Virus record (IMG/VR): IMGVR_UViG_3300021952_000030
Coordinates: 1 to 29,198 of that record
Strand: one strand, 5' to 3'
Length of the DNA: 29,198 nt
Source: a virus
Shown one piece after another: positions 1 to 29,198 of the stretch. A model generated the notes under the pieces. That model ran no database searches. It worked only from the letters and a program-made list of their open reading frames with translations, and was not told the DNA's origin. The first letter of the stretch is position 1. Each line of letters begins with the position of its first letter. A program made the translations under genes and the position numbers.

Positions 1-14
1 GTCTCGCGTTCACC
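1..14. repeat. Terminal direct repeat, left copy (possible cos or circular overlap)
   Basis: The 14 bases GTCTCGCGTTCACC open the window and recur exactly as its last 14 bases. In the circular map they lie between the stop of the HTH gene (31) and the start of the first packaging gene (29141). That is the usual place for a cos site in phages with GpA-type terminases. End repair of a 5' overhang would give such a short repeat at both ends; a short circular assembly overlap would look the same. Confidence 0.8.
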
Positions 15-30
15 TGTTTCTGGGAGGGGG

Positions 31-408
31 TCAGGAGACTCCTTGACCTGTTGCATTTGATGATAACGGGTTGTTATTGTTTAATAATATCCGCTGTTCA
101 TGTAAAAACTGTTCATGCCCTTTTGCAACTATGTAAGCAACAGAACCGCGGGCCACACCGCAGGCCTTGGCGACATCTTCGAGTGTTAAACCACGGTCGC
201 GCAACACATATGCCTTCCGACATATTTCCGGTGTATGTACAGTAGTTGTCACGAGGTAGTCTGTTTCTGTGGTGTCGATGATATCACCATCCTCGTTGAC
301 CTTGACGCTGGCCGGGTACGACATCCACCCGCGTTTGACTGCTCGAGCAACGAGGAAGCGTGCTTCAGCCAGAAGCATTGCGTTGGTGATCGTGGTATGT
401 GTGATCAT
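31..408 (-). CDS. Helix-turn-helix protein, possible regulator
   Basis: A 125-residue protein. Residues 62-100 form a likely helix-turn-helix of the resolvase/Xre-like sort, with LTLEDVAKACGVARGSVAYI as its core. The first 60 residues have no recognised domain, and the tail after 105 is low complexity (an Asn run, then Ser/Gly). It is the last gene of the replication module; its ATG overlaps the stop of the zinc-finger gene as ATGA, so translation is probably coupled. A DNA-binding role near the iteron cluster is plausible. The target is unknown, and it could equally be a regulator of early or late transcription. Confidence 0.75.
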   Translation of the reverse strand: MITHTTITNAMLLAEARFLVARAVKRGWMSYPASVKVNEDGDIIDTTETDYLVTTTVHTPEICRKAYVLRDRGLTLEDVAKACGVARGSVAYIVAKGHEQFLHEQRILLNNNNPLSSNATGQGVS

Positions 409-710
409 AGAAGTGATGGTTGAATATGTACTGCGAAAGTGTGCTTCTGCTGTTTGTTACCGATGATAGCGAAGATGCGTTTGCGGTGTTGTGAGCCTGA
501 ATAGCCTGGATGACATACGCAAGCGAATCGGCCGTCATTCCAGATGATCAGGTGGTTCCCGCCTTTGTCCTGGCCGGCCTCGTGACAGGCAGGGCACCGG
601 CCAACAAAGCCACCCGATTGTTTGCGGAGGTTACCGACAAGGTTGAGCTGGAGGCCTGGAATGCCGTGGTCGACCTGTGGGGCGGATGGGGCGGATATTT
701 TGAAACTCAT
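405..710 (-). CDS. CHC2-like primase zinc-finger protein
   Basis: A 101-residue protein with a zinc-binding pattern like the DNA primase CHC2 domain: C39-P-A-C42-H43, then after about 20 residues C64-V-C66-H67. In DnaG-type primases this domain recognises template DNA. Here it is a separate small protein directly downstream of the Prim-Pol/SF3 gene, which has no such finger, so it probably acts as its partner. The start ATG at 710 follows the leader TACAACCACA, an A/C-rich type seen at many genes here. Two iteron copies (677-696) lie inside codons 5-12, so protein and DNA signal overlap. Confidence 0.75.
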   Translation of the reverse strand: MSFKISAPSAPQVDHGIPGLQLNLVGNLRKQSGGFVGRCPACHEAGQDKGGNHLIIWNDGRFACVCHPGYSGSQHRKRIFAIIGNKQQKHTFAVHIQPSLL

Positions 711-853
711 TGTGGTTGTAGATGCAGGATAGTCGATTTTTAGGAGCCATTAAGAGTTGGAAATTGCCGCCCCATCCGCCCCACATTTCATTTTCGTCAA
801 TGCTGGCGGGCCTAAAGTGTGGGGCGGATCTTTTTCGTATCCGCCCCACATTT
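677..853. repeat. Iteron/dyad cluster, candidate replication origin
   Basis: Six copies of a GGGGCGGAT-type element lie within 175 bases, in both orientations. Plus orientation: 677-687 (GTGGGGCGGAT), 688-696 (GGGGCGGAT) and 819-829 (GTGGGGCGGAT). Inverted: 766-775 (one mismatch), 774-784 and 839-849. A 15-base string, ATCCGCCCCACATTT, is identical at 774-788 and 839-853. The cluster spans the start of the zinc-finger gene, the 146-base gap 711-856, and reaches the stop codon of the primase-helicase at 857. Repeated sites beside a P4-type primase-helicase suggest initiator binding, as at iteron origins. The role is inferred. Confidence 0.6.
815..853. promoter_or_regulatory. Perfect long hairpin after the primase-helicase stop
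   Basis: AAGTGTGGGGCGGAT (815-829) pairs with ATCCGCCCCACATTT (839-853): a 15-base stem with one G-T pair and a 9-base loop. It starts 4 bases past the stop codon of the 665-residue gene in its direction of transcription. No T-run follows on the minus strand, so it is not a textbook intrinsic terminator. Its arms are iteron copies, so a DNA-level role such as an initiator site or origin dyad is as likely as an RNA role. Confidence 0.55.
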
Positions 854-856
854 GGG

Positions 857-2854
857 TCATTCGAGGTCGTTACAGGCTTCATCGAGGCGGTAGAGCATGA
901 CGCGGAGGTAGCCGCGGGTGCCTGAATCGTCACGGTCGGATCGGTTCAAGTGCTTGGTCGGGATGGCCTGGTGGACCTCGAGCATGAGCTCGGCAGCACG
1001 CCGTTGGAACTTCTTCTCAGGCTCGGAGGCCCACTCCTTGTTGCCGCACATCTGCAGGTAGGCTTGGAACAGTTCCTCGGTGCTGATGCTGTCCGCGGCC
1101 ATGCTGGTCGGCTTGATATGGTTGGTGATGAAGTAGCGGATCGAGTCGCTTTCTGACAGAAGGCTGTCGATGCGTGCCCGCTGCTTGGTGGTCACCGGGA
1201 ACGATCGGCCTTGTTTCAATACACGCTGTAGTGATTCAGCACCGGAAAGGAACCAGTTGAGAATACCGGGCCCCTCTTTATCAATCATCACATCGTGATA
1301 GTTTGGTATCACAGTTGACGGCTTAGGCTGTGAGAAGTCTAGCAGCAGCAGGCGACGAGACCATGCGCCGAGATCGCCCTGAACATTGACCCTTAACTTG
1401 CTATTGGCTGTGACAATAACATTCCAGTCGCCGATCAGTGTCTTAACACCGTTGCGGTTCTTGAACTCTGCGATGATACGGTCGCCGCCGGTCATGGCCT
1501 TGAGGAAGCTCGAGCCTTCGCAGGATAGAAAGTCCGGGGCCACATCGGCGCCGATCAAGAGTGTCTTGTCATGGAACAGGCCGGCCTCGAAGCGGCCGCC
1601 CAGGTGGTTGGTGCGGAGCTCGGAGCAGTTTTCGTCGCCGACGAGGCGCCGGACGACGCCGGCCACCGTCGACTTGCCGCCGCCTCCGGTGCCGGTCAGC
1701 AGCAGGATGACCTGTGGCTGGTTGCGTTGCAGGAGGGCCAGGCCGCCCCAGTGCTGCAGCATGAGCTGGTCTTCGGCCTCGGGCAGAGCGTGATCGAGGA
1801 AGGCCTGCCACATCGGGCTGGTGGCGCCTTCGACGTAGCGGATGGGCGTCTGGTTCCGAGACATCCACTCCGGCGAGAAGCCGTGCATCCCGTAGGGCGT
1901 GACGCGCAGGTCGACCATGACGTTCTCGGTGTGGACGATGGCGTCGGGGCGGTTGAATGGCGCCCGCTCGACCTGGAGCTGGGCGGCCAGGTCGATGACA
2001 GCATTCGAGAACTGCGCGGTCAGCTTGGGCAGGAGGCTGCGCAGGTGGGGCGCTGCCTGGTCGGCGGCGTGGTCAAGGATGACCTTGCGGGCCATGGCCA
2101 GCACCCGCTGGCCGACTTCTTCACGGGTCATGGACTGCCATATGCCGCGGTCGGTCAGGTAGAAGTAGAAGCAGCCGGTGACGGTATCGAAGAGAATGCG
2201 TTCCTTGGCAGCCAGGTAGGCTGCGAAGAATGGCGCCTGCAGGGTGCCGTTGCCCTGCTTTGAGAACACCCAAGGGTCGCCGTGTTGTTGCAGTAGCTCG
2301 GCGATGGCCTCGTTCTCGCCGGGCACCGGCCAGCCTTCGGGCCAGCGGATCTGGGAGAAGTCTAGGGTGATCGGCGGGTTGTCGACCAGCACGGTGTACT
2401 CGCAGCCGGAGGGGTGGGTTCCCTTGACGGTCGAGAGGTTGCCGGTGCTGCGCCATTCGTAGAGGGGGCGCCCGAGTTGCCGGCCGTTGACCTCGACCAT
2501 CTCGGTCGTGCTGCGGGCCGAGGAAGGGCCCGGGTAGGGCCCAGAGATGCGCACACCGATCTGGGCGCCGCGGCGGCCTCTCCACCGGGCGGTGGTCTTC
2601 AGCTTCGGGTTGACGGCGAGGAAGGCCTCGAGGCTCTGGTCATCGTCGAAGTCGATGGCACAGAACCCGCCGGAGTGCTCGCCCAGGCGCACGGCGATGT
2701 TCCCGTGCTCGAGCAGGGCCTGATAGGTGGACGCCGCGGTGCTCTGCAGGGTGTGCTGGGTGTACTTGACGAGCGGCACCTTGGTGCCCGGCCGGCACGG
2801 CACCAGGAATAGCGGCGTGCCGAGCCATTGCTCGATCTCATGGGTGGACATCAT
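857..2854 (-). CDS. Prim-Pol / SF3 helicase (phage/P4-type primase-helicase)
   Basis: A 665-residue replication initiator. The N-terminal third resembles the archaeo-eukaryotic Prim-Pol domain: a basic GTKVPL stretch near 23-28, the acidic metal motif D68-F-D70, and a GTHPSG-Y segment near 145-153 typical of Prim-Pol. The C-terminal half is a D5/SF3 helicase: Walker A GTGGGGKS at 388-395, a Walker-B-like strand ending in IGAD near 434-437, and the SF3 sensor segment VTANS at 481-485. Such proteins prime DNA and unwind it as a hexamer at an origin. The gene starts with two ATGs 10 bases after the helicase stop. It lies next to the iteron cluster and a separate zinc finger, its likely site and partner. 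Confidence 0.9.
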   Translation of the reverse strand: MMSTHEIEQWLGTPLFLVPCRPGTKVPLVKYTQHTLQSTAASTYQALLEHGNIAVRLGEHSGGFCAIDFDDDQSLEAFLAVNPKLKTTARWRGRRGAQIGVRISGPYPGPSSARSTTEMVEVNGRQLGRPLYEWRSTGNLSTVKGTHPSGCEYTVLVDNPPITLDFSQIRWPEGWPVPGENEAIAELLQQHGDPWVFSKQGNGTLQAPFFAAYLAAKERILFDTVTGCFYFYLTDRGIWQSMTREEVGQRVLAMARKVILDHAADQAAPHLRSLLPKLTAQFSNAVIDLAAQLQVERAPFNRPDAIVHTENVMVDLRVTPYGMHGFSPEWMSRNQTPIRYVEGATSPMWQAFLDHALPEAEDQLMLQHWGGLALLQRNQPQVILLLTGTGGGGKSTVAGVVRRLVGDENCSELRTNHLGGRFEAGLFHDKTLLIGADVAPDFLSCEGSSFLKAMTGGDRIIAEFKNRNGVKTLIGDWNVIVTANSKLRVNVQGDLGAWSRRLLLLDFSQPKPSTVIPNYHDVMIDKEGPGILNWFLSGAESLQRVLKQGRSFPVTTKQRARIDSLLSESDSIRYFITNHIKPTSMAADSISTEELFQAYLQMCGNKEWASEPEKKFQRRAAELMLEVHQAIPTKHLNRSDRDDSGTRGYLRVMLYRLDEACNDLE

Positions 2855-2863
2855 ATCGGGAAA

Positions 2864-4135
2864 TCAGGTCAGCGGTTCGCGGCGTTCAAAGCGGATGGCC
2901 TCCTCGCTGATGAACCAGCCCTTGGGCCATTCCTTCAGGTGTAGTCCGCCCAGCGTCCTGACTCGGCTCAGGGCCACATAGCCTTGCCCAGGCTCTCGGG
3001 CCGCCCGGATGTCGATGTAGGCTGCGTCGAGAGTCAGGCCTTGGGCACGGTGTATCGTCATGGCGTAGGCGAGGCGGAGCGGATATTGCCACACGGTGAC
3101 GCCCAACGTCTCGAAAAACCATTTCCTTAACCCCACCGAAATCGTTTTTCCGCGGGTGTAGACGTCGATGGTTTCACCGCATTTGCCGGTCACGAACCCG
3201 ATCTGGCCATTGGCGAACCCGGCCTCCGCGTCATTCGCGGTGAACATCACGGCCGCCCCTATCTTGATCTGGAGCACCCGTGGCGTGCTCATGTTCTTGG
3301 TGGCGAAGTCGATGGCCTGTGCCACGCCTTTGGTGCGTGCCTCGACGGTGATCAGCTCGCCGGTGACGGTCTCGAGGCGGTAGCTGTTCCATTTGTCGAC
3401 CTGGGCGTTATGGGTCAGGAGGTGAGTGATCTCGGCCTTGGGGAACCAGGAGACGCGGGAGCGCAGCACGTCGGCGTCGGTCTTGGCCAGCTTACCGATT
3501 CGGAACCCGCTGAGTGCCTGGACAAACAGCCTGTCGTCCTGGCGCCGGACGGTCTCGAGCTTGATCGTCTTAAAGTCGGCCTCGGTCCAGGCATCGGAGC
3601 GGAAGGCCCAGTCGTAGGGCTTCGACTGGTCGATGCGCACCGGCGGTAGCTGTAGGAAGTCACCGAGCACGATCACCTGCAGCCCGCCGAACGGCCGGGC
3701 ATCATCTCGGAGCAGCTTCAGCCAGAAGTTGAGGAAATCGAATTGGCGCCCGGCCATCATGCTGATCTCGTCGATCACGAGGATCTCGGCTTCCTCGACC
3801 CGCTTACGGGCGTTGTGGATGGTTGGCTGATCGAACAGGCGTGTTGCGGCCTGGTCGAAGGTCTCGTTGTCGCCTGGCCCAAGCTGCATCCCGCACCAGC
3901 GGTGCACCGTGGTGCCTCCGATGTTGAGTGCTGCGATGCCTGTGGGGGCGGTGATGGCGACGTTCTTGGTGGTCTCGATCTGGTGCAGGAATTGCCGCAG
4001 CAGGTAGGACTTGCCGGTGCCGGCCTGCCCGGTCAGGAACACGTTCCCTCCGGTGGTCGCCCATGTGATGAACCGGGATTCTGGTGTGAACTCCGGGAAG
4101 TCGGTGTCGATAACCGGACAGGTGGCTGGTATCAT
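2864..4135 (-). CDS. Pif1/Dda-like SF1B DNA helicase
   Basis: A 423-residue ATPase of helicase superfamily 1B. Walker A is GQAGTGKS at 36-43, followed by TAPTGIAALNIGG-TTVH (motif Ia, 62-78), Walker B DE at 122-123, and motif III VLGDFLQLPPV near 155-165. The C-terminal end carries motifs V and VI as TIHRAQGLTLD and YVALSRV. Pif1-like helicases unwind DNA 5' to 3' and clear barriers ahead of replication; phage Dda is an example. The length suits a compact phage version without extra domains. Its start lies 1 base past the stop of the exonuclease gene, so the two are likely co-translated. Confidence 0.92.
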   Translation of the reverse strand: MIPATCPVIDTDFPEFTPESRFITWATTGGNVFLTGQAGTGKSYLLRQFLHQIETTKNVAITAPTGIAALNIGGTTVHRWCGMQLGPGDNETFDQAATRLFDQPTIHNARKRVEEAEILVIDEISMMAGRQFDFLNFWLKLLRDDARPFGGLQVIVLGDFLQLPPVRIDQSKPYDWAFRSDAWTEADFKTIKLETVRRQDDRLFVQALSGFRIGKLAKTDADVLRSRVSWFPKAEITHLLTHNAQVDKWNSYRLETVTGELITVEARTKGVAQAIDFATKNMSTPRVLQIKIGAAVMFTANDAEAGFANGQIGFVTGKCGETIDVYTRGKTISVGLRKWFFETLGVTVWQYPLRLAYAMTIHRAQGLTLDAAYIDIRAAREPGQGYVALSRVRTLGGLHLKEWPKGWFISEEAIRFERREPLT

Positions 4136-4136
4136 A

Positions 4137-4802
4137 TCAATAGAGCTCGGGGCAGAGCACGTCGTGCACCTTCTGCGTCAGCTCGACATCCTGCAGGGCG
4201 TAAGTGATGGCGGCGTCCCGATCCCGTAGCCACAGGTCGGAGAAATCGGCGCCGCTGCCTGTTTTCTCGCCGAGTTTCAGGTGCCGGCAGATTGCCGACA
4301 GGCTGCCGTGGGCCCGGTTGTCTCCAAGCTGCCAGATCTCCCGGAGGTCGACGATCAGGTCGTTCCAGTAACGGCCGTGCCGGAGCCAGTAAGGCGGCGT
4401 CACCCGGTGCTTCCAGGAGCGCTTGTAGAGGAATGGAAGATCGAAGGCCTTGGTGTTGAACCCGACCAGTCGGGGCTGGCGCTCGAACCCGGCAACGATC
4501 TTCCACCATTGCACCAGCATTTCCTTCTCGCCGTCGGCATCGGCGCACAGTACCCGGGCCTTCTCGCCGGGCACCTTGTATCCGATGCATAACACCTGGC
4601 CGCTCAAGGCATCGAGAGCTGCATTCTTGATGTAGTCGCTGACATGGTTCTCCTCGGCCTTCTGGATCTTCTCGGCGATCAGGTCGGGATTCTTGATGTT
4701 GCCGAGTTTGACCTGTGACGGGTCGAACGGCGGGATGACGAGTTCGGTCCGCGGTAACGGGCCGGTCTCGATGTCGAAGATGATGATGGGATTAGCGGGC
4801 AT
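4137..4802 (-). CDS. DEDDy 3'-5' exonuclease (DnaQ-like fold)
   Basis: A 221-residue nuclease. Exo I is FDIET with D10 and E12, exo II is GFNTKAFD with N116 and D121, and exo III is Y201-A-L-Q-D205, making it the DEDDy type found in DNA polymerase proofreading domains and stand-alone phage exonucleases. I chose the ATG at 4802, which follows the leader TTTCACACCATTACT; a longer reading would need a TTG and adds no conserved sequence. There is no polymerase domain in the ORF. It could proofread for the Prim-Pol or the host polymerase, or process ends. The 78 bases upstream (4803-4880) hold two GCGCATC copies and no visible gene. Confidence 0.88.
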   Translation of the reverse strand: MPANPIIIFDIETGPLPRTELVIPPFDPSQVKLGNIKNPDLIAEKIQKAEENHVSDYIKNAALDALSGQVLCIGYKVPGEKARVLCADADGEKEMLVQWWKIVAGFERQPRLVGFNTKAFDLPFLYKRSWKHRVTPPYWLRHGRYWNDLIVDLREIWQLGDNRAHGSLSAICRHLKLGEKTGSGADFSDLWLRDRDAAITYALQDVELTQKVHDVLCPELY

Positions 4803-4880
4803 AGTAATGGTGTGAAATGTGGAAAGTGTGATGCGCGTTTGTCCGCCGATGCGCGCCCCCGGCAAAGAACCATGAGTCCT

Positions 4881-5282
4881 TCAGCAACGGGCTGAAGAAA
4901 GTGTCTTGCCGCAGTGCGGGCAGATGCTGAGCTGGTACACGGGCTCGACGCCCAGCCAGTCGCAGATCTCGTGATATGTCTTCACACCGAAATTGGCAAC
5001 ACAGCCTGGCCGGATGTGGCCTTTGTTGAAGAGATCGAGAGCCTCGTCACGATTGCGGATGCCGATGGCCTCGATGAACCCGAGGCACCGGACGGTGAAT
5101 GGATAGCCCCACTCGGCCATGATGGCCTCGCGCCGGCCGTACTCCCGGAGGATCTGGTCGATGCGCTGCTTGGTCAGATTGAACCGAGCGGCGATCTGAT
5201 GCAGCTTGAGCCCTTCGTTGCGTAGCGCCAGCACCTGCGGGATCAGCTCGTCGGTCTTCTGCTGTGGTTTGCGTCCAGCCAT
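4881..5282 (-). CDS. HTH + RNA polymerase alpha-CTD-like protein with C-terminal Cys cluster
   Basis: A 133-residue protein with three parts. Residues 24-48 form a helix-turn-helix (LKLHQIAARFNLTKQRIDQIL), like a resolvase or sigma region 4 helix pair. Residues 60-113 read like the helix-hairpin-helix C-terminal domain of RNA polymerase alpha: FTVRCLGFIEAIGI, then a GHIRPG turn, then NFGVKTYHEICDWLG, which parallels the alpha motif of NFG-K-S-EI-L. Residues 121-133 (CPHC and a terminal C) may bind metal. The family resemblance comes from reading the sequence, not from a search. It could contact promoters or host polymerase. The start ATG has the leader TGATCACACA. Confidence 0.7.
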   Translation of the reverse strand: MAGRKPQQKTDELIPQVLALRNEGLKLHQIAARFNLTKQRIDQILREYGRREAIMAEWGYPFTVRCLGFIEAIGIRNRDEALDLFNKGHIRPGCVANFGVKTYHEICDWLGVEPVYQLSICPHCGKTLSSARC

Positions 5283-5289
5283 TGTGTGA

Positions 5290-6060
5290 TCAGTAAGGGA
5301 TTTCGTCGGAATCCTGATCAGCCGCCTCGGTGGCGAACTTGGCCTGATACCAGTCGAGCGCCTTGATCAGCCGGCGGTCGTCCGCGGTGGTTTTCTCCTG
5401 AGCCTTGGTCTTTGGCAGCCAGTGCTCGATGAGGGCTCCGATGGCTTCCTCGGTCATCTCGCGCAGCTCGACGCCCTTGTGCTTGCCGACGTGCACCTTG
5501 GTCTTCGAGAGATCGGTCTCCTCCTGGTTGTCTTGGCTGCCCGAGGTCTTCCGGTAGCTGGTGTCGCTGCCTTCGGTGGCCTGCGTGCTGCCGTCCTTGG
5601 CCGGCCTGTCCTGCAAGCGCACCCACAGGCCCGAGGCCTGCAGAGCCTCACCGGTCTTGTGCGGCGTGATGAGCTTGATGTTGGCGAACGTCTTGGACCC
5701 GTCCTGGCTCTGCTCGTGGACGATGACGACATTGGCCGGGCGCCCGATGAGCTGGTCGAGATCGAGGCTGCTGGTCTCCTGATCGGTGAGTTTGCGCCCG
5801 AACCAATCGCGCAGGAACTTGGTCAGGCCCGCCTTCTCGTGAAGGCTCGGTGTCATGGGGGCGGTCATGACCACCCAGGGCTGTGCCGGGTTACGGCTTT
5901 TGTCGATGAGATCGAGCTCGAAGGCGATCTTGAACTTCTCCTTGGTGCCGTACTGCGTTTCGTAGGGCTTGAGCGGCGTGATATCCACGCATACAGCGCG
6001 GCCATTGTATTCGGGGCACGGGGCGTAATCCTTGCCACCTGTTTTTCCACTTACGATCAT
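5290..6060 (-). CDS. SSB-like single-stranded DNA-binding protein
   Basis: A 256-residue protein. Residues 15-135 look like a phage OB-fold ssDNA-binding domain of alternating strands, with a central WVVMTAPMTPSLHEKAGLTKFL helix insert. Residues 150-185 are a Ser/Thr/Gln-rich linker. Residues 189-240 hold a KVHVGKHKG motif with helices, resembling the small GKYKG domain found after some exonucleases (DUF3820-like). The last residues DSDEIPY copy the acidic tip ending in P-aromatic through which bacterial SSB recruits partners. It lies within the replication genes. The assignment rests on architecture, not on a catalytic motif. Confidence 0.72.
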   Translation of the reverse strand: MIVSGKTGGKDYAPCPEYNGRAVCVDITPLKPYETQYGTKEKFKIAFELDLIDKSRNPAQPWVVMTAPMTPSLHEKAGLTKFLRDWFGRKLTDQETSSLDLDQLIGRPANVVIVHEQSQDGSKTFANIKLITPHKTGEALQASGLWVRLQDRPAKDGSTQATEGSDTSYRKTSGSQDNQEETDLSKTKVHVGKHKGVELREMTEEAIGALIEHWLPKTKAQEKTTADDRRLIKALDWYQAKFATEAADQDSDEIPY

Positions 6061-6093
6061 GTTTTCGTCTTACGTTGTGTTGTTGTTGTTGTG

Positions 6094-6288
6094 TTATTTC
6101 GAGGCTTTCTCGACCTCGGAAAGTTGTTGTGCCATACGGGCGTAGTTCGCCCAGTAGTCCGGGAAGGCATCCCGCAGCTTCTTCAGGTTCACAGGGTCTG
6201 CAGCCAGTGCCGCGGCGCCCAAGGCACGCACGAAGCTGCCGCCGTACTCCTGCATCGTCCTGGCCACATCTCGGTCGGTGACGTTCAC
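6094..6288 (-). CDS. Small conserved-looking phage protein
   Basis: A 64-residue protein starting with GTG that overlaps the previous stop as GTGA; AAAGGG sits 6 bases upstream. It is helical, with a core of VNLKKLRDAFPDYWANYARM and a Gly-Gly-Ala-rich segment before it. This shape recurs in small early phage proteins, but I cannot name a function. No catalytic or metal motif is visible. Position between the small-gene cluster and the SSB suggests an early role. Confidence 0.7.
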   Translation of the reverse strand: MNVTDRDVARTMQEYGGSFVRALGAAALAADPVNLKKLRDAFPDYWANYARMAQQLSEVEKASK

Positions 6289-6434
6289 TTGGTTCCCTTT
6301 CCGCGTTTGCGCGTCCAGTAGGACGTGTATTCCATCTTCTTGGCCTTGCTGGCCGCCACGATCTCGGTGATCTCGCCCTTGCGGAAGCGGTAATGGCCTG
6401 TGCCTTCGTGTCTAAGTTTGTCTGCTCGGTTCAT
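6285..6434 (-). CDS. Small basic protein, unknown function
   Basis: A 49-residue ORF beginning MNRADKLRHEGTGHYRFRKG and ending WTRKRGKGTK. It overlaps both neighbours by 4 bases (ATGA upstream, GTGA downstream), which is strong context evidence that it is translated. It is highly basic and may bind nucleic acid. No domain recognised. Confidence 0.65.
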   Translation of the reverse strand: MNRADKLRHEGTGHYRFRKGEITEIVAASKAKKMEYTSYWTRKRGKGTK

Positions 6435-6649
6435 ACCTTCTCTGTGAGTGATCGGATGTATCGGTTCCGTTCCTTCGGTTTGACGTTGATGAGGTATTGG
6501 ATGGCCATACAGGCGTTGATGCTGGCGGTGTGTTCCCAGTCCTCCTTCTTGTCGTAGTACTCATGCCACCGCTCGCTGGGTGCTACGATGACTTGTCCTG
6601 TCTTCTTGTTTTTGAACACGAATGCGGCGGGGCCGATGGGTACGTTCAT
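6431..6649 (-). CDS. Hypothetical protein
   Basis: A 72-residue protein. The ATG at 6649 overlaps the stop of the zinc-ribbon ORF (ATGA) and has GAGG 5 bases upstream, which is why I reject the longer upstream reading that would run through that ORF. The centre contains SERWHEYYDKKEDWEHTAS and ends in a basic KPKERNRYIRS segment. No recognised family. Confidence 0.68.
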   Translation of the reverse strand: MNVPIGPAAFVFKNKKTGQVIVAPSERWHEYYDKKEDWEHTASINACMAIQYLINVKPKERNRYIRSLTEKV

Positions 6650-6759
6650 ATCTTCCTCACCTTCTCCCGATGCTTGCATATCGTGCAGACGTAGGTTTTT
6701 CCGCTCTTGGAGATGACAGCCACTCGGAAGCATCGCTCGCATTGGATGGTATCGCTCAC
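6646..6759 (-). CDS. Tiny zinc-ribbon protein (37 residues)
   Basis: A 37-residue ORF starting with GTG that overlaps the preceding stop (GTGA) with GGAGA 7 bases upstream, and whose stop overlaps the next ATG. It holds two CxxC pairs, C7-E-R-C10 and C25-T-I-C28, spaced 14 residues apart, the pattern of a minimal zinc ribbon. The rest is basic. It may bind DNA or RNA polymerase; no function is known to me. Its length is below most gene-calling limits. Confidence 0.7.
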   Translation of the reverse strand: MSDTIQCERCFRVAVISKSGKTYVCTICKHREKVRKI

Positions 6760-7022
6760 GGATTTGTCTCCACTCGTTCACGCCCGAGAGCCTCACGCGC
6801 ATCGTCTCGGACGTAGTTGTTCACGGCGTAGCCCAGATCCTCCGGATCTAGGAATCGGTTGATGAATGACTCAGTTCGATTGATCTGATCCATGTAATGC
6901 TTCCGCTCACCTTCGAGCTTGTCCCACAGAGCGCGGAGACGGTTTTCGAGTTCGGTGACGTACTTTTCGCGTTCTCTCAAAGAGTTCTGAAGCGATTCAA
7001 TTTCCTGAAGATGCAAGCTCAC
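6756..7022 (-). CDS. Coiled-coil protein
   Basis: An 88-residue protein beginning at a GTG that shares GTGA with the preceding stop, with AAGGAGG 7 bases upstream (7030-7036). Residues 1-50 are a heptad-rich coiled coil (LQEIESLQNSLREREKYVTE onwards). The C-terminal part LDPEDLGYAVNNYVRDDA may be a small helical domain. It follows two related coiled-coil ORFs and may multimerise with them. Function unknown. Confidence 0.68.
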   Translation of the reverse strand: MSLHLQEIESLQNSLREREKYVTELENRLRALWDKLEGERKHYMDQINRTESFINRFLDPEDLGYAVNNYVRDDAREALGRERVETNP

Positions 7023-7317
7023 GGCTTGGCCTCCTTCCGTTTGGACCTTTTGGCTTTGCGAAAAGAAACGTAGAACTGAACCCATTCAGGCGTATCTTTC
7101 AGCCTGAATCCATTCACGTTCCATCGCTCGCTGCGAGCGCCTTCGACGATTTCCATCAGCGCATCTCCCGTCTCCTCCAGCCGATTGATGCGGGCCTTTG
7201 CTTCGTTCAACTCGTACTCCATCCGAGTGCATTCTTCCGCCATTGCCATGTGATGGCAGACATCTTTTAGACGGGCTGCGTCAGTCCTAGGGTATTTGCT
7301 CACGGCTTGGCCTCCTT
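7017..7317. repeat. 20-base direct repeat carrying stop, GTG start and Shine-Dalgarno
   Basis: GCTCACGGCTTGGCCTCCTT occurs at 7017-7036 and again at 7298-7317. On the minus strand each copy encodes the C-terminal KEAKP and stop of one gene, while AAGGAGG in the same bases serves as the ribosome binding site of the next gene, which begins at the overlapping GTG. The pair marks a tandem duplication of the gene junction. Confidence 0.8.
7019..7303 (-). CDS. Coiled-coil protein, relative of the next upstream gene
   Basis: A 94-residue protein starting at GTG (7303), with AAGGAGG at 7311-7317. It begins MSKYPRTDAARLKDV, matching the MSDTPRTN start of the upstream gene, and shares the YELNEAKARINRLE heptads. 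Its second half (WNVNGFRLKDTPEWVQFYVS) is different, and the end is very basic, finishing RKEAKP. The last five codons double as the Shine-Dalgarno for the following gene. Function unknown. Confidence 0.7.
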   Translation of the reverse strand: MSKYPRTDAARLKDVCHHMAMAEECTRMEYELNEAKARINRLEETGDALMEIVEGARSERWNVNGFRLKDTPEWVQFYVSFRKAKRSKRKEAKP

Positions 7318-7584
7318 CTCACTCCACAGCAGCAGATCAGCGCGGAGTGCGTCGTTCTCGGATTCGAGTTGGTTGATGCGCTGGTTGGCTTCGTTTAGTT
7401 CCTCTTTCGCCTTGTCCACTCCACGCTTCTCCGCTGTCGTCATCAGTTCATGTTGAAGACTGATTGTTTTGTTGGCTTCGTTGAGTTCGCGTTCGAGTTG
7501 GCGGCAGAAGTCGGCATCACAAACCTGATACATTGATTCATGCGGAAAGAATGCTTCGAGATTTGTCCTCGGTGTATCGCTCAT
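7300..7584 (-). CDS. Coiled-coil protein of the SDTPRT type
   Basis: A 94-residue protein; the ATG at 7584 overlaps the upstream stop (ATGA) and GGAGGAGG lies 4 bases before it. It starts MSDTPRTN, a start seen in many small phage proteins, then runs as coiled coil with two ELNEAN repeats (REL-NEANKTI and EEL-NEANQRINQLE) and ends EKEAKP. It is related to the next downstream gene. Function unknown. Confidence 0.7.
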   Translation of the reverse strand: MSDTPRTNLEAFFPHESMYQVCDADFCRQLERELNEANKTISLQHELMTTAEKRGVDKAKEELNEANQRINQLESENDALRADLLLWSEKEAKP

Positions 7585-7775
7585 TTCGCCTCCTCCACCT
7601 TCACCATCGGAACAAAATCCAGACTGTTGCTCTCGTCGATTGCGATGCCCCAGTTGTTCCTTCGGCAGCACAGCTCGGTTGCGTTGTAGACCTCCATCAT
7701 CGTCTTCTCGGGCAGGTAGATGGACAGCAGTCCTTTGAACGTGAGACGTACAGTCTCTGAGTTGTTATCGCTCAT
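7581..7775 (-). CDS. Hypothetical protein
   Basis: A 64-residue protein starting MSDNNSETVRLTFKGLLSIY. The ATG overlaps the stop of the resolvase gene (ATGA) and GGAGGG lies 6 bases upstream. Strand-helix pattern with a CC pair in the middle; no family recognised. Its last codons (EEAK) form the Shine-Dalgarno of the next gene. Confidence 0.68.
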   Translation of the reverse strand: MSDNNSETVRLTFKGLLSIYLPEKTMMEVYNATELCCRRNNWGIAIDESNSLDFVPMVKVEEAK

Positions 7776-8227
7776 TTCAGTCCCTCCGACAGCATCGCGT
7801 GCTCCAGGATGAGCACCGCATCCGCCGTCTTCAGTGTGATGTTGAGGCTAGGCTGCCGCTGCTGCGCCAAACCCTTCAGGTGGGCCTTCCAGCGCGTTCC
7901 ATGGGTCTTGCTGGTGCCAGCCCCTATCGTCTTCTGCCAGCGCTGTGGCGGCACCTCGATGCACCTGGTGAGCATCGAAGCTATCAGGCCGTGGATGAAC
8001 CCTACGTTGCGGCCGAACTGGAACATAGCGCTTCCAGGTGCTCCCTTGCCTCCGATGTATCCGCCCACCTTCTCGATGTAGCATACATCCGACTGCGACA
8101 GGTAGTTGATCAACACCTCCCGGACGTCACCGTCAGTAGATGGCATGGGCTCCAGTGTGACCCGGCCGTTGGCGACGTGCGCCAGGCCTCCGGAAAGGCC
8201 GGGGTCTATTGCAAGGATTCTTTTCAC
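7772..8227 (-). CDS. RuvC-like Holliday-junction resolvase
   Basis: A 151-residue RNase H-fold nuclease. The opening strand ILAIDPGLSGG carries D8, the second acidic residue is E52 in CYIEKVGG, and the C-terminal acid is D136 in TADAVLILEHA. The EVPPQRWQK segment before a Gly/Ser/Lys loop is typical of phage RuvC-like resolvases. These cut branched DNA so that replicated concatemers can be packaged. I start it at the GTG at 8227: AAGGAGG lies 8 bases upstream and the GTG overlaps the previous stop (GTGA). An in-frame ATG at 8248 has neither feature. Confidence 0.88.
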   Translation of the reverse strand: MKRILAIDPGLSGGLAHVANGRVTLEPMPSTDGDVREVLINYLSQSDVCYIEKVGGYIGGKGAPGSAMFQFGRNVGFIHGLIASMLTRCIEVPPQRWQKTIGAGTSKTHGTRWKAHLKGLAQQRQPSLNITLKTADAVLILEHAMLSEGLK

Positions 8228-8361
8228 TTGGCGTTCCTCCTTAGCCACGCCTTGATCGCCTGCTCGGTGACGGCACCAACCTTCAGGCCTGCAGCCTTGC
8301 AGTAGTCGCGCAGCGTTTTGTGGATCTCTGGGTTCACGTTGATTGTCTTGGTTTTACTCAT
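8224..8361 (-). CDS. Small ribbon-helix-helix DNA-binding protein
   Basis: A 45-residue protein fitting the Arc/CopG ribbon-helix-helix: a short strand KTKTINVNPE, then helix EIHKTLRDYCKAAG, a turn LKVG, and a second helix AVTEQAIKAWLRR. Such proteins bind operators as dimers through the strand and often repress their own operon. The ATG overlaps the endolysin stop (ATGA). It heads the small coupled early cluster, so a repressor role is possible. Confidence 0.8.
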   Translation of the reverse strand: MSKTKTINVNPEIHKTLRDYCKAAGLKVGAVTEQAIKAWLRRNAK

Positions 8362-8690
8362 TTGAGATGCTTCCGGACCTTGTTCCAGTAGGCCTCGGTG
8401 GCCTGCTTCTTGTCGCCAGACGGGCCGCCATTCCAACGACGGGCGAGCTGCTCGGTGCTGGCTCCGCGGCCGTAGTGCTGCAGGTAGGCCTCACACACCG
8501 CCCGGGCCTGCGCACGGTTCGTCATGTCCTGGTGCCGGTAGTGGCTGCCGGTGATCCGGTTTACATCGAGCACAACGGCCTTGTGGATCTGCAGCGGCCC
8601 GATGGCCTTGCCGTTGTCGCCGATGGCCATGTCGTTTCCTGAGCTTTCGACGATGATCAGGGCGCTGATGAGGTTGGAGATGGTGGTCAT
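8358..8690 (-). CDS. Short lysozyme / lytic transglycosylase endolysin
   Basis: A 110-residue protein of the SLT/lysozyme fold. It opens directly with the catalytic helix ISALIIVESSGND (the Glu of VES), followed by IGDNGKAIGPLQIHKAV, and ends with the GASTEQLARRWNGGP motif of goose-type and SLT domains. It would cleave peptidoglycan at the end of infection. No signal peptide is visible, so it would need a holin; the candidate holins are 11 kb away. I start it at ATG 8690 (leader CACTCTCCAAACC). An in-frame ATG at 8783 would add 31 Pro/Arg/Thr-rich residues and cannot be excluded. Confidence 0.85.
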   Translation of the reverse strand: MTTISNLISALIIVESSGNDMAIGDNGKAIGPLQIHKAVVLDVNRITGSHYRHQDMTNRAQARAVCEAYLQHYGRGASTEQLARRWNGGPSGDKKQATEAYWNKVRKHLK

Positions 8691-8795
8691 GGTTTGGAGA
8701 GTGTTGCGCGTTGTTGAACCAGTCGCGCCCCTGGTGCCGGACTTCCTCACCGGCGGGATGGGCGGTTTATGGGGCACCGCCATGCCCTAAAGTGA

Positions 8796-8984
8796 TCAGG
8801 ACCAAACCGGGCGGCCTGAGACGATGTACGGGGCAGCAGCGTCTTTGACAGCTTGCTCGTAAACCCAGTTGTGCTTGGCCAGCAGGTTGGATGCAACCTC
8901 AGCAGCTTGGAACTTGCTCAGTCCGGCCTTGGGGAAGTTGTAAACCGCCTCGGTGATCTTGGAGAGTTTGTTTTGCTTGCTCAT
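8796..8984 (-). CDS. Hypothetical small helical protein
   Basis: A 62-residue protein, MSKQNKLSKITEAVYNF onwards, mostly helical with a C-terminal PYIVSGRPVW. I start at ATG 8984, whose leader GATCAACACC matches the A/C-rich type seen elsewhere; an upstream ATG at 9023 gives 13 more residues. It is the first gene after an AT-rich gap with a possible promoter. No family recognised. Confidence 0.6.
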   Translation of the reverse strand: MSKQNKLSKITEAVYNFPKAGLSKFQAAEVASNLLAKHNWVYEQAVKDAAAPYIVSGRPVWS

Positions 8985-9041
8985 GGTGTTGATCTCGTTG
9001 ACGGGATCAATCTGCACCATCACCCAAACACCTGCAACACA

Positions 9042-9070
9042 ATTTTACTATTTTTCCCTCTTTTTGCAGA
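9042..9070 (-). promoter_or_regulatory. Possible promoter in an AT-rich gap
   Basis: The gap 8985-9101 is unusually AT-rich for this genome. On the minus strand TAAAAT (9042-9047) is a good -10, with a poor -35 TCTGCA (9065-9070) at 17-base spacing. It would drive the 8984 gene and the endolysin/early cluster. The assignment assumes sigma-70-like signals. Confidence 0.35.
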
Positions 9071-9101
9071 AAACCCAATGTTTATGCGGGTCAAACGAGG
9101 G

Positions 9102-9299
9102 TCATTTTTCTTCGACCGGAGCGAACTTTGCGAGGAACTCGGCCTTCGGGCGTGCGTATAAACGGCCGTTGTCCAGGCGCCGGTAGATCACCGAAATCCA
9201 GCGGTTCTCGCCGACTCGGAACTCGGCTTCTGCGGCAATGACTTCGACGATGAGGCTGGGTTTGTGGCCGTTGCGGTAACGGATCGGTAATGTGGGCAT
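9102..9299 (-). CDS. Small phage protein, unknown function
   Basis: A 65-residue protein beginning MPTLPIRYRNGHKP with a beta-rich core (EFRVGENRWISVIYRRLDNG) and ending in RPKAEFLAKFAPVEEK. It overlaps the 3' end of the winged-helix gene by 112 bases in another frame. The protein-like composition of this frame, against the low-complexity tail of the other, is the evidence that it is real. Function not recognised. Confidence 0.62.
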   Translation of the reverse strand: MPTLPIRYRNGHKPSLIVEVIAAEAEFRVGENRWISVIYRRLDNGRLYARPKAEFLAKFAPVEEK

Positions 9300-9511
9300 G
9301 GGTATGAGGTGCGTGTCGGGCACGGAACACGGAATGTTTTGATTTCCATGATTCCGTTCTCGACGGCCAGGTTCAAGAAACGGTTGGTCTGTGACTGCTT
9401 TAGCCCCCACTCGACCGCCCATTGCCGGCTGGTTTTCCATTCCGGTGTGGGGATCTCAATTTTGCGCTGAAGCTCCCGCCGGATGTACTTCAGAAGTTCG
9501 GCAGATTCCAT
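9188..9511 (-). CDS. Winged-helix DNA-binding protein
   Basis: A 107-residue protein. Residues 19-60 form a winged helix: WKTSRQWAVEWGLKQSQTNR as helix-turn-helix, then LNLAVENGIMEIKTFRV with the wing, ending near PHYR. The last 30 residues are Ser/Thr/Pro-rich and coincide with the start of the overlapping 65-residue gene, so this tail may be a by-product of the overlap. GGGAG lies 8 bases before the ATG, which sits inside the end of the phosphoesterase gene (22-base overlap). Probable regulator or replication accessory. Confidence 0.62.
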   Translation of the reverse strand: MESAELLKYIRRELQRKIEIPTPEWKTSRQWAVEWGLKQSQTNRFLNLAVENGIMEIKTFRVPCPTRTSYPCPHYRSVTATATNPASSSKSLPQKPSSESARTAGFR

Positions 9512-10209
9512 TGGGTTTCTCCCTGTGGCCATTGGTGAACGTAGAGTTGGGCGCTGTGCTGGGTGTACTCGCCGAACACGATGCCATGTGACCACGCAAG
9601 GGTAGCACGTCGCCGCAGCGCGTAATCCATGCAAGGAACGTCCGCAAGCGTGCCTGGAGACAGACACAGCGGATTGTCGCTCCGACGCCCTGTAGCCATG
9701 CCTGCGCGATGGGCATGAGCCACCACGGTGTTGCCCCAAGTCTCCGCGGTGTCTCGCAGGAAGTTCTCGCCGTACAACAGGCCGTGGCCCCATTTGTAAC
9801 CTCCAAGATTGAACCATGATCTTGGCAGCACATCGTGCGTGGTGATGAATACGCGGGCGTGCTTCTCGATGGGCTCGATCATACGCTGCCAAATGGCCTC
9901 AGCAAAACCTCTGACCACGGCATTGTGATGATTTATGAGCCGTTTTGCACGCTCGTCATGATTCCCCACGATGAAAACGGTCGGCCTAAGCGCCCCCAAA
10001 AACCGCCGCCCCTCGTCGATATCGTCAAGGTAGTCGTCTGCTGCATCGCTGTCGTTGTCGTTGTTCAGGGCTCCTGCTCTAAGCGAAGCAAGGTCATATG
10101 CGTCCCCAAGGTGAATGACCTCATCGGGTCGAAATTGCTCGCGAAACAACAAGGCAGCAGCAAGTGCGTCCTTGTTGGCCCGGTTGCCGTGGGTGCAACC
10201 AATAGCCAT
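9490..10209 (-). CDS. Calcineurin-like metallophosphoesterase
   Basis: A 239-residue protein with the motif order of the binuclear phosphoesterases: GCTHG (4-8), GDAYD (35-39), GNHDE (82-86), TTHD (H125) and AHAH (H165, H167). The first motif is normally GD-x-HG; here Cys5 replaces the metal-binding Asp. The other ligands are intact. Such enzymes hydrolyse phosphoesters in nucleotides, nucleic acids or proteins; the substrate is unknown. I use the ATG at 10209; an extension to 10251 would need TTG or GTG. It is divergent from the plus-strand zincin gene across a 70-base gap. Confidence 0.82.
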   Translation of the reverse strand: MAIGCTHGNRANKDALAAALLFREQFRPDEVIHLGDAYDLASLRAGALNNDNDSDAADDYLDDIDEGRRFLGALRPTVFIVGNHDERAKRLINHHNAVVRGFAEAIWQRMIEPIEKHARVFITTHDVLPRSWFNLGGYKWGHGLLYGENFLRDTAETWGNTVVAHAHRAGMATGRRSDNPLCLSPGTLADVPCMDYALRRRATLAWSHGIVFGEYTQHSAQLYVHQWPQGETQWNLPNF

Positions 10210-10279
10210 CACTCGCTTTCTTGCTGGAACAACGGTCACGCCGGATTGCAAGCATTATTTGCGTCAACAATCAAGCACT
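10210..10279. promoter_or_regulatory. Divergent gap between the phosphoesterase and zincin genes
   Basis: These 70 bases separate the only two divergent start codons in the window, so both transcripts must begin here or in the flanking genes. The interior is AT-richer (around 10250-10280) and includes TTGAC and TTGAT strings on the minus strand. I could not place a convincing -10/-35 pair on either strand. Confidence 0.3.
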
Positions 10280-10528
10280 ATGGCTACACCCAGAATCAAA
10301 ATCACCGAACGGAAACTCCACCGTTATGGCGCCGATGGTATCGCATGGGTAGGCGATGGCTTGGTGGAACTGGACCCACGAATGGGCGAGCAATACCGTC
10401 TGGAAGTCCTAGTGCATGAACTGCTTCACCATATGCACCCCGAATGGAACGAGGAGGAAGTCGAGCGGCACGGCAAATGGCTGGGCAAGATCCTATGGCG
10501 CCAGGGCTACCGCAGAATCAAGCATTGA
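10280..10528 (+). CDS. Small zincin-like (HELLH) protein, only plus-strand gene
   Basis: An 82-residue protein. Residues 44-51 hold VHELLHHM with the zinc-peptidase signature H46-E47-x-x-H50, followed by HPEWNEEEVERHG, where one of the Glu or His residues could be the third ligand, and a C-terminal LGKILWRQGYRR helix. The N-terminal half has short strands (RIKITERKLHRYG, GLVELDP). It resembles a minimal SprT/ImmA-type zincin. It begins at ATG 10280 and its stop abuts the stop of the 933-residue tail gene. Substrate unknown; a role in cell-wall or protein cleavage is a guess. Confidence 0.75.
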   Translation: MATPRIKITERKLHRYGADGIAWVGDGLVELDPRMGEQYRLEVLVHELLHHMHPEWNEEEVERHGKWLGKILWRQGYRRIKH

Positions 10529-13330
10529 TCAGGATGCCAGCTCATTCGGCAGTCGCAGGTCGACGTACCGGATGGTTTCGTATCGCTGCTCGTTGGCAAC
10601 GGTGTCGAAGTAGCTCGAGACTTGGCGCCGCTCACCGTCGCTGAAGTTGCGCAGGGTATCGTATCCAGTCGGCAGCACCGGAGTGGATTCATTCGGCTGG
10701 CCATTCTCGGTGTCGAAGTTCCATGCGGTGAAGTTCTGGCTGTCGGAATAGGTGGCGAGGTTCACCGCGGGCACATACCAGTAGTCGTTACCGCCGGCGT
10801 CCTGGTCACGGTAGCAGACCACGCCGTTGGCGATCAGGAGATCGTAGGCCTGCTCGGAGATGTAGAACGACGGGATGGTGCCGCCGGATTCGCGCCCGGA
10901 TGTCCCGAGCAGCACCATGTCAATGGTCAGCACTCCGAGCACCCGAGCGCTGCCGCTAGCGTCGAATAGAGGGCATGAGCCTTTCCCGAGGCAAAGCGGT
11001 ACAGCCCTCGTCCAGGCCCGCACCGACCATTCCAGCAGGTTCCAGAGCCATGGCGACTTCGGGATCTTGTGGAAGAACGGGCCGCCTCCGGGCAGGTATG
11101 GATTGCCGACCTCGTTGTATGGCAGATCGAACCCGACCTGCTCGACGCCGCCTGTCCAGCAGATGTGCGTCATGTTATCGCGGTATGGCGGCGAGTAGGT
11201 CGACGATTTGAACGGCACGCTCGAGGCGAACGAGGCGCCACGGCCGTCCTTGAAGATGTCATCCCGCTGGGCTGGCACAAGGTCGACAAACGAGCTGTTG
11301 TCGGCTGTCGGGATGTAGGCGTACTGCTGCGTTCTATTGGGGCTGCCCGGGATCCGCACCGAGGCGTCAATGCCTCCGGGTCCGCCCCACTTGTTCAGCC
11401 AGAAGTCGGCGCCCCACGGCCTGTCATCAACGCCACCGCCGGACGCCATGTTGATCTCGTAGGTGCGCACCTGCTCAAAGTCGTAGATCGAGCTGGAGAA
11501 TCCCCAAGGCCCTCCTGCCGGGATGTAGGCCGTGTTGACTGCCTGCACACCGGATCCCGGCACAGGATTCATGGCGGGCAGCACGTTGCCCCATTGCTGG
11601 CTCGGGTAGGTTCCAGCGACCTGCAGGTAGAAGATGTGCGTGCCGGATGTGTACCGGGTATTGAACCATGGACCGACTCCGAATCCGATGGGCCGGTCGG
11701 CAATGTAGAGGCTTTCGTTGTCCGCGGTGGTCTCGAAGTTGTTCAACAGGCTGCCGCCGATACCTGTGGCCGTTGCTGCGCGGCACATCAGCCCCATCGG
11801 CGTCATGCTGACCACCGAAACCTTCTCCTCCACGATATCGACGGCATCGGTGTAGGTGTTGAGGAAGCCAACCTCGACGGCGATTTTTCGCCGCAGGTTG
11901 CGCATGGTGTCGAAAATGGTCGGCTCGTTTCCAGCGTCCCAGGTGTATGTGCCTGGCCCGGTGATCGGATCCATGCCCTTGCAATACTGCACAGGGTAAA
12001 CCGTCGAGATCGTCTTCACGCTGGCGTCGATTTCCCAGTATGGATCGGTCGTGGTGGTGAAAATGTTGGCGTCGATAGGATAGATGCGGATGACGCCACG
12101 CTGCGTGGTCACCTGCATCCCGGTGGCCGTGACGTTCACGTCCATGCCAAGATCCCGCAGCCGGTCGACTAGGCTGGTCGTGCCGTTGAAGATTCGGATC
12201 TGATCGGAGACGACATCCCCGGCCGCATTGCTGAATGTCACCCGGGCACGGCCCCAAGTGAACACGGCATCCCCGATGGTCGTATTGGCATCGGTCGGGT
12301 CGGCGTAAACTCCGGTGTACACCTGCCGCGGATCGTAGGGGATGAACGGGTCGTGCACCGCACTCATCGTCCGGCGCCACTCAAACAGGATGAACGGATT
12401 TGCCACGTTGTTGGCCTGGGCGGATCGCTCGAGGCTCAGGAACTCCGACTGCGTGGCGGTGTCGGACCATGACGGCGGCCCCTCTGCGAGGAACGGGATG
12501 TCGCCGGTGAAGTACGGGAAGAAGTAGCGGCAGAAGGTTCCACCCGGGAATGTCACCGCCCAGGTGCCGTCAGGCTTGCGCCGGAAAGCCCTGCAGGAGC
12601 CCGCGGAAACGAATTGGCGGTCTGCACTACCATCGGGCAGTTGCAACAGCACCACGGCCGATCTGGTGCCGCAGTTATGCACCCGCCAGCAATCGTAGCG
12701 CTGGTATGTGCGCAGGATGCGGAACTCGTAGATGCCCTCGAGCGCAATCTCAGCCACCGCCAGCCGGTGCTTGTGGGTGCGCCCAGGAGGCAGTGTCGGA
12801 TCAATGCCGGCGCCGAGGCTTCCGCGGACATAGGACGTCAGGCCCGAGGTCGACGGAGGATCCCACCCGAGATGTACGTCGTACTGGATCCCGGCCACCT
12901 CGCGCTTCAGCAGCTCGAAGCTGTAATGGATATCGGCGACGTCACAGGTGAACGGGTCGCCACCGGCCACCCAATGGTCGACGTAGGCCTGTCCGCCTTC
13001 GACGTCGAGGTGCTTGGTCTCGAGCTTCGACAGCTCGACCTGTGTCTGGATCTGGTTGTGGTTGTCCCGCCAGTTGTAGCCAATGCCGGGTATGTACGGC
13101 AGCGGCGATTCACCACCATCCCGCAGTCGTTTGCAGGTGTCCGGGTCGTTGCGGTAGACGTACCAGACACCGTATGGGTACTGGCCACGCCATACACCGG
13201 AGGCGGAGTCTGCGAACAACGGGCTTTTGCCGTTGAGCACTCGGTGGCATTTCTGGTCGAAACGGGAATAGAGGCTGTTCAGGTTCGACGCCGTGAACAT
13301 CTTCTCCCGCTTGTCTACGGCGAAAGGCAT
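10529..13330 (-). CDS. Large tail-tip / baseplate protein candidate
   Basis: A 933-residue protein, the largest in the genome. It is beta-rich and full of aromatic and Gly/Asn/Asp turns, with about a dozen Cys scattered. I see no peptidase, lysozyme or pectate-lyase motif and no coiled coil. Its place, last in the tail module after tape measure and small tail proteins, is where siphophages encode the tail tip, hub or host-recognition protein. Start ATG 10 bases... is 9 bases past the upstream stop. It ends abutting the convergent plus-strand gene. Function is from position, so moderate confidence. Confidence 0.6.
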   Translation of the reverse strand: MPFAVDKREKMFTASNLNSLYSRFDQKCHRVLNGKSPLFADSASGVWRGQYPYGVWYVYRNDPDTCKRLRDGGESPLPYIPGIGYNWRDNHNQIQTQVELSKLETKHLDVEGGQAYVDHWVAGGDPFTCDVADIHYSFELLKREVAGIQYDVHLGWDPPSTSGLTSYVRGSLGAGIDPTLPPGRTHKHRLAVAEIALEGIYEFRILRTYQRYDCWRVHNCGTRSAVVLLQLPDGSADRQFVSAGSCRAFRRKPDGTWAVTFPGGTFCRYFFPYFTGDIPFLAEGPPSWSDTATQSEFLSLERSAQANNVANPFILFEWRRTMSAVHDPFIPYDPRQVYTGVYADPTDANTTIGDAVFTWGRARVTFSNAAGDVVSDQIRIFNGTTSLVDRLRDLGMDVNVTATGMQVTTQRGVIRIYPIDANIFTTTTDPYWEIDASVKTISTVYPVQYCKGMDPITGPGTYTWDAGNEPTIFDTMRNLRRKIAVEVGFLNTYTDAVDIVEEKVSVVSMTPMGLMCRAATATGIGGSLLNNFETTADNESLYIADRPIGFGVGPWFNTRYTSGTHIFYLQVAGTYPSQQWGNVLPAMNPVPGSGVQAVNTAYIPAGGPWGFSSSIYDFEQVRTYEINMASGGGVDDRPWGADFWLNKWGGPGGIDASVRIPGSPNRTQQYAYIPTADNSSFVDLVPAQRDDIFKDGRGASFASSVPFKSSTYSPPYRDNMTHICWTGGVEQVGFDLPYNEVGNPYLPGGGPFFHKIPKSPWLWNLLEWSVRAWTRAVPLCLGKGSCPLFDASGSARVLGVLTIDMVLLGTSGRESGGTIPSFYISEQAYDLLIANGVVCYRDQDAGGNDYWYVPAVNLATYSDSQNFTAWNFDTENGQPNESTPVLPTGYDTLRNFSDGERRQVSSYFDTVANEQRYETIRYVDLRLPNELAS

Positions 13331-13339
13331 GGCGGCGGA

Positions 13340-13549
13340 TCAGTAGAACCAGGATTCCTCGGACGTCTGAGTTATCTGGGCCACCGGGTTGAGCTTCAGC
13401 ACGGTGCCGTTGGCATTCTGCTCGACCCGTTGCCCGGGCCCGGCCACAAGCTGCACCTTGCGCACAGCCTCGATGAGCTGATTGATTGCCCGAGCATGGT
13501 CTGCCTTGAGACCACGCTCGGACAATTTGGCTGGGAGCTGTATCGGCAT
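13340..13549 (-). CDS. Small tail-module protein
   Basis: A 69-residue protein: MPIQLPAKLSERGLKADHA, then a helix INQLIEAVRKVQLV, then a beta segment GQRVEQNANGTVLKL. The pattern of a short helix followed by a GTV strand is common in small phage tail-tip accessory proteins that precede receptor-binding proteins. No named family. Confidence 0.62.
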   Translation of the reverse strand: MPIQLPAKLSERGLKADHARAINQLIEAVRKVQLVAGPGQRVEQNANGTVLKLNPVAQITQTSEESWFY

Positions 13550-13553
13550 GGCC

Positions 13554-13910
13554 TTAGATCTCGCAGAACTGCGCGAAGATCTTCACCGGGCTGTTCGACG
13601 CCTTGACGTACATCGTCGCATCAACCCACGGGATCAGGATGAACTGCCCGGCCGGGATCTGGAAGCTGTACGGCGAGGAAGGGCCGATCGAGACCGGGTT
13701 GACCAGATCAAGGTTGACCACCAGGAGGCGGTAAGGCGTGGCCAGATCCGCGGTCAGATCGAGGGCCTCGTCGGTGGTGCCGACGTCCTGCGTCTGTTGC
13801 CCCATGTCCCGGCCGGTCATGTTGGCGATGCAGGTGTACACCTGCGGGTTGATCGAGGCGCCGCCCTTGGCAGCGTACAGCCTCGCCGACATCTCGACTT
13901 CGTTGGCCAT
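13554..13910 (-). CDS. Small beta-rich structural protein, copy 2 of a tandem pair
   Basis: A 118-residue protein clearly related to its upstream neighbour: both share ARLYA-K-GA, DMG-QTQ, EALD, PY-LL-NLD, IPAG--LIP-V-AT-Y-KA and the terminal FCEI. The all-beta look and position suggest a tail or baseplate decoration subunit. The start has the leader CCTACCAACACC. A tandem duplication with divergence is the obvious origin. No enzyme motif seen. Confidence 0.7.
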   Translation of the reverse strand: MANEVEMSARLYAAKGGASINPQVYTCIANMTGRDMGQQTQDVGTTDEALDLTADLATPYRLLVVNLDLVNPVSIGPSSPYSFQIPAGQFILIPWVDATMYVKASNSPVKIFAQFCEI

Positions 13911-13922
13911 GGTGTTGGTAGG

Positions 13923-14282
13923 TTAGATCTCGCAGAAGGTGGCCTGGATGGTCACCGATGAAGTGTCGGCCTTCAGGTAGAGCGTGGCGCTGACATACGG
14001 GATCAGCATGGTCTCACCGGCCGGGATACGCATCGTGTAGGTGCCGGAGACGAACCCGGCCTCGACGAAGTTGGTGCTGTCGAGGTTGCTGATCAGCAGC
14101 TTGTAGGGGCTGGAGACATCGACCGGCACGTCGAGAGCCTCGACCGTGATGCCGATGAGCTGGGTCTGGCTGCCCATGTCGGTGCCAACCATGGTGGCGG
14201 TTTTGGTGTAGGTGACCGAGGGCAGGTACGCACCGTTTTTCGAGGCGTACAGCCGGGCCGTCATTTGAATCTCGTCTGCCAT
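13923..14282 (-). CDS. Small beta-rich structural protein, copy 1 of a tandem pair
   Basis: A 119-residue paralogue of the next gene downstream, sharing its N-terminal ARLYA-K, central DMG-QTQ and C-terminal IPAGETMLIPYVSATLY block and ending in the same FCEI. The two likely form the same fold and could assemble as alternating or mixed rings. The start has the leader CATCCGCACACCTT. Placed between the 282-residue tail protein and the tail-tip gene. Confidence 0.7.
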   Translation of the reverse strand: MADEIQMTARLYASKNGAYLPSVTYTKTATMVGTDMGSQTQLIGITVEALDVPVDVSSPYKLLISNLDSTNFVEAGFVSGTYTMRIPAGETMLIPYVSATLYLKADTSSVTIQATFCEI

Positions 14283-14306
14283 AAGGTGTGCGGATGTTGG
14301 TTGAGG

Positions 14307-15155
14307 TTAGATGAAAGGGTAAACCAAGAGATCCCAAGGGGCGAACGTCCAAGAGATGACTTGTTCGACCTGGTTGGTCTTCAAGATCAGGTTCGTCGAG
14401 TAGTTTGTTTGCCGCCATCCCCAAGCTGTGCCTGGAGGCGTGAAAAGCGGATCAGCGGGAGGTTGTGGAAGAATGCTTTGAATGGCAAACAGGTTCCACG
14501 ATTGAACGAATGAAAACGGAAGGTAAACCGGCGGGATCGTTTGCGGGGTTTGAGGAAGCCCAAGAGAACCCGAAAAACTGGCGTAGCGTGTAAGCACATT
14601 ACGCGGCATTGAGAACGAATCCTGACCACGATTGAGCATCTGCCACACCTTTTGAGCTACCGGGAATGAGTTGATATTGCTTTCCGGTGGTCCAGGTAAT
14701 GATTCTCCGTTTTTTACTGCAGTCTCAATGATGAACCTGTATGCCGCAGGGTTTCCGCTTTTCGTGGCTTCATCAATGACGGCAGGGAGTGAAAACAGCG
14801 AAATATCGTTGTAATCAGTGCGAAACTCGAACCTGATGTCTGATGTGGCCTCCGGCGCAGTTGGGATTACTGCACTTTCAATCGGAGTTCCAGGATCGGC
14901 TGTCGGGCCAGAAAACACCACGGTGGCCGTGGAATATGGGCCATCTTCGACCGTCGAGTATTTCGCGCCAACACGAGACCACTCAAGTGTCGCAAGACGG
15001 ATCGCATCCTTGCTTCCCCTGTATTCAATGGTCCAAACCGGGCCGGTGCCATTGCCTGCCTGATCAAACCGGCGAGACACCTCGACATACTCGAAGTTGT
15101 TGGGGTTTGGAACACCCTGAATAGTCGGAGGCGCTGTTACTGGGCGTATTTCCAT
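14307..15155 (-). CDS. Tail protein candidate
   Basis: A 282-residue protein directly after the tape measure, 2 bases past its stop. The first 130 residues look like a beta-sandwich (WTIEYRGSKDAIRLATLEW and STATVVFSGPTADPGTPI). The C-terminal half is aromatic and Pro-rich (WNLFAIQSILPQPPADPLF). The distal tail or tail-tip component is usually encoded here. Its DNA is AT-richer than the genes on its left, as is the 3' half of the tape measure. No family recognised by eye. Confidence 0.58.
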   Translation of the reverse strand: MEIRPVTAPPTIQGVPNPNNFEYVEVSRRFDQAGNGTGPVWTIEYRGSKDAIRLATLEWSRVGAKYSTVEDGPYSTATVVFSGPTADPGTPIESAVIPTAPEATSDIRFEFRTDYNDISLFSLPAVIDEATKSGNPAAYRFIIETAVKNGESLPGPPESNINSFPVAQKVWQMLNRGQDSFSMPRNVLTRYASFSGSLGLPQTPQTIPPVYLPFSFVQSWNLFAIQSILPQPPADPLFTPPGTAWGWRQTNYSTNLILKTNQVEQVISWTFAPWDLLVYPFI

Positions 15156-15157
15156 TT

Positions 15158-16144
15158 TTATTCCCCTTGAACAGCGCTTGCTGTTCTTCCTGTATTCTTA
15201 GTAATTGATCGCATTTCCGAGGTTTGAACCTTGGATTGATTGATCAAGTCCTGGACCCACTTCGGCTGCATTGTAGTGTCTGGCAATTTACGCTTGGAAT
15301 CAATGGTTCCGATTGTTCCCCGGTTTATGGGTAGAGCCTCGAATCTTTTGTTTGCGCTTTCAGGAGAAAATGCCTCTTGAATTCCAGCCTTCAAAACAGA
15401 TCCTTTTCCGCCTAACTGCTGGAGAATTCCTTTAACACCATCGGCCAGATCTTTTTCATCTGCAACAGCTCTTTCCAAAGCATCAGCCCAGAAATTGACT
15501 GTCGGAACCGCAGACACAACGAGTTGCCTTTGGACTTCATCAAGACGATCAGCCATCTGGCCGATTGCATCAATCTGATCTTTTGTAATTAGGTCGATGG
15601 GGCCGAGATCTTTGATCTTAGCCATTGCTCCGGCAGCCTTGAATGCTTTCTCGCCGAGCAGATCCATTATGGCCGCCTGAGTCTGTGCACTCTTGCCGGA
15701 AGCCATGTGAGCCTGCCCCATCTTGGTGATCAGCTCGATGTTCGACAAGCTCTTGTCGTTCAGTTCTGCCACCGAGAACCCCAAGGCCTTAAAGTAGTCT
15801 CGGGCTGGCCCACCTTCCTCGATGGCCTTGAGGCGCTCCTGGCTGACTTTGGTGATGGCCTTGGCCATGGTTTCAAACGAGACGCCGGTCTGACTGGCCA
15901 GAACCTGAAGGCGCTGCACGTCGTCGGTGCTGATGTTGAGTTGTTCCGACAGATCACCGATGGCGTCGGCAGTCTCAATTACCTTTGAGGTAAATGCAGC
16001 TACAGAAGCAACGGAAAGCGCTGAACCCAACTGAGCACTTACAGAATATCGGAATTTATCAGCCAGACTCGTGGCCCGCTTGAGGCCGGTCTCGAAGGTC
16101 GAGCCATCAAGGCCGAGCTTGGCGATGAGTGAGAAGATGGCCAT
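15158..16144 (-). CDS. Short tape-measure protein
   Basis: A 328-residue, Ala-rich, mostly helical protein. Residues 1-60 (FETGLKRATSLADKFRYSV, then an Ala/Ser hydrophobic helix) and the following SEQLNISTDDVQRLQVLAS with FETMAKAITKV segments match the conserved N-terminal region of phage tape measures. A tape measure sets tail length; at about 1.5 angstroms per residue this would give a tail of only some 50 nm. There is no peptidase or lysozyme domain. The 3' part is clearly AT-richer than the 5' part. It follows the chaperone-position gene by 2 bases. Confidence 0.75.
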   Translation of the reverse strand: MAIFSLIAKLGLDGSTFETGLKRATSLADKFRYSVSAQLGSALSVASVAAFTSKVIETADAIGDLSEQLNISTDDVQRLQVLASQTGVSFETMAKAITKVSQERLKAIEEGGPARDYFKALGFSVAELNDKSLSNIELITKMGQAHMASGKSAQTQAAIMDLLGEKAFKAAGAMAKIKDLGPIDLITKDQIDAIGQMADRLDEVQRQLVVSAVPTVNFWADALERAVADEKDLADGVKGILQQLGGKGSVLKAGIQEAFSPESANKRFEALPINRGTIGTIDSKRKLPDTTMQPKWVQDLINQSKVQTSEMRSITKNTGRTASAVQGE

Positions 16145-16146
16145 TT

Positions 16147-16710
16147 TTAGTTCCTAGTGCTGAGTTGCTGACCGTAACGCCAAAGAGCCTCTTGCTTATC
16201 GCCCCACAACTCAACCTTTCCTTCCATTTCGGCGTGGGTCAGGAATAGGCGCTCGGCGTCGATCACCGGCATCGACAACACATCCTGCTCTCCGAACCCG
16301 ATAGACACAAGGCCGACCAGAATGCGCTCAGGCCACGGCATTGCTGCCTGCTTTGATTTGACTCCCGGCGTCTGTAGCACCTCGGGGCAATCTGACTGGT
16401 CGGTCAGCCATTGCTGCATCGTGGCGCATTCGGCCGCCAGGTTGGCCTTGGTGACCCGAGAGCGCATTAGGCGCAGCGGTATCCACCCGAGGATGGATCG
16501 CATTGCCTTGATGGACTCACCGGGCTCCTGAGAGCAGATGACGGTAGCCTCGACCAGATCCTGAGCGGCAGCGTCCCCTCCGACAACGAATGGCGAACCC
16601 ATCCGGTGCAGGAGAATGGCGTGGCCGACCGTAAAAGGCGCCATCCGGATACCGAGCACCATCGGTGGCGTCTTCGCGGTGGCCGTCAGGATGTCGGCTA
16701 GGATCGTCAC
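16147..16710 (-). CDS. Tail assembly protein (chaperone position)
   Basis: A 187-residue helical protein between tail tube and tape measure, the place of the lambda gpG/GT tail assembly chaperones. It starts at GTG sharing GTGA with the tube gene stop. The sequence has FTVGHAILLHRMGSPF and helix-rich segments with MPWPERILVGLVSIGF. No overlapping frameshift ORF is available, unlike G/GT. The role is from position. Confidence 0.55.
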   Translation of the reverse strand: MTILADILTATAKTPPMVLGIRMAPFTVGHAILLHRMGSPFVVGGDAAAQDLVEATVICSQEPGESIKAMRSILGWIPLRLMRSRVTKANLAAECATMQQWLTDQSDCPEVLQTPGVKSKQAAMPWPERILVGLVSIGFGEQDVLSMPVIDAERLFLTHAEMEGKVELWGDKQEALWRYGQQLSTRN

Positions 16711-17174
16711 ACGTTCAACGAAACGGCAGCTCCAGTTGTCAGGTTCTTGTACTTCTTGACAGTGATGGAAACCATAGCCTTCCCGGTTTGCGTCATCTTG
16801 ACGGAACCTCCACCCGCATAAATGAACCTGCCAGTATTAAGAACATTTGCGGTTCCCATCATCGAGATGTTGGGGGCTCCAGTGATTTCCACGGTGCCGT
16901 TGACAGGTCCAAGAGAGCAAAAGGCCAGTGCCGCGGCCGCGTTGGCTCCAGAAGGGATGAGGTTAAGGTTCAGCGTGATGCGCTCATTGTATCCGATGTG
17001 ACCGACAACCTCACCGGCACTGTTTCTCACCTCTTCCGTGTCGGCCTCGTGCGTGATGTCGTAGCTTTCAATAGACGCAAGAGACGAAAACACAGCGGTG
17101 CTATTGTCTGAACTGTACATCGTCACGGTGGCTGGTGATCCAAACTGATATGCTAGTCCTTGTGAATTGGCCAT
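16707..17174 (-). CDS. Major tail tube protein
   Basis: A 155-residue beta-rich protein with SLASIESYDITHEADTEE followed by GYNERITLNLNLIPSG, a pattern seen in tail tube proteins of siphophages (strand-turn-strand around a conserved loop). Central Gly/Ala and the C-terminal GGGSVKMTQTGKAMVSITV strands fit the tube fold. Context agrees: terminator-like gene upstream, chaperone-position gene and tape measure downstream. Leader CTCAAAACCT before the ATG. Confidence 0.72.
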   Translation of the reverse strand: MANSQGLAYQFGSPATVTMYSSDNSTAVFSSLASIESYDITHEADTEEVRNSAGEVVGHIGYNERITLNLNLIPSGANAAAALAFCSLGPVNGTVEITGAPNISMMGTANVLNTGRFIYAGGGSVKMTQTGKAMVSITVKKYKNLTTGAAVSLNV

Positions 17175-17186
17175 AGGTTTTGAGTT

Positions 17187-17669
17187 TTAGAGTGTAGCTG
17201 AACAAAACAGAGTGATGCTTCGTGTGAACGTCCTTGAACGGTTGGAGATTGAGGAAGCACCAAAGTCTGATGGGGTGGCGAACTGCGCCGTGAATGGGCC
17301 ATTGGCGTCGTCCTGATCGGCATTCAGCACCGAGGCGCCACCGTCATCGAAAAGCGGCAGGATGAGGCTGTCCAGCGCCGCCACGGTGGTCAGCACATCG
17401 GCCTCGTCGGTGTCGTCGGCCGATAACTGCAGCTCGATCTCGATGTCGACCTCGCAGGTCAGATCGGTGCGTTGTATGGGTCGCGCAGAAGTCGACGAGA
17501 CAACCACCCGCGGGAAGTTGGGCATGGTGTCCTGCTCGTCGGGATCGTCGTACAGGCCGCGGCTGTAGGACGTCAGGAACGATGGCGTGCCTGCGCCAGC
17601 CCCGGACCAATCTCCGGCGGCTAGGTAGTCGACAAGCGCCTTCTCGGCTCTGAGTGCAACGCCGTTCAT
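17187..17669 (-). CDS. Tail terminator / completion protein candidate
   Basis: A 160-residue protein of mixed alpha/beta pattern: an N-terminal helix with RAEKALVDYLA, then strands FPRVVVSST and the acidic CEVDIEIELQLSADDTDEAD, then helix TTVAALDSLILPLF. This order resembles gpU-like tail terminators, which cap the tube and join it to the head. It overlaps the preceding stop (ATGA) and precedes the tube gene. Position is the main support. Confidence 0.58.
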   Translation of the reverse strand: MNGVALRAEKALVDYLAAGDWSGAGAGTPSFLTSYSRGLYDDPDEQDTMPNFPRVVVSSTSARPIQRTDLTCEVDIEIELQLSADDTDEADVLTTVAALDSLILPLFDDGGASVLNADQDDANGPFTAQFATPSDFGASSISNRSRTFTRSITLFCSATL

Positions 17670-18463
17670 CTGATTTCGATGCCATTATCCGACAGAACCT
17701 TGCCGTTGGCTAGTAGTGCCTCGGTCATGTGATTCTCTAGCTCTGCAAGTTCATCGTCGAGTGCCTTCTGCATTGCCGGATTGTAGATGCTTTGAACCCT
17801 GTTGTATTGGTTGTCAGCAATGCCGGTGCGCATTGAAACAAAGGCCGTCGGATTCCAGCCAGGAACAGCTTGGAGGCCATGTGCAACGGTCCCCTTGTGA
17901 ACAGCCACGTTTTCCTCTGGCAGCCCGTACTGATTGGCCAAGGCGATCAGGGCAGAATTGGTTTTTTTGGGCGGCTTGTAGCCTGCAGGTTTCACCAAAG
18001 GCTTCCACTTCGGCTTGTTGTATTGAGCGAATCCTCGGTTGTAAATTCGGATTGATTTAACAACCGCAGATCGAAGGTAGCCGACTGATCCGATTGCCTT
18101 TCGGTAGAGCGATGATGCGGCCTCCTTCATTTCCTCGCCGTACAGACCGCGGCGCCCGGCCTTGCGTTCGCGGGATTGCGCGATCAGATGAACACGGCGC
18201 AGCAAACGACTCTTGCCGATGCGCTTGCCGGTCTTCTTGCTCTTCCGGTTGATGTCTCCGAGCGGTTTGGAAAGGTAATCTGCAATGCGTGCCCTTTCCG
18301 TGGCTGGGCTCTTTGGAGGCACCAAAACAAACAGCCGAACCATCAGATAGAAAAAACGGGAGTTAATCGCCTTGTGAAGATCCCGGTTGGTCGACAGCAG
18401 GTATTGCTTGACCGCCGCGTCGAAACGGCTTGTGTCGACCGTCATGTTGACGACAGGCCTCAT
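17666..18463 (-). CDS. Neck/tail completion protein candidate
   Basis: A 265-residue, basic protein. The N-terminal VDTSRFDAAVKQYLLSTNRDLHKAI-like helix recalls the HK97 gp10/lambda gpZ group that joins tail to head. The middle is Lys/Arg-rich (KSKKTGKRIGKSRLLRR) and the end is helical (LDDELAELENHMTEALLA). I start it at ATG 18463, which overlaps the previous stop (ATGA); the frame is open 41 codons further up but reads as noise inside the upstream gene. Confidence 0.58.
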   Translation of the reverse strand: MRPVVNMTVDTSRFDAAVKQYLLSTNRDLHKAINSRFFYLMVRLFVLVPPKSPATERARIADYLSKPLGDINRKSKKTGKRIGKSRLLRRVHLIAQSRERKAGRRGLYGEEMKEAASSLYRKAIGSVGYLRSAVVKSIRIYNRGFAQYNKPKWKPLVKPAGYKPPKKTNSALIALANQYGLPEENVAVHKGTVAHGLQAVPGWNPTAFVSMRTGIADNQYNRVQSIYNPAMQKALDDELAELENHMTEALLANGKVLSDNGIEIR

Positions 18464-18915
18464 TTGCTCTTGGCCCCGAGTTCGAGGCTGTAATAGGCGC
18501 CTGAAGCGTCCACGCGGCACGATAGGATGCGCAGCGTGCGGCCTTGGTAGACTAGCGTGCGCCCGACAACCGGCCGTGGCTTGCAAAAGGTCAGCGCGAT
18601 GCGGTCGGTGTTCTCCTGGAGAACGAAGCCGGTGTCCTCACGTTGCAACCGGGAGAACGTTGTTCCCTGGTCGAGCGTGTAAAGCGTCGAGTCCATCGAG
18701 ACCAACGTGCTGTCACAGGTCTTCCAGTCGCTGAACATGACCAGAATCCGGGATGTCACGTTGTCCTGGAACCCGCCTGAGATGGGAACATTGGCGTCAT
18801 TGATCGACGCCGGGATGCATCGGATCGACGAGCCTTCCCAGATGAACATGGGCGCCCCCAGCATCTGCTGGAGCACCGCCATCCCCTGCTGAAGGCTTGA
18901 ACCGATTGTGGTCAT
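18460..18915 (-). CDS. Head-tail connector candidate
   Basis: A 151-residue protein. The first helix MTTIGSSLQQGMAVLQQML is followed by strands (FIWEGSSIRCIPASI), a motif RLQREDTGFVLQENTDRI and the C-terminal GRTLRILSCRVDASGAYYSL. Size, position and the final strand pattern suit a lambda FII-type head completion protein. The RED-GF-LQE motif recurs twice in the 76-residue protein at 21595-21825. I start at ATG 18915, 1 base past the upstream stop. Confidence 0.58.
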   Translation of the reverse strand: MTTIGSSLQQGMAVLQQMLGAPMFIWEGSSIRCIPASINDANVPISGGFQDNVTSRILVMFSDWKTCDSTLVSMDSTLYTLDQGTTFSRLQREDTGFVLQENTDRIALTFCKPRPVVGRTLVYQGRTLRILSCRVDASGAYYSLELGAKSK

Positions 18916-18916
18916 G

Positions 18917-19417
18917 TTAGGCGGTGAAGTAGACTCCTGAAACCATAATTCGGCTCGTTGCCTGTAGGTGGCCAGCAAGGCTGGAGATGTCTCCGGTGTC
19001 GTAGACGCTCAATTCACAATAGGACGTGCCGCCGACGATTTTGCCAATGACCGCGGTCTTTGCCTGCGTGGTCGCGTTGTCAAGCCAGATGGATACCGCG
19101 GCGTCGTATGTAGCGGGGTCCGGAAGGCTGAGTCGAAGATTGCCTGTTGCTGCACCAGTCACCGAGTTGACGGTCAGGTCCGCGGTAAACGTGCTCACAA
19201 ACCCGATTGAGGTATGGCGCGCGGTGTTGACGGTGAAAGCGAACGTCCGGCCGCCACCGGAATCGGTCAGCGTCGGCACCCAGGTCGACGGCGCCAGCAG
19301 CGGGAGCGCGGCGTAGATCTCGTCGAAGTTGTCGTTGATCTTCTGGCCGGCGCCCCGGAGCGTGTCGCCGGTGTTGTCGTTGGCGATTGCGCCGATGTTG
19401 ATGGTTTGCTGGGCCAT
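18917..19417 (-). CDS. Fibre-like structural protein
   Basis: A 166-residue protein whose N-terminal TINIGAIANDNTGDTLRGAG-QKINDNFDEIY block is a very common phage N-terminal attachment segment for fibres and tail accessories. The remainder is a beta-rich domain (STWVPTLTDSGGGRTFAFTV onwards). It likely attaches to the virion through the first 35 residues. It sits between the lysis-like island and the connectors, a place where small fibres are often inserted. Confidence 0.65.
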   Translation of the reverse strand: MAQQTINIGAIANDNTGDTLRGAGQKINDNFDEIYAALPLLAPSTWVPTLTDSGGGRTFAFTVNTARHTSIGFVSTFTADLTVNSVTGAATGNLRLSLPDPATYDAAVSIWLDNATTQAKTAVIGKIVGGTSYCELSVYDTGDISSLAGHLQATSRIMVSGVYFTA

Positions 19418-19419
19418 GA

Positions 19420-19650
19420 TCAGTTCTTGGGTAAAACATACCAGCCGGCAGGCAGCGTCACCTTGGACGGCCCCACCAGCTTCTTGTCCTTGTCAAATCC
19501 GTAGACGCTGGCCTGCACAGGCGCAGCGATCATCACCGGGTCACCGTGCGGCACCATCACCACCTTCGTCTGCTGGCAGCCCAGGCAGATCGGCAATGCG
19601 ATCAGCCAGATCAGCCTTGAGCTGCTCAGGTGCTTTGCCGTGTTGGACAT
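19420..19650 (-). CDS. Putative lipoprotein
   Basis: A 76-residue protein with a lipoprotein-like leader: basic start, hydrophobic core RLIWLIALPICLGC and a candidate lipid-modified C25 (the -3 residue is Cys, so the lipobox is not ideal). The mature part includes VPHGDPVMIAAPVQASVYGF and ends in TLPAGWYVLPKN, a form I associate with small phage and bacterial lipoproteins. The gene lies 110 bases over the upstream ORF in another frame, recalling Rz/Rz1, but the partner has no membrane helix. It would act at the outer membrane. Confidence 0.65.
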   Translation of the reverse strand: MSNTAKHLSSSRLIWLIALPICLGCQQTKVVMVPHGDPVMIAAPVQASVYGFDKDKKLVGPSKVTLPAGWYVLPKN

Positions 19651-19714
19651 CGGTGGGTGGTGTTTCGCGGAACCAGTCGAGCAGGGCCTTGAGTATCTGG
19701 TAAATCCAGTTCAC
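19541..19714 (-). CDS. Small lysis-island protein
   Basis: A 57-residue ORF starting at GTG that shares GTGA with the preceding stop. The N-terminal MNWIYQILKALLDWFRE is an amphipathic aromatic helix, then PEQLKADLADRIADL is a second helix and the end is acidic and Gly-rich. There is no clear transmembrane segment. Its 3' 110 bases also encode the lipoprotein leader. It may bind the membrane surface; function unknown. Confidence 0.6.
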   Translation of the reverse strand: MNWIYQILKALLDWFRETPPTDVQHGKAPEQLKADLADRIADLPGLPADEGGDGAAR

Positions 19715-19908
19715 TCGGGCTTCTTGATCTCCAGCTTCTCGGTGGCGTCCTTGGCCATGATCAGGCCGAAGCCGGCAGTCACCGCGGCAATGGTCGAGGC
19801 GAGGTCGATGTTGGTGCTGGGATCGCCGTCGAAGAGAGCTTTGAGAGCGCCGCCAATGGCAACGAGGATGGCGCCGATACCGGCCAGCGTGGTCTTGGTG
19901 TTTTTCAT
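19711..19908 (-). CDS. Small membrane protein, holin candidate 2
   Basis: A 65-residue protein: basic start MKNTKTT, a hydrophobic segment LAGIGAILVAIGGALKALF, a short loop, then a second segment IDLASTIAAVTAGFGLIMA and a charged tail. Two short hydrophobic helices with a charged C-terminus suit a small class II holin or anti-holin. The ATG overlaps the preceding stop (ATGA). The endolysin is elsewhere (8358-8690), so the lysis assignment is from structure only. Confidence 0.62.
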   Translation of the reverse strand: MKNTKTTLAGIGAILVAIGGALKALFDGDPSTNIDLASTIAAVTAGFGLIMAKDATEKLEIKKPE

Positions 19909-20081
19909 TTCTTGAAGAAGAGCTTGTAGGCGCCGTACAGCGCACAGATCAGACCAACCACAGCAGTCGCCAGGCGGACCCAATCGGTCAGCACCGGGAT
20001 GAACGATGCCGCGGTAGCACCGGCAGCGGCTGCAAGTGAGATGATCGGTCCGTTGGTTCCTGCGTGGTTGGTCGCGTCCAT
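19905..20081 (-). CDS. Small membrane protein, holin candidate 1
   Basis: A 58-residue protein with a moderately hydrophobic Ala-rich segment (PIISLAAAAGATAASFIPV) and a stronger one (LATAVVGLICALYGAYKLFF), then FKK. A short two-helix membrane protein beside another one suggests a holin pair. It is shorter than common gene-calling cut-offs. The start ATG is 3 bases past the upstream stop. Confidence 0.6.
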   Translation of the reverse strand: MDATNHAGTNGPIISLAAAAGATAASFIPVLTDWVRLATAVVGLICALYGAYKLFFKK

Positions 20082-20084
20082 GAG

Positions 20085-20237
20085 TTACTCGGGCTTATGT
20101 TGTGCGGCAGCAGCTTCGAGGATGTCCACCAGCGGCAGGCCGACCTTCATGTTGTTGACGTTGCCGGCCTTCATGCCAATGACAAGCAGCTCATAGAGCT
20201 GGTTGAATTGTTGAGGAGTGAGTTCGATCTTGATCAT
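20085..20237 (-). CDS. Small protein, unknown function
   Basis: A 50-residue ORF: MIKIELTPQQFNQLYELLVI-like opening, then NVNNMKVGLPLVDILEAAAAQ. Mostly helical, possibly oligomeric. It overlaps the upstream stop (ATGA) and lies 3 bases before the holin candidate. No family recognised; position suggests a structural or lysis accessory. Confidence 0.6.
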   Translation of the reverse strand: MIKIELTPQQFNQLYELLVIGMKAGNVNNMKVGLPLVDILEAAAAQHKPE

Positions 20238-20614
20238 GCGACGGGAGCTTCGATCACCGGAGCAGGAGGCGCAACAACAACCGGCGGCGATGAAGGCTGC
20301 GCCGCCCACGGCAGCGGCGGAGCGATGATCGGAGGGTTGATCTGGTTTTCGATCTGCGCGGAGACGTTCGCTTCGATGGCCGTCTGATCGACGCCGTTGG
20401 CGTAGCACCAACCAAGCACCTGTTCCTGCGTGAGGTCTTCGTAAGGCGTGAAGCTCTCGCTCGGCGGAGCGAACGACGCGCTGCCGTAGCAGGTGCCGCT
20501 GTACTGATCCTGCGAGCCGTTGCAACGCCAGTCGGCGGTGATGACGACATCGGTTTTGTCGCCTTCGGTCGGCTTAACGAGAAGGCGTTCGATGATCCAA
20601 GAGAGGGTAATCAT
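20234..20614 (-). CDS. Phage protein with VLGW motif (DUF7936-like)
   Basis: A 126-residue protein. The core strands ITLSWIIERLLVKPTEGDKT and VVITADWRCNG are followed by EDLTQEQVLGWCYANGVD and a helix ending in ENQINPP. This order is typical of a small phage family seen near fibre genes in many marine and freshwater phages, for which DUF7936 is my best match from memory. The last 30 residues are Pro/Ala/Val-rich. Likely virion-associated; exact role unknown. Confidence 0.6.
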   Translation of the reverse strand: MITLSWIIERLLVKPTEGDKTDVVITADWRCNGSQDQYSGTCYGSASFAPPSESFTPYEDLTQEQVLGWCYANGVDQTAIEANVSAQIENQINPPIIAPPLPWAAQPSSPPVVVAPPAPVIEAPVA

Positions 20615-20625
20615 GGTGGTATGGA

Positions 20626-21591
20626 TTAGGCGACGGCCAGAGTGGTAATGGTTCCAGAGCTTCCACGGTACTTCAGCGCACCGGATTCGACGTAGAGTTG
20701 GCCCATTCCAGCGGGTGAAGTGGTTGGAGCCGTGGCGTTCGCAAGACCCAGAACCTTTGCAGCAGAAGTTCCGAATGTGCTAACCCCCACGCCGACGTTG
20801 CCGGAGGTGTCGAGCAACATATACGCATTGGTACCGGTTCCAATACGCAGGTTCTGGCTATCCGACAGAATCGAAAGCGGATTTCCGCTTGCGTAGATGA
20901 CGTTCTGATTCGATCCAATACCCTGATAGGCGTATGACGATCCAGAGATGGTCATCTGAATCAGACGAGTACCATCAGTCACCCGCATACCATCCTGACC
21001 AGCACCGGGAGGAGTGACGTTAGCGAAAATCTTAGTCGCAGGACTTCCCCCCACGCCCAGCCCCGTGGAGTTCAGGGTCATTCGGGTGCCGCCTGCGCCG
21101 TCTAGGAATGTGTGAATTCCGTCGTACGTTACGGTGTAAACCGGATTACTGAACGTAGTTCCGCCAACAGCGGTGGACGGTGTAATTTCAAACGTGTTGC
21201 TTGCAGTAAGCTGCTTTCCAATTCGGAAGTTGTACTTGGTAGCATCACCAATAAGACGAAGTTTCGTTCCGCTTCCAGCAGGAGTTTCTTCCTGCAATCC
21301 AAATTCACCAACCAGATGCAGAGGATACAGCGGCGCGGCTTGAACAATACCCACCCGATTGTTCGCCGAATCCACCTTCAGCGTCGAGGTATCCACCGTC
21401 AGATCGCCGGTGATGGTGGCGGAGGCGAGGGTGGCGGAAGGCGAACAAGCGAGGATGTTGTTGATCGAGATCCGCTTGGTCGTACCGGATGCCGCCATCG
21501 ACGTATCGGACACGTCGACAATCGGCATCATGTCGTTTGCGGGATCGGCCGCCGTTAGGGCCGTCAGGGCTGTAATCTTAGAGTCTGCCAT
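20626..21591 (-). CDS. Tail fibre-like protein
   Basis: A 321-residue protein starting MADSKITALTALTAADPAND, a start found on many phage fibres and receptor-binding proteins. It continues as Ser/Thr/Gly-rich beta repeats (NRVGIVQAAPLYPLHLVG, TLNSTGLGVGG, LLDTSGNVGVGVS), typical of trimeric fibre shafts, and ends GALKYRGSSGTITTL, a common fibre C-terminus. It lies inside the head-proximal region, so it could also be a head fibre. Start ATG follows the leader CAAACTGACCC. Confidence 0.72.
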   Translation of the reverse strand: MADSKITALTALTAADPANDMMPIVDVSDTSMAASGTTKRISINNILACSPSATLASATITGDLTVDTSTLKVDSANNRVGIVQAAPLYPLHLVGEFGLQEETPAGSGTKLRLIGDATKYNFRIGKQLTASNTFEITPSTAVGGTTFSNPVYTVTYDGIHTFLDGAGGTRMTLNSTGLGVGGSPATKIFANVTPPGAGQDGMRVTDGTRLIQMTISGSSYAYQGIGSNQNVIYASGNPLSILSDSQNLRIGTGTNAYMLLDTSGNVGVGVSTFGTSAAKVLGLANATAPTTSPAGMGQLYVESGALKYRGSSGTITTLAVA

Positions 21592-21594
21592 GGG

Positions 21595-21825
21595 TCAGTT
21601 TGATTGGATTTGAAGTTTTCCGTCGTCCTCCCGAAAGAGGAAGCCAGCGTCCTCTCTCAGCAAGGAATCAAAGGTGCCGAACGTGATGACGATCTTTCCG
21701 GTGCCGTCCTCTTGCAGGATGAAGAACTCGTCCTCCTGGAGAAGGTCACGGCGCAGCACAGGCAGGTCGGTGCCACCGGCTTGACCGGGAAACAGCCTGT
21801 TGAGTGCTATGCCGTTTGCAATCAT
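21595..21825 (-). CDS. Small protein with duplicated RED/QED motif
   Basis: A 76-residue protein whose second half has two similar units: LLQEDEFFILQEDGTGKI and LLREDAGFLFREDDGKLQ. The same motif is in the 151-residue connector candidate. This points to a small beta-hairpin repeat used in virion proteins. It abuts the upstream stop. Function otherwise unknown. Confidence 0.62.
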   Translation of the reverse strand: MIANGIALNRLFPGQAGGTDLPVLRRDLLQEDEFFILQEDGTGKIVITFGTFDSLLREDAGFLFREDDGKLQIQSN

Positions 21826-22086
21826 TTAGCTGCGGGCAAGAAAGGCCACCACGCTGCCGGAAGAAATCTGAAAGCCGGTGATATTGCCGACCAGCGGGAA
21901 CCCAGCCGGGATGGTCTTCGAGGTCCAGGTGCCGCTGATCTGGTAGCCGGTGATCGACGTGAACACCGTCGGCTCAGTCGGGATCAGTGCCGAGTAGTTT
22001 CCGGTCTGGGCCGTCGTGGCGGTCACCAGCGCAAAGCCTTCGCGGCCCATGCTGTACTCGGTAGAGATGTCTGCTTGAACGGCCAT
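21826..22086 (-). CDS. Small beta-rich protein, decoration candidate
   Basis: An 86-residue protein, MAVQADISTEYSMGREGFAL start, then strands through TSITGYQISGTWTSKTIPAG and TGFQISSGSVVAFLA. The SGT-T--IPAG piece resembles the pair at 13554-14282, so it may share a fold. Just after the capsid gene, this is where decoration proteins are often encoded. Leader ATCAAACACA precedes the ATG. Confidence 0.6.
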   Translation of the reverse strand: MAVQADISTEYSMGREGFALVTATTAQTGNYSALIPTEPTVFTSITGYQISGTWTSKTIPAGFPLVGNITGFQISSGSVVAFLARS

Positions 22087-22103
22087 TGTGTTTGATCAGT
22101 AGA

Positions 22104-22133
22104 GGGGGCCCCGGCCCTATTGCCGAGGCCCCC
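22104..22133. terminator. GC-rich hairpin after the capsid/58-residue genes
   Basis: GGGGGCC (22104-22110) pairs with GGCCCCC (22127-22133), with an inner GGC/GCC pair (22113-22115, 22122-22124) and a 6-base loop. It lies 10 bases past the stop of the 58-residue gene and before the next start. No T-run follows on the minus strand, so full termination is unlikely; partial termination or protection of the capsid message is possible. Confidence 0.45.
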
Positions 22134-22143
22134 GGGTTGTCTG

Positions 22144-22320
22144 TTATCCTTTACGAACTTTCGGTGCAACGCTGCCCTGTATCCACAGGATCAGCTTCGT
22201 GCCCTCTGGAATCTTCGCGGTGTTGAAGTCTTCGCGCTGGGCGGCAGCGTCGACTTCGGGACCGGCGACAATCTTAGACTTGCCGCTCTTGTCCACCGAG
22301 ATGGTCGTGGCGATTCTCAT
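22144..22320 (-). CDS. Small protein after the capsid gene
   Basis: A 58-residue ORF, MRIATTISVDKSGKSKIVAG start, TAKIPEGTKLILWIQGS near the end and a basic tail VAPKVRKG. It begins 9 bases past the capsid stop and ends just before the hairpin. Beta-rich; perhaps a small head or decoration protein. Too short for common gene-finding limits. Confidence 0.6.
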   Translation of the reverse strand: MRIATTISVDKSGKSKIVAGPEVDAAAQREDFNTAKIPEGTKLILWIQGSVAPKVRKG

Positions 22321-22329
22321 GGGTCAGCC

Positions 22330-24465
22330 TTAGGCGGTGACGAGAACCTCGGCCTGCGTGGTGTCCGCGGCGGCGGCACCGAACATGATGTCGTAGGACG
22401 CCATGTGGCTGCGGCTCGCCCGGCTGTACCAGACCGACAACAAGCAGCTGAGGCCGTTGTTGGTGGTCACCGTGCGCTGCTCGATGAACTCGCCGGCGAT
22501 CATGCCGACCGGGAGACCGGCGGCGATGGCGATGGAATCAGGGCCGCAGACAAAACCAACGGCGTTGGTCTCGGCAGAGGTCCAGCGGTTGTTCTCGGCG
22601 ATCACATCGAACCCGAACCGGCCGTTGGCGAGCTGGTCGAACCGGCCATCAGGGAAGTAGTTCGCGGCGCCCGAGAACTGCAGTCGGGCCAGGTGGCCAC
22701 CGTCGAGGATCAGGTTCTTCGAGCGGTAGTTCTTGGCGAGCGCCAGGATCGCAGGCAGATCCGAGGTGTCAAAGTTCGCGGCCGTGCCGATCACGGTGGC
22801 GGCGCCGTAGTTGCCGGAGACCATCAGAGCGGTCAGCACGTCGCTGATGCCGTAGGCGAACAGGTCAGCGGAACCCGCGGCCAAGTCGGCCAGGCTGAAG
22901 CCCTGGTTGAGCTCCTGCTGGGTCACGGTGAAGTTCTTCGAGATCTGGTTCACGGTCACCGAGGTGGCCGCCAGCGTGCTGTCGTTGTTGGTCTCCCAGG
23001 AGGTCGGGTTGGTTTGGGCCGCGGTGCCGGTGGTGTACTTCTTCACCTGCACGGTGGCGCGGGGGCGGAGGTTGTCCAGGCCGACGTTGCGGCTGAACGC
23101 GGAGACTAAGGCCAACCGGTTTGCGGCCACGGTGATCACGGCGTCGGCGAGGTAGTCGACCACCAGTCCCGAGGCGAACGTGTTGGCGTTCTGCGGGGCG
23201 TGGATCGCGCTCTGGCGCAGCAGCTCGCTGTGGTTCTGGATCAGCCACGAGCGGCGATCAGCACCGGCCTGCAGCTTCTTGTGGGCCTCGAGCAGCGGAT
23301 TGCCGAGGTTCTCGATGCGGGCCGGGGCGATGGGCTCCGGGGCCGGGGCGGCGGTAGGGACCTTGGCGCTGATGGCAGCGGCAACGGCCTTGGCGACGAT
23401 GCTCTCGATGGACGAGGCATCCAAAGTAGCGGTCGGCGCAGTCGGAGCGGCCGCCACCACGGTGTTGGAATCAGTCATTTTGTGTGGTGTCTGCTGTGAT
23501 GTCGGCGCGGTTGTCGCGCCATCTGCGGCAGCGGAAGTGCTGGCCGTAGAAATCTTGTCTTCGGGCTCGGAGAGCTCTTGTTCCTGGTCGATCTGGGCGG
23601 CCAGCGCCTTAAACCAGTCACGGCCGGCGGCACCGCCCCAAAGGTTGGCGGCCACGTCGGCCGGGGTGTCGGCTTCGGCATCGAGGAAGCGCTCATTGCG
23701 AGCCCACCAAGCCACAGCCTTCTTCACCTTCTCAACGCTGGGCTCTTCGCCCTTGGCCATGTTGCGGGCCTCGATCACGGTGGCCTCCTCGAGGCCGTCG
23801 CCACCGAGGCCGGCTTCGTATTGACGAATGCCGCGCTCGAGGTTGCGAACTACAGTCGGAGGCGCCGTGCGAGTAACCGCACGCGGATGCCAGCAGGCAG
23901 CCATTGCAAGTGTTTCAGTCATACAGTCAGCCAGGCCAAAACTCACAGCTTCCTGGGCGGTGAACCAGGTCTCTGCCGTCATCAAAGATCGGATTTGGGC
24001 CACCGGCTTTCCGGTGCATTTTGCGTAGATACCGGCAAGCACCTCGGCGTGTTGATCCAATGCACCAGCCATCTTGCGCATATCGTCGGCCGTACCGGCA
24101 ACCATGCCGGACGGGTCGTGAATCATGAAGAGCGCCGCATCGGCGATCTCAACGGTGTCTCCAGCCAGAGCGATGATCGAAGCGATTGATGCCGCGATGC
24201 CGACCACCCGGGTGGTCACCTGCGCATTACGGCCGCGCAGCATATTGTAGATGGCTAGACCGTCCCAGACGTTGCCGCCGGGGCTGTTGATCTCGACCAC
24301 CAAGGGCCCGGGGCCCACAGACTGCAGAGCATCGGAGAAGGCCTTGGCCGAAACACCAGAGCCACCGAACCAGTCCTCGCCGATCTGGTCGAAGATCTGG
24401 ATCATGGCGGGCTCAGTCGCCGCCGCTCGGGGCTGGTAGGAAAGCCAGTTTGTGACCTTGGTCAT
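22330..24465 (-). CDS. Fused ClpP-like head protease and major capsid protein
   Basis: A 711-residue chain. Residues 20-185 are a ClpP-like (S14) protease: INSPGGNVWDG at 60-69, nucleophile S93 in GIAASIAS, H116 in FMIHDPSG, and a third position near E165 in ETWFTAQEAVSFGLAD. Residues 205-295 form a helical domain with WWARNERF and LWGGAAGRDW. Residues 296-380 are Ala/Pro/Thr-rich, with a short helix at 351-368, a scaffold-like delta region. Residues about 430-711 are an HK97-type capsid domain (ENNRWTSAETNAVGFVCGP, then the C-terminal MASYDIMFGAA). Lambda keeps C and E separate; here no stop lies between. Start overlaps the portal stop (ATGA). Confidence 0.85.
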   Translation of the reverse strand: MTKVTNWLSYQPRAAATEPAMIQIFDQIGEDWFGGSGVSAKAFSDALQSVGPGPLVVEINSPGGNVWDGLAIYNMLRGRNAQVTTRVVGIAASIASIIALAGDTVEIADAALFMIHDPSGMVAGTADDMRKMAGALDQHAEVLAGIYAKCTGKPVAQIRSLMTAETWFTAQEAVSFGLADCMTETLAMAACWHPRAVTRTAPPTVVRNLERGIRQYEAGLGGDGLEEATVIEARNMAKGEEPSVEKVKKAVAWWARNERFLDAEADTPADVAANLWGGAAGRDWFKALAAQIDQEQELSEPEDKISTASTSAAADGATTAPTSQQTPHKMTDSNTVVAAAPTAPTATLDASSIESIVAKAVAAAISAKVPTAAPAPEPIAPARIENLGNPLLEAHKKLQAGADRRSWLIQNHSELLRQSAIHAPQNANTFASGLVVDYLADAVITVAANRLALVSAFSRNVGLDNLRPRATVQVKKYTTGTAAQTNPTSWETNNDSTLAATSVTVNQISKNFTVTQQELNQGFSLADLAAGSADLFAYGISDVLTALMVSGNYGAATVIGTAANFDTSDLPAILALAKNYRSKNLILDGGHLARLQFSGAANYFPDGRFDQLANGRFGFDVIAENNRWTSAETNAVGFVCGPDSIAIAAGLPVGMIAGEFIEQRTVTTNNGLSCLLSVWYSRASRSHMASYDIMFGAAAADTTQAEVLVTA
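23476..23478 (-). promoter_or_regulatory. Possible internal start for scaffold-capsid product
   Basis: Met330 of the fusion is preceded by GACACCACACAAA, the same A/C-rich leader as stand-alone genes here (GATCACACA at 5282, AAACACA at 22086). A start here would give a 382-residue scaffold-plus-capsid protein without the protease, the way lambda makes Nu3 inside C. It is the strongest leader-like context inside the ORF that I noticed. Confidence 0.45.
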
Positions 24466-25997
24466 GTCGTCTTCGATCTAGGTTTCCGCTTTTTCGGCGC
24501 CTTGGCAATAACCTGCTGACTAGGTTCAGCCGGGATTTCTTCAGGCATGGCGCCGGTGGGCTCAACCTCGGGCGTCGGCTCGGCCGGTTCCGGCGCGATT
24601 GGGAGCTTCTGGGCGGTCGAGATCTCGGAGACGTCGATGCCGTACTTCAGGGCCAGATCCCGGATGTGCTTGGCCTGCTGCGCCTTGGCCTCAAGGGCCG
24701 AGCGCCAGTCGATGCCGCGGGCGCCGTAAATCTCGTCGTAGGTCGTCACACCGGCCTCGAGCTCGGCGAGCTGGGCGGCCGAGTTGCGGCCGACGTCGAC
24801 ATTGGGGGCCCGGGGCGCCTGGATCGCCACCTCGTACCAGTCGTCCGGCGAATCCTGCAGGCTAAGATCGACGCGGATGGCGTATTCCATCACATACTCC
24901 CAGATCCGACGAGCGGCCGAGGCCATCACCTGGTGCCGGCTGCGGAACCAGACCGACGACATATCGAGAGCGCCGCGGTACACGGTGCCCTGCATTCCCT
25001 CGGGGAAAACCAGAACGTAGGGGATGCCAACACCGGCGCAGACCTTCTCGGTGAGCTGGCGCCAATATTCCCGCATATTGACGTTGGGGCGGTCGGCTTG
25101 AAACTGCTCGAACTCGTCGCCGCTCTTGAGCACCTTGACGGTCGAACCGAAAACATTCTCGTAGTAGGTCTGTGCCGTGCCCTGTGAACCAGCCACGCCG
25201 GAGCGCAGGCTGGTGGCCTGCACCTCGCCGGAGGCCGTCTTGATGACCTGAGCCACGCTCGAGGCGAGCTTGCAGCTTTCCATCTCGAGCTTCTGCAGGT
25301 CGTCGAGATCGTGCAGGTCGTTGATCACGCACGCCACGAACGGCAGGCCGCGGAGCTGGCCGGCACGCTGGGCCTCGTAGATGTGGATGATCGAGTCGGA
25401 CGAGATAGAGCGGATGTCCTGGAGCTGGCCCTGCTGCGATTCCTGCCCGATGTAGTAGGACAAGGCCCGGCCGGTCTTGGTGTCGAACCGTACGCCATCG
25501 AACACGTCGACGTCGCTCTCCTTGCCATTCGGGGTGGCCACCTGCTGCGGCTCGATGAGCTGCAGCCGGGGGCGCCCGGAGTCGCCCTTAGTCAGGAGGA
25601 TAAAGGATTCGCCGTCGTAGAACCACCCGCGGGCAGCCAATGACATCAGGGTGCCGAACGATTGCCGGCTGCCGATGTCCGGGTAACGGCACCAGGTATC
25701 CCACCAGCGCTTCGCCCGGAGGTTCCAGTCGGGGTCAGAGCTAGCCGGCTGCACCGAGAAATTGCTGCCGACGGTGTAGTTCTCGAACAGGTCACCGAGG
25801 CGGTTCATCACCGCGTTGTTCTGCTCGAAGAACCGGCTTTTCCGCACGATCTGCTGCCGGGTCGAGGCCGTGACATCGAACCGGACCGAGGTGTAGGACG
25901 TATCGAGGAACGAACGGCGGATTGAGTTGGCAGCTCCCTCGTAACGATCAACGGGCTGTGACCTGAGCCTCTGCAGGATGTTGGCGAAGATTCCCAT
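24462..25997 (-). CDS. Portal protein, lambda family
   Basis: A 511-residue protein. The opening with RRSFLDTSYTSVRFDVTAST, then QQIVRKSRFFEQNNAVMNRLGDLFENYTVG, and the middle RARRWWDTWCRYPDIGSRQS-like segment match lambda-type portals (gpB family). The C-terminal 60 residues are Pro/Glu-rich, then basic (KAPKKRKPRSK). Twelve copies form the ring through which DNA enters the head. Its position between connector-like gene and protease-capsid fusion is the standard one. The ATG shares bases with the preceding stop (TGATG). Confidence 0.9.
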   Translation of the reverse strand: MGIFANILQRLRSQPVDRYEGAANSIRRSFLDTSYTSVRFDVTASTRQQIVRKSRFFEQNNAVMNRLGDLFENYTVGSNFSVQPASSDPDWNLRAKRWWDTWCRYPDIGSRQSFGTLMSLAARGWFYDGESFILLTKGDSGRPRLQLIEPQQVATPNGKESDVDVFDGVRFDTKTGRALSYYIGQESQQGQLQDIRSISSDSIIHIYEAQRAGQLRGLPFVACVINDLHDLDDLQKLEMESCKLASSVAQVIKTASGEVQATSLRSGVAGSQGTAQTYYENVFGSTVKVLKSGDEFEQFQADRPNVNMREYWRQLTEKVCAGVGIPYVLVFPEGMQGTVYRGALDMSSVWFRSRHQVMASAARRIWEYVMEYAIRVDLSLQDSPDDWYEVAIQAPRAPNVDVGRNSAAQLAELEAGVTTYDEIYGARGIDWRSALEAKAQQAKHIRDLALKYGIDVSEISTAQKLPIAPEPAEPTPEVEPTGAMPEEIPAEPSQQVIAKAPKKRKPRSKTT

Positions 25998-26440
25998 CAG
26001 GTGATTCCCGTTCTAAAGGTGCCTTCGCGTCGGAAGTTTGAAAAGTCACCGCCGTAGGACGTGGCCGCGATCAGCACCACGGCCATCAGCTTGTTGTAGA
26101 TCTGGGCGTCGGTCGGGTTGGAGATGCCATCCTGGCCGAGGTAATACACGGCCAGATCGTAGTCGTTCAGCAGGCTTTCCCACATCTCGACCATTTCGGA
26201 AGGCGTCGGGCCGCCCTTGCCGGGCTCGGCGAACTCGACCGACACATCCGAGGATGACGTCGACCGGACAACCTGGCCGGACTCAATGACCGACGATGCC
26301 GCGATGGACTTGGCTGACAAGGCAGCCAGAAGCGTCGAACCTCCGAGGGCCGAGTAAACGGCCCGCAGGTAGGAGCGCTTGATGGCAACGGTGAACGTGA
26401 ACACCCGGCGGGAGAATGCATCTTCCGGGTGCCGGTGCAA
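25997..26440 (-). CDS. gpW-position head-joining protein candidate
   Basis: A 147-residue protein between the large terminase and portal, the place of lambda gpW. A helical first part (KRSYLRAVYSALGGSTLLAAL) is followed by a strand pair with SGQVVRSTSSSDVSVEF and then a helix with SEMVEMWESLLNDYD, an order like gpW-type proteins. The C-terminal half is an added helix and tail. The frame begins at TTG (26440); a GTG 12 codons in is the alternative. No good ribosome site is visible for either. Confidence 0.55.
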   Translation of the reverse strand: MHRHPEDAFSRRVFTFTVAIKRSYLRAVYSALGGSTLLAALSAKSIAASSVIESGQVVRSTSSSDVSVEFAEPGKGGPTPSEMVEMWESLLNDYDLAVYYLGQDGISNPTDAQIYNKLMAVVLIAATSYGGDFSNFRREGTFRTGIT

Positions 26441-26455
26441 TAGGTTAGCAGAGCA

Positions 26456-28303
26456 TCATGTTTCGGCAGCCTGCACCAGGTCGTTCCAAAGCATTACCAT
26501 GGCGAGCTGCATGATCTCGCAGTCGTGCAGGTGGTCCGGCCATTTCTGGTTGCGCTTGGTCCAGACGTGCTTGATCCGGCCGGCACGGTTGGCCACCGGC
26601 CGGAGCTGGTGGCTATCAAGGTGGCGCCAATACAGCTCCTGGTCGGCCAGGTAGGCGCCTTCGGCCTCGAGCACAGGAGGCGTCGGGCAGACGCCCCATT
26701 CCCGGTCGATGTCGCCCTTGCGCAGGCGGGAGAGCATATCGCGCAGGTGCTCGGTGTCGAACACTAGGAGGGGCTGTACCACGTCGGTGCGCATCGAGGA
26801 TGACGTCGACAGGCCGAACGGGTGCACCGTGCCGCTCTGGGCTGTGAACCGGGCGCCGGTCTCCCGGCCCTTGAGCGGCAACCATCCGATGATCATGGGC
26901 TTGCGCAGGCCCCCTTCGGGCGGGTACCGGAGGCCGCACGGGTAGGTTATCGGGTTGGATGTGATCGTCGAATAGGCACCACAAGCATCATAAACCGCCT
27001 GTGTATTAAAGCCTGAGTCGATGCCGACATCCATGTCGTGCACCTCGAGCGCGATCTGCACCCGACGGAGCGCTGCGAAGTCGTCGGCATGGCCCGCGGC
27101 AATCAATGTGGAGTTGCCGTCCTTCCATTCCCGGCACACCCACCACAGGAACGGCGCCACGGCCTGCACGTCGGCGGTCAGATACCGGCGGCCGCCGTCG
27201 AGCTTCACCTCGACCGATGTTTCCGGGCGTTCCTGCTGCACGTCCTGCTGTTCCCATGGCTCGGCCAGATTTCCATTGATGAATCCCTGCAGGCCGCCCA
27301 TCGACTGCTTGGCCTCGATGAAAGCCACGGCGAGGTGGCCCCAGGTGCATTTCCGGTCGGGGCTGTAGAGGCTGGAAAGATGGTAGGAGCGCACGCCGGG
27401 CAGCGCCCCGGGATTCTCCGGGATCCACCGGCCATGGCGCAGCGCTGCCACCTTGTGGGCGTCGGTGATTTTTCCCTGGCAGAGCTGGCAGACGTAATGC
27501 GCCGAGGCCCGGATCTTCGAGAGGTCGTGCTTGCCGTCCTCGGTCTTGTGGTCCTCCCAGGTCACCTGGCGCCACTCCAGTCGGATGTATTCCCGGCAGT
27601 GCGGGCACGGCAGGTAGAACCGCCGCTGATCGCCGCGGAGGAAGCGCTGCCAGATACGCCCCTCGACCACGGTCGGCGTCGAGGTCATAAATGCCTTCGA
27701 CGATGAGAACGATTTGAGGCGCTGCTCAGCCAGGTCGAGTGCGTCGGCTTCCTTGGCCGTGGCCTCGGCGAACTTGTCCACCTCGTCGGCGATCAGCACC
27801 CGCACCGGGCGGCTGGCCAGGTTGGCCGGGCTGTTGGATCCAACAAAGGTCAGTGTCGACCGGGTGAAGTTCTGCTCTAGGTTGGTGATCTTGTCTGCCT
27901 CGGCCGGGAAGCATTCCAACATGGCCGGGCTGTCCTCGAGCATTGGGAGCCACCGACTCTTCGAGAATGATCGAGCTAGGTTCTCGGTCGGCATCAGCCA
28001 CAGGGCCGGGCTCGGCTCGTTGGCAATCAGCCAGGCCAGGCCGGCCATCAGCGTGGTCGTCTTCGAGGTCTGCGATCCCCAGCAGAGCGTCACCTCGGAC
28101 ACGCTGGTGTCTTTCCAGCATTCCATTGGCTCCCGGGTGTACGGCCGAACCGAGGTGCTGAATGGGCCCGGGTGCTCGGTCTGCCTGGCGGTCAGCCGGA
28201 GGTTGGCCTCGGACCATTCGACGACGGTCTGCACCGGGGTCGGCTTGTAGAGGTTCCTCCGGTAGTCCAGCAGGTTGCGCTGGAGGTCGGTCAGGCTTTC
28301 CAT
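26456..28303 (-). CDS. Terminase large subunit, GpA family
   Basis: A 615-residue packaging motor-nuclease. The ATPase has Walker A WGSQTSKT (75-82) in the GpA form and Walker B VRVLIADE (167-174). A zinc-ribbon insert has C233-P-H-C236 and C272-Q-L-C275. The nuclease part offers D378 (LTADVQ), D429 (VGIDSGFN) and D594 (HLHDCEIMQLAM) as its metal-binding acids. GpA-type terminases cut at cos or a similar defined site and pump DNA into the head through the portal. It overlaps the small subunit gene by 13 bases. Length is usual for the family. Confidence 0.94.
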   Translation of the reverse strand: MESLTDLQRNLLDYRRNLYKPTPVQTVVEWSEANLRLTARQTEHPGPFSTSVRPYTREPMECWKDTSVSEVTLCWGSQTSKTTTLMAGLAWLIANEPSPALWLMPTENLARSFSKSRWLPMLEDSPAMLECFPAEADKITNLEQNFTRSTLTFVGSNSPANLASRPVRVLIADEVDKFAEATAKEADALDLAEQRLKSFSSSKAFMTSTPTVVEGRIWQRFLRGDQRRFYLPCPHCREYIRLEWRQVTWEDHKTEDGKHDLSKIRASAHYVCQLCQGKITDAHKVAALRHGRWIPENPGALPGVRSYHLSSLYSPDRKCTWGHLAVAFIEAKQSMGGLQGFINGNLAEPWEQQDVQQERPETSVEVKLDGGRRYLTADVQAVAPFLWWVCREWKDGNSTLIAAGHADDFAALRRVQIALEVHDMDVGIDSGFNTQAVYDACGAYSTITSNPITYPCGLRYPPEGGLRKPMIIGWLPLKGRETGARFTAQSGTVHPFGLSTSSSMRTDVVQPLLVFDTEHLRDMLSRLRKGDIDREWGVCPTPPVLEAEGAYLADQELYWRHLDSHQLRPVANRAGRIKHVWTKRNQKWPDHLHDCEIMQLAMVMLWNDLVQAAET

Positions 28304-28920
28304 GGGTCGGTATTGTGAAGGGTTTTTAGCGCCACCTCTTGCACCCAGCGGGACAGCTCCCGCTCGGCGTGCTCGGGATCGTGCGGTGCGATACGGCCGG
28401 AGAGCTGCTTGGGCATGGCTTTGAGAAGGGATGACACGGCGCCGTCGTGCTCCTGCATGACCTTGCGCACCCAGTCGCCGGAGACCAAGCGCCGCTCCTT
28501 CTCGGCCTGGGCGATCACTTCGTCCCGAGATGACGTCAGGTTCTTTGCCGCGGTGGCGTGGATGGCCACCAGGCGGGCTGCATCGGCCCGGCGGCCGCGG
28601 AGGGCCTGCACCGCCAGATCGTAGGCCGCCCGCTCGATCTCCTTCTGCCTTTCGTAGGCGCCCTGCGGCGAGTCCGTGGCCGCGGTTGCGGTGTCGACAG
28701 GCTGCGCTGCTTCCTCGGGCCTGTAGGGGCCTTCCTGCTCGATGGCGGTGTCTTCTTGCTCCGAGGCAGTAGGCGGGATGTTCCTGGCCCGGGCCCGCAC
28801 GTTCTTTTGGCGCCAGGCGTCGGCGGCTTCTGCGCTGTCGAGCGGCATCCCGCGGGCGACAAGCTGGGTGACGTAGCCTGAGGTCAGGCCCGAGTGCATT
28901 CGGTATTCCTTCTGGGTCAT
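28291..28920 (-). CDS. Terminase small subunit, Nu1-like
   Basis: A 209-residue protein. Residues 1-40 are a helix-turn-helix of the Nu1 type: TQKEYRMHSGLTSGYVTQLV, then RGMPLDSAEAADAWR. A linker of Pro/Glu/Ala is followed by a long coiled region (YERQKEIERAAYDLAVQALR, then RADAARLVAIHATAAKNLT), and the C-terminus probably binds the large subunit. It would recognise the packaging site, plausibly near the window ends 250 bases away. It overlaps the small upstream ORF (ATGA). Confidence 0.82.
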   Translation of the reverse strand: MTQKEYRMHSGLTSGYVTQLVARGMPLDSAEAADAWRQKNVRARARNIPPTASEQEDTAIEQEGPYRPEEAAQPVDTATAATDSPQGAYERQKEIERAAYDLAVQALRGRRADAARLVAIHATAAKNLTSSRDEVIAQAEKERRLVSGDWVRKVMQEHDGAVSSLLKAMPKQLSGRIAPHDPEHAERELSRWVQEVALKTLHNTDPWKA

Positions 28921-29141
28921 GGCTTCAAGGCGTTGCGGATCTCGTCAGGCATCATCGAATCAGGCAGCGTGGCTGCGTACTGCAGCGCCCGGAACACGCC
29001 GTCCCGGCGGCTGTCGCGCTCGTTGGGCACGCAATAGGCCACAAGCTGCTCGGGCGGGGTGCCACGTTTCATCAAACGAATGAACCACGCGGTGTTCGCC
29101 AGGCCGTACTGGTCGATCAAGAACTTTATGTGCTGTGGCAT
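28917..29141 (-). CDS. Small protein ahead of the terminase genes
   Basis: A 74-residue protein, MPQHIKFLIDQYGLANTAWF start, basic and helical, with RRDGVFRALQYAATL. It is the first gene of the packaging module and overlaps the small terminase start. It may be a DNA-binding or endonuclease accessory, but no HNH or other motif is present. The ATG follows an A-rich leader within 8 bases of a possible -10 box. Confidence 0.62.
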   Translation of the reverse strand: MPQHIKFLIDQYGLANTAWFIRLMKRGTPPEQLVAYCVPNERDSRRDGVFRALQYAATLPDSMMPDEIRNALKP

Positions 29142-29148
29142 CTTTTTT

Positions 29149-29177
29149 ATTGTATTGTCGACTTACTCGCTCGGGAA
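29149..29177 (-). promoter_or_regulatory. Possible promoter at the right end
   Basis: On the minus strand TACAAT (29149-29154) is a good -10 and TTCCCG (29172-29177) a weak -35 at 17-base spacing. Only AAAAAAG separates the -10 from the ATG at 29141, so the message would be nearly leaderless. It would serve the packaging and head genes once the ends are joined or from the right end of linear DNA. Confidence 0.35.
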
Positions 29178-29184
29178 GGAAGGG

Positions 29185-29198
29185 GTCTCGCGTTCACC
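29185..29198. repeat. Terminal direct repeat, right copy
   Basis: Exact copy of bases 1-14. The bases before it (GGAAGGAAGGG) do not match anything before base 1 because the window begins there, so the repeat could be longer on the original molecule. It marks the ends of one genome unit. Confidence 0.8.

Follow-up and report, generated by a model that had tools for sequence, protein, structure and literature searches.

The stretch of DNA analysed here, referred to below as the window, is the whole of the 29,198-bp virus record IMGVR_UViG_3300021952_000030, a tailed-phage fragment that encodes its own capsid and packaging proteins (a gpA-type large terminase, a portal, a head protease, and tail proteins). 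The locus under study comprises three genes on the minus strand: a 665-residue primase-helicase, which is the proposed initiator (857–2854), a small zinc-finger protein with a CPxC...CxC pattern (405–710) and, in the same gene run, a small helix-turn-helix protein (31–408) whose helix-turn-helix matches are weak and fall below the cut-offs. Following the primase-helicase gene in the same direction, positions 2864–4865 encode a Dda/PIF1-like helicase and a DNA-polymerase-B-like exonuclease; of the window proteins searched, none was recognised as a DNA polymerase. Elsewhere in the window, AT skew is strongly negative (to −0.35) over a run of small open reading frames (ORFs) at about 5000–9000, and a 933-residue ORF at 10529–13330 gave no Pfam or PHROGs match at E 0.001.

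The 665-residue protein matches the Pfam families PF09250 (Prim-Pol, an archaeo-eukaryotic-type [AEP] primase), PF08706 (D5_N), and DUF5906 (SF3 helicase), with a match to the P4-family primase_Cterm just below the cut-off. A profile search gives the primase-helicase of SaPI5 (7ola, E 7.5e-11) as the nearest relative of known structure, and a fold search with the whole model returned AsfvPrimPol and 7ola; the full-length model is modest (pLDDT 65), and only the model of the C-terminal domain is used as an argument below. That domain (residues about 556–654; 893–1189, minus strand), the proposed reader of the repeats described in the next section, is modelled as a winged helix (pLDDT 80), the nearest solved fold being the RFX DNA-binding domain (1dp7; Foldseek prob 1.00, E 0.018), which belongs to a eukaryotic transcription factor and, at 12% identity, resembles the C-terminal domain in fold only. 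In the models, the wing begins with residues T633, K634, and H635 (codons at 950–958, minus strand), directly after the recognition helix. The zinc-finger protein, whose ORF is kept downstream of the primase gene in relatives, matches no Pfam family at 1e-3 and has weak similarity to phage primase-helicases; from this similarity, its CPxC...CxC pattern, and its position, we guess that it may represent a primase zinc finger that has become detached.

An inverted pair of tandem repeats beside the primase-helicase gene

A repeat cluster (677–853) lies between the stop codon of the primase-helicase gene (857) and the start of the zinc-finger gene, with two of its copies (679–696) inside the zinc-finger ORF, as the initial annotation had placed it. 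The six copies counted there are real: the 9-mer GGGGCGGAT occurs exactly five times, at 679 and 688 on the plus strand, 774 on the minus strand, 821 on the plus strand, and 839 on the minus strand, and a sixth element, GGGGCGG at 767 on the minus strand, reads on as GGGGCGGCA in tandem with the 774 copy, all six falling within 679–847. Counting the 9-mer over all 29,198 bp, a check that had been proposed along with the cluster, yielded no further exact copy outside it. When up to one mismatch is allowed, the window holds 16 matches against 12.3 expected, that is, no enrichment, and the signal is therefore the exact, ordered cluster. Across 15 shuffles, the highest count of any 9-mer within 180 nt was four, short of the five seen here.

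Both the 15-nt exact direct repeat (774–788 and 839–853) and the 15-nt stem (815–829/839–853, 93% complementary) described at the outset are present. The strongest feature of the cluster is a larger inverted repeat, 676–700 with 761–785, whose two 25-nt arms (92% complementary, with 60 nt between them) each consist of a tandem 9-bp doublet. Doublet A (GGGGCGGAT GGGGCGGAT, 679–696, plus strand) is made of exact matches and, read on the minus strand, encodes the N-terminus of the zinc-finger protein; doublet B (GGGGCGGAT GGGGCGGCA, 765–782, minus strand) is inverted with respect to doublet A and noncoding. This is the only site in the window with an inverted pair of tandem 9-bp doublets, and such a pair appeared in 0 of 40 shuffles. 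The core of the cluster can be described as inverted 9-bp doublets with 60–70 nt between them, directly 3′ of the primase-helicase gene. The spacer between the doublets (697–764) is AT-richer than its surroundings (AT 0.65 vs. 0.42 locally, measured between 19-nt arms) and is a candidate melting region. On the primase side, an accessory inverted pair of single units (815–853, with 821–829 on the plus strand and 839–847 on the minus strand around a 9-nt loop) adjoins the primase stop.

Layout and letters in relatives and known replicons

The viral relatives compared comprise 37 distinct regions downstream of the primase, plus L138 and L169. Throughout the viral relatives read, an inverted doublet repeat follows the primase stop, and its letters vary: relatives at 98–99% identity carry GGGGCGGAT, L008 and L055 (80–81% primase identity) carry GGCACACAA GTCACACAT, those at ~70% identity are mostly of the GGGACGG type (with GGTACGGAT in L036 and GAGACGGAT in L138), and L169 (60% identity) carries GGGACGGTT GTGACA. 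Both arms have switched from the GGGACGG to the GGGGCGG type in L021 and L022, and the accessory pair recurs in L008 and L055 with different letters. The N-terminal peptide of the zinc-finger protein tracks the repeat (SAPSAPQ, VPSVPN, VTSVPH, VTCVPH). Four relatives of 37–40 kb contain the doublet exactly twice, once per strand and solely at this place, and in each of the ten lineages measured the spacer has a higher AT content than the sequence around it, although only marginally in L036. Loss of the cluster in relatives that keep the primase-helicase had been named as a finding that would speak against an origin; the letters of GGGGCGGAT are indeed absent at 80% identity, but another repeat stands in the same place with an equal inverted-doublet layout. 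The group of L011 and L044 has further repeats that are unlike the 9-bp doublets and lie outside them, namely a tandem 10-bp GTCAAGCGTT 5–40 nt after the primase stop and CGCTTGAC about 30 nt beyond the second arm.

Searched with the window protein as the sole query, the genomes gave no relatives; an alignment query returned four Verrucomicrobiota or unclassified metagenome-assembled genome (MAG) loci at 36–39% identity. Inverted doublets recur in Verrucomicrobiota genomes with GGGACGCTT, CGGACGCTT, CATACGCTT, TGGACG, and AGGACG. An iteron caller run blind made calls downstream of the gene in 47 of 218 loci, compared with 1 of 215 gene bodies and 8 of 1060 shuffles, and no call in about three quarters of the distant loci. 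The units fit a 9-bp N3-RCR-N3 pattern, mostly N3-ACG-[CG]-N-T. The position of the pair is not fixed: in L179 and L181 it lies about 275–340 nt or more after the primase stop, and in six Verrucomicrobiota loci (L199, L207, L211, L280, L282, and L283) iterons are upstream, not downstream, of the primase gene. Two Verrucomicrobiota MAGs (G030 and G031) have three and five primase matches per genome, on separate contigs and with differing iterons, which suggests that several replicons coexist in one genome.

The satellite islands of staphylococci and their kin offer a close comparison. The origins of phage-inducible chromosomal islands (PICIs) have two iteron sets around an AT-rich region 3′ of rep (PMC6092414), and the SaPI Rep protein is reported to recognise its origin by the C-terminal domain (PMC7581432). 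The window site likewise lies directly 3′ of a D5/SF3 primase-helicase gene (stop 857; cluster 677–853) and has two iteron sets (679–696 and 765–782) flanking an AT-rich stretch (0.65 vs. 0.42); the initiator has the architecture of SaPI5 7ola, and its C-terminal domain would be the reader here as well. The window is nevertheless a phage with capsid and packaging genes rather than a satellite, and so is not itself a PICI. In the staphylococcal PICI that we looked at, the 9-bp tandem units are AAGACACAT, with letters that differ from those of the window, and their orientation with respect to the spacer is the opposite of that in the window. A 40-kb stretch of E. coli CFT073 considered as a Gram-negative PICI for comparison proved to contain a lambdoid prophage instead and was set aside.

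An experimentally defined origin with a similar layout is that of the plasmid pRN1, a 100-bp element (stem 21 nt, loop 58 nt) located 54 bp after the initiator gene, which is essential and sufficient in cis for replication and works when moved, and which its authors describe as a stem-loop without iteron structure (PMC4234260). When the sequence just after orf904 (L220) is read in 9-bp units, however, the arms are tandem repeats, TGGACACTA TGGACATAA, and those of pRN2 (L221, about 60–157) are likewise tandem 9-bp CGGACCGAT AGGACAGGA. The pRN1 family and the window have the same kind of initiator (PF09250 Prim-Pol, SF3 helicase, winged helix), and the dimensions are close: inverted arms of about 21–25 nt with a spacer of 57–60 nt downstream of the gene in the plasmids, and 25-nt arms with a 60-nt interval in the window. 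As among the window's relatives, the letters are unconserved in the family and the layout is kept. pRN1 differs in being an archaeal (Sulfolobus) plasmid, and its units, like those of the PICI, face away from the spacer, whereas those of the window and of pRN2 face toward it.

Among phages, a stem-loop 3′ of the BIP-1 primase gene has been proposed as an origin (PMC4234260). We find inverted CAAACGAGG 9-bp doublets 463–572 nt after the primase stop of this Bordetella phage (L219) and inverted GCCACGGGT 9-bp doublets 481–635 nt after that of Gordonia phage GMA4 (L223), whose primase has only about 23–26% similarity to the window primase. Mycobacteriophage Amelie (L225) carries AGCACAGAT in many copies 43–300 nt after the primase stop, and in Javan626 (L224) what looks like an 8-bp version, GTTACGTA, lies no more than about 250 nt from the stop. 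The initial annotation had compared the locus with P4. Like the window protein, P4 alpha combines primase, SF3 helicase, and C-terminal winged helix in a single initiator that binds repeated sites (PMC4234260), and the idea of an origin is supported; the assignment to the P4 type is not, because the N-terminal domain of the window protein is an AEP Prim-Pol (PF09250) and that of P4 alpha a Toprim primase, which makes the match to SaPI/PICI and pRN1 the closer one.

Covariation of iteron bases with wing residues

Iterons were called blind to the wing residues, and a mutual-information scan was then run over the columns of the C-terminal domain. Residue 635 is the top column for base 1 of the iteron (z 8.3 in the 26 rows called blind and 15.6 in 41 rows), as is residue 634 for base 3 (z 6.1 and 11.7, respectively), and across the wing start, residues 633–635 covary with iteron bases 1–4. 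Across 52 rows, an acidic residue at 635 agrees with C at base 1 in 51, the exception being L291, and T or R at 634 agrees with A at base 2, again in 51, with L138 as the exception. Among phages, base 4 is G in all seven distinct cases with K634 and A in all 41 with N634; E634 is found with GGCACA. Sister loci differ accordingly in both partners: L195 has RTD with CATACGCTT and L196 RND with CGGACGCTT, and L234 has SND with CGG and L232 SHS with GGG. For a pair test, we built a tree without the trait columns and took pairs on supported branches; the independent pairs changed in the same direction in 3/4 and 5/5 cases and never in the opposite one, numbers that are too few for significance on their own.

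Applied to newly fetched loci, the rule gave 17 right calls out of 18 at nine loci with iterons, one of which has E for D at 635. The unit predicted from the wing is present upstream of the gene in L199, L207, and L211; the predicted unit or doublet was not found in L194 or L200. Because base 1 can be G, T, or C when residue 635 is N, the code is incomplete. Since the letters of the repeat change together with two primase residues across dozens of relatives, the primase-helicase very probably reads its repeat site itself, with a preference that is partly predictable from sequence. Wing W1 of RFX touches the DNA in the major groove (PMC2533330), in agreement with where the covarying residues 634 and 635 lie. 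On balance, we lean toward a broader proposal, that a widespread class of primase-helicases found in phages and Verrucomicrobiota mobile elements, and by layout in PICIs and pRN-type archaeal plasmids, reads 9-bp N3-RCR-N3 iterons through an RFX-like wing, with a simple and partly predictive code in which an acidic residue 635 would specify C1 and S, G, K, or H at 635 G1, T or R at 634 would specify A2T3 and N or H at 634 G2G3, and K634 versus N634 would select G4 versus A4.

The cluster as a candidate replication origin

The comparisons above have strengthened the origin interpretation of the initial annotation, with a layout that is kept in relatives and a repeat that changes together with two winged-helix residues, and we consider it highly likely that this tailed phage starts its replication at the cluster, an origin of the kind found in SaPIs, PICIs, and pRN1, bound by the phage's own Prim-Pol/SF3 helicase via the wing. 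In the mechanism that we propose, the primase-helicase would use the wing of its C-terminal winged helix to bind the tandem 9-bp iterons, and each of the two opposed doublets would seat one assembling helicase ring, the two flanking the AT-richer spacer; the strands would open in the spacer, the primase domain would lay the first primers there, and the neighbouring zinc-finger protein would possibly assist in priming. Direct binding, ring loading, melting, and priming are steps that we infer from the protein families concerned, and the role of the zinc-finger protein is inferred as well. GC skew turns at the site in two relatives, G039 (at about 17.4 kb) and G041 (at about 35 kb), as a cumulative maximum, a terminus-like polarity that is the reverse of the one at bacterial origins; in G039, large ORFs on both sides of the site run in one direction. 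There is no turn at the site in the closer relatives G033 and G034, and in the window the site sits at the left end.

The main alternative is a purely regulatory site, at which the primase-helicase would bind for downstream transcription control or partition while replication starts elsewhere. The repeats overlap the start of the zinc-finger gene, the iterons of L199, L207, L211, L280, and L283 have an operator-like place upstream of the primase, and covariation tells who binds and not for what purpose. Against this, the layout equals that of the experimentally defined origins of pRN1 and PICIs, the spacer is AT-richer, the 37–40 kb relatives have a single paired site per genome, and no sigma-70-like promoter was found at the site; we regard a regulatory site as unlikely. 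Much less probable still is that another protein reads the iterons, either the small helix-turn-helix protein (31–408), which is encoded beside the site, or a host factor, and that the primase only co-evolves with that reader: the top columns for bases 1 and 3 are adjacent wing residues of the primase's own DNA-binding domain, sister proteins that differ at these residues differ in iteron, and a host factor would not vary between primases within one phylum.

The complementary arms could also act in RNA, as the stem of a hairpin between the primase and zinc-finger genes that controls translation or termination. The transcript does fold strongly (z −7.7) with the zinc-finger start codon in the loop, and the arms remain complementary as their letters change. 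A hairpin has no need of a tandem 9-bp repeat in its stem, however; G-U pairs are no commoner than A-C mismatches (6 vs. 7 in ten lineages), the pair lies about 275–340 nt or more past the stop in L179 and L181 and upstream of the gene in others, and the covariation with a DNA-binding wing would be left unexplained. Rfam gave no match in the window at the family gathering score, and a scan for an intrinsic terminator at the 815–853 hairpin, whose tail reads ACTTTAGG, found none. We therefore hold an RNA element to be very unlikely. The least credence of all goes to chance or an artefact in which the Ser-Ala-Pro repeat of the zinc-finger protein creates the DNA repeats. One arm is coding, its encoded peptide recurs in altered form in relatives (VPSVPN, VTSVPH, VTCVPH), and a 17-mer from the site is also found in unrelated contigs; yet the noncoding second arm and the accessory pair change in step with the coding arm, the inverted pair is absent from all 40 shuffles, and the unrelated viral contigs that contain the 17-mer lack inverted copies of it, 1 of 28 records having a D5_N gene. 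On these grounds we rejected GGGGCGGATGGGGCGGA as a general motif and take its matches in those contigs as chance hits.

If the cluster is an origin read through the wing, as we propose, the iterons of SaPIs and PICIs, the stem-loop of pRN1, and the stem-loops of phages, which have been described separately so far, would be united as one inverted-iteron layout. The stem-loop origin of pRN1 would then be an inverted iteron pair and not a folded hairpin, and iteron motifs are here proposed where the motifs recognised in pRN1 had been left as "not yet identified" (PMC4234260); the proposal would also help to explain how related replicons, pRN1 and pRN2 among them, coexist without initiating each other. 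With the residues that apparently read the iterons named, the specificity of a replicon would become partly predictable from sequence, and automatic origin finding in uncultured phages and mobile elements could follow.
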